A stretch of 38,091 nucleotides of DNA from Acidimicrobiia bacterium (GTDB lineage Bacteria; Actinomycetota; Acidimicrobiia; Spongiisociales; ZC4RG35). The position numbers and the translations under genes were made by a program. Of this stretch, positions 1-38,091 are shown one piece after another. A model generated the notes under the pieces. It searched no databases. It was not told the DNA's origin and saw nothing but the letters and a program-made list of their open reading frames with translations. The stretch is taken from NCBI GenBank assembly GCA_025928935.1, contig JAICNB010000027.1, positions 1 to 38,091 on the forward strand, written 5' to 3'. Each line of letters opens with the position of its first letter. Position 1 is the stretch's first letter.

Positions 1-168
1 CCGGTCTATCTCAAGTTCACCGTGCGCAACAGCCCCAATCTGTATCCGAGCGGAGGCCACATCCGGGGGCTCGCCTTGGACACGGCCCGGGAGCGGGTGA
101 GACGTGCGGAGATTGGCCTCGGGATCCTCGGTCGGTACATGCCCGAAGCGACGGTTTCACCCAAGTGA
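1..168 (+). CDS. C-terminal fragment of an unrecognised protein
   Basis: An open frame enters from the left edge and stops with TGA at 166-168, giving 55 residues that begin PVYLKFTVRNSPN and end PEATVSPK. It has GC-rich third positions like its neighbours. The stop is followed 16 bases later by the start of the SDR gene, with the SDR ribosome-binding site between them, so the two are probably co-transcribed. The fragment is too short for me to assign a family. Its position suggests an enzyme of the same catabolic locus, but that is inference only. Confidence 0.6.
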   Translation, partial: PVYLKFTVRNSPNLYPSGGHIRGLALDTARERVRRAEIGLGILGRYMPEATVSPK

Positions 169-184
169 GCGAGTTGGAGGTGTC

Positions 185-958
185 ATGAAGCTGGGGTTGG
201 AAGGCAAGGTGGCGGTGGTCACCGGGGCGAGCAAGGGGATCGGAGCCGCCATCGCCAGGGAGCTGGCCGGGGAAGGATGCTCGCTGGCCCTCTGCGCCCG
301 GGGAGAGGAGGACCTGAGCGTCCTCGCCGGAGAGATCAGAAGCTCTTCCACCGTCGACGTCTTCTCGTCGCCAGCGGACGTGACCGACGCGGATCAGGTC
401 ATCCGGTTCCGTGACGAGGTCGTGACTCATTTCGAAAAGGTGGACATCCTGATCAACAACGCCGGCCGCTCCTATCCGGGCAATTTCGACACCCTTACGG
501 ATGAGGACTTCATGAACGACTACAACGTGAAGAGTCTCTCCCATATCAGGGTGAGCCGGGCGTTCCTCCCCGCATTGCGGGAGTGCGACTCGGGCCGGAT
601 CGTCAACATCAACTCGATCCACGGGCACCACGCCGACGCCCGATTCTTCACCTCCAGCGTCAATCGGGCTGCATCGATCGCGTTTGCCCGAACTCTCGCC
701 CTGGCGCTGGCTCCGGAGGGGATCTGCGTCAATTCGGTCAACATCGGCTACGTGCTCACCCCGCAATGGTCCAACGTGCACCAGCGGGTCCGGCCTGACA
801 TGGAGGCAGACGAGTTCTTCGCCGACATGGGCTCGCGCGAGGTTCCGATGGGGCGGATGGGGAGGCCCGAGGAGGTAGCAGGAATCGTGACCTTCCTTGC
901 CTCCGAAAGAGCCTCGTACATGACCGGAGCTTCGATCGACGTCGGCGGTGGGCAATAG
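185..958 (+). CDS. SDR-fold protein lacking the catalytic Tyr and Lys
   Basis: A 257-residue short-chain dehydrogenase/reductase fold. The NAD(P)-binding motif TGASKGIG lies at residues 13-20, NNAG at 91-94, the structural Asn in NVKS at 114, and PMGRMGRPEEVA near 221-232 is the usual C-terminal signature. Catalytic Ser is present (S144). The Tyr expected 13 residues later is Ser157 and the Lys four further on is Arg161 (SSVNRAAS where the family has YxxxK). The cofactor site looks intact, but classical SDR catalysis is doubtful; it may be a binding protein, an isomerase-like enzyme or a divergent reductase. I start at ATG 185 because GGAGG lies at 176-180; an upstream GTG would add 27 residues not seen in SDRs. 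It sits between the unknown fragment and the hydrolase, same strand. Confidence 0.9.
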   Translation: MKLGLEGKVAVVTGASKGIGAAIARELAGEGCSLALCARGEEDLSVLAGEIRSSSTVDVFSSPADVTDADQVIRFRDEVVTHFEKVDILINNAGRSYPGNFDTLTDEDFMNDYNVKSLSHIRVSRAFLPALRECDSGRIVNINSIHGHHADARFFTSSVNRAASIAFARTLALALAPEGICVNSVNIGYVLTPQWSNVHQRVRPDMEADEFFADMGSREVPMGRMGRPEEVAGIVTFLASERASYMTGASIDVGGGQ

Positions 959-998
959 GGACACATCAAGGATGCGGTGGCCAATAGGGACACATCAA
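946..998 (+). repeat. Imperfect tandem direct repeat, 29-bp period
   Basis: Bases 946-969 and 975-998 are identical over 24 positions except one (G952 versus C981). Both contain the core CAATAGGGACACATCAA. The first copy includes the TAG stop of the SDR gene. The second lies just before the ribosome-binding site of the hydrolase gene. It looks like a local duplication; a regulatory role is not shown. Confidence 0.85.
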
Positions 999-1014
999 AG
1001 AGAGGTGAGATCGA

Positions 1015-1815
1015 ATGATGAAGAGCGGCAGGACCAAATCGAAGGACGGCACAGAGATCGCCTTCTGGACCGGCGGTGACGGCCCGCCGCTGGTCCTGGT
1101 GCACGGGATCACTTCGACGCACCTCACATTCGACGAGCTGGTGCCTCATCTGACGCCACATCGGACCGTGACCGTCTACGACCGCCGGGGGAGGGGCTCG
1201 AGTGGCGACGCGCCGGGGCCCTATCAGTTCGAGGCCGAGTTCGACGACTTGCTCGCCGTCCTCGACGCGGTCGGGAGTACCTCGATCGACGTATTCGCCC
1301 ATTCCTTCGGGGCCTACATCGTCATTGGCGCGTCAGAGCGCGATCAATCGGGCAGGATTGGGAGAATGGTCTTCTACTCACCCGGATTCGGCGACACCTA
1401 CCCGGAAGAGACCCTGAGGGAGATCGACGATCTGGTCGCTGCCGGCGACAAGGACAAAGCTTTGCGAGTGCTCCTCATGGACATCATCGGGATGCCGGCC
1501 GAGGAAGTCGACTTCATGAGGCAGAGCCCGGCATGGGCCGCTCGCATCGAGTCAGTCCATACCGTTGCCAGGGAGTGCCGGGCCGATCAGGATTTCTCCC
1601 TCGACGAGAGTCGGCTCGGCTCGATCGAAGCCTCTGTTCTCGTTATCTCTGGAGGGACCAACCCGGCCAATAAACAGGCGGTTGCCTCCCGTCTCGCCTC
1701 GCTCATGCCCAACGCCAGGCTCCTGATGCTCCCAGGGGAAGGACACGTGGCCCACCACACCGCCCCTGGCAGGCTCACTGAGGCCGTCCTCGAGTTCACT
1801 GGCAACCCCGGCTGA
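1015..1815 (+). CDS. Alpha/beta-fold hydrolase
   Basis: A 266-residue alpha/beta hydrolase. The oxyanion-hole region is LVLVHGITS (HG at 30-31), the strand-turn DRRGRGSSG follows, and the nucleophile elbow is AHSFGA with Ser97. The catalytic His is in PGEGHVAHH near residue 244. The acid usually found after the strand VLVISGG is not obvious (GGTNPANK), so the third triad member may be replaced or sit elsewhere. Length is normal for the family. ATG codons occur at 1015 and 1018; a GAGAGGTGAG stretch at 1000-1009 serves either. It follows the SDR on the same strand after the direct repeat, so the two are probably one transcript. Substrate is unknown; ester, lactone or C-C hydrolysis are all possible. 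Confidence 0.88.
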   Translation: MMKSGRTKSKDGTEIAFWTGGDGPPLVLVHGITSTHLTFDELVPHLTPHRTVTVYDRRGRGSSGDAPGPYQFEAEFDDLLAVLDAVGSTSIDVFAHSFGAYIVIGASERDQSGRIGRMVFYSPGFGDTYPEETLREIDDLVAAGDKDKALRVLLMDIIGMPAEEVDFMRQSPAWAARIESVHTVARECRADQDFSLDESRLGSIEASVLVISGGTNPANKQAVASRLASLMPNARLLMLPGEGHVAHHTAPGRLTEAVLEFTGNPG

Positions 1816-1832
1816 GTCCGCACCGAGCTGCC

Positions 1833-3500
1833 TCAACGGACGGCGATGTCGTCGGCGTATTCCAGTGACATCTCGGGCCACCAGCGGTTGGCGTCGATGT
1901 CTGATGTGATCGCCCCGGCAGCGCAGTAACCGGCGGCTCCACTGAGACCACCGCCATTGGGGCTCGTGGAACTGGCGTGATAGAGACCCGATATGCCTGG
2001 TATCCGGTAATCGGCGAGATCCGGATGGGGCCGGTTGATCCGTGACTGCCCCTGTGTGTAAGGGCCCATGCGCACCGCACCGTTCCTCATCGCCGCGTTT
2101 CCCCGAGTCACATCGAGCGGTGATCTCATATGGACACCGAGGACATTTCTGTCGTCGAGATTGGTGGTGACGCCTTTCCATACGTCGAGCAGCAACCCTT
2201 CGTACTCGCCACGCCTGCGATCCCAGTTGGCCGGGTCACCGTCGACCATATAAGGGGCGAACGGCCACCAGAAGGCGACATGTCCGTCTTCGGCGTAGCT
2301 CGGGTCGTGAACGGTGTTGCACGATCCATTGCCCACGGGGAGCCGTGGGAATCTCTCGCCCGTGACGTCTTTCATCGACTCGATCAGTTGGTCTGAGTCA
2401 TCCGCCCCGAACGAGATGTTGTAGGCGCGGGCGACGTCGGGATCGAAGGCTTCGGCTAGGTAATGGGGTGGCTCGCGCAAGGCGAGATGGATCGTGGCCA
2501 GGCTCCCCCCGCTGGTCCAGTCCCAGCCCCGGGCCTTGGCTTGGACGGTCGGAGCGAAATGGTCGTAGCCGGTCATCTCCACCAGCTGGGTGAAGCTCAC
2601 CCCCGAGACCACGGCCCGAGATGCTCTGATCTCGTCCTTGTCACGAAGCTCGACCCCAATGGCCCGATCACCCTCCAGAAGGATCCTGGTCACGGGCCGA
2701 CCTGTGATCACGACGCCTCCGTTCTCCCGCACGACCGACGCGAGGGCGTCGGGCAGGCTTTGGGTGCCTCCTCGAGCCAGCCCGTTTCGTGTCAGATTGA
2801 GGAAGAAGGCGGGGAGCAACGCGCCGACGCCCGGCGTGTTCGTTGCCTGGACCACATGGATGAGCTTCTTCATCAGCACCCGCATCTGCTCGCTCTCGAA
2901 GTAGCGGTCCACCGCGGTGTACGGGGTCATCCCAGCCAGGGAGGAAAGCTCATCGGAAAGCGCGGAGTCGATCATCCCCTTGTCCAGTGCCTGTTGGGCA
3001 AGGTCGCCCGAGAGTGGTGGCGGGGTGAACTCGAGCGCGACAAGGAGCGGCAAAGCCCGGGCGAACCTCTCGCTCAGCCCTGCCCAGCTGTCGGCGTCCT
3101 TGGGGGAGAAGCGGCTTATCGACTCCCGACTCGCCGTCGGATCGCGGTGTATGACCAGGGCGCGGTCGTCGCTGAACACATATCCCTGCTGGACGTCGGG
3201 GATGATGTAGTCGAAGCCGTGGCGGTCGAGCTCGAGGTCCCGCATGATGGGGTAGTTCTCGAAGCCGTGGAAGTAGTTGCCACAGGTGTTGTGGCGGAAG
3301 CCGGGCATTATCAGCTCGCGGGTCGCGGTGCCGCCGCCGATACGCTCCTCACCTTCGACGACCACCACCGTGAGCCCGGCACGAGCCAGGTAGGCGGCGC
3401 AGGTCAGCCCGTTGTGGCCCGATCCGATCACCACGACATCGGGATCCCCGTGAAGGGCGTTCGCACCCGTGACACTCTCGGCGTAGGCCGTGTTATCCAA
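1833..3500 (-). CDS. FAD-dependent oxidoreductase, CrtI/PYROXD2-like
   Basis: A 555-residue flavoprotein of the phytoene desaturase/PYROXD2 group. The Rossmann motif VVVIGSGHNG near residues 24-33 and the acidic strand end VVVVEG bind FAD. GGGTATRELIMPGF matches the start of the family's substrate region, and the C-terminal STSPNGGGLSGAAGYCAA is its closing FAD signature. The length is usual. I keep TTG at 3500 as the start because no ATG or GTG lies between it and the FAD motif. It overlaps the end of the Gfo/Idh/MocA gene by 8 bases, so the two are translationally coupled and the dehydrogenase lies first in the operon. The family includes carotenoid desaturases and many uncharacterised oxidases; nothing here points to carotenoids. 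It converges with the hydrolase gene, stops 17 bp apart. Confidence 0.9.
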   Translation of the reverse strand: MDNTAYAESVTGANALHGDPDVVVIGSGHNGLTCAAYLARAGLTVVVVEGEERIGGGTATRELIMPGFRHNTCGNYFHGFENYPIMRDLELDRHGFDYIIPDVQQGYVFSDDRALVIHRDPTASRESISRFSPKDADSWAGLSERFARALPLLVALEFTPPPLSGDLAQQALDKGMIDSALSDELSSLAGMTPYTAVDRYFESEQMRVLMKKLIHVVQATNTPGVGALLPAFFLNLTRNGLARGGTQSLPDALASVVRENGGVVITGRPVTRILLEGDRAIGVELRDKDEIRASRAVVSGVSFTQLVEMTGYDHFAPTVQAKARGWDWTSGGSLATIHLALREPPHYLAEAFDPDVARAYNISFGADDSDQLIESMKDVTGERFPRLPVGNGSCNTVHDPSYAEDGHVAFWWPFAPYMVDGDPANWDRRRGEYEGLLLDVWKGVTTNLDDRNVLGVHMRSPLDVTRGNAAMRNGAVRMGPYTQGQSRINRPHPDLADYRIPGISGLYHASSTSPNGGGLSGAAGYCAAGAITSDIDANRWWPEMSLEYADDIAVR

Positions 3501-4482
3501 TGACGTCGACGGGTCGCCTGGTAGATGCGCTCTTCACGATGGCCTCGAGCACATCGACCACCGGGATGGCCGCCTCGGCCCCGGTCTCGGGTTCGCGGCC
3601 GGTCCTGACGCAGTCGGCGAACTCACCCATCTCGTCGGCAACGGTATCGATGGTCGTCACTGGGATCTCGGTGCGTGAGGGCTCACCCCGCTTCTGAACG
3701 AAGAGCCGGGTGCCGTCCTCTTCGGACCAAGCCGCCGCGTCCGAGCCGTAGAGGGTGACGGTGTTCACTCCGGCGGTGGCGAGCAGGGTCACCAGGTAGG
3801 CCAGCGGACCGGACTCCAGCTCGAAGATCATGGCTGTCACGTCGTCTACGTCGAGAGTGGCGAAAACCCTTTTGCTGATGGCGGACACGGATCGGATCGG
3901 GCCCCCCAGGTACCTGATGGTGTCGACGTGATGGACGCCAAGAGGCGTCATGCCACCAGCCGGGATCTGTTCGGGGTTCTTGCGCCAATCGGGAAGATCC
4001 GGTTTGAAAGCGACGGGGACGGAGATGTTGGCTTCGATGTGTTGGAGCTTGCCCAGCTCGCCACCGTGGAGCATCTCGTGGAGTCGGCGATTGGCTGTCT
4101 GGCGTCTCTTGTTATGGCCGACCTGGAGAACCACGTCCGCCTCTTCGGCGGCACGGGCGCTCGCCCTCGCCTCCTCACCGGTTAGGGCCAGGGGCTTTTC
4201 CACGAAGATGTGCTTGCCTGCCTGCGCGGCGCGGGCAATCAGCTCGTGACGGACCGAGTGGGGGGTGGCGATCAGAACACCCTCGATGGCCGGATCCGAC
4301 CAGATCTGATCGGGCTCGGCTACGGCGGCGCAACCGTGTTTCAAGGCGAAAGCATCCCTCGTCTCCGGGTTGCGGGCGTAACAGCTGAGCACCTGTCCCT
4401 TCCCGGTAGAGGCGACGCCGTCGGCTAGGACGTTCCCCCACCAGCCGAGTCCGATCGAGGCCAGTCCCACCGGCTGCGTCAT
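3493..4482 (-). CDS. Gfo/Idh/MocA family NAD(P)-dependent dehydrogenase
   Basis: A 329-residue dehydrogenase of the glucose-fructose oxidoreductase/inositol dehydrogenase family. The N-terminal dinucleotide motif is IGLGWWG, the family signature EKPLAL follows in GKHIFVEKPLAL, and HHVDTIRYLGG matches the catalytic GxHxxD region (Gly is followed by Val-His-His-Val-Asp). Such enzymes oxidise or epimerise sugars, inositols or related polyols. ATG 4482 is preferred over GTG 4485 because the GAAAGGA ribosome-binding site then has normal spacing. It is first in an operon with the FAD oxidoreductase and divergent from the GntR gene, which probably controls it through the palindrome at 4529-4539. The sugar importer further along suggests a carbohydrate-like substrate (inference). 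Confidence 0.92.
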   Translation of the reverse strand: MTQPVGLASIGLGWWGNVLADGVASTGKGQVLSCYARNPETRDAFALKHGCAAVAEPDQIWSDPAIEGVLIATPHSVRHELIARAAQAGKHIFVEKPLALTGEEARASARAAEEADVVLQVGHNKRRQTANRRLHEMLHGGELGKLQHIEANISVPVAFKPDLPDWRKNPEQIPAGGMTPLGVHHVDTIRYLGGPIRSVSAISKRVFATLDVDDVTAMIFELESGPLAYLVTLLATAGVNTVTLYGSDAAAWSEEDGTRLFVQKRGEPSRTEIPVTTIDTVADEMGEFADCVRTGREPETGAEAAIPVVDVLEAIVKSASTRRPVDVIG

Positions 4483-4510
4483 CACCAGTCCTTTCAGCTA
4501 CTCACCTGAA

Positions 4511-4539
4511 ATCGTATAGAAAATATAGTCGACTGTCGA
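4511..4539 (-). promoter_or_regulatory. Probable promoter of the Gfo/Idh/MocA operon
   Basis: On the minus strand TCGACA (4534-4539) and TACGAT (4511-4516) are separated by exactly 17 bases. The region is markedly AT-rich for this genome. TACGAT matches the -10 hexamers seen before several leaderless genes in the window. The transcript would have a short leader with the GAAAGGA ribosome-binding site. Confidence 0.55.
4529..4539. promoter_or_regulatory. Candidate GntR operator overlapping the -35 box
   Basis: The palindrome TCGAC-T-GTCGA has perfect 5-bp arms and covers the whole -35 element of the divergent operon. A regulator of the GntR/FCD family is encoded immediately beside it. Location and symmetry fit autoregulation and repression of the dehydrogenase operon. 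This is inference from one site. Confidence 0.4.
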
Positions 4540-4609
4540 ACGAGCATTAACCTGGACGATCTCGAACTTCTAGTGGCATACCAAGCCTGAACAACGAGTG
4601 GTCTCCAAC

Positions 4610-5308
4610 ATGGAACTCACGCCGTGGGCCAATCCCGAGGACGGATCCGAGGTGCTGAGTCGACGAACGGCCCAGGCGATGGTCGTCGGTCGTCTTCGCA
4701 TCGAGATCCTGTCCGGGGCACTCCCCCCCGGGAGCAGGCTGCTCCAGGCGAAGCTGGCGGAGCGGATGCGAACTTCGACCACGCCGGTGCGCGCCGCGAT
4801 GGCCGAGCTCGCTGCCGAGGGTCTGGCCGACGTCGACCCGCACCGGGGAGTGATAGTCCACGAGCCCACCGAGCCCGAGCTCCTCGAGATCTACGAGATG
4901 CGCTCGCTGCTCGACCCGATTCTCATCGAGAAGACGGTGGCCAACATCACCGAGCCCGAGGTCGAGCGGGCGGACGGGTTGTGCGACAGGTTGGACGGCC
5001 TGACCGAGCCCGGGTCTTGGGTCGTGCTCAACAGCCAATTCCACGCCCACCTGGACGACGCCGCGCGCAGCCCGTTGCTGGCGAGCACAGTTCGCAATCT
5101 CCGCAATCGCTCCAGTATTTACATTGCCGCCTCGTTGCGAGAGTCCCCGGACCGGATGGTCGCCGCCAACGCCGAGCATCGTGCCATGGTCGAGGCTTGC
5201 AGGGCAGCAGATGTGGCCGCCGCTCTCGAGCCGACGCTCCATCACATCGAGGCAACGGTCGAGCTGGTCACTCTCTATCTGCGACGTCTCGAGTCGAGCA
5301 CCGCCTGA
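4610..5308 (+). CDS. GntR family transcriptional regulator, FCD (FadR-like) type
   Basis: A 232-residue regulator. The N-terminal winged helix-turn-helix covers about residues 18-85, with the GntR hallmarks LRIEILSGALPPGSRL and LAERMRTSTTPVRAAMAEL, then LVDVDPHRGVIV-like wing residues (here LADVDPHRGVIV). The C-terminal FCD domain has the expected EIYEMRSLLDP helix and metal-type residues in FHAHLDDAA and AEHRAMVEA. FCD regulators respond to small organic acids or sugar acids. ATG 4610 follows a weak GAGTGG site; GTG 4598 is an alternative. The gene is divergent from the dehydrogenase operon across an AT-rich region with a palindrome. It probably senses the substrate or an intermediate of this locus. 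Confidence 0.9.
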   Translation: MELTPWANPEDGSEVLSRRTAQAMVVGRLRIEILSGALPPGSRLLQAKLAERMRTSTTPVRAAMAELAAEGLADVDPHRGVIVHEPTEPELLEIYEMRSLLDPILIEKTVANITEPEVERADGLCDRLDGLTEPGSWVVLNSQFHAHLDDAARSPLLASTVRNLRNRSSIYIAASLRESPDRMVAANAEHRAMVEACRAADVAAALEPTLHHIEATVELVTLYLRRLESSTA

Positions 5309-5383
5309 GGTCCGGTCCCACGACATCGCCGATCCGCCTAGCCGCAACGTCTGTCCGCCACAGTGGCAGACTGCTGACCCCTC

Positions 5384-5977
5384 ATGCTCATCCGCCCCGT
5401 CGAGCCGGCAGACCTGGAGGCCCTATACGAGGTCGGTCTGCGCACCGGCGACGCGGGTGAGGACGCCACAGGGCTGTTCGACGACCCCCGACTCCTCGGG
5501 GAGGTGTACGTCGGGCCCTATGTGATGCTGGAGGCGGGAATCGGTTACACGGTGCTCCACGAAGACCGGGCGCCGGCCGGGTACATACTGGCTGCGGTCG
5601 ACACCCGCCGCTTCGAGGCCGAGGCGGAAGAAGACTGGTGGCCGTCGCTTCGGGAGCGTTACCCGCATCCCGTCGACGACCCAACCACGGCCGACGAGGA
5701 GATGATCGCCCTCATCCACCATCCCGAGCTCGCCGCAGACGGGGTGGTGGCCGAATATCCGGCGCACCTCCACATCGACTTGCTTCCTCACATCCAGGGC
5801 AAGGGTGTGGGCCGGGCGCTGATCGATCGGCTTTTCGACGAGCTCAGGACGAGGGGAGTGCCCGGGGTCCATCTCGGGGCCGACCCCCGCAACGAGCGGG
5901 CGATCGCTTTCTACGAGCATTTGGGATTCGCCCATCTCGGCGATGACGACGATGTGGTGATGGGCATTCGGCTCTGA
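5384..5977 (+). CDS. GNAT N-acetyltransferase, OGA-associated type
   Basis: A 197-residue GNAT-fold acetyltransferase. The start IRPVEPADLEALYEV is the first GNAT strand and helix. The acetyl-CoA loop is IQGKGVGRALI near residues 142-152, and NERAIAFYEHLGF is the closing signature. A long middle insert (about residues 65-120, with ERYPHP and HHPELAADGV) matches the bacterial relatives of the acetyltransferase-like domain of human O-GlcNAcase, as I recall that family. The acceptor is unknown. It lies between the GntR regulator and the sugar ABC transporter on the same strand, 75 bases after the regulator, so it may belong to the same carbohydrate locus. Confidence 0.85.
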   Translation: MLIRPVEPADLEALYEVGLRTGDAGEDATGLFDDPRLLGEVYVGPYVMLEAGIGYTVLHEDRAPAGYILAAVDTRRFEAEAEEDWWPSLRERYPHPVDDPTTADEEMIALIHHPELAADGVVAEYPAHLHIDLLPHIQGKGVGRALIDRLFDELRTRGVPGVHLGADPRNERAIAFYEHLGFAHLGDDDDVVMGIRL

Positions 5978-6047
5978 GCCTCCTTCCGGTTTGACTGGCG
6001 AGGGGTCGAACCGCGACAGATCGGCGCAGAATGGTTCTGGCCCACGG

Positions 6048-6075
6048 CTGCAACCGTTTGTGATATATATTGCAG
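6048..6075 (+). promoter_or_regulatory. AT-rich promoter/operator candidate of the ABC importer
   Basis: CTGCAA (6048-6053) and TTGCAG (6070-6075) form an inverted repeat flanking a very AT-rich core with TGATATATATT, which contains an extended -10-like TATATT at 6066-6071. It is the only such tract in the 128-base gap before the first permease. No good -35 box is visible. Promoter plus regulator site is the likeliest reading. Confidence 0.4.
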
Positions 6076-6105
6076 GATCGACGCCAAGTCACCTCGAGCA
6101 GGTAA

Positions 6106-7095
6106 GTGAGCGGGATCGACACATCACCGCCCCGGGAAGTGGCAGGTCCGTCCGAGCCCCAGCCCGAGCTCCCCCGAACACGACGTCTGAGGACGTTGGC
6201 CCGGGCAGACAAGTCGAGCCTGGTGGGTCATGCCGGGGCCACCCCCTATGTCCTCTCCGGACCGTCCATCCTCATGGTCACAGCGCTCCTCGTCTTCCCG
6301 GTGGTCTACGCCGTGTGGGTGAGCCTGTTCGATGCAGAGTTCATCGGGGGGCCTCAGGAGTTCGTGGGCCTCGGTCAGTACACAGCGCTCCTCGGGGACC
6401 CCGACTTCATGGGGTCGGTGGGCCGGACTCTCATCTTCGTCACCGGTGTGCTGGTCATCGGTGTCCCCCTCGGCCTGGTCTTCGCATTCGCCCTGAGCCG
6501 GGCGACGGGAAAGCTCCGGTTCCTACGCGGGATCACCATCGTGCCCTATCTCATCTCGGGCATCGCCACCGCGGTCATCTTCCGCCTCATATTGAACCGG
6601 GACTTCGGCGAGGTGAACCGGGTGCTGGGCTTTCTCGGGATCGAGGACGTCGCCTGGTTCTCCGACCCCACCCTCGCCATGTTGGCCTCGATGCTGGCGC
6701 AGGTCTGGTCCGACCTCCCCCTGGTGATCCTGCTGCTCCTCGGCGGCCTGATGACTGTGGACGCGGAGCTCCTCGACGCCGCCGACGTGGACGGGGCGAC
6801 CGGGTGGAAGAGGGCACTGATGGTGTCGATCCCTCTGATCATTCCCCAACTGGTGCTGGCAACCATCCTGCTCAGCTATCAGGCGCTCACTTCGCTGGGG
6901 GTGATTCTGGCCCTCACCGGCGGCGGCCCGGTAGATGCCACCCGGACCCTGCCCGTGGCTCTCTACGAGGCAGCCTTCGTCGACCTCGAGACCAACAAGG
7001 CCATGGCCATCGTCATCGTGATACTCCTCTTCAACGCGCTGCTGACCCTCGGCTATTGGCTGATCTCCCGACGGTTCGACCTGGAGGAGGCATGA
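6106..7095 (+). CDS. ABC sugar transporter permease, MalF/UgpA type
   Basis: A 329-residue inner-membrane permease of the binding-protein-dependent CUT1 type. It has six predicted membrane segments, beginning at SILMVTALLVFPVVYAVWV, and the EAA loop LLDAADVDGATGWKRAL, which docks the ATPase. A polar 40-residue N-terminus (PPREVAGPSEPQPELP) precedes the first segment. The start is GTG 6106, with a GCAGGTAA site just upstream. The stop overlaps the start of the second permease (ATGA), so the two are translationally coupled. Family knowledge says such pairs import oligosaccharides, glycerol phosphates or other polyols. No ATPase gene is in the window, so it presumably uses a shared MsmK/UgpC-type ATPase encoded elsewhere. 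Confidence 0.92.
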   Translation: MSGIDTSPPREVAGPSEPQPELPRTRRLRTLARADKSSLVGHAGATPYVLSGPSILMVTALLVFPVVYAVWVSLFDAEFIGGPQEFVGLGQYTALLGDPDFMGSVGRTLIFVTGVLVIGVPLGLVFAFALSRATGKLRFLRGITIVPYLISGIATAVIFRLILNRDFGEVNRVLGFLGIEDVAWFSDPTLAMLASMLAQVWSDLPLVILLLLGGLMTVDAELLDAADVDGATGWKRALMVSIPLIIPQLVLATILLSYQALTSLGVILALTGGGPVDATRTLPVALYEAAFVDLETNKAMAIVIVILLFNALLTLGYWLISRRFDLEEA

Positions 7096-7970
7096 CCGCC
7101 ACCACTGTCGCCGATCGACGTCCCGTTTCCTCTCCCGAGGCCCGGGTCAAGCGCTGGCTCCGCCGAATATTCATCGGGATACCCCTGGCGGCACTGGCCA
7201 TTTGGACCATCTACCCGATGCTGATGACGCTCTCGATCTCGTTCAAGACGAAGGCGGACGTATCCGCAGATCCCGGCCTCATCCCCGCCAACCCGACCCT
7301 CGACGGCTATCGCTCCGTCCTCGAACGTGACGGGTTCCAAAGCGCCTTCGTCAACAGCATGTTGGTGGGTCTGGGCACCGCCCTGCTCACCGTGGTCCTC
7401 GCCGTCCCTGCCGCGTATGCGTTTGCCCGGTTCCGTTTCCGGGGCCGCCACCTCCTGCTCCTCTTCACGCTGTTACCCCGTCTCATCCCCGCACTCGGCC
7501 TCATGGTCCCTCTCTACCGGATAGCGGTGACCCTGGGTGCGATCGATCATCTCCTCACCCTGATCGTGGCGTTCACCGGCACGGTCCTGCCGCTGGCGGT
7601 GTGGCTCTTCGTCGGCTTCTTCCAGCAGGTGCCACGGGAGCTCGAGGAGGCGGCGAACGTGGACGGGGCGAGCCTCTACAGCCGTATCCGCTACATAGTC
7701 CTGCCACTGGCCTTTCCCGCCATCATCACGATCGGAGTGCTCGCCTTCAGGGAGGCGTGGAACGAGTTCAACCTGGTGTTGGGGCTCACCTCCAGCCCGG
7801 GGAGCCGCACCCTTCCCTACGAGCTGTTCCTGATGACCCAGACCACCGGTTTCCAGGACAACCCGGGTCAGGCGGCCTTCGCCATCATGACCATCATCCC
7901 GTTCATCTTCGTGTACCTCCGTCTCGAGAGGTACGTGGTCAGTGGTCTCACCAGCGGAGCCTTGAAATGA
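7092..7970 (+). CDS. ABC sugar transporter permease, MalG/UgpE type
   Basis: A 292-residue partner permease. It has six hydrophobic segments, starting with IFIGIPLAALAIWTIYPML, and the EAA loop ELEEAANVDGASLYSRI. The MalG-type ending in SGALK is typical. The start ATG 7092 lies inside the ATGA overlap with the first permease and has GGAGGAGG just before it. A longer open frame continues upstream but reads antisense-like, low-complexity Pro/Arg sequence, so I reject that start. It forms the membrane channel with the first permease and is followed 67 bases later by the binding-protein gene. Confidence 0.93.
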   Translation: MTATTVADRRPVSSPEARVKRWLRRIFIGIPLAALAIWTIYPMLMTLSISFKTKADVSADPGLIPANPTLDGYRSVLERDGFQSAFVNSMLVGLGTALLTVVLAVPAAYAFARFRFRGRHLLLLFTLLPRLIPALGLMVPLYRIAVTLGAIDHLLTLIVAFTGTVLPLAVWLFVGFFQQVPRELEEAANVDGASLYSRIRYIVLPLAFPAIITIGVLAFREAWNEFNLVLGLTSSPGSRTLPYELFLMTQTTGFQDNPGQAAFAIMTIIPFIFVYLRLERYVVSGLTSGALK

Positions 7971-8037
7971 GCACATGAGCCGGACGCGGCAGGAGGCCGC
8001 ATTGGGAACGGACCGCAACAACAAACGAGGAGGAGAA

Positions 8038-9333
8038 ATGGAAGCCAAGCGCAAACGAATAACCGCCCTCTTGGTGGCCGGCCTGCTGGTGGTCGCCGCA
8101 TGTGACGGTGGTGAGGCCGGGGACACCACGACCTCGGCTGCTGCCGGAGGTGAAGGGGACGGTGTCGAGATCACAGCCTGGTTCAACGGTGAGACGGTGC
8201 CAGCCGATGAGTTCGGCGCCCTCGAGGCGGACGGAGTCACGGTCGCCTTCGACATTCGAGGGGACGCGGTGCTCACCGACATGCTGCGGATGGCGGACGC
8301 CGGAGAGCAGCTGCCCGATCTGGTCGAGATCGACTCGCACCTCACTCCGGCGTTCATGGAGGCGGGACTGCTGGCCCCGATGACCGAGCAGATCGCCACC
8401 TGGGAGGAGGAGGACCCCGAGCTGTACGCCACCGTTCCGGCATCGGTTTGGGAGGACGGGACGTACGACGGGGAGATCTACCACTTCCCCAACAAGAGCC
8501 TGGTCGACGCCCTGTTCTACAACGTCGCCATGCTGGAGGAGGCAGGGGCGACGCCGCCTCCTTATGACACCTACTGGGACATGCTCGACGCGGCTCGTGC
8601 CGTACAAGCGGCCAACCCCGACCTTCCCGCCTACTTCGCCACCGGCGGGGCCAGTCACGACCGGATGTTCCGCTGGCTCTACTCCTTCGGCGTGCCGTTC
8701 GAGGAGAACAGGCCTCAGGTCGACACGGAGCAAGGGATCGAGATGATCGACTGGCTCCAGACCATGTACGAAGAGGGGATCACCGACCCCGAGTTCATGA
8801 TCAACCAGGCCGATGAAGGCAAGGGCGCCTTCGTCGCCGGGGAGCTTCCCTTCATCGAAGAGGGTCTCAACGGCGGTGGCGGGTTCATGCTCGATGACTT
8901 CGCCTATGGCGAAGACTGGCTGACGACCCCCTATCCGATCCATGTCGACAGTGGCGGGACCCACATCGGTGTGCCCCGGGGGTGGTCGATGGCCGCTGAC
9001 GCCGCCAACCCCTATGAGGCGAGCCTGGTGCTCCGCTATCTGTCCGATCCCGAGATCGCGGCGGAGCGCTACTTCGATCTCGAATCCGGGGTGGTGCAGT
9101 CGATCCCGGTGCTCGAGGGTGAGCAGATGGCCGAAGAGCAGCCGTTCTTCACCGAAGAGCTACTGGGGATATTCACCAGCCTGGAGGGGCAGATCCCGCC
9201 GGCCACCAACACCAATGCCGTCGGGGAGGTCCTGGTGAACATGGTCGAAGAACTGACCGTCACCGGCACCGACGAGACCCCAGAAGAGGTGGCCGCCCGC
9301 TACCAGCCCCTGTTCGACGAGACCGGCTCCTGA
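8038..9333 (+). CDS. ABC transporter substrate-binding lipoprotein
   Basis: A 431-residue extracellular solute-binding protein, family 1 (MalE-like). The signal peptide KRKRITALLVAGLLVVAAC ends in a lipobox with Cys22, followed by an acidic Gly/Thr linker. The body has family features such as MLRMADAGEQLPDLVEID, an acidic, aromatic-rich cleft region and GGGGFMLDDF. ATG 8038 is chosen because GAGGAGGAG precedes it directly; an upstream in-frame ATG would place 21 polar residues before the signal peptide. It is third in the importer operon and would deliver a sugar-like ligand to the two permeases. The substrate cannot be told from sequence. Confidence 0.93.
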   Translation: MEAKRKRITALLVAGLLVVAACDGGEAGDTTTSAAAGGEGDGVEITAWFNGETVPADEFGALEADGVTVAFDIRGDAVLTDMLRMADAGEQLPDLVEIDSHLTPAFMEAGLLAPMTEQIATWEEEDPELYATVPASVWEDGTYDGEIYHFPNKSLVDALFYNVAMLEEAGATPPPYDTYWDMLDAARAVQAANPDLPAYFATGGASHDRMFRWLYSFGVPFEENRPQVDTEQGIEMIDWLQTMYEEGITDPEFMINQADEGKGAFVAGELPFIEEGLNGGGGFMLDDFAYGEDWLTTPYPIHVDSGGTHIGVPRGWSMAADAANPYEASLVLRYLSDPEIAAERYFDLESGVVQSIPVLEGEQMAEEQPFFTEELLGIFTSLEGQIPPATNTNAVGEVLVNMVEELTVTGTDETPEEVAARYQPLFDETGS

Positions 9334-9351
9334 CCCCATCGCAGACCTGAT

Positions 9352-9381
9352 GCAGGGCGTCACCGAAAAGTGACGCCCTGC
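9352..9381. terminator. 12-bp perfect hairpin between convergent genes
   Basis: GCAGGGCGTCAC (9352-9363) pairs perfectly with GTGACGCCCTGC (9370-9381) around the 6-base loop CGAAAA. It sits 18 bases after the binding-protein stop and 24 before the end of the convergent cyclase gene. No U-tract follows on either strand, as is common for actinobacterial terminators. A bidirectional terminator is the likely role. Confidence 0.8.
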
Positions 9382-9405
9382 CGCGATCATGCATGTCATC
9401 GAAGC

Positions 9406-12219
9406 TCACATGTCCCGGATCCAGCCCAGGACATGTCGATATTCGGCGGCGGCACCCTCCGCGAGGAGGCGCTTCCGATCATCCTCGGGCAGACTCGATT
9501 CGAGTCTCGCCCGGGCGTCGGCCAGCGATTCCCGCGAGATGCCGATCGGGCTCCTTTCGAGATGGCCGAGGAATCGGGCCGCGCTCTCCATGTCCTCATC
9601 CTCCATCTCCAGACGAAGGGCCAAAGCGGGGAGCCCGGCATGGACCTCGCTGTCGAAGAGGAGCAAACGGTCGACGATCGTCGTCAGCTGATCCGTCGCT
9701 TCATCGATGCGGCCGGCTTCGACGAGGCTCCGGACCGATCGAGCGCCTGAACGCGTCGAACACGGCAGATCGCCCACTTCGGCCAGGATCCGTGACGCAG
9801 CGACCAGGTCGTCGACGGGAGCCTCCAGGCCCAGGTCCTGGCTGGCTGCCCCGTGGTAATACAAGGCGTGGCCCAGGCCGTGACGGGCACCCAGGTCACC
9901 GAGTATCTCGATGCTCCTCGCCAGGTTCGCCAGGACCCATTCGTCCTGACCGGTCCCGATCAGGGCGCTGGCGGTCATCATCCCCGCCGCGGCGAGGTAT
10001 CCGTCTCCGAGGCCGAGGGCTTTGCTGATCGCCTCGGTCACGTGCTCTCGGCGCTCACCCGGATCGCCGGCCTGGCCGAAGGCGAGCAGGAACTCGACCA
10101 GCGCCTCGTCCCATGCCGGGTCCCACATCGGACGGGCACGGCTGGCGGAGACCAGGTCGCGGCCTTCCTCCATCCACGACCCTGCATCCTCGAGACCGAC
10201 CAGGTTGGCATAGGTCACGCCCCGGGCCAGCGTCAACCAGCCGACCAGAGCGTCGTCCCCAGACTCCCGGGCGCGTTCCAGACCGCGGTCGGCGTATTCG
10301 GTGGCCTTCGGGTCGGTGAGGAAGGTGGCGAGCAGGGCTGCTTCGAGCCACGCCTTCGCCGCCACGGATGGTGTTGCCCGGTCCCCGTGCTCAGCCAGTG
10401 CGGCCATCAGCGTGTCCCTGCCCTCGACGTGCATGCTCGACTGGGCCCAGAACCAGGTCAGGTCGAAACAGATCTCGAGAAACGGGCCCACCTGACCCTG
10501 ATCGAGAAAGGTCGCCAGTGCCGCCCTCGTGTTGTCGGCCTCGACGAGCAGCTCCCGGTTGGCCTGTGCCTGCTCCGGCCCCCGGAGACGCGGAGCGATG
10601 GCGGCCACCCGGGATGCGAAGTATCGAGCATGCGCCATCCGTCCCTCCTCGGCCTCGCCACCTTCCACCAGACGAGTCTGGCCGTACTGCCGGATTGGCT
10701 CGAGAAGGCGAAAGCGGGAGATCCGGCCCTGCCGAGACGCCACCACCAGGGATTTGTCGACGAGTTGGTCGAGGAGGCCGATCACATCCGCGCCGTCCCC
10801 CATCTCCTCCGCAGCGGGGAGGTCGAATCCGCCGGCGAACACCGATAGCCGCCGGAAGAGCGCGGCCTCCTCGTCCGAGAGAAGGTCGTAGGACCACCCG
10901 ATGGTGTTCTCCAGAGTCCGCTGTCTCCTGACCGTGGTCTTGGAAGCCGCGGTGAGGACACGGAACGACTCGTCCAGCCGTGAGGCGAGGTCACCGATGG
11001 TCAGGGTGCGGATGCGGGCGGCAGCCAGTTCGATGCCGAGAGGGATGCCGTCGAGGCGGCGGCAGATGCGGGCGATCGATTCCAGATCCTCCGGCGTGGG
11101 ATCGAAGTCGGGTTGGATCAGCGCCGCCCGATCGACGAACAGGCGCACCGACTCCGATGATGCGAGGTCTGAGCCGGCAGAGGGCAGGCCCATCGACGGC
11201 ACCCGGAAAACGGTCTCGCCCGGCACCCCGAGCGTCTCCCGTGACGTGGCCAGGATGGAGAGGCCGGGGCTGGCTGCGAGCAGGTCGCCGGCGAGCCCGG
11301 CGGCGGCCCCGAGGACGTGCTCGCAGTTGTCCAGGATGACGAGCAGCGTCCTGCTGGCGAGGAAGGCCTTGATCACTTGGAGAAGTCCCATGCCGTCGCC
11401 GGGTCGGAGCCCCCAGATCTCGGCTATCTCGTTCACCACCAGCCCCGGGTCCGAGATGTCCGCCAGGCCCGCCATCCATATCCCGTCACGGAACATGGCC
11501 TCCAGGTCCGATGCCGCTTCGATGGCGAGACGGGTCTTCCCGGCGCCACCCACCCCGGTCAAAGTGACCAGACGAGACGAGCCGACCAGCCCCTTGACCG
11601 TGTCGAGCTCGGCCCGTCTCCCCACGAATGAGGTGAGCCGGACCGGCAGGTGGACTCGTTCGACCAGCGCGGTCCGAAGCGGATCGGTCACCTGGGGAAG
11701 GTCGGGATGGAGCAGCTCGAAGAGGTGCTCGGGGCGTTCCAGGTCTTTGAGCGAGTGGACACCCCGGTCGATCAGGGTCATCGGAGCCGTGACCCTCCCA
11801 TCCACCAACTGGGCAGTCGTGCCGGAGACCAGGACTTGGCCGGCGTTGGCGGCCGCCATGACCCGGGCCGCCCGGTTGACGTCAGGCCCGAAGTAGTCAC
11901 CGGCTCGTTCGTAGGACGTTCCGGTGTGCACCCCGATCCGCACTTTGATCTGTGGCCCCGGCCACGACTCCCTGAGCAGACCGAGTTGGGCTCGTATCGC
12001 GGCCGTCAGGGCGGCACTCGGGGTGGGGAACGCGGCGGAGAACGAGTCGCCCGCCGTGGAGAAGACGTACCCGTCCTCATCGATGATGCAGCCTTCGAGA
12101 ATCCGGTCGTGGGACGCCAGACTGGCCGCCATCCCCTCCCGGTCCGTCTCCCAGAGCCTGGTCGACCCGACGACGTCGCTGAACAGGAAAGAGACGGTCC
12201 CGCTGGGCCTGGAGCTCAC
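9406..12219 (-). CDS. Class III cyclase domain - NB-ARC ATPase - TPR-like signalling protein
   Basis: About 937 residues. An N-terminal class III nucleotidyl cyclase homology domain (1-170) keeps the metal Asp in FLFSDVVGSTRLW (near 16) and TAGDS (near 59) and the Asn/Arg pair in VNRAAR (near 116 and 120). The Lys that specifies adenine is replaced by Ser (near 55, FSTAGD). An NB-ARC/AAA-type ATPase follows, with Walker A GVGGAGKT (near 223-230), Walker B LLVILDNC (near 293-300) and ATSRE. The C-terminal 450 residues are Ala/Leu-rich helical repeats, TPR-like. There is no LuxR helix-turn-helix, unlike related LuxR/MalT regulators. GTG codons at 12222 and 12219 are both possible; 12219 fits the leaderless spacing. 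It converges with the ABC importer. Whether it makes cyclic nucleotide is open. Confidence 0.88.
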   Translation of the reverse strand: MSSRPSGTVSFLFSDVVGSTRLWETDREGMAASLASHDRILEGCIIDEDGYVFSTAGDSFSAAFPTPSAALTAAIRAQLGLLRESWPGPQIKVRIGVHTGTSYERAGDYFGPDVNRAARVMAAANAGQVLVSGTTAQLVDGRVTAPMTLIDRGVHSLKDLERPEHLFELLHPDLPQVTDPLRTALVERVHLPVRLTSFVGRRAELDTVKGLVGSSRLVTLTGVGGAGKTRLAIEAASDLEAMFRDGIWMAGLADISDPGLVVNEIAEIWGLRPGDGMGLLQVIKAFLASRTLLVILDNCEHVLGAAAGLAGDLLAASPGLSILATSRETLGVPGETVFRVPSMGLPSAGSDLASSESVRLFVDRAALIQPDFDPTPEDLESIARICRRLDGIPLGIELAAARIRTLTIGDLASRLDESFRVLTAASKTTVRRQRTLENTIGWSYDLLSDEEAALFRRLSVFAGGFDLPAAEEMGDGADVIGLLDQLVDKSLVVASRQGRISRFRLLEPIRQYGQTRLVEGGEAEEGRMAHARYFASRVAAIAPRLRGPEQAQANRELLVEADNTRAALATFLDQGQVGPFLEICFDLTWFWAQSSMHVEGRDTLMAALAEHGDRATPSVAAKAWLEAALLATFLTDPKATEYADRGLERARESGDDALVGWLTLARGVTYANLVGLEDAGSWMEEGRDLVSASRARPMWDPAWDEALVEFLLAFGQAGDPGERREHVTEAISKALGLGDGYLAAAGMMTASALIGTGQDEWVLANLARSIEILGDLGARHGLGHALYYHGAASQDLGLEAPVDDLVAASRILAEVGDLPCSTRSGARSVRSLVEAGRIDEATDQLTTIVDRLLLFDSEVHAGLPALALRLEMEDEDMESAARFLGHLERSPIGISRESLADARARLESSLPEDDRKRLLAEGAAAEYRHVLGWIRDM

Positions 12220-12225
12220 CACGAG

Positions 12226-12231
12226 AGGGTA
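12226..12231 (-). promoter_or_regulatory. Leaderless -10 (TACCCT) of the cyclase/NB-ARC gene
   Basis: TACCCT on the minus strand lies 6 bases before GTG 12219, with no Shine-Dalgarno between. The same arrangement recurs before ten other genes in the window. Confidence 0.45.
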
Positions 12232-12386
12232 TCGGCCGGGCTATCGAGCCCGGGCCAAGGACCGCGTCTGAATCACCCCATGTGGGTGACCCTTCGGCCC
12301 GACCTGATCCGATAGGTTTCCGCTAGGCCGAAAGGGCCGATCGCAACGATGCGGTCCGTGAGTGCCGATCGAATGGAGGCTCGGAG

Positions 12387-12695
12387 ATGTGCTGTTTGGC
12401 CGCAATCATGGTGCTGGTGGGGCCCCGCTTGGCCATCGTCGTCTGGGGTCTGGCACAGCCGGCCCGTTGGGAACTGGCATTCTCGACCTTCGTCTGGCCA
12501 CTCCTCGGGTTCGTGTTCCTTCCCTGGACCACCCTGATGTACGTGGCGGTGTCTCCGGGAGGGGTGACCGGGTTCGACTGGTTCGGGATCGTCCTGGCCG
12601 TCGTCGCCGACATCGCCTCCTATTCGGGGAGTGCGTGGGGGAATCGAGACCGGATCAAGGCCTACAGCACTACCTATCCGCCCGTGCCCCGCTAG
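12387..12695 (+). CDS. Small conserved membrane protein, unknown function
   Basis: A 102-residue protein with three hydrophobic segments: residues 3-21 (AAIMVLVGPRLAIVVWGLA), about 30-52, and about 65-82. A polar tail ends in YPPVPR. It resembles small multi-pass proteins common in actinobacterial genomes, but I know no function. ATG 12387 is preceded by GGAGGCTCGGAG, a good ribosome-binding site. The 164 bases before it hold an inverted repeat TCACCC/GGGTGA near 12272-12288 and a TTCGGCC/GGCCGAA pair. Its stop lies at the edge of nested palindromes shared with the convergent reductase gene. Confidence 0.75.
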   Translation: MCCLAAIMVLVGPRLAIVVWGLAQPARWELAFSTFVWPLLGFVFLPWTTLMYVAVSPGGVTGFDWFGIVLAVVADIASYSGSAWGNRDRIKAYSTTYPPVPR

Positions 12696-12719
12696 TGGCC
12701 ACTAGTCGCGGCGACTAGT
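12692..12719. terminator. Two overlapping palindromes between convergent stops
   Basis: CTAGTGGCCACTAG (12692-12705) is a perfect 14-bp palindrome. ACTAGTCGC (12701-12709) and GCGACTAGT (12711-12719) form a second one with a single-base centre. They share bases 12701-12705, so the two hairpins are mutually exclusive. The TAG stop of the membrane protein (12693-12695) is in the first, and the stop of the reductase begins at the edge of the second. A compact bidirectional terminator is the simplest reading. Confidence 0.7.
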
Positions 12720-13327
12720 CACTCGGCCTCCTGCAAGAGGGGTTCGCCAATCGGCGTGTAGGTGGCGATGAAAACGCCGGTGCTGGAGATCTCACCGTTC
12801 TCGAGCCTCATTCCGGCCGGCACCGTGCCCGGCCCGAAGAGATGCTTCCCCTCACCGAGCACCACCGGGAAGATGAAGAGGTTGATCTCGTCGACCAGAC
12901 CTGCCTCGAGCAAGGTCTGAATCACGCCGTGGCTGCCGTGGACCTGTAGCTCCCGCCCGGGCTGTTCCTTCAGCCTCCGGACTGCCTCGACCAGATCGCC
13001 CTCGATCGGGGACGCGTTGTCCCAGGTGAGGCCTTCAGGACGGCTGGTGGCGATGTGCTTGGGGAGATTGTTCAGAGCGGCGGCAACGACATTGTCCTGG
13101 TCGGGGAACCGGGACCAGTACGGATACATCATGTCGTAGGTAGTACGGCCGAGGAGGACGGCGTCGGCCCGGCTGAAGATGTCGTCGATCCGCCTGCCGA
13201 AGTCCTGGTCGATATGCGCCGAAACCCATCCTCCCAGCTCGAAGCCGTTGCTCAGGTCCTCGTCATGGCCGCCAGGGCCCTGCATGACACCGTCGAGCGT
13301 GACGAACGTGGTCACTGTCAGTTTCAC
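12719..13327 (-). CDS. Dihydrofolate reductase/RibD C-terminal fold family protein
   Basis: A 202-residue protein of the RibD C-terminal/DHFR-like family (YwjB/YyaP relatives). Family marks are the opening KLTVTTFVTLDGVMQGPGG, ADAVLLGRTTYDMM near the nucleotide site, LQVHGSHGVIQTLLEAGLVDE, and FPVVLGEGKHLFG. Such proteins bind NADPH and reduce unknown pterin- or flavin-like substrates; true folate reduction is not implied. The start is GTG 13327 with GAAAGGAA upstream. It is divergent from the conservon by 88 bases and converges with the small membrane protein at the nested palindromes. Confidence 0.9.
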   Translation of the reverse strand: MKLTVTTFVTLDGVMQGPGGHDEDLSNGFELGGWVSAHIDQDFGRRIDDIFSRADAVLLGRTTYDMMYPYWSRFPDQDNVVAAALNNLPKHIATSRPEGLTWDNASPIEGDLVEAVRRLKEQPGRELQVHGSHGVIQTLLEAGLVDEINLFIFPVVLGEGKHLFGPGTVPAGMRLENGEISSTGVFIATYTPIGEPLLQEAE

Positions 13328-13415
13328 GACATTTCCTTTCTCCGGCCGACACTCGGCCTACACCCTTACTACGAACAAGGGGGCCACGAAACGACAGGAC
13401 GACTTGGGAGGAGGG

Positions 13416-14870
13416 ATGACCCTGGCAGAGCAGCTCGACGATCAATCCCAGGATCCAGAGACCTCCCTGTTTATCTTTTTCGCGATGGGAGCGATGGAGG
13501 CGACGCGTGGCCGGCGTGAGCCGGCGGCCGGGCAATGGGGCATCCCCTCCAGGCTGACCCTGGCAATGGTCCCGGTGGCGGTGGTGGCCCTTCTGCTCGG
13601 GGTCTTCCTGTCCTGGTCGATGGCCCAATCGGGTGAGACAACGGCGGCCGTGACGATCGCGGTGGTGGTTGGCGCGGTGGTGACCGGGTCCCTGCTGGTC
13701 GCCTATCGCATGGGCCGGTCCTTTGGGGCCCGCATCGGCGAGGTGACGGACGCCGCCCGGCGCATGGCCCACAAGGACGTCGTCGAGCTGCTCGACGCCT
13801 TGCGCACCCCGGAGTCGACTCCGGCCTCGACCCCATCACTCGGTCTAGACACGGCTTCAGCTGACGAGATCGGTGACCTGGCACGCTCCTTCGAGATCAT
13901 GCATCGGGCCCTCGTCGAAGTCTCGGCTCGTCAGATGGAGTCGCTCAGGGTCGGCATCTCCAGCATCCTCATCACGCTGGCCCGTCGCAACAGCTCTCTG
14001 ATCGACCGGCAGCTCGCCCTCCTCGACGAGCTCGAGGCAAGGGAGGACGACCCGGAGACGCTCGGTGGCTTCTTCCAGGTCGACCATCTGGCGGCTCGGA
14101 TGCGGCGCAACGCGGAGAGCCTGCTCGTCCTGGCCGGGTCGGACTCTCCCCGGGTGTGGGCCAAGGCGACGGACATCTCCGACGTGGTGCGGGCCGCACT
14201 GAGCGAGGTCGACGAGTATCAGCGGGTCGAGTTGCTCGCTGTGGAGCCCGCCCGACTCTCCGGCGCCGCGGTGACCGACGTCGCACATCTCCTGGCCGAG
14301 CTTCTCGAGAACGCGGTCCAGTTCTCGGCGCCCACGGAGCCGGTGCGGGTCACCGGTCTCTTCGACGTGGGCGGTTATGAGCTCTCGATAACGGACCGTG
14401 GAGTCGGCATGTCGGATACGCGTCTCGCCGAGCTGAACCGCATCCTGGACAGACCTCCCGCCCTCGGGTTGTCTGTGGAGCCGACGATGGGAATCTACGT
14501 TGTGGCCAAGCTGGCCCATCGTCATGGGCTCGCCGTGCAACTCGTCCACAGTGTGCCTGGCATCACGGTCAAGGTGAAGGTCCCCAGAGACCGACTGGAG
14601 ACGGCGGAAGTCACGGAGCAGGCGGATCCATATATCGAGGTGATCGACCTGACCGAGCCCGAGATGCTCGAGCCGGTGGAGGCAGCGGGCCCGGCTGGTG
14701 TCGATGAGACCACCGAGCTCCCGATCCGCGTCCCGGGTCAGGCGTTCCAGGAAGCGGACCCCGCCCCGAGTGTCGTTGCGGGTGATGGCGGGGGCAGCCT
14801 GCGGGCCGCCCTCATCGACTATCACCGGGGACAGGCCGAAGCTGCTGAAATCGGGCTGAGCGATGTCTGA
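13416..14870 (+). CDS. cvnA: Conservon sensor-kinase-like protein CvnA, without extracellular domain
   Basis: 484 residues, first gene of a cvnABCD conservon. Two membrane segments (about 47-69 and 76-97) are separated by only some seven residues (AQSGETT), so the large periplasmic sensing domain usual in this family is missing. A HAMP-like linker follows (about 98-170), then the family's dimerisation helix with RRNSSLIDRQLALLDELE (190-207), which has no classical phosphoacceptor His, and a GHKL ATPase domain with N-box ELLENAVQFS (N299), G1 ITDRGVGM and G2 GIYVVAKLA. The tail RVPGQAF...LRAAL...RG is typical of the family. ATG 13416 has GGGAGGAGGG in front. It overlaps cvnB by 8 bases. Known conservons form a membrane complex resembling a eukaryotic G-protein-coupled system. 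Confidence 0.9.
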   Translation: MTLAEQLDDQSQDPETSLFIFFAMGAMEATRGRREPAAGQWGIPSRLTLAMVPVAVVALLLGVFLSWSMAQSGETTAAVTIAVVVGAVVTGSLLVAYRMGRSFGARIGEVTDAARRMAHKDVVELLDALRTPESTPASTPSLGLDTASADEIGDLARSFEIMHRALVEVSARQMESLRVGISSILITLARRNSSLIDRQLALLDELEAREDDPETLGGFFQVDHLAARMRRNAESLLVLAGSDSPRVWAKATDISDVVRAALSEVDEYQRVELLAVEPARLSGAAVTDVAHLLAELLENAVQFSAPTEPVRVTGLFDVGGYELSITDRGVGMSDTRLAELNRILDRPPALGLSVEPTMGIYVVAKLAHRHGLAVQLVHSVPGITVKVKVPRDRLETAEVTEQADPYIEVIDLTEPEMLEPVEAAGPAGVDETTELPIRVPGQAFQEADPAPSVVAGDGGGSLRAALIDYHRGQAEAAEIGLSDV

Positions 14871-15288
14871 GGCAGCCGCCAACCTCGACTGGCTCCTGGA
14901 ACGACTGTGCTCGACGGTCCCCGCCATCCAACAGGCGATCGTCGTGTCTTCGGATGGATTGGCCCTCGCCAAGTCAGAAGGCGTCGACCGGGAGACTGCA
15001 GAGCGTCTAGCTGCCGTGTCATCAGGGATGATCGGTCTCGCCTACGGATCCGCCGGCCGTTTCGGGGCCGGGGCGGTGTCGAATGTCATCGTCGAGATGC
15101 AGCGCGGCTGGCTCTTCATCACCGGGATCAGGCACGGTTCTCTCCTTTGCTGTCTGACCAGCAAGGAGATCGACCTGGGGGCGGTTGCGTTCGAGATGTC
15201 CATCTTCGTGCAGAGGGTGGGGGACAGCCTCACGCCGCCTGTGCGCGAGGAGCTGAAGGCGAGGCTGGTCGAGCCCGAGCCGGCATGA
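14863..15288 (+). CDS. cvnB: Conservon Roadblock/LC7 domain protein CvnB
   Basis: A 141-residue Roadblock/LC7 protein, the size expected for CvnB. The fold shows in LDWLLERLCSTVPAIQQAIVVSSDGLALA, ETAERLAAVSSGMIGLA and a VIVEMQRGWLFITGIRHGSLL strand-turn-strand. Roadblock proteins of this type are partners or GTPase-activating proteins of MglA-like GTPases, here CvnD. ATG 14863 overlaps the cvnA stop and its own stop overlaps the cvnC start as ATGA, so translation is coupled on both sides. The C-terminal 20 residues are acidic (ARLVEPEPA). Confidence 0.93.
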   Translation: MSEAAANLDWLLERLCSTVPAIQQAIVVSSDGLALAKSEGVDRETAERLAAVSSGMIGLAYGSAGRFGAGAVSNVIVEMQRGWLFITGIRHGSLLCCLTSKEIDLGAVAFEMSIFVQRVGDSLTPPVREELKARLVEPEPA

Positions 15289-15650
15289 GCGACGTAATGG
15301 CCGGCGGGCGCATCGTACGGCCCTACACCATGACAGGGGGCCGAAGTGGTGTCGGGCTCGTCCCTATCGCCTTGGAGGCATTGGTTACGGTGACTCCTGC
15401 CGGCATGAGGATGAGAGGGAGGTTCCGATGGGAGTCGGCAGAGATCCTCGCCCACAGCCGGAAAGAGACGGCCATCGTCGAGTTGGCAGCGATCCTCGAC
15501 GTGCCCGTCGGGGTGGTCAGAGTCCTCGCTGCCGACCTGCGGGATCAGGGGGCCGTCGCCATCACTGAGCCACCCGGGGCCACGGACACGGCCGATTCCG
15601 ATTACGCCGAACTACTCCACAAGGTGCTCGATGGGATCAAAGCCCTCTGA
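15285..15650 (+). CDS. cvnC: Conservon DUF742 protein CvnC
   Basis: A 121-residue DUF742 protein. The family's opening RIVRPYTMTGGRS is clear (residues 9-21), as is the winged-helix-like EILAHSRKETAIVELAAIL...VVRVLAADLRDQGAVAI. CvnC proteins are thought to bind the GTPase/Roadblock pair or DNA; the function is not settled. The start ATG 15285 overlaps the cvnB stop. The gene runs 20 bases into cvnD, whose ATG is at 15631. A longer in-frame opening upstream lies inside cvnB and is not used. Confidence 0.92.
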   Translation: MSDVMAGGRIVRPYTMTGGRSGVGLVPIALEALVTVTPAGMRMRGRFRWESAEILAHSRKETAIVELAAILDVPVGVVRVLAADLRDQGAVAITEPPGATDTADSDYAELLHKVLDGIKAL

Positions 15651-16218
15651 CCGCACCGGGCTGACCCCGGTCAAGATCGTGGTTGCCGGCGGCTTCGGGG
15701 TCGGCAAGACGACCTTCGTCGGGGCCATATCCGAGATCGAGCCACTGCGTAGCGAAGCGATCATCACTGATGCCAGCTTGGGCGTGGATGAGATCGTGGC
15801 GGACGGGACCAAGACCGAGACGACGGTGGCGATGGACTTCGGTCGGATCAGCCTCAAGCACCATCTCGTCCTCTATCTGTTCGGCACCCCGGGGCAGGAC
15901 CGTTTCCATTTCATGTGGGACGAGCTCGCTCGAGGCGCGATCGGTGCCGTCGTTCTGGTCGACACCCGCCGCATCGAGGCTTGTTTCGCTGCCGTCGATT
16001 TCTTCGAGAAACGTGGCACCCCGTTCGTCGTCGCCATCAACACCTTCCATGGTCGTCGGGTCCACGACCCTGAGCTGGTCCGAGAGGCACTGCGGATCGC
16101 CCCGGAAGTCCCCATAGTCCACTGCGATGCCCGGGTGCGGGTCGATGTGCAGAAGGTGCTGGTGGCCGTGGTCGAACACTCTCTCGAGCGTGTGATGAGC
16201 GAGGCTGCGGCCAGCTAG
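15631..16218 (+). CDS. cvnD: Conservon small GTPase CvnD
   Basis: A 195-residue GTPase of the conservon ATP/GTP-binding family. The P-loop GGFGVGKTT is at residues 20-28, the switch I region follows with the family's TTVAMDFGRI, and FGTPGQDRF (84-92) is the switch II motif. NTFHG replaces the usual NKxD base-recognition motif, which is normal for CvnD. It should cycle between GDP and GTP under control of CvnB and CvnA. It is last in the coupled operon, starting inside cvnC, and converges with the histidine-kinase-like gene, stops 11 bases apart. Confidence 0.94.
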   Translation: MGSKPSDRTGLTPVKIVVAGGFGVGKTTFVGAISEIEPLRSEAIITDASLGVDEIVADGTKTETTVAMDFGRISLKHHLVLYLFGTPGQDRFHFMWDELARGAIGAVVLVDTRRIEACFAAVDFFEKRGTPFVVAINTFHGRRVHDPELVREALRIAPEVPIVHCDARVRVDVQKVLVAVVEHSLERVMSEAAAS

Positions 16219-16229
16219 ACGTGAGTCCG

Positions 16230-17822
16230 TCAGGCCGGGATCCTCATCGCCTCCGGCTCGACGTTGGAAGCCAGATCCAACCGCACCGGCTCGGCAGGGA
16301 GGCGCAGCTCGAAGACATTGCGGCCGTCGCCGGTGCGTCGATAGGTGATCTCACCGTCCATTTGGCGGGCCAGCCGCCGGGCAACGGTGAGGCTCAGGCC
16401 CACTGCCGCAGGGCGGGTCGGTTCCGAACCGCTGCGAAGATCGGCCTCGAACATCCGGTCCCGCTCAGGGACCGGGACAGCCGGACCGTCGTCGATCACA
16501 GAGACGACCGTGTCCGGGCCCGATCCAGACACCTCCAGGCTCACCACGCGGCCGCCATAGTGGACGGCGTTCGTCACGAGGGTGGCCAGGATCCTCAAAG
16601 TGAGCCCGGGGTCGGCCCAAAATCGCTCGGCACCAACCGCGATAATGACTTCCCCGGCATTGGGCAGCTGGGCGAGGACCTCCCGGCACACCAGCTCGGC
16701 GTCGATGGAGCGATTCACAACGGGCGCAGACCCGGCCCCGGCCGACATGATCAGGTCATCCACGATGGATGCGACCCGCCTCGCTTCGTCGTCGACGTGT
16801 CGCACGATCCGGTTCAGGTCGATCGGGTCTCCGGCGGCCGCGGTGGTCAAATCCAGGATGGAGCGAATCGGCTCCTTGATGTCTGCCGCAATGGCGGCGA
16901 CGAAATCGTCCCTCCCTGCCAGCTCTGTCTGAAGACGGGCCTGCTCTCGATGGCCGGCGTCGCCGTCCATGAGTTGGAACAGGATCATGGCCGGGCGGTT
17001 GGGGGCGGCCCGGGTGAACGAGAGGGAGGCCATACCCCAGATGGCCCGCCCATCAGCGGTGCGGAAGCGCAACCAGCTCTCGGCGACCCTCGTCTCGGTC
17101 TGGCCCATGTCCTCCCAAAGTTGGCCGAGCATTTCGAGATCGTCGGCATGGATCACGCTTCGAACATTCGCCCCGTCCACCGGTCCGAGCATCCGGGTGA
17201 GTGCTTCGTTGGCGAGGATGAAGTCACCGGAAGGGGTGAGGGCTCCCATCCCGATCGACGACCGCTCGAAGCCGACGCGAAACAAGTTCCCGGCGGCCTC
17301 CCTGCGAGTCTCGACCCTTCGGTCGAGCCGCCAGCCTGCGATGAGGAGGAGCACCAGGACCGCATCCAGGGTCACGGCCACGATGGGCAGGGGCATGTCG
17401 ATCACGCCGGCCCGGAAGATGATCGATTCCCGATAGAGGGAGAGGAGTGCGAAGACGTGGAAGGCGATTACGTACACGAGCCCGACCACGAGCAGTCGGG
17501 TCTCCCGATAGAACGAGATGGCGACGAGGGCGAGGAAGAAGGCGATGAACGATTCAGGGGAGCCTTCGAGGTGTCTCACCAGGATCCCCGCAGTCGTGAC
17601 CAGCCCCAGTGAGACTGCTCCGGCTCCGACCAGGCGACTCCTGGCCGCCAACCCGGCCACCGCCGTGACCAGCACTATCAGCGTTCCCGCGACCACCTCG
17701 GAGATAGGCACGCCACGAGCCAGGCCGACCAATGCGAGCGCGGGGACCTGGGCCAGCAACAAGACGAGAAGGAAACGATGCCGGGTGGCGAAGATCCTCG
17801 GGTCGGTCTGGTCCCGTCTCAT
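16230..17822 (-). CDS. Membrane PAS histidine-kinase-like protein with Ala at the phosphoacceptor
   Basis: 530 residues. About six membrane segments fill residues 16-163, then a PAS domain (about 176-290, with FERSSIGMGALTPSGDFILA), a DHp-like helix and a GHKL ATPase domain. The H-box reads FVAAIAADIKEPI (307-319) where kinases have a His in SHELRTPL; the aligned residue is Ala313. The N-box LVTNAVHYGG (N418) and G2 AVGLSLTVARRLA are kept, while G1 is IDDGPAVP. It should bind ATP weakly or not at all and cannot autophosphorylate at the normal site. ATG 17822 is chosen because GGAGAG lies just upstream; ATG 17867 has no such site. It converges with cvnD and diverges from the CvnA-like orphan domain. 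Confidence 0.87.
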   Translation of the reverse strand: MRRDQTDPRIFATRHRFLLVLLLAQVPALALVGLARGVPISEVVAGTLIVLVTAVAGLAARSRLVGAGAVSLGLVTTAGILVRHLEGSPESFIAFFLALVAISFYRETRLLVVGLVYVIAFHVFALLSLYRESIIFRAGVIDMPLPIVAVTLDAVLVLLLIAGWRLDRRVETRREAAGNLFRVGFERSSIGMGALTPSGDFILANEALTRMLGPVDGANVRSVIHADDLEMLGQLWEDMGQTETRVAESWLRFRTADGRAIWGMASLSFTRAAPNRPAMILFQLMDGDAGHREQARLQTELAGRDDFVAAIAADIKEPIRSILDLTTAAAGDPIDLNRIVRHVDDEARRVASIVDDLIMSAGAGSAPVVNRSIDAELVCREVLAQLPNAGEVIIAVGAERFWADPGLTLRILATLVTNAVHYGGRVVSLEVSGSGPDTVVSVIDDGPAVPVPERDRMFEADLRSGSEPTRPAAVGLSLTVARRLARQMDGEITYRRTGDGRNVFELRLPAEPVRLDLASNVEPEAMRIPA

Positions 17823-17936
17823 GGAGGCTCTCCTCTTCCCCGGAAAGAGTCTGCGACGCCTCGGCATGCAGACACAGTATCTCCGCGAGCCTTCCGAGCC
17901 CGGTAGCAGTCCTTGGTCGCGGGGTGGCGCTGGGAG

Positions 17937-17942
17937 TACCGT
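17937..17942 (+). promoter_or_regulatory. Leaderless promoter of the CvnA-like orphan gene
   Basis: TACCGT lies 7 bases before ATG 17950, and TTGGTC (17913-17918) lies 18 bases further upstream. No Shine-Dalgarno is present. Confidence 0.5.
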
Positions 17943-17949
17943 TTCGGTC

Positions 17950-18672
17950 ATGCAGATCCACGATCTGGTCGAGATGGCTCTGGCCAATGTCGACGACCGA
18001 ATGGTGGAGCCGACAGCCGTGGAGCCCGCCGAGCTCTCTCCATATGCGGTGCCTGGCCTGGCGCAGATCCTCTCAGAGCTCGTGGGTGCGATCGGCGCAG
18101 CCAGTGCGTGCCGGATCGCCGCGTCATGGGAGGACGACAACTACTTGATCACCACGTCATGGAGCGGGCCCGAGATGGCCATCGACGTGCTCGACCGAAT
18201 GCTTCAGGACGTCGAATTGCCGGTGGCCATTGCGTCTGTGGCCCGCCTCGCCAGGAGTCGAGGGATCCGGGTGCGCTTCGTCCCAGGTCCCGATGCGGTG
18301 ACTGCTCAGATCGAGGTGCCAAGCTCGATCGTCGTTCGGCCCAATCCGGCAGATGTCTCTCAACTGGTGACTCGGGATGAAGTCCCGTTCATCCCGCACG
18401 AGCTGGAGCGACGGGTTCCGGTCCCGGCCGGATCCTCGCTGGATGAGAGCGAGTCCTTCCTGGAGCGTGTCTTCGCACCGTTGCGTCGCTCCCGGGCCAT
18501 TTCATCCGACTCGAGTGAAGGCGTGGTTCTGCAGGTGCGGGTACCGGGGGAGAGGTTCACCGATGTCGAAGACGACTCACCGAGCACGGTGGCGGCCGAG
18601 GCGGCGGTCGAGATCAGATCGGCCCTGTCAACCTTCGATCGGGGCCGGCGTTCGGCAGAACTCGCCGGCTGA
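17950..18672 (+). CDS. Free-standing degenerate CvnA ATPase domain with CvnA tail
   Basis: 240 residues that align with the ATPase half of the nearby CvnA. VEPAELSPYAVPGLAQILSE (24-43) matches CvnA VEPARLSGAAVTDVAHLLAE. LPVAIASVARLARSRGIRV matches its G2 helix, and RVPGERF...PSTV...IRSALSTFDRG (197-232) matches its tail RVPGQAF...PSVV...LRAALIDYHRG. The N-box residues ENA are GAI, and the G1 and G2 glycines are gone, so ATP binding is unlikely. There are no membrane segments and no dimerisation helix. I therefore read it as a pseudo-ATPase adaptor that may compete with CvnA for CvnB/C/D. It is leaderless, divergent from the His-less kinase gene, and may be a diverged duplicate of cvnA. Confidence 0.8.
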   Translation: MQIHDLVEMALANVDDRMVEPTAVEPAELSPYAVPGLAQILSELVGAIGAASACRIAASWEDDNYLITTSWSGPEMAIDVLDRMLQDVELPVAIASVARLARSRGIRVRFVPGPDAVTAQIEVPSSIVVRPNPADVSQLVTRDEVPFIPHELERRVPVPAGSSLDESESFLERVFAPLRRSRAISSDSSEGVVLQVRVPGERFTDVEDDSPSTVAAEAAVEIRSALSTFDRGRRSAELAG

Positions 18673-18678
18673 GGCTTT

Positions 18679-18969
18679 TCACGCCGTCCAGCCGAGGAAG
18701 GTCTCTCCCAGATAGGCAGTCGCCAGCCAGATGGCGAACATGATGAAGGGAAGGGCGAGGAACCGGTTGCGCTGCCGGCGCCAGCGGACGGCGAGATACA
18801 GGCCGCCAACCCAGATGACCGCGAGGACCAGGATCGCCCAAAGGGGCATGATCAATCCTCCGACCAGCACCGGGAACCCAGCAGCCAGATAGAGGGCGAA
18901 CCCGATCACGTCCACCGGAAGCCCGCCGGGGGCGGGTTCGGTGCTCGGTGTTTGGTCTACGTGTGCCAT
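18679..18969 (-). CDS. Small membrane protein, unknown function
   Basis: 96 residues. After a Pro-rich cytoplasmic start (QTPSTEPAPGG), hydrophobic stretches lie at about 19-37, 41-62 and 72-90, separated by the basic loop RWRRQRN. Three membrane segments are likely. ATG 18969 has GGAGGA just upstream. I recognise no family. It converges with the CvnA-like orphan (stops 6 bases apart) and is divergent from the LLM oxidoreductase by only 32 bases. Confidence 0.75.
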   Translation of the reverse strand: MAHVDQTPSTEPAPGGLPVDVIGFALYLAAGFPVLVGGLIMPLWAILVLAVIWVGGLYLAVRWRRQRNRFLALPFIMFAIWLATAYLGETFLGWTA

Positions 18970-18987
18970 CGGTCCTCCTGCCCGCGT

Positions 18988-18993
18988 TACGTT
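18988..18993 (+). promoter_or_regulatory. Leaderless -10 (TACGTT) of the LLM oxidoreductase gene
   Basis: TACGTT ends 8 bases before ATG 19002. The intervening AGGGAGAG abuts the start codon too closely for normal Shine-Dalgarno use. Confidence 0.4.
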
Positions 18994-19001
18994 AGGGAGA
19001 G

Positions 19002-19826
19002 ATGAGAGCCCAACTCGGCCGGTTCGGGATATGGCGGATGGCGCGAGGTATGAACCCGGAATTGGCTGCTGCGGCAGAAGACCTCGGTTTCGGTGCGATC
19101 TGGGTTGGCGGCTCTCCGCCGGGAGACCTCGAGCTGGTGGAGACTCTTCTCGCCGCCACCGATCGCATCCCGGTGGTCACGGGGATCGTCAACATGTGGC
19201 GGGAGGATGCCGAGACCGTTGCCGCATCCCACCGCCGCATCACCGCGGGATATCCCGGCCGGTTCCTGCTCGGCGTGGGAGTGGGGCATCGTGAGGCCAC
19301 CTCCGGGTACCAGCATCCGATGGGGAAGATCGCCGACTACCTCGACCGCCTCGATCGGGGTGGGGTGCCACCTGACGAGATCGTGCTGGCCGCCCTCGGT
19401 CCCCGGGCTCTGACCATCGCGGCTCAGAGGACTGCCGGGGCTCATCCCTATCTCACGACACCTAATCACACCTCCCTGGCCCGGCGGCTCCTCGGCGAGG
19501 GCCCGTTGCTCGCCCCCGAGCAGAAGGTCGTACTCGAAACCGATCCCGATCGAGCCCGAGCCATCGGCCGGCCGGTGTTGGCCAGGTATCTGGCCCGCGT
19601 CAACTACCGCAACAATTTGTTCCGTGAGGGGTGGCTCGAAGCCGACCTGGACCACGAAGGCAGCGATCGGCTCGTCGATGCGCTGGTGCTTCATGGGTCG
19701 GAAGACGATTTGGCGGCCGGCCTCAGGGCCCATCTCGATGCGGGCGCTGACCATGTCGGGGTACAGGTCCTCGACGACGACCCACTCCCGGCCTACGAGT
19801 CGCTGGCCAAGGCGCTCTTCCGGTGA
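19002..19826 (+). CDS. LLM class F420-dependent oxidoreductase (TIGR03620-like)
   Basis: A 274-residue luciferase-like monooxygenase-fold protein of the actinobacterial F420 type. Family marks are the start LGRFGIWRMARG, AAAAEDLGFGAIWVGGSPPG, VVTGIVNMWREDAETVA, and FLLGVGVGHREA with the conserved Gly-rich turn, plus GADHVGVQVL near the C-terminus. Such enzymes use reduced coenzyme F420; the substrate is unknown. The length matches the TIGR03620-like group as I remember it. It is followed 9 bases later by the coiled-coil protein gene, so the two form a small operon. Confidence 0.88.
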   Translation: MRAQLGRFGIWRMARGMNPELAAAAEDLGFGAIWVGGSPPGDLELVETLLAATDRIPVVTGIVNMWREDAETVAASHRRITAGYPGRFLLGVGVGHREATSGYQHPMGKIADYLDRLDRGGVPPDEIVLAALGPRALTIAAQRTAGAHPYLTTPNHTSLARRLLGEGPLLAPEQKVVLETDPDRARAIGRPVLARYLARVNYRNNLFREGWLEADLDHEGSDRLVDALVLHGSEDDLAAGLRAHLDAGADHVGVQVLDDDPLPAYESLAKALFR

Positions 19827-19835
19827 ATCGCCCAA

Positions 19836-20537
19836 ATGTCGGATGAAGCCGGTCTCGAGGTCATGCAGCCGGCGGACCTCTATGAGCTTCCACTCGATCG
19901 GTTCACGGCGGCCCGGGACAGCTTGGCACGGCGTCTGAAGGCGGACGGTGACGAGGAGGGCTCCCGGCGAGTGGCAGCCATGCGCAAACCCTCGGTCGCG
20001 GCCTGGGCCCTGAACCGTGTGGCGCGTGAAGACCCTGGAGCGGTGGCACGGCTGATCGAGAGCCATCGCAAGCTCCGAGAGGCGGGCTCGAGAGAGGCGG
20101 TCGAGGACGCATCCCTATTGAGACGCCAGACCGTGGCATCTCTGACCGATGCAGCGATGGCCGGGCTCGGGACCGGATCCCAGCAGACCCGGGATCGGAT
20201 CAATCGAACCCTCCTTGCTGTCGCCACGGACCCGGAGGGCGAGTCGGATCTCCAGGCGGGCACTATGGTCCGTGAGCTGGAGCCGACCGGGGTGGGATGG
20301 GGTGAGATGGAGCTACGTCCTCCGCCCCCGCTGGATCCGGCCGTGGAGGCGAGGCGTCTGGTCGAGGAGGCGCGTGCCCGGACGGAGCGGCTTGAGATCG
20401 AAGCCGAATCCGCCGACCAGGAACTGGAAAGGGCCAAAGAGGCGCTGGCCCGGGCCAGAGACAGGGCGAAGAAGGCTCGCTCGGCTGCCCGGAAGGCGGC
20501 CGACGAGCTGCGACGCGCCGAAGAGGCCGCCGAGTAG
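19836..20537 (+). CDS. Conserved actinobacterial coiled-coil protein, unknown function
   Basis: 233 residues. The N-terminal half has the motif LYELPLDRFTAARDSLARRL followed by MRKPSVAAWALNRVAR, which I recall from a conserved uncharacterised actinobacterial family. The C-terminal 70 residues (from about 163) are a long charged helix rich in Glu, Arg and Ala (for example AKEALARARDRAKKARSAAR), a clear coiled coil. There is no signal peptide or membrane segment. It follows the LLM oxidoreductase closely on the same strand and converges with the GMC oxidoreductase gene, stops 9 bases apart. Confidence 0.8.
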   Translation: MSDEAGLEVMQPADLYELPLDRFTAARDSLARRLKADGDEEGSRRVAAMRKPSVAAWALNRVAREDPGAVARLIESHRKLREAGSREAVEDASLLRRQTVASLTDAAMAGLGTGSQQTRDRINRTLLAVATDPEGESDLQAGTMVRELEPTGVGWGEMELRPPPPLDPAVEARRLVEEARARTERLEIEAESADQELERAKEALARARDRAKKARSAARKAADELRRAEEAAE

Positions 20538-20546
20538 CACCAGGGG

Positions 20547-22508
20547 TCAGGCCTTTCGCTCTGCCAGCAATGTGGCGCCGCGGTGGGCGATGGCCGCGAT
20601 CGAGATCATCGGGTTCACCCCCGAGGAGGTGGGGAAGCAGGAGCCGTCCATGACGTAGAGCCCGGGGACACCGTGCACCTCGTTGTTGGAATCGACCACC
20701 GAGCTTCCCGGGTCGGAGCCCATACGGGCACCACCCATCTGGTGGAAGGAAAAATACGAAGTCTGGTGGGCCCCGTAACCGATGGCGTCGGAGCGCTCTA
20801 CGAAGGCGTCGATCGGTTCCCGGTCGGGTTGCCAGCGCACCGGCGTGACGGCCGAGCTGAACACCTCTATTGCACCCGCCGCTGCGAGGAGTTCCGCCCC
20901 CCGGCGTACACCCTCCCTGACATGGGCCCGATCGTAAGGGGAGATGCGGTACTTCCACCGGGGTCTGCCGTCCTTGGTCACGGTGACCCGGCCGTGGTCG
21001 CGATCACGGAGCAGGATCCCGGCCACTCCGAGATGTCCCAGAGCCAGGATGTCGCGTTTGAACGTCGCCCCGTCCTCCCATCCGAGAAAGGCAGCCGGGA
21101 ACAACGGGTGGATCGGGGCGGTCTCGAACCGGAACCCGTAGCCCCTGCCATCCAGGTCGGCGAACTGGTCGCTGTATCGAGTCTGCATCCGGCCGCTCCA
21201 CGGCTCGACGAGCTCCTCGAATCGGCCCCAGACGGCGGTCACGGGATGAAGCCTCAAGTATCTGCCCACCGCGGGACCGTCGACCCTGCTTCTCAGCAGG
21301 AGGGCAGGGGTGCTCAAGGCTCCTGCGGCCACGACCACGGCACCTGCCCTGACACGGAGCGTGTGTTCTCCGACCTGAGCCAGGGCTCCCACAGCCCTTC
21401 CCCCGTCGATCTCGATGGAGAAGACCCGGGAGCCGACCACGATCCGGGCCCCATCGTGGGAGGCATCCTGGAGATAGGTGGCCAACACCGACCGCTTGGC
21501 GGCGATGCGGCAACCCATCGTGCAATAGCCACAATCATCGTCAGTGCAGCCGGAAACGTTTCGGGGCATCTCGTCGACGTGCCAACCCAGGTTGCTCAGG
21601 CCTTTCTCCAGGATCCGATCCCGCTCCGACGGGTCACCGTTGTCGCGATTGGTGCCCAGGCGGGTGGCGACCGAGGCCAGTGAGGCCACGAAACCGTCGC
21701 CGTCGAACACCTCGTCGAATCCCGCCAGCCGATCCCACTCCCTGCGCACCGACGGGAGAGTCGGGAAAGAAGTCGTGTAGTTGATCACGGTGCCCCCACC
21801 CAGGGTCGACCCGGCCAGCATGTGGATGCCCCCGTCGGCGGTGCTGCCGAGCCCGCCGTCGAGATACATGGACGCATAGGCATCGGATTCGAGGTGGGTG
21901 AAGTCGGCCTCATCGTGATACCCACCCTGCTCCAGGACCACAACGCGCAGGCCTGCCTGCGAGAGGACGCCTGCTGCGGTCCCTCCTCCGGCCCCGGAGC
22001 CGATCACGACGACATCGCAGTCGAGAGTGGTGTCCTTGTCGATGAGCACAGTGGGCATCCGCGGCGACGACGGCGGGGGTGGGCCATCGGGTCCCGGGTA
22101 TGACATCTCAGACCAGGGCTCCGGGGGATGGGTCGGGTCGTCCGTGGTCACCCAGAGCAGAGCCGAGAGCGTCTTCACGGCCCGGATCCCTTTGCGAACA
22201 AGCTCCAGTCGGCTGCCCAGCATGCTCCGAAGAGCGACACCGCGCTCCTCGGGGGAGAGGTCCCTGAGTCGCTTCGGTCGCCCGAACAAGACAAGCCCAC
22301 CGGCCGGCGCCTCGAGTAACCCGAGGAACAACCGGAGGTCGCGGCGGTCGGCGTCTCGGGGGAGCGAATCGAAGACAGGCGGTAGCCCCGCCGACAGTCC
22401 CAGGGCCGATCCCGGTGTGGTCCACGCCGGGCCGTCACCGGGGACGGAGGGGAGGAGAGTGTCGACCAAGATGTCGAACGTCTCGAGATCCCGCGAGGAG
22501 AGCGTCAC
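20547..22508 (-). CDS. GMC oxidoreductase, long-chain alcohol oxidase-like
   Basis: A 653-residue flavoprotein. Residues 1-120 resemble the small helical domain that precedes GMC enzymes of the long-chain fatty alcohol oxidase/gluconate dehydrogenase group. The FAD motif VVVIGSGAGGGTAAG lies near 166-180, and GSTLGGGTVINYT follows. A Cys-rich stretch CTDDDCGYCTMGC near 323-335 is typical of the long-chain alcohol oxidase branch. The C-terminal HQMGGARMG and GVNPMISI carry the catalytic His and Asn region. Expected chemistry is oxidation of an alcohol with O2 or another acceptor. GTG 22508 has a leaderless -10 in front. It follows the BBE-like oxidase gene by 18 bases. Confidence 0.9.
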   Translation of the reverse strand: MTLSSRDLETFDILVDTLLPSVPGDGPAWTTPGSALGLSAGLPPVFDSLPRDADRRDLRLFLGLLEAPAGGLVLFGRPKRLRDLSPEERGVALRSMLGSRLELVRKGIRAVKTLSALLWVTTDDPTHPPEPWSEMSYPGPDGPPPPSSPRMPTVLIDKDTTLDCDVVVIGSGAGGGTAAGVLSQAGLRVVVLEQGGYHDEADFTHLESDAYASMYLDGGLGSTADGGIHMLAGSTLGGGTVINYTTSFPTLPSVRREWDRLAGFDEVFDGDGFVASLASVATRLGTNRDNGDPSERDRILEKGLSNLGWHVDEMPRNVSGCTDDDCGYCTMGCRIAAKRSVLATYLQDASHDGARIVVGSRVFSIEIDGGRAVGALAQVGEHTLRVRAGAVVVAAGALSTPALLLRSRVDGPAVGRYLRLHPVTAVWGRFEELVEPWSGRMQTRYSDQFADLDGRGYGFRFETAPIHPLFPAAFLGWEDGATFKRDILALGHLGVAGILLRDRDHGRVTVTKDGRPRWKYRISPYDRAHVREGVRRGAELLAAAGAIEVFSSAVTPVRWQPDREPIDAFVERSDAIGYGAHQTSYFSFHQMGGARMGSDPGSSVVDSNNEVHGVPGLYVMDGSCFPTSSGVNPMISIAAIAHRGATLLAERKA

Positions 22509-22514
22509 GCCCCG

Positions 22515-22520
22515 ACCGTA
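22515..22520 (-). promoter_or_regulatory. Leaderless -10 (TACGGT) of the GMC oxidoreductase gene
   Basis: TACGGT on the minus strand ends 6 bases before GTG 22508. It lies in the 18-base gap after the upstream oxidase gene, so the GMC gene may have its own promoter. Confidence 0.4.
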
Positions 22521-22526
22521 CGCGGC

Positions 22527-23957
22527 CTATCGAGCGGGAGCCAGGTTGCGATTGACACGGAACAGGTTGCCCGGGTCGTATCGCGCCTTGACCTTCTGCA
22601 AACGCTCGTAGTTGGCCCGGTACGACGACTCGATCCGGGATGTGTCGTCATCGATGGTCTGGAAGTTGATGTAGTTCCCACCGGTGGAGAACGGACTGAT
22701 CTTCTCCCATGACTGGCGGACCCACGCCTGGTATTTGTCGCCATCGAGGTTGCCGGCAGGCCAGGCACCGGCGGCGCCCGTGACGTAGGTGGCGTCGCGG
22801 TTGCCGACGGCTCCGTCGTCCTCGGCGTGCTCGTTCACCGCACCCTCGAGGTGGAACATCATCATCTGGGACATCGGTGATTCGATGGCGGACCCGATGT
22901 CGACGAACACTGGCAGGAAGTCGTCGGCCAACTCGGCGACGAACTCGGTCTTCCAGTAGTAGTTGGCGCCCTTGGGCTGTGTGGCGTCGAGCATCGATTG
23001 CTGCTCGACGTAGGTCTTGGGAACGATCAGATCGGCGATTGGGTGACCGAGGCCCTTGATCGGAGCCAGGTCCTCCAGCGCCTGCGCCGGGTCCCCGGTG
23101 TGACAGGCGACGATGGCGATCATCGGCTTGCCGTGCCATGGCTCGGGGATGAAGGGGGCCGGCGGAGCGAGACGCATGGTGATGACGAGGGTCAGCTCCC
23201 GAGGAGCGCTGGCGGTCAACTCCTGATACAGGCCCAACACATCTTGGGCGTGGTCCTGGGCCGGCCACGCGATCAGGCCACCAACGATGTCCGGGCCGAC
23301 CTCATGGAGGCGGTAGGTGAATTCTGTCACCACTCCGAAGTTGCCGCCGCCGCCACGGATCGCCCAGAACAGATCGGGCTCGGTCTCCCGGTTCGATCGC
23401 CGCACCTGCCCGTCGGCAGTCACGATCTCGATCTCGATCAACTCGTCGACCGTGAACCCGAACCTCCTCGTCAGGTAGCCGAACCCACCCCCGAGGGTGA
23501 GGCCGGCCAAGCCGGTCTGAGAGACGAAACCAAGTGTGGTGACGAGGCCATGTTCCTGCGTGGCTCGATCGACATCCCCGAGTAGGCAGCCCGGGCCCGC
23601 ATGTACCACACGCCGGTTGGCATCGACCCGCACCTCGTTCATCCGGGACATGTCGAGGGTCACCCCGCGGTCGGCGAGGGCCAGGCCGGAGATGTTGTGA
23701 CCGCCGCCCTTGATGGAGAGCAGAAGGCCATGGTCGCGGGCCAGATCCACCGTCGAGACGACCTCGGCCGTGTTGTCCGGCTGTATGACCAGGGCGGGCT
23801 TCTTGTCGATGAGGCCGTTCCAGATGAGGGTTGCCTCGTCGAAGCGGGGATCCGCTGGGAGCACCCTGGCCTTTTCCGGGATCCTCTCGAGGGCGTTCAG
23901 GTCGAGAAGGACGGTATCGCCATCGAGTGTGGAGATGTTCAGTGAATCGGGTGCCAT
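22527..23957 (-). CDS. FAD-linked oxidase, berberine-bridge-enzyme (BBE)-like
   Basis: A 476-residue PCMH/VAO-fold oxidase. LLSIKGGGHNISG carries the His that binds FAD covalently in this family (6-hydroxy-D-nicotine oxidase and BBE relatives). LTLGGGFGYLTRRFG and IRGGGGNFGVVTEF are the other FAD-domain marks, and YDPGNLFRVNRNL is the BBE C-terminal signature. The Cys used for a second covalent bond in some relatives is not present in GFVSQTGLAG, so single attachment is expected. ATG 23957 has GAGGAGG in front. It heads a two-gene run with the GMC oxidoreductase and is divergent from the Ku gene. Confidence 0.92.
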   Translation of the reverse strand: MAPDSLNISTLDGDTVLLDLNALERIPEKARVLPADPRFDEATLIWNGLIDKKPALVIQPDNTAEVVSTVDLARDHGLLLSIKGGGHNISGLALADRGVTLDMSRMNEVRVDANRRVVHAGPGCLLGDVDRATQEHGLVTTLGFVSQTGLAGLTLGGGFGYLTRRFGFTVDELIEIEIVTADGQVRRSNRETEPDLFWAIRGGGGNFGVVTEFTYRLHEVGPDIVGGLIAWPAQDHAQDVLGLYQELTASAPRELTLVITMRLAPPAPFIPEPWHGKPMIAIVACHTGDPAQALEDLAPIKGLGHPIADLIVPKTYVEQQSMLDATQPKGANYYWKTEFVAELADDFLPVFVDIGSAIESPMSQMMMFHLEGAVNEHAEDDGAVGNRDATYVTGAAGAWPAGNLDGDKYQAWVRQSWEKISPFSTGGNYINFQTIDDDTSRIESSYRANYERLQKVKARYDPGNLFRVNRNLAPAR

Positions 23958-24109
23958 GTTGCGAGCCTCCTCTCATCAGCTCGTCACGTTCGACCCGGAG
24001 CCAGGAGCGACCCTAGTCGGAGGACGCGGCCGTCGACCAGGGGACTGGCGGCCGTCGCATGGTTTGTGGCCTGTTCCCGGGTGGTATGAGCCTGGGAAGG
24101 AGGCCGAAG

Positions 24110-25063
24110 ATGGCAGCCAAGACACTTGAGAAGCTGAGCAAGGCCGAGCTCTATGAGCGAGCCCAGGAGGCGGATGTCCCCGGCCGCTCCGACATGAGCA
24201 AAGACGAGCTGGTCGATGCCCTATCAGCAGGCGGAAAGAAGGCCAAGCATGGGGGCAAGAGGACCCAACCCTCGACGGCCAAGCGTTCGATCTGGAACGG
24301 GGCGATCACCTTCGGCCTGATCACGATCCCGGTCGGCCTCTACACAGCCACCGAGGACCGCGACGTGTCCTTCCATCTCCTCTCTGGCAAGGACAAGTCG
24401 CGGATCGAGTACAAGCGGGTCTCGTCCAAGACCGGTCGGCAGGTCGACTGGGACGACATCGTGAAGGGCTACGAGTACCAGAAGGGGAAGTACGTCGTCT
24501 TCACCCAGGAGGAGTTGGAGCAGATCGCTCCCGACAGCGCCCGGGTGATCGATGTCGTCCAGTTCGTCGCAGCCGATGAGGTGGACCCGATCTTCTTCGA
24601 GAAGACCTACTTCGTAGCTCCGACCGAGGTGGCGGTGAAGGCCTATTCGCTGTTCGTCAGGGCCCTCGAGGAGTCGGGACGCGTGGCGGTGGCCAAGGTC
24701 GCAATTCGTGAGAAGGAACGGCTCTGCATCCTCCGGGTGCGGGACGACATGGTCGTACTCGAGACGATGAAGTGGCCCGACGAGATCAGGCAACCGGCCT
24801 TCGACCAACTCGACACCACACCAAGGGTGTCGACGAAGGAGCTCGAGATGGCTCGTCAGCTGATCGACCAGCTGACCGGGGAGTTCGACCCGTCGATCTT
24901 CGAGGACAGCTACCGGCATCGAGTCGAAGGGGCCATCGAAGCCAAGATCGAGGGCAAGGAGATATCCGTGGCTCCCGCCTCGGCGCCATCGGAGAAGGTG
25001 GTCGACCTGCTCGAAGCGCTCAAAGCGAGCGTCGACCAGACCAAAGCAAAGAAGTCGGCGTGA
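24110..25063 (+). CDS. ku: Non-homologous end-joining protein Ku with N-terminal SAP/Rho_N-like extension
   Basis: 317 residues. Bacterial Ku normally begins near the strand RSIWNGAITFGLITIPVGLY, which here starts only at about residue 58. The first 40 residues (LEKLSKAELYERAQEADVPG...DMSKDELVDAL) look like a SAP or Rho_N-type helix-extended loop, joined by a basic linker (GGKKAKHGGKRTQ). Core Ku motifs include YTATEDRDVSFHLL, GYEYQKGKYVVFTQEEL and FFEKTYFVAP. It forms a homodimeric ring on DNA ends and recruits the polymerase/ligase. ATG 24110 is chosen for its GGAAGGAGG site; the longer frame begins in low-quality sequence. The stop overlaps the next gene (GTGA). Confidence 0.95.
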   Translation: MAAKTLEKLSKAELYERAQEADVPGRSDMSKDELVDALSAGGKKAKHGGKRTQPSTAKRSIWNGAITFGLITIPVGLYTATEDRDVSFHLLSGKDKSRIEYKRVSSKTGRQVDWDDIVKGYEYQKGKYVVFTQEELEQIAPDSARVIDVVQFVAADEVDPIFFEKTYFVAPTEVAVKAYSLFVRALEESGRVAVAKVAIREKERLCILRVRDDMVVLETMKWPDEIRQPAFDQLDTTPRVSTKELEMARQLIDQLTGEFDPSIFEDSYRHRVEGAIEAKIEGKEISVAPASAPSEKVVDLLEALKASVDQTKAKKSA

Positions 25064-25359
25064 CCCTCGGCCAGCGACCCACGGGGCCTGACCGGGGACG
25101 GCCTGTCGAGGATTGGACCGACGAAGAGGTCATCGCCGAATACAGACACATCAAGGGCGAGCTCGCCGATGAGGACCCGGATCATCGACATGAAGAAGAC
25201 GCTCCGGCGGAGATCATCGAAGCCGAGATGAGACGACGGTCCTTGAGTCCGGACAGGGAGAACCTGATCCCGGATGCAACCGCACACGATCCTCAATCCG
25301 AGCCTTCCAAGGTATTTCGAGGAACGGCACCGGCGGCAGGTGCAGATACGCCGGGTTGA
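25060..25359 (+). CDS. Small acidic protein coupled to Ku, unknown function
   Basis: 99 residues beginning at GTG 25060, which overlaps the Ku stop as GTGA. The clearest part is WTDEEVIAEYRHIKGELADE followed by an acidic His-rich patch (DEDPDHRHEEDAPAE) and a helix IIEAEMRRRSL. There is no signal peptide or membrane segment. I do not recognise the family. The coupling to Ku suggests a role in end joining or a Ku partner, but this is inference from position only. The tail from about residue 70 is low complexity. Confidence 0.65.
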   Translation: MTLGQRPTGPDRGRPVEDWTDEEVIAEYRHIKGELADEDPDHRHEEDAPAEIIEAEMRRRSLSPDRENLIPDATAHDPQSEPSKVFRGTAPAAGADTPG

Positions 25360-25423
25360 CCCTGTCAGACTCCGCGAGGCTCTCGACAGTTCCGGCTGAC
25401 CCGGGCCAGTCGACGCCCGGGCT

Positions 25424-25429
25424 TACGAT
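25424..25429 (+). promoter_or_regulatory. Leaderless -10 (TACGAT) of the DUF445 gene
   Basis: TACGAT ends 7 bases before GTG 25437. The same hexamer and spacing precede the kelch gene at 29374. Confidence 0.5.
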
Positions 25430-25436
25430 TCCTCTG

Positions 25437-26723
25437 GTGACGAATGGTCCCACCCTGCCTCCCTCGCTCACCGGGGGCAGCTACGAGGAACGCCGGGTCG
25501 AGGAGCTACGGCGCTGGAAGCGTCGTGCCAATGGCTTCCTACTCGGGGCCTTGGTGGTCTTCATCATCAGTCATCTCTTCGGCGACGACACCGGTCTCAA
25601 CGGCTTCATCAGGGCCGCCTCCGAAGCGGCACTGATCGGGGGCATCGCCGACTGGTTCGCGGTGACCGCCTTGTTCCGCCATCCCCTGGGCATCGCGATC
25701 CCGCATACCGCCCTCATCCCCCGCAGCAAGGACGAGATAGGGCGGGGGCTGGCCGAGTTCGTACACCAGAACTTCCTGGACCCGACCAACCTGGGGAACT
25801 GGCTCGCCAACGCCGACATCGCTCGGAGGCTCGCCGTGTGGCTCGATTCGTCCGACCACGCCCGGTTGGCGGCCAGACGCGCGATCGAGACCGGGTCCAC
25901 CGTCGCACAATCGCTCGACGACGAGCGAGTGGCAGCCGTCATCACCCAGACTTCGCTCGACTGGATGCGTCAGACCCAGGTCACGCCCATCATCTCCTTG
26001 GTCGTCGACTCGTGGTTGAAAGGGGGAAGGACAGGGGAGACCATCGAGGCGACATTGCGGGCGCTTGACGTCGTGATCACCGACAACATGTCCTACTTCC
26101 GGGAGAGCTTCGCCGGGTCAGCCCCATGGTGGATGCCGGCTTGGGCGGGGGATCTCGTGTTCGAGCGAATCATCGGATCGTTCCGGATCATGGTCGACGA
26201 GGTGGCGTCGGACCCTTCCCATCCGATCCGCGCCGACATCGAGATGATGCTCTCGCGCATCGCAGACGACCTGCGCAACTCGGAGGCCCTGGCCGCCCGG
26301 ATCGAACGGTCGAAGCTGCGCATGCTCGAGTCTCCGGAACTGACAGCCGCCGTCCAGTCGCAATGGCAGATACTTCAGGGGAGCCTGGGTCGGGCCGCCT
26401 CGGAGCCTGGCTCCGAGCTGGAGCTGCGGCTGGCCGAGCTCATCCAGTGGTGGGCGCAGAGGGTGCTCGAGGACGACGCCTTGCGGGGGCGGATAGACGC
26501 CTGGATCGCCGAGGCGGCGGAACGGCTCGCCCACCAATGGGACGACGAGGTCATCGGGCTGATCGAGACCACGGTTGCCGGCTGGGACGCCAACGAGATA
26601 TCCCACCGCCTCGAGCTGCAGTTGGGTCGTGACCTGCAGTTCGTCCGCATCAACGGGACGGTGGTCGGCGCCCTGGTCGGAATCACGATCCACGCCCTCC
26701 TGTTGCTCGCCGGCCAGATCTGA
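25437..26723 (+). CDS. DUF445 family membrane protein
   Basis: About 428 residues. The DUF445 hallmark is a first membrane segment (FLLGALVVFIISHLF) followed by AASEAALIGGIADWFAVTALFRHPLG, with a second hydrophobic segment at the very C-terminus (GALVGITIHALLLLAGQI). Long amphipathic helices lie between. DUF445 proteins are membrane proteins of unknown function with helical extracytoplasmic or cytoplasmic stalks. GTG 25437 fits the leaderless promoter; a TTG at 25356 that overlaps the previous stop would add 27 low-complexity residues. Its stop is inside a hairpin shared with the convergent DUF2255 gene. Confidence 0.88.
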   Translation: MTNGPTLPPSLTGGSYEERRVEELRRWKRRANGFLLGALVVFIISHLFGDDTGLNGFIRAASEAALIGGIADWFAVTALFRHPLGIAIPHTALIPRSKDEIGRGLAEFVHQNFLDPTNLGNWLANADIARRLAVWLDSSDHARLAARRAIETGSTVAQSLDDERVAAVITQTSLDWMRQTQVTPIISLVVDSWLKGGRTGETIEATLRALDVVITDNMSYFRESFAGSAPWWMPAWAGDLVFERIIGSFRIMVDEVASDPSHPIRADIEMMLSRIADDLRNSEALAARIERSKLRMLESPELTAAVQSQWQILQGSLGRAASEPGSELELRLAELIQWWAQRVLEDDALRGRIDAWIAEAAERLAHQWDDEVIGLIETTVAGWDANEISHRLELQLGRDLQFVRINGTVVGALVGITIHALLLLAGQI

Positions 26724-26739
26724 GCTCGTTTAGCTCAGA
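26719..26739. terminator. Hairpin holding both convergent stop codons
   Basis: TCTGAGCT (26719-26726) pairs perfectly with AGCTCAGA (26732-26739) around the loop CGTTT. The DUF445 stop TGA (26721-26723) is in the left arm and the DUF2255 stop (26735-26737 on the minus strand) in the right arm. It is probably a bidirectional terminator. Confidence 0.7.
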
Positions 26740-27094
26740 CCGGATCAAGGCGGAGAGTGGTGCTCAGCGTCTCGGGCATGAGCATCATCTCGAGTGAGCG
26801 GCCGCGGTATTTCCGTCTCAGTGCTTGCGAGGTGCGTTCGATCGATACCGGATCGCTCGCCGGCATTGCCAGGAACTGAAACCGATCATCGCCGATAGTG
26901 AGGGCGACGCGGGGCTCTGCGACTGCCCGGCGGTACCAGTGGCCATCTTTCCCCCGCACTGATCGAACGAAGACCGTTCCTTCATCGACGACAACCCAGA
27001 TGGTCGTGCCCGATGCCCGATCACCCTTTCGGGTCTCGATAACGACTTCCCTGGCCTGGGCGATCTTGTCGAACTGGTCGGGGCTCAAGGTCAC
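26735..27094 (-). CDS. DUF2255 family protein
   Basis: 119 residues. The motifs TTIWVVVDEGTVFVRSVRG and GHWYRRAVAEPRVALTIGD are those of DUF2255, a small split-barrel-like family that I regard as related to flavin/F420-binding PPOX proteins. The C-terminal RRKYRGRSLEMMLMPE is also typical. The function is not known; reductase or cofactor binding is possible. GTG 27094 has TAGTCT 6 bases upstream and no Shine-Dalgarno. Confidence 0.82.
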   Translation of the reverse strand: MTLSPDQFDKIAQAREVVIETRKGDRASGTTIWVVVDEGTVFVRSVRGKDGHWYRRAVAEPRVALTIGDDRFQFLAMPASDPVSIERTSQALRRKYRGRSLEMMLMPETLSTTLRLDPV

Positions 27095-27100
27095 GAGCCG

Positions 27101-27106
27101 AGACTA
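27101..27106 (-). promoter_or_regulatory. Leaderless -10 (TAGTCT) of the DUF2255 gene
   Basis: TAGTCT on the minus strand ends 6 bases before GTG 27094. Confidence 0.4.
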
Positions 27107-27152
27107 GGGCGGCTCGGGACCGGGTCTCATGGCAGTGTGTCGACTCTGGGGC

Positions 27153-27980
27153 TCATACCTCGATCACGGCTCCGTGAGTCCCGGGGATCACCTCGAACCC
27201 ACGAGCCGCCTGCTGCAGCCGGACATGAGCCTCATCGAGGGTCTCGTCGGTGTGCCCGGGATCGTGATGGAACGTCATCAGCCGGTCCACCTCACAGAGA
27301 CCGGCGAAGCCGAGAACGTGGGTGTAGGAGCTGTGCCCCCAGCCCAGACGCTCGGCGTACTCCTCATCGGTGTATTGAGAATCGTGGATCAGCACATCGG
27401 CTCCACGGGCCAGGGCGTATCCCGAGGTCCAGTAGGAGTCGTTCGGGAAGTCGTGAGCTCCCAGCGCAGGCTCATGATCGGGGAGATAAGTCAGGGCCCG
27501 ACCGCCTTCCTCGAGCCGAAACCCCAGCGTCGGACCGGGATGGGAGACCAGGTCGGCCGTGACCTGTATCCCGTCGAGGTGAAACTCCCCCGGGGCGACA
27601 TCGTGAAAGGCGACACTCTCGAGGTCGCGGATCCTGATCGGAAACAGGGGAGGCGATAGATAGCGGTTGAGCCGCTCCTGAAGGGACTGGTGCGAGGAGA
27701 CGGGGCCCCAGACGTCGACCCAGATATCTGGATCGTGCAGCGGGGAGAAGAACGGGAGCCCCTGGATGTGGTCCATGTGGAGATGAGTGATCAGGACGTC
27801 TACCTTTTCGACATCCCTCACCTCGGCGCCGAGTGCCCGCATGCCACTGCCTGCGTCCAGGACGATCAGCCGCCCTTCGCCACTCCGAACCTCGACCGAC
27901 GAGGTGTCACCCCCGTAACGAGCGGTCGCTGGGCCCGCGCTGGCGATCGAACCCCTCGTTCCCCAAAGCCGCGCTCTCAG
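27153..27980 (-). CDS. Metallo-beta-lactamase-fold hydrolase, probable CTG start
   Basis: 275 residues. The start of the domain LRARLWGTRGSIASAG matches the usual MxVRFWGTRGSI beginning of this MBL subgroup. The metal motif HLHMDH is at 66-71, with later ligands in VSHPGPT, HDSQYTDEEY and FHHDPGHTD. The subgroup includes cyclic-nucleotide and phosphodiester hydrolases. No ATG, GTG or TTG lies near the domain start. CTG 27980 overlaps the PAS-gene stop as CTGA and has GGGAGGTGG 5 to 7 bases upstream, so I take it as the start; the next GTG upstream is more than 30 codons inside the PAS gene. It is translationally coupled to the PAS gene. Confidence 0.85.
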   Translation of the reverse strand: MRARLWGTRGSIASAGPATARYGGDTSSVEVRSGEGRLIVLDAGSGMRALGAEVRDVEKVDVLITHLHMDHIQGLPFFSPLHDPDIWVDVWGPVSSHQSLQERLNRYLSPPLFPIRIRDLESVAFHDVAPGEFHLDGIQVTADLVSHPGPTLGFRLEEGGRALTYLPDHEPALGAHDFPNDSYWTSGYALARGADVLIHDSQYTDEEYAERLGWGHSSYTHVLGFAGLCEVDRLMTFHHDPGHTDETLDEAHVRLQQAARGFEVIPGTHGAVIEV

Positions 27981-28369
27981 TCGTCCACCTCCCAGAAGGT
28001 GGCGAGGACCCCCAGGAATCGCCCATCCTGGCCCTCGAGGGGGAGAGCGGTGACCTCGACCGCCCGCCACACGCCGTCCAGCCCCTGGAAGCGAAGCGAC
28101 CTGTGGGCAGGCTTGTGCTTGCTCAACGCGACAACGACCGGGAAGTCGTAATCGGGCAGTGGCGAGCCGTCCATCTGGGTCACCTGCCATTTCCCCACCA
28201 GCTGCTCCGAGTTGATCGGGCCCACATCGTCGAAGTGGACACCGAGCAGGCCTTCCGCCGACTCGTTGTAGTAGATCAGATTCCCCTGCTCGTCCATCAT
28301 CCACATGGGGATCACCAGATGGCTGGCGAGCTGGCGGAGGAGGATCAGCTCCAGGGGCTGTTGTGCCAT
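27977..28369 (-). CDS. Single PAS-domain protein
   Basis: A 130-residue protein that is essentially one PAS domain: IPMWMMDEQGNLIYYNESAEGLLG is the N-terminal cap and first strands, RSLRFQGLDGVWRAVEVTALPL the later strands, and FLGVLATFWEVDD the last. There is no output domain. It probably senses a small ligand or cofactor and acts on a partner. It is transcribed with the MBL-fold hydrolase (CTGA overlap), which is the likeliest partner. The ATG at 28369 has a leaderless TAATTT 7 bases upstream. Confidence 0.88.
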   Translation of the reverse strand: MAQQPLELILLRQLASHLVIPMWMMDEQGNLIYYNESAEGLLGVHFDDVGPINSEQLVGKWQVTQMDGSPLPDYDFPVVVALSKHKPAHRSLRFQGLDGVWRAVEVTALPLEGQDGRFLGVLATFWEVDD

Positions 28370-28376
28370 GAGGGGA

Positions 28377-28382
28377 AAATTA
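28377..28382 (-). promoter_or_regulatory. Leaderless -10 (TAATTT) of the PAS/MBL operon
   Basis: TAATTT on the minus strand ends 7 bases before ATG 28369. This is the most AT-rich short stretch between the kelch stop and the PAS gene. Confidence 0.45.
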
Positions 28383-28402
28383 ACGCAGAAATCGCCCGGG
28401 TG

Positions 28403-29374
28403 TCAGGTGACGTCGAGACGGTAGGTCGCCCCGTCGTTGACGACATCCGCGGCCCTCGTCGAGCCGCCCGGAATGTAGACATGGCGACCGGCCGCGACCA
28501 GCGGATTTCCGTGGAGCCCATGGGGTAGCGACTCGACCGACAGCCACCCCCTCGATTCGTCGTCCAGTCTCTCCACGCTCTTCAGCGCCTCGTCGGGATC
28601 GAACACCTCGCCACCTGCGACGAAGACGCTGTCCTCGACCACCACCGCGCCGAAGCCTGAGCGGGGATCCAACAAGCGCGGGCCTTCCCGCCAGGTCTCG
28701 GTCTCGAGGTCGAAGATGTCGGTGGTGTCGAATATCTCTCCCATCCAGCGACCCGCGATGGCCCAAACCTCTCCGTTCACATGCACGGAGGCGACGTGCT
28801 CGCGTTGGGTCGGGGGCGGAGTGAGGGCGTACCACCGGTCACTGGCCACTTCGTAGCGAAGGAACAGCCCTTCGGGGACTCCGCCCACCAGGTAGATCTC
28901 CTGGCCGACCGCTGCTGCGGATGCCGCCCCCACCGGGATTGGGGTCGGGGCACGCCCCACCCAGGTATCCCCGTCCAATTCCCACACGGCAGTAGACGGG
29001 TCGCCTGCCGACGTGTATCCCCCTATGAAGAAGATCCTGTCACCCACCACCGCTGCCATCCCGTGGTGTCTTGCCTCCGGGAGCTCGGTGAGTATGCGCC
29101 AGGTGTCGGTGGCGGGCGTGTATGCCTCGACGCTGGCCGTGACCCCGGTGCGGCCCACGCCGACTTCGATGAGACCGCCGAGCACCACGATCTCGTCGTC
29201 GAGGACCACCGCAGGGTGCTCGCTGCGGGCGATCTCCATCGGCGCCAGTTCGACCCACCCGGCCGGGGATCGCGTCGTAGTGGTGTCGCCACCGGCGGTG
29301 GTGATCGTGGAGCCCTCGGTCGAAGACGTGCAGGAGGCCATGAAGACGACCAGTGCCACGAAGAGACGTTGCAC
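28403..29374 (-). CDS. Kelch-repeat lipoprotein
   Basis: 323 residues. The signal peptide VQRLFVALVVFMASC ends in a lipobox Cys near residue 14-15, followed by a Ser/Thr-rich linker (TSSTEGSTITTAGGDTTTT). Six kelch-type blades follow, each with the Gly-Gly or Ala-Gly turn (VVLGG, FFIGG, YLVGG, WAIAG, VFVAGG, YIPGG) and a Trp four-strand element such as TDTWRI or TETWREG. A surface-attached beta-propeller for protein or glycan binding is expected. GTG 29374 is preferred because TACGAT lies 7 bases upstream and because it places the signal peptide at the N-terminus. It is divergent from the deazaflavin-type reductase by 42 bases. Confidence 0.88.
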   Translation of the reverse strand: MQRLFVALVVFMASCTSSTEGSTITTAGGDTTTTRSPAGWVELAPMEIARSEHPAVVLDDEIVVLGGLIEVGVGRTGVTASVEAYTPATDTWRILTELPEARHHGMAAVVGDRIFFIGGYTSAGDPSTAVWELDGDTWVGRAPTPIPVGAASAAAVGQEIYLVGGVPEGLFLRYEVASDRWYALTPPPTQREHVASVHVNGEVWAIAGRWMGEIFDTTDIFDLETETWREGPRLLDPRSGFGAVVVEDSVFVAGGEVFDPDEALKSVERLDDESRGWLSVESLPHGLHGNPLVAAGRHVYIPGGSTRAADVVNDGATYRLDVT

Positions 29375-29381
29375 CCCACCG

Positions 29382-29387
29382 ATCGTA
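29382..29387 (-). promoter_or_regulatory. Leaderless -10 (TACGAT) of the kelch gene
   Basis: TACGAT on the minus strand ends 7 bases before GTG 29374. Confidence 0.5.
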
Positions 29388-29404
29388 CGGGCCGTCCAGG
29401 GTGA

Positions 29405-29410
29405 TAGGTT
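29405..29410 (+). promoter_or_regulatory. Leaderless -10 (TAGGTT) of the deazaflavin-type reductase gene
   Basis: TAGGTT ends 6 bases before ATG 29417. It faces away from the kelch -10 only 17 bases off, so the two promoters are back to back. Confidence 0.45.
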
Positions 29411-29416
29411 CGGATC

Positions 29417-29872
29417 ATGACCATCGAAGGGGCGAACATCGAGGACCGGGCCGTCGACTCCTCCCGTCCCCACGCTGCCAAACACACCCGTCAATACCTG
29501 GAGAGTGATGGGGCCGAGGTCGATCATCCCGCCGCGGGCAGTCTCATCCTCCTCTACACCACTGGCCGCACCTCCGGCGAGATCCGCCGCACGCCGCTCC
29601 GATTCTTCGAGATCGACGGGGATCTCGTGGTCGCCGCCTCTTATGGAGGCGCCCCGAAGCATCCAGACTGGTATCTCAACCTCGTCGAGGACTCAGCGGT
29701 TTGGGTTCGACGAAATGGCGATTTCTATGAAGCTGTCGCGATCTCGATCGAGGGTGAGGAGCGGGATCGTCTCTGGGAGTCGACAGTGGTGGTCACGGCT
29801 CCCCAGTTCGGCGATTATCAGCAAGAGACGGAGAGGACGATCCCGCTGGTCAGATTGGTGCGCCGGGACTGA
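29417..29872 (+). CDS. Nitroreductase-family deazaflavin-dependent oxidoreductase (DDN-like)
   Basis: 151 residues. The DDN/DUF385 family marks are LILLYTTGRTSGEIRRTPL, VVAASYGGAPKHPDWYLNL and WVRRNGDFYEAVA, ending in RTIPLVRLVRR. Members use coenzyme F420 and include the mycobacterial enzyme that activates pretomanid; the native substrate is usually unknown (quinones in some). The length matches. It is leaderless, divergent from the kelch gene, and converges with the next hypothetical gene, stops 4 bases apart. Confidence 0.92.
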   Translation: MTIEGANIEDRAVDSSRPHAAKHTRQYLESDGAEVDHPAAGSLILLYTTGRTSGEIRRTPLRFFEIDGDLVVAASYGGAPKHPDWYLNLVEDSAVWVRRNGDFYEAVAISIEGEERDRLWESTVVVTAPQFGDYQQETERTIPLVRLVRRD

Positions 29873-29876
29873 TCGC

Positions 29877-30230
29877 TCAGCCGAGAACCCGGTTCGCCTC
29901 GCCCAACAGATCGTCGATGTCGCTCCCCGATTCCTCTGCCAGGAGACGCCGGATCCCGGGCGAGACCCTGTCGAGCACACCGGCCATCTTGGCCAGCACC
30001 GAGCGTTGCGCCTTCATCCGGGCGGCTTCGTCCGCCGGCGTGACGAGGTCGTCGACGATGGAGCCTTCGGCCCGGGAGGCGACCATAGGATCCGGCATGC
30101 CTCGCACCCAGACGAGGGAGCGTCTCCCCGGCCCCCGATTGTCTGTGATCGGCTCGACGGCCGTCACGTCGTCGGAGCGCACGTAGGCCCCGTATCCCAG
30201 GGCCACCAGCTGACCGGTCTGCACACGCAT
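29877..30230 (-). CDS. Hypothetical protein with a small beta-rich N-terminal region
   Basis: 117 residues. The N-terminal half (VALGYGAYVRSDDVTAVEPI...GRRSLVWVRGMPD) reads as short strands, loosely like the DUF370/RemA or FlbD small domains, but the similarity is weak. The second half is helical (ADEAARMKAQRSVLAKMAG) with an acidic end. ATG 30230 has GAGGAGG just upstream. It lies 27 bases after the DUF4287 gene on the same strand and may be co-transcribed with it. Confidence 0.7.
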   Translation of the reverse strand: MRVQTGQLVALGYGAYVRSDDVTAVEPITDNRGPGRRSLVWVRGMPDPMVASRAEGSIVDDLVTPADEAARMKAQRSVLAKMAGVLDRVSPGIRRLLAEESGSDIDDLLGEANRVLG

Positions 30231-30257
30231 CTGTCCTCCTCGTAGGTCCGAGCCGTC

Positions 30258-30479
30258 TCAGGACCTGGCGTCCTCGGCCAGGGTGTATGCGACCAGTGCA
30301 TTGGCATGGCCATGGCCCATGCCGTATTCGGTCTTGAGCATGTTGACCAGCTCCATGTGCCTGGTCAGCTCACTCGATCGGATCAGCTCCTGCCACTCTT
30401 CTATGGGTCGGCCGTACTTTCGCTCGATCGAGGGGAAGTAGGAGGCCGGGCCCTGCACGCGTTCCGAACCCTCAGCCAT
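30258..30479 (-). CDS. DUF4287 family small protein
   Basis: 73 residues that make up a nearly complete DUF4287 domain: ASYFPSIERKYGRPIEEW, LTRHMELVNMLKTEYGMGHGHANALVAY. The last motif (GHGHANALV) is the family hallmark. It is thought to be a small helical domain of unknown role. ATG 30479 has TAGCCT 6 bases upstream (leaderless). It is divergent from the double-GNAT gene by 45 bases. Confidence 0.85.
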   Translation of the reverse strand: MAEGSERVQGPASYFPSIERKYGRPIEEWQELIRSSELTRHMELVNMLKTEYGMGHGHANALVAYTLAEDARS

Positions 30480-30485
30480 GGGCGC

Positions 30486-30491
30486 AGGCTA
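30486..30491 (-). promoter_or_regulatory. Leaderless -10 (TAGCCT) of the DUF4287 gene
   Basis: TAGCCT on the minus strand ends 6 bases before ATG 30479. Confidence 0.4.
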
Positions 30492-30524
30492 TCGCAGCTC
30501 CTCGGCCTGGTTGAATCAGACGGG

Positions 30525-31553
30525 TTGTTCAAACCGACCCGCACCGAGCGCCTGCTGATTCGCCCCTTTCAGGAGGACGACATCGACGCCTACTTGGCGC
30601 GGCGGAACGATCCTGATGTTGCCCGCTACCAGGATTGGGAACTCCCCTACTCCCGAGAGCGGGCGGAGCGGGTGCTCGAGCATGTGATGGGTCTGGCCGG
30701 CCCCAATGACGGCGAGTGGTGGATGGCAATCGTCTGCGACCCCGACAGCGGTGAGGTGTTTGGAGATGTTGGGGCCGAGCTGTCGTGGCAAGGGCGCACT
30801 GCCGAAATCGGGTACACCTTCGCCAAGGAGCATTGGGGCAAGGGCTATGCCCGAGAAGCGGTTGAAGCCCTCATCGAGAATCTGTTCGAGGACGCAGGGG
30901 TGACCCGGGTCTGCGGGACGCTGCACCCGGACAACACGCCCTCGGCGATGGTGCTGGAGCGCACCGGGTTGCTCTTCGAGGGACACACCAGGTCCTCGTT
31001 CTGGGTCGGTGAGGAGTTGTCCGACGACTGGATATACGGGATGACGAGGTCCGACTGGCAGACCTGGCGCACGCGCCCCCGTCTGCCTCCCGAGGACGTC
31101 CGACTTGTCGAGATCACCCCCGACAACGTCGCCGTGGTGACGGGATTGAAGACCCATCGGACCCAGGAGGAGTTCGTGGCGCCGATGTTGCAGTCGTTCG
31201 CCGACGCCCTGGTCCCGGAGGTGGTGAACGGGGCGCCCGTGGTGCCTTGGATGCGGGCCGTCGTCGCCGACGAGGAGATAGTCGGGTTCGTCATGCTCGC
31301 GTTGACCACCCCGCACCATCCCGAGCCGTTCCTGTGGCGTCTCCTCATCGACCGTATTCACCAGAGGCGGGGGATCGGGGAGCGCACATTGGACCTGGTC
31401 GCCGGGGAGTGCCGGCGAAGGGGTGACCGGGCGCTGCTCACCAGCTGGGGTGAGGGCCGAGGCTCGCCCAGGGGCTTCTACCTGGCACACGGGTTCGAGC
31501 CCACGGGCGATGTCGTCGACGGCGAGACCGAGGGTCGGAAGCGTCTGGACTGA
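30525..31553 (+). CDS. Tandem double-GNAT acetyltransferase
   Basis: 342 residues with two GNAT domains. The first (about 1-180) is RimJ/RimL-like, starting TERLLIRPFQEDDIDAYL, with the acetyl-CoA loop HWGKGYAREAVEAL and DNTPSAMVLERTG. The second (about 190-340) has RLLIDRIHQRRGIGERTLDLV as its CoA loop and GFYLAHGFEPTG at the end. Each keeps its acetyl-CoA motif, so both may be active, on different acceptors. The start is uncertain: TTG 30525 is the nearest start codon before the first conserved strand. The open frame runs upstream, but that part reads antisense to the DUF4287 gene and I exclude it. Confidence 0.85.
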   Translation: MFKPTRTERLLIRPFQEDDIDAYLARRNDPDVARYQDWELPYSRERAERVLEHVMGLAGPNDGEWWMAIVCDPDSGEVFGDVGAELSWQGRTAEIGYTFAKEHWGKGYAREAVEALIENLFEDAGVTRVCGTLHPDNTPSAMVLERTGLLFEGHTRSSFWVGEELSDDWIYGMTRSDWQTWRTRPRLPPEDVRLVEITPDNVAVVTGLKTHRTQEEFVAPMLQSFADALVPEVVNGAPVVPWMRAVVADEEIVGFVMLALTTPHHPEPFLWRLLIDRIHQRRGIGERTLDLVAGECRRRGDRALLTSWGEGRGSPRGFYLAHGFEPTGDVVDGETEGRKRLD

Positions 31554-31582
31554 ACACATTGGTCGTCTTTCGCCCGATGTGT
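31554..31582. terminator. Possible hairpin after the double-GNAT gene
   Basis: ACACATTGG (31554-31562) can pair with CCGATGTGT (31574-31582) through one G-U wobble. It starts at the base after the stop codon. There is no U-tract. It is modest support for a terminator in the 108-base gap before the polymerase gene. Confidence 0.4.
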
Positions 31583-31661
31583 GCGAACCTTGTCCGATCG
31601 TCTGCGCAGATGGTGTGATGCAAAGGACGACGAGCGAGCGCGAGATCACGGAATAGGTGTC

Positions 31662-32567
31662 ATGGAGGTCAGCAACGCCGATCGGGTGGTCTTCCCCAAC
31701 GATGGGATCACCAAGGGCGACGTGGTTGGCTACTACGAGCGCGTGGCCGAGCGGATGCTCCCCTTCATCGAAGGCAGGCCGTTGTCCGTGGAGCGCTTCC
31801 CCCGTGGGATCGGCGGGCAGGGATTCATGCAGAAGAACGTGCCTGAGCACGCTCCGGAGGACCTCATCGGGCGCTACACGGTCCCCAAGGAGGACGGGGG
31901 GACGACCACCTACCCGATGGTGAGCACGGCGGAGGGCATCACATTCTTCGCCAATCTCGGCGTGATCACCTTCCATGTCCCCCCGGCCCGAATCGAGGAC
32001 GAGATGCACCCCGATTGGGCGATATGGGACCTCGACCCGCCACCGGGAAGTGTCGACCTCGTCAGGGAGGCGGCCAAGGAGATGCACTCGGTCCTCGAGG
32101 GTTACGGGATCCCGACGCTGCTGCTCACCTCGGGCTCCAAGGGGTATCACCTCCGCGCACCCCTGGCGCCAACAGTCGACTTCGAGTCGGTTGCCTTCGT
32201 CGCCCGGGGCACCGCTGCCGTAGCAGCGGCAGCCAACGAGGATCTGATGACGCTTGCCTTTCGCAAGGCTGATCGGGGAGATCGGGTCTTCATCGACTGG
32301 ATGAGGAACACGCCGCGTTCCACGTCCGTGGTCCCCTGGTCGCTTCGGCCGAGGCAGGGGGCACCAGTCGCCACGCCGATCTCCTGGACGGAGCTGGACC
32401 AGGTCGCCCCCGACCAGGTGCGTATGGGGAACATCGCAGAGCGCTCCAGGAAACGCCCATGGGCCAAGGCCCAAGCCATCGATCTGTCCGCGGTCGTGGA
32501 GAAGGTCGAGGCCGATCTGGCCTCGTCGGAGATAGTCCTCGAGCCCTTCGACCGGTTCCGTTCCTGA
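31662..32567 (+). CDS. Stand-alone LigD-type polymerase/primase domain protein
   Basis: 301 residues, the size of an isolated LigD polymerase domain. The catalytic Asp pair is WDLDPPPG (D123, D125), SGSKGYHLRAP (158-168) is the nucleotide-binding motif, and FIDWMRN carries the third Asp (D212). The opening NADRVVFPNDGITKGDVV is typical. In end joining it adds nucleotides to DNA ends held by Ku and can also work as a primase. There is no nuclease or ligase domain attached. ATG 31662 has no strong Shine-Dalgarno. A ligase gene starts 11 bases after its stop. Confidence 0.93.
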   Translation: MEVSNADRVVFPNDGITKGDVVGYYERVAERMLPFIEGRPLSVERFPRGIGGQGFMQKNVPEHAPEDLIGRYTVPKEDGGTTTYPMVSTAEGITFFANLGVITFHVPPARIEDEMHPDWAIWDLDPPPGSVDLVREAAKEMHSVLEGYGIPTLLLTSGSKGYHLRAPLAPTVDFESVAFVARGTAAVAAAANEDLMTLAFRKADRGDRVFIDWMRNTPRSTSVVPWSLRPRQGAPVATPISWTELDQVAPDQVRMGNIAERSRKRPWAKAQAIDLSAVVEKVEADLASSEIVLEPFDRFRS

Positions 32568-32578
32568 TGGACCATTAG

Positions 32579-34087
32579 GTGCTCCTGGCCGACCTGGTCG
32601 CGGTGTCGGCCGAGGTGTCGGCGACGCGGGCCCGATCGGCCAAGATCGCCCTGCTCGCCCAGACCCTGCGCCGACTGACCCCCGATGAAGCAACCGTGGC
32701 CGTCTCCTATCTCACGGGCAAGCCTCGACAGGACCGGCTTGGGGCAGGCTGGGCCACCGTCTATGGGATCGATGCGACTCCCGCTGACGAAGCGAGCCTC
32801 GAAGTGCTCGGCGTGGACGCCATCCTGGACGATCTCGCCGCCACGTCCGGGCCCGGTTCGAAACTGAGGCGGGAGACGCTGCTGCGGGATCTCTTCTCCG
32901 CAGCCACTTCCGACGAGCAGAAGTTTCTCCGTGGCTTGATACTGCGCAACCTGCGTCAGGGTGCGCTGGAGGGGGTGATGGCCGATGCGGTGGCATCGGC
33001 ACTCGATGTGCCTGGCGAGCATGTGCGGAGGGCCGCCATGCTCGAAGGTGATCTGGTGGCGGTGGCCTCCCGTGCCCTGGCCGAAGGCAGGCAATCGTTG
33101 GGAAGGGCCAGCCTTGGGGTGTTCACTCCGGTTCTGCCGATGCTGGCCAAGACCTCGACCAGTGCCGGAGAGGCGGTGCGCCTCCTCGGCCGAGCATTCG
33201 TGGAGTCGAAGCTCGACGGTGCTCGTATCCAGGTGCACCGGGAGGGTGAGCGGGTGAAGGTCTTCACCCGGAGCCTCCGGGACATCACGTCCGCTCTGCC
33301 CGAGGTGGTCACCGCGGCGCTCGGCTACTCAGCCCGATCCTTCATCCTCGATGGGGAGGCCCTGCTGTTCGGTTCTTCCGGCCCCGAGCAGTTCCAGGAC
33401 TCGATGAGCCGCTTCGGGTCCGGCCCGGCGACGGAGGCCCGTCCTCTGGCGGTCTTCTACTTCGACTGCCTCCATGTCGACAGTGCCGATCTCATCGACA
33501 GACCATTGGTAGAGCGACGAGCAGCACTGGAGGCGGCGGTCCCGGCGGAGTCAGTGGTGGAGGGAATTCTCACTGACGACCCCGACGAGGCCGATGGCTT
33601 CTTCGAACGTGCGGTTGCTTCCGGGTACGAGGGGGTGGTGGTCAAAGACCCCGACCAGGCGTACGAGGCAGGCCGCAGGGGTGCGGGGTGGCTCAAGGTC
33701 AAGCCGACCCACACCCTCGACCTCGTCATCCTGGCAGCGGAATGGGGGTCGGGACGCCGGGAGGGCTGGCTCTCGAATCTCCATCTCGGCGCTCGCGGCC
33801 CCGATGGCGGCTATGTGATGCTCGGTAAGACGTTCAAGGGTCTGACCGACGAGATGCTCGCGTGGCAGACCGAGCGATTCCTCGAGATCGAGGATCACCG
33901 GAGCGGCCATGTCGTCTATCTGAGGCCGGAGATCGTCTACGAGATCGCGTTCGACGGGGTTCAACGGAGCACTCGTTACCCGGGTGGGGTGGCCCTGCGT
34001 TTTGCCCGGGTCAAGCGTCACCGCGACGACAAGGGCCCGGCTGACGCGGACACCATCGAGACGGTTCGCTCCTTTGCCCGCTCCTAG
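32579..34087 (+). CDS. ligB: ATP-dependent DNA ligase, LigB type
   Basis: 502 residues. An N-terminal helical domain (about 1-180) of the DNA_ligase_A_N type precedes the catalytic core. Motif I is ESKLDGARIQVH with the adenylated Lys211. Later motifs include DGEALLFG, FYFDCLHVD, GYEGVVVKDP and WLKVKPTH (motif V Lys pair), and the OB-fold tail ends with PGGVALRFARVKRHRDDK. Length and domain order match mycobacterial LigB rather than the ligase part of LigD. GTG 32579 follows the polymerase stop by 11 bases, so the two are co-transcribed. Its stop shares the tetranucleotide CTAG with the convergent cyclase gene. Confidence 0.93.
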   Translation: MLLADLVAVSAEVSATRARSAKIALLAQTLRRLTPDEATVAVSYLTGKPRQDRLGAGWATVYGIDATPADEASLEVLGVDAILDDLAATSGPGSKLRRETLLRDLFSAATSDEQKFLRGLILRNLRQGALEGVMADAVASALDVPGEHVRRAAMLEGDLVAVASRALAEGRQSLGRASLGVFTPVLPMLAKTSTSAGEAVRLLGRAFVESKLDGARIQVHREGERVKVFTRSLRDITSALPEVVTAALGYSARSFILDGEALLFGSSGPEQFQDSMSRFGSGPATEARPLAVFYFDCLHVDSADLIDRPLVERRAALEAAVPAESVVEGILTDDPDEADGFFERAVASGYEGVVVKDPDQAYEAGRRGAGWLKVKPTHTLDLVILAAEWGSGRREGWLSNLHLGARGPDGGYVMLGKTFKGLTDEMLAWQTERFLEIEDHRSGHVVYLRPEIVYEIAFDGVQRSTRYPGGVALRFARVKRHRDDKGPADADTIETVRSFARS

Positions 34088-36051
34088 CCTGCCGTCGCCA
34101 TCCAATTGACGGTCTGAACCACAGCCGGCGCTTCGAAGCCCTTCAGTTCCACCAACCGCTGGTCGGACACCGGATGACCTATCTCGTCAGCCGCGGCCAG
34201 CGTGGCGGTGGACACCAGGATCTCGTCGCCGGCCGCGGCCGAGCCGACCCTCGAGGCCAGATGCACGCCCCGACCCCGGTAGTCGTTTCCGTCCAGGGTG
34301 GCCTCGTCGGTGTGGATCCCGATGCGCACCGAGGGCGCAAAGCCGTGTTCGCGACGATGTGATTCCAGACGTCGCTGGATGGTGACAGCCGCCTCGACCG
34401 CATCGAGGGGACGGTCGAACGCCACGAAGAACCCGTCGCCGGTGTGATTGACTTCGACCCCCGTGTGCTCCATGAAGGCGGCGCGCAGTGTCCGATCGTG
34501 CCAGGCGAGCAGAGACTCCCAGCGCTCGTCCCCGATGATGCCGATCAGATCCGTCGAGGTGACGATGTCGGTGAAGAGGAAGGTCTTTGTCAGCCGCTCG
34601 CCGACCCGGCCTGGGTCGAGGGAGGACATCAGCCCCTCCACATGTCTCAGGGCGGGCTTGGCGCCGAGCCGTTCGAAGACGGAACGTGATGCTCCCAGCT
34701 CCATGCGGGCCAGGTCCACGTCCCCCGCGGCAAGATGGGCCTGACCCAACGCCGTCCTCGCCCTCGCCGCTTCGTAGGGGAAGCCAATCTGATTCCACGA
34801 TCGCCATGCACTCTCGAGTTGACCCATCGCCGACGCGTGGTCACCCTCATGCAGGGCCAGCAGCCCTCGTGCAGTGGAAGCCATCGCGTCGAAGGCGGGA
34901 CGCTCGAACTTGATGGCTAGCGCTTCGAGCTCTTCGATGGCAGAGCGGGCGGTTCTCACATCGTCCCTGGCCAGGGATACCTCCACCTGGGCGGGCAGCA
35001 GAAGTGATCTCGTGAGGACGTCGGTGTGCTGCCCGTCACCGGTTGCGGCGAGGCTGCGCTCGAGAGCTCGGGCAGCTTCGTCGGCGTGTCCGCGTGCCAG
35101 CATCAGCAGCGCCATCCCAGGCTGGGGATCGGTCCCGAACTCGTAGGCCTTGTTGAAGGCGACTTCGGCTCCTTCCTGGTCCCCCATGTGCAGGCGGACC
35201 TCGCCCACCTCGTAATGGGCACGTCCCACGGCGTCGAACATCTGGTAGCGCTCCAATTCGGCACAGGCATCGAGGGCCTCCGCCTCGGCGGCGTCCCAGT
35301 CACCTCGCAGTCGCTTCAACTCGGCGCGATGGACCCTGCAGACACCCGAGTAGCCCCCGAGCGAGTGCTGACTCATCCAGCGGTCGGCGCGCTCGGTCCA
35401 TTCACCCGCTCTGCGGAAGTCACCGAAGGCGCGGCAGGCGGCGATCGTGAGGCAATAGACATCACTGGCCGATCGCAGACCGGTGTCGCCGGCAAGGGCA
35501 CCGGCAGTGGCCTCGTCGATCAGGGCGAGCCCGGCACTCCATTCGCCACTCGAGACCAGGGCGTATCCCTTGAAGGCCTTGGCGAGCGACTCCACTTCCC
35601 GGTTCCCGGTCCGCCTGGCCATCTCCAGCACGTCGTCGGCGATCAACAAGCCCTTTTCCACATCTCCGTTTATCGAGATGTCTTCGACCATGTCCAGTAT
35701 CCGCAGGAATGCGTGGGTCGGGCTCTCCGGCTCACCCTCGAGCAGACGGGCAGCATTGGCCTTCCATCCCGACGCGACCGACAGCGCCAACCGTCTCGCG
35801 GCGAGGTAGGCGAGCAGAAGAGCGACCCTTGCCGCTTCGACATTTCGACCGATGCCGTCGTAGCCGGCGTAGGCCCGCTGGAGGGCGTCCACCGATTCGT
35901 CGGGGTGCCCGGCCCACCATGCGGCGTCGGCCAGCAATTCGAGATCGGGCGGTGACAGAGGATCCTGTTGGTCGGCCTCGGTCAGCGTCCTCCAGGCCTC
36001 CTCCCAGGCTTCGCCAGCCGCCGCGGCCCTCCCCACTTCCAGTGTCTGCAC
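34084..36051 (-). CDS. TPR-repeat protein with C-terminal class III cyclase domain
   Basis: About 655 residues. The first 480 are helical TPR-like repeats (for example DDVLEMARRTGNREVESLAKA). The last 170 are a class III cyclase homology domain with metal Asp residues in FLFTDIVTSTD and NHTGDGFF, and the Arg in HLASRVG. The Lys expected before TGDG is Asn, and the Asn expected in VNxAxR is His (VHLASR). I recall the same pattern in a large actinobacterial family, so it may not be a defect. The domain order is opposite to that of the protein at 9406-12219. GTG 36051 fits a leaderless start; TTG 36060 is the alternative. Its stop overlaps that of the ligase gene. Confidence 0.85.
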   Translation of the reverse strand: MQTLEVGRAAAAGEAWEEAWRTLTEADQQDPLSPPDLELLADAAWWAGHPDESVDALQRAYAGYDGIGRNVEAARVALLLAYLAARRLALSVASGWKANAARLLEGEPESPTHAFLRILDMVEDISINGDVEKGLLIADDVLEMARRTGNREVESLAKAFKGYALVSSGEWSAGLALIDEATAGALAGDTGLRSASDVYCLTIAACRAFGDFRRAGEWTERADRWMSQHSLGGYSGVCRVHRAELKRLRGDWDAAEAEALDACAELERYQMFDAVGRAHYEVGEVRLHMGDQEGAEVAFNKAYEFGTDPQPGMALLMLARGHADEAARALERSLAATGDGQHTDVLTRSLLLPAQVEVSLARDDVRTARSAIEELEALAIKFERPAFDAMASTARGLLALHEGDHASAMGQLESAWRSWNQIGFPYEAARARTALGQAHLAAGDVDLARMELGASRSVFERLGAKPALRHVEGLMSSLDPGRVGERLTKTFLFTDIVTSTDLIGIIGDERWESLLAWHDRTLRAAFMEHTGVEVNHTGDGFFVAFDRPLDAVEAAVTIQRRLESHRREHGFAPSVRIGIHTDEATLDGNDYRGRGVHLASRVGSAAAGDEILVSTATLAAADEIGHPVSDQRLVELKGFEAPAVVQTVNWMATAG

Positions 36052-36059
36052 GACGGTCA

Positions 36060-36065
36060 AGGGTA
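36060..36065 (-). promoter_or_regulatory. Leaderless -10 (TACCCT) of the TPR/cyclase gene
   Basis: TACCCT on the minus strand ends 8 bases before GTG 36051. The identical hexamer precedes the other cyclase gene at 12219. Confidence 0.35.
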
Positions 36066-36171
36066 CTGCCTACCCATTCGATGACACCTGGTTCCGGTTT
36101 CATGTGGTACACCGTTAGGGTGCCGGCAAGGGTCGCGGGAGGGCGATCTCACAATCATCTCGAGGTCCACC

Positions 36172-37356
36172 ATGTATCGACGTCTCTCTGTCCTGCTCGT
36201 TGTCGTCTTCTTCGCCATTGCATGTGCCCCAGAAGCCGAGCCCACCACGACATCTAGAGAGACCACCACCACCACCAGTCGCCCCACGACGACGACGACA
36301 ACCGTCCCCGCCCCGACGCTGACCATCGAAAACGCGCCGCCCGAGCTCCTGGCGATGGTCGGGGGCTTCTATGCGTACGCCACCGGCGAGTCGAAGGACG
36401 CGCCACCTGCCCCGGAACCGGTCCTCGCTGCGATCGAGCCCAAGCCCGTGGAAACCCCCCTCCAGGGTGTCGCCTCGATCGGAACCTTCCAGGGACAGGG
36501 CGTGGCCACGGTGGAGCTGGACGGCGACCTGTTTCTCGCAATCGACGACGGCAGTGGCTGGCGCATCGTCGGAGGCAGCTGGCCGAATGTGGCGGTGCCG
36601 GCCTACTACGGCACCGGCCCGCGTCTGGTGGCGGTGGTCGGATCTGACGCGAGGCCCTGGGAGGATGTCGTCACGAGCCGGGCCGACAGCATTCATTTCG
36701 TCGGCTTGGACGGGGCCGGAAAAGGCGGGATCGTGGGTGTGCCCCGTGACTCTTGGGTGCCCATCGCAGGTGGTGGTCGTGGGAAGATCAACTCGGCCCT
36801 GGCCAACTACGGGACCGAAGGGATGATGCAGACCTTCCGTGACCTGACCGGTCTCCCGCTCGAGGGCTACGTGCTCACCGGTTTCCTCGGGTTCCAGGAG
36901 ATGCTCGGGAACGTGCTCGGTGGCATCGATCTCGTAGTGCCGTACGCGATCAGCGATTCGGCGTCGGGGGCCGATTTCCAGCCTGGCACCCAGTATGTGA
37001 ACGGACCGGCCGCCCTGGCCTTCGCACGGGCTCGCAAATCCCTGCCGCAGGGCGACTTCACCCGTTCCGCCAATCAGGGCCTCGTGCTGATCGACACCGC
37101 CAAGAACCTCCAGCACAAGGGTTATGGCGCCATCCCCCGGCTCCTCGAGCTATCGGAGCCCTTCATGGTGACCGATCTGAACGCCGAGCAGCTCCTCACC
37201 TTTGCCGCACTGCTGATCGGGACCGATCTCGACACGATTCAGAATCAGGTGGTGCCCGGTTCGAGTGGCTCGGCGGGCAGCGCCAGTGTCGTCTACATAT
37301 CAGAGTCGGTTGGGGAGGTGTGGGCCGATCTGGCTGACGGGCGCCTGGGCGCCTGA
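36172..37356 (+). CDS. LytR-CpsA-Psr (LCP) family lipoprotein
   Basis: 394 residues. The signal peptide RRLSVLLVVVFFAIAC ends in a lipobox Cys near residue 18, followed by a Thr-rich linker (TTTSRETTTTTSRPTTTTTT). An N-terminal region of about 100 residues of unknown type comes next, then an LCP domain with VGSDARPWEDV, SRADSIHFVGLD, VPRDSWVPI and FARARKSLPQGDFTRSANQ. LCP proteins transfer glycopolymers such as teichoic acid or arabinogalactan onto peptidoglycan. The usual anchor is one membrane helix; here a lipid anchor is predicted, which is unusual. ATG 36172 has a weak GAGG site. It converges with the small Cys protein, stops 20 bases apart. Confidence 0.87.
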   Translation: MYRRLSVLLVVVFFAIACAPEAEPTTTSRETTTTTSRPTTTTTTVPAPTLTIENAPPELLAMVGGFYAYATGESKDAPPAPEPVLAAIEPKPVETPLQGVASIGTFQGQGVATVELDGDLFLAIDDGSGWRIVGGSWPNVAVPAYYGTGPRLVAVVGSDARPWEDVVTSRADSIHFVGLDGAGKGGIVGVPRDSWVPIAGGGRGKINSALANYGTEGMMQTFRDLTGLPLEGYVLTGFLGFQEMLGNVLGGIDLVVPYAISDSASGADFQPGTQYVNGPAALAFARARKSLPQGDFTRSANQGLVLIDTAKNLQHKGYGAIPRLLELSEPFMVTDLNAEQLLTFAALLIGTDLDTIQNQVVPGSSGSAGSASVVYISESVGEVWADLADGRLGA

Positions 37357-37376
37357 GCGGTCAGTAAGGCCCCGGT

Positions 37377-37643
37377 CTACTCGGGTGAGTTTTCGAACAG
37401 GCTGAGGTCGATGACGTCTTGATGGACCCGAAAATGTTCCCAGCACGGGTTGCAGAAGAGGACCTTCCAGGTGATCGCCTTGCCCGACGATCCTACGACG
37501 AACTCACCGCGGTCGGCCTCGTCGCCGTGTTCACAATTTGCGATCAGCTCGCTTGCCGGCGCCCGACCTACCACCGAGGCGACGAGGTCCCCCGATTCCC
37601 GGACCAAAGTGACCGTGGTGTCAGTAGCTGGCATCTCAATCAT
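37377..37643 (-). CDS. Small protein with a CxxC motif, unknown function
   Basis: About 88 residues from ATG 37643; an ATG at 37655 and a TTG at 37673 are also in frame and the true start is uncertain. The C-terminal half has CEHGDEADRGEFVVG and FCNPCWEHFRVH; the C-x-H and C-x-x-C pattern could bind zinc. I recognise no family. It converges with the LCP gene and is divergent from the endonuclease-like gene by 89 bases. Confidence 0.6.
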   Translation of the reverse strand: MIEMPATDTTVTLVRESGDLVASVVGRAPASELIANCEHGDEADRGEFVVGSSGKAITWKVLFCNPCWEHFRVHQDVIDLSLFENSPE

Positions 37644-37732
37644 TGACTTCGGCATATAGGTCCAGCGACCCAAGCCGTTTCTATGGACTTCTCACGAATG
37701 CGAAGTATGGGCCCGTTAGCGTGCTCGGCCGG

Positions 37733-38091
37733 ATGAATCGATCGATCCGTGTGATGACGGCCAATCTCCTCGTCGATCGGGCCAATCTCACCTACCTGGG
37801 CAATGTGCTCGAGGTGGTCGACCCCGATGTTCTGGTGACCCAGGAGCTCGGGCACAAGGCCGCCGACCTCATCGCCTCCCGATTTCCCTATCACGATCTC
37901 CGTCCCCAGCTCGATTCCAAGGGTCGTGGCATCGCCGGCCGATTAGAGGCCCGGTTCGGTGAGATCCCGCTGCCCTGGCGGGCCGGCATGTGGGCCAGGA
38001 TGGGTCAGGGGCATCAACAGTGGCTTCTGGCCAACGTCCACATCAGAAATCCGATCGTTTTCCCGTGGTGGCGAACGGCGCGGCTCCGAAA
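37733..38091 (+). CDS. Endonuclease/exonuclease/phosphatase family protein, N-terminal part
   Basis: An open frame from ATG 37733 that runs off the right edge (119 complete codons). The start IRVMTANLLVDRANL and EVVDPDVLVTQELG are the family's first strand with the metal-site Asn and the conserved Gln-Glu (metal-ligand Glu). ANVHIRNP is the next conserved strand with its His. The family cleaves phosphodiester or phosphomonoester bonds in nucleic acids, phosphoinositides or sphingomyelin. There is no signal peptide. The specificity cannot be told from this part. Confidence 0.82.
   Translation, partial: MNRSIRVMTANLLVDRANLTYLGNVLEVVDPDVLVTQELGHKAADLIASRFPYHDLRPQLDSKGRGIAGRLEARFGEIPLPWRAGMWARMGQGHQQWLLANVHIRNPIVFPWWRTARLR

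Follow-up and report, generated by a model that had tools for sequence, protein, structure and literature searches.

A complete cvnABCD conservon from an Acidimicrobiia genome lies beside two kinase-derived genes, here named K and X, and this arrangement is kept in all three genomes of the genus, where CvnA itself has no extracytoplasmic sensor domain. The main new observation is an inversion of conservation between X and CvnA: in X, a free-standing relative of the CvnA catalytic domain, the C-terminal tail is 71% identical and the core about 32%, whereas in CvnA the tail is 57% and the CA core 85% identical. Judged from sequence, K and X probably supply the input that is missing from the sensor-less CvnA. 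Our leading reading, to which we give slightly less than an even chance, is a single conservon with a lineage-specific input module, in which K would be a pseudokinase sensor and X a trans-acting CvnA tail or decoy. The components K and X beside a conservon are new, while the conservon itself is known, and our literature search found no description of either protein.

Layout of the locus

The window (38,091 nucleotides, the whole stretch of DNA that was analysed) is one contig, C7, of an Acidimicrobiia MAG, G000; G122 and G123 are the other two genomes of the same genus. A preliminary description of this DNA had reported a complete, overlapping cvnA-cvnB-cvnC-cvnD operon next to a membrane PAS kinase-like gene without the phospho-acceptor histidine and a soluble CvnA-like gene with its N-box erased. 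All of this was borne out: the cvn frames share 8, 4 and 20 bases and carry the expected Pfam domains, alanine replaces the histidine of K in all three orthologs, and glycine replaces the N-box asparagine of X in all three as well. The six genes are real and lie where they had been placed, except that the start of cvnA is more likely at 13485, with the conserved N-terminus MGAMEA, than at 13416; the ATG at 13485 is the best start since the G122 frame has neither ATG nor GTG upstream of it and since a TANNNT box precedes this ATG by 7 nt in every one of the three genomes (Table 1).

The six genes do not form one operon. K runs on the minus strand, its 3' end facing that of cvnD and its 5' end that of X, and the lack of co-transcription of K and X with cvnABCD counts against our leading reading. 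In an alignment of the three genomes TANNNT boxes are conserved in front of cvnA (TATCTT/TATCGT/TAACGT, at an equal distance of 7 nt from the ATG) and, facing away from each other, in front of K and X. The positions of these boxes suggest leaderless promoters for cvnA, K and X, those of K and X forming a divergent pair; a scan for consensus promoters and terminators detected none.

Table 1 Features of the conservon locus and of the genes K and X in the window.
Feature	Coordinates	Strand	Description
TANNNT -10-like box TATCTT	13472..13477	+	7 nt before cvnA ATG
cvnA	13485..14870	+	Membrane HK-like; 2 TM with ~11-aa loop; HAMP and HATPase (Pfam); DHp with conserved His; C-terminal LPxR tail
cvnB	14863..15288	+	Roadblock/LC7 (MglB-like); Pfam PF03259, E 7.6e-17; sole Robl_LC7 gene in genome
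cvnC	15285..15650	+	DUF742; Pfam PF05331, E 1.1e-24
cvnD	15631..16218	+	MglA-type small GTPase; Pfam GTPase matches; P-loop GGFGVGKT, FGTPGQDRF
K	16230..17867	-	545 aa; several TM helices, PAS, DHp, HATPase (Pfam E 4e-14)
K/X divergent intergenic region	17868..17949	.	82 bp; conserved TANNNT boxes (three-genome alignment)
K box TACTGT	17879-17874	-	6 nt before K ATG; kept in 3/3 genomes
X box TACCGT	17937-17942	+	7 nt before X ATG; kept in 3/3 genomes
X	17950..18672	+	240 aa; CvnA catalytic-domain paralog, ATP-binding motifs lost
X tail, residues 186-240	18505..18669	+	CvnA-type LxxR; VVLQVRVPGERF ... EIRSALSTFDRGRRSAELAG; best-conserved part of X

The conservon is the only one in G000, where Robl_LC7 and DUF742 are each represented by one gene, and its make-up is canonical, with an HK-like CvnA, a Roadblock CvnB, a DUF742 CvnC and a GTPase CvnD in synteny. 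CvnD is 68-90% identical to CvnD of relatives, and CvnB has the PDB relatives Rv3364c (9hef) and CvnB5 (3leq); PDB sequence searches with CvnA and with CvnD gave no match. The LPxR motif of CvnA is found as ELPIRVPG at residues 434-441 in the numbering of one CvnA translation.

Loss of the CvnA sensor domain

TM analysis of CvnA from the genus gave two TM segments with a loop of only 10-11 aa between them and no extracytoplasmic sensor domain, while the extracytoplasmic loop of CvnA is 239-283 aa long in the family's six further genomes with a conservon, two of which have NIT matches (one above the Pfam cut-off). Previously, the accessory genes CvnE and CvnF have been found to accompany sensor-less CvnA (PMC13343842), and a CvnA of that kind is what we find at this locus. 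K and X coincide with the sensor loss in this family, which is suggestive, as one event and not as a correlation. A general rule that a sensor-less CvnA has K or X was rejected, as both genes are missing from some seven sensor-less CvnA elsewhere in the class, which also counts against our leading reading. The suggestion in the preliminary description that sensing had been moved to separate modules fits the absence of a sensor domain from the CvnA of the genus, but the pair of separate genes is found in this one genus only.

K, a membrane PAS kinase-like protein

K has the architecture of a histidine kinase with His changed to Ala in 3/3 orthologs, and is a candidate pseudokinase. Its H-box reads FVAAIAADIKEP in the window (FVAAIAAD, without the phospho-acceptor His) and FVAAIAADIREP and FVAAIAEDLRVP in the other two orthologs, while four aligned relatives outside the genus retain SVSHE(L/I)RTPL. 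In the nucleotide-binding part all three K share the N-box Asn N433, the G1 Asp D459 and an unchanged VGLSLTV segment, and the CA domain is the best-conserved long part of the protein (68-73%), with the second Gly of G1 changed to Ala in two of the three and G2 changed from GLGL to GLSL (second Gly to Ser). Both modules had been called catalytically dead. The evidence for this is good in the case of X, whereas in K the histidine alone is surely lost and ATP binding is possible.

Orthologs of K, 65% and 59% identical to it, occur in the genus only; after them, the best-matching proteins of the order are ordinary kinases with about 30% identity. A heterodimer between K and CvnA is not obvious because the DHp of K is HisKA-like, unlike that of CvnA (K versus CvnA, E 0.027), a further point against our leading reading. 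The structure model of K was of low confidence (pLDDT 67, pTM 0.35) and served for secondary structure only.

X, a free-standing CvnA-like protein

A Pfam scan of X gave no match, and the Pfam domains of the known accessories, GAF (CvnF) and P450 (CvnE), were found in neither K nor X. Compared directly with CvnA of the same locus, X is 30% identical over 250 aa (E 1e-13), with homology to both the catalytic domain and the tail. It begins at the CA domain, and the TM segments, HAMP, DHp and functional ATP-binding motifs are all missing: the G1 Asp is changed to Trp, Trp and Thr in the three orthologs and the ATP lid/G2 segment is deleted. The two orthologs, again confined to the genus, are 78% and 42% identical to X of the window. 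In a phylogenetic tree X falls on a long branch within the CvnA clade of the family (starred sets 99/98 and 96/96), nearest to CvnA of the genus with weak support (80/57). X is thus likely, though not proven, to derive from a duplication of the local cvnA. In the predicted structure confidence is high for an HK CA-type core (residues 1-130) and for a C-terminal helix at residues 213-239 (pLDDT about 93), with a disordered middle between the two, and a comparison with solved folds gave ChpT as the top PDB match (E 6.7e-7), followed by HK CA domains.

The tail of X is 93% and 71% identical to those of the two orthologs, and the segments 1-60, 61-125, 126-185 and 186-240 of X from the window are 43, 22, 37 and 71% identical to the G123 ortholog. 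When the three X were aligned with 24 CvnA, the only invariant columns were E43, L194 and R197 in X numbering, and L194 and R197 occupy the positions of the CvnA LPxR motif. The proline of the motif is replaced in X (LQVR/LKVR), and its loss counts against our leading reading. The LPxR motif has been described for CvnA in a study whose authors cautiously proposed that its arginine might contact the GTPase (PMC4316618). In an S. griseus mutant aerial growth was restored by a fragment of CvnA, as cited in PMC8510531, a precedent for an active free piece of CvnA. Neither the LxxR tail retained by X nor the missing extracytoplasmic sensor domain of CvnA was part of the preliminary description.

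Linkage, selection and distribution

The order A-B-C-D, reversed K, X is kept in G000, G122 and G123. G122 is collinear with the window over at least 19 kb, while the block shared with G123 corresponds to window positions 12824-17887 and 18388-18650 and comprises a RibD-like gene, cvnABCD, K and X; most of the flanking synteny outside this block is broken in G123, with one small gene moved to the opposite side. The dN/dS ratios, calculated by the Nei-Gojobori method with some dS values near saturation, lie between 0.29 and 0.32 for K and between 0.27 and 0.29 for X, compared with 0.13-0.19 for CvnA, values that indicate purifying selection on K and X. Since three genomes, a conserved order and purifying selection come together, the grouping of the six genes is more than chance.

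It had been proposed to check whether the two extra genes co-occur with conservons in other genomes, and they do so in 3/3 genomes of the genus and beside none of the other conservons examined; the outcome named as refuting, a lack of co-occurrence in related genomes, did not arise. A search of 138 genomes of the order found orthologs of K and a free X in these three alone. A profile of X recognised no free X outside the genus in 395 genomes of the class and 376 of the phylum, where the clear matches were full CvnA, leaving aside a handful of marginal hits with E above 1e-4, and where a protein evolving this fast could escape recognition. The neighbourhoods of 60 other conservons of the class (868 kb) contain no X, no K and no other HK-like gene detectable by HMM or by H-box pattern (positive control 7/7); a search of these neighbourhoods for free CvnA tails turned up split copies of CvnA or pieces of it cut off by the end of a contig, all remaining matches being at chance level. 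A scan of genome contigs with X gave nothing beyond the two known relatives, and a scan of viral contigs with K gave no relatives. The occurrence of K and X beside a conservon is phylogenetically one event in one genus, which counts against our leading reading.

Proposed mechanism and alternative explanations

We propose that CvnA may have lost its extracytoplasmic sensor in the ancestor of the genus and that K, a putative former PAS histidine kinase minus its phospho-acceptor His, would be the replacement membrane/PAS sensor, acting through protein contact and not through phosphotransfer, as RocA does on CovS. X would be a duplicated CvnA ATPase domain with its tail, in which ATP use was lost and the LxxR tail retained. 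As a soluble stand-in for CvnA it could bind the partner of the tail (CvnB and/or CvnD), with the tail as a putative docking element, and would thereby compete with CvnA, or pass on the state of K, to the GTPase cycle of CvnB, CvnC and CvnD. The arrangement suggests that a sensor-less CvnA of this basal class can gain separate input proteins whose components are unrelated to CvnE and CvnF.

In a narrower form of the proposal, which we regard as rather unlikely, X would be a CvnA tail acting in trans, a dead ATPase fold preserved solely so as to present LxxR to CvnB/CvnD and gated by the membrane pseudokinase. If true, this would constitute a route from a kinase fold to a GTPase without phosphotransfer, and the CvnA tail would be the missing output element of conservons; we know of no conservon in which the route of the CvnA signal to the CvnB/C/D GTPase switch is established. 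The apparent detachment of the CvnA catalytic domain and tail, with the ATPase discarded and the tail kept, points to the tail as what matters, and X is a small protein open to direct testing.

Which of the two proteins belongs to the conservon can be questioned. X alone could be a negative regulator, a decoy of CvnA or of CvnB/D, with K an unrelated gene that happens to share the divergent promoter region, and it is indeed X, not K, that is a CvnA paralog with a CvnA tail, while K is on the opposite strand and its own relatives are ordinary kinases. We nevertheless find this doubtful, as K retains its place in the rearranged G123, the conserved 82-bp divergent region is common to K and X, and none of the 60 class conservons (868 kb) has another HK-like gene nearby. 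It is also conceivable that adjacency reflects descent only, with K and X unconnected in a young genus that has undergone little rearrangement. The data comprise three species only, and the collinearity of G122 is what such descent would give; the explanation is nonetheless improbable, since G123 has lost most other local synteny yet retains exactly this block, and since selection has kept the CvnA tail in X, a likely duplicate of CvnA.

The catalytic status of the two proteins leaves room for two further explanations. K might not be dead, its HATPase domain binding ATP and phosphorylating CvnA or another protein in trans, as a split or trans-acting kinase would. Such activity would agree with the invariant N433, D459 and VGLSLTV, with the well-conserved CA domain and with the conserved DHp His present in CvnA, but the H-box is degenerate throughout, G1 (in two of three) and G2 have each lost their second Gly, and no gene with a receiver domain was seen beside K, and we hold it to be quite improbable. 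At the other extreme X, and perhaps K, could be a decaying pseudogene, as its rapid divergence (42% identity within the genus) and lost catalytic motifs might suggest. This we reject as highly improbable on the grounds of dN/dS (0.27-0.32) and tail conservation (71-93%): with dS reaching 1.9, all three species still have intact frames, and the start-proximal boxes are conserved.

Comparison with known systems

The locus shares with the conservons of S. coelicolor (Cvn1-13) and Mycobacterium (Mfp) a complete cvnABCD with canonical order, overlaps and domains, and differs from them by the two extra kinase-derived genes, neither of which is a P450 (CvnE), GAF (CvnF) or pentapeptide (MfpA) gene. 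In the Mfp system MfpD is reported to be a GAP and MfpC a GEF on MfpB (PMC13343842). CvnF8 binds and stimulates CvnA8 (PMC13343842), and the setting here is the same as for CvnF8, with a CvnA devoid of an extracytoplasmic sensor and a proposed modulator of input. However, the gene for CvnF, a soluble protein of the GAF type, directly follows cvnD, whereas the putative pseudokinase K is a membrane PAS protein encoded on the opposite strand and X is derived from CvnA; furthermore, the reported CvnE and CvnF genes are confined to large-genome clades.

Pseudokinase HKs that act via a partner are known from RocA-CovS (PMC7028121) and ChrS-HrrS (PMC9491836). The role proposed for K resembles that of RocA, DivL and ChrS, HK-like proteins that act on a signalling partner without phosphotransfer of their own, but these three act in two-component systems, whereas the neighbour here is a small-GTPase system without a response regulator. 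The X model resembles degenerate HK domains of the ChpT type in its HK CA fold; it differs from them in that a DHp helix bundle is absent and the CvnA tail takes its place.

Neighbouring genes

Upstream of cvnA and divergent from it, each of the three genomes has a gene for a RibD C-terminal domain (reductase-like) protein, at 12722-13327 (-) in the window. This gene belongs to the conserved block, and its product might be a target or partner. A predicted membrane protein of about 100 aa without Pfam match is encoded at 12387-12695 (+), upstream of cvnA, in the window and likewise in G122; in G123 its gene is found downstream of X (L043:14001-14306), relocated and still beside the locus. Also near the conservon, a gene at 9406-12222 (-) encodes a protein of 938 aa that begins with an adenylate/guanylate cyclase domain and has an ATPase-like region behind it.

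Around the 60 other class conservons (L085-L144, 868 kb) there is no protein with a classical HK H-box, fewer than one would expect by chance, and conservons may lie away from two-component genes. The sensor-less CvnA conservons L125, L118, L101 and L100, from several families of the class, are found beside genes resembling glutamate synthase subunits, and three of the four also have an SDR gene beside them (gene identities assigned by eye), which is perhaps a separate conserved linkage. Divergent from the sensor-less cvnA of L100, a gene at L100:11578-12252 (+) appears by eye to be DUF4388/PATAN-like, with no Pfam match; domains of the DUF4388/PATAN type are known near other MglA/MglB systems.
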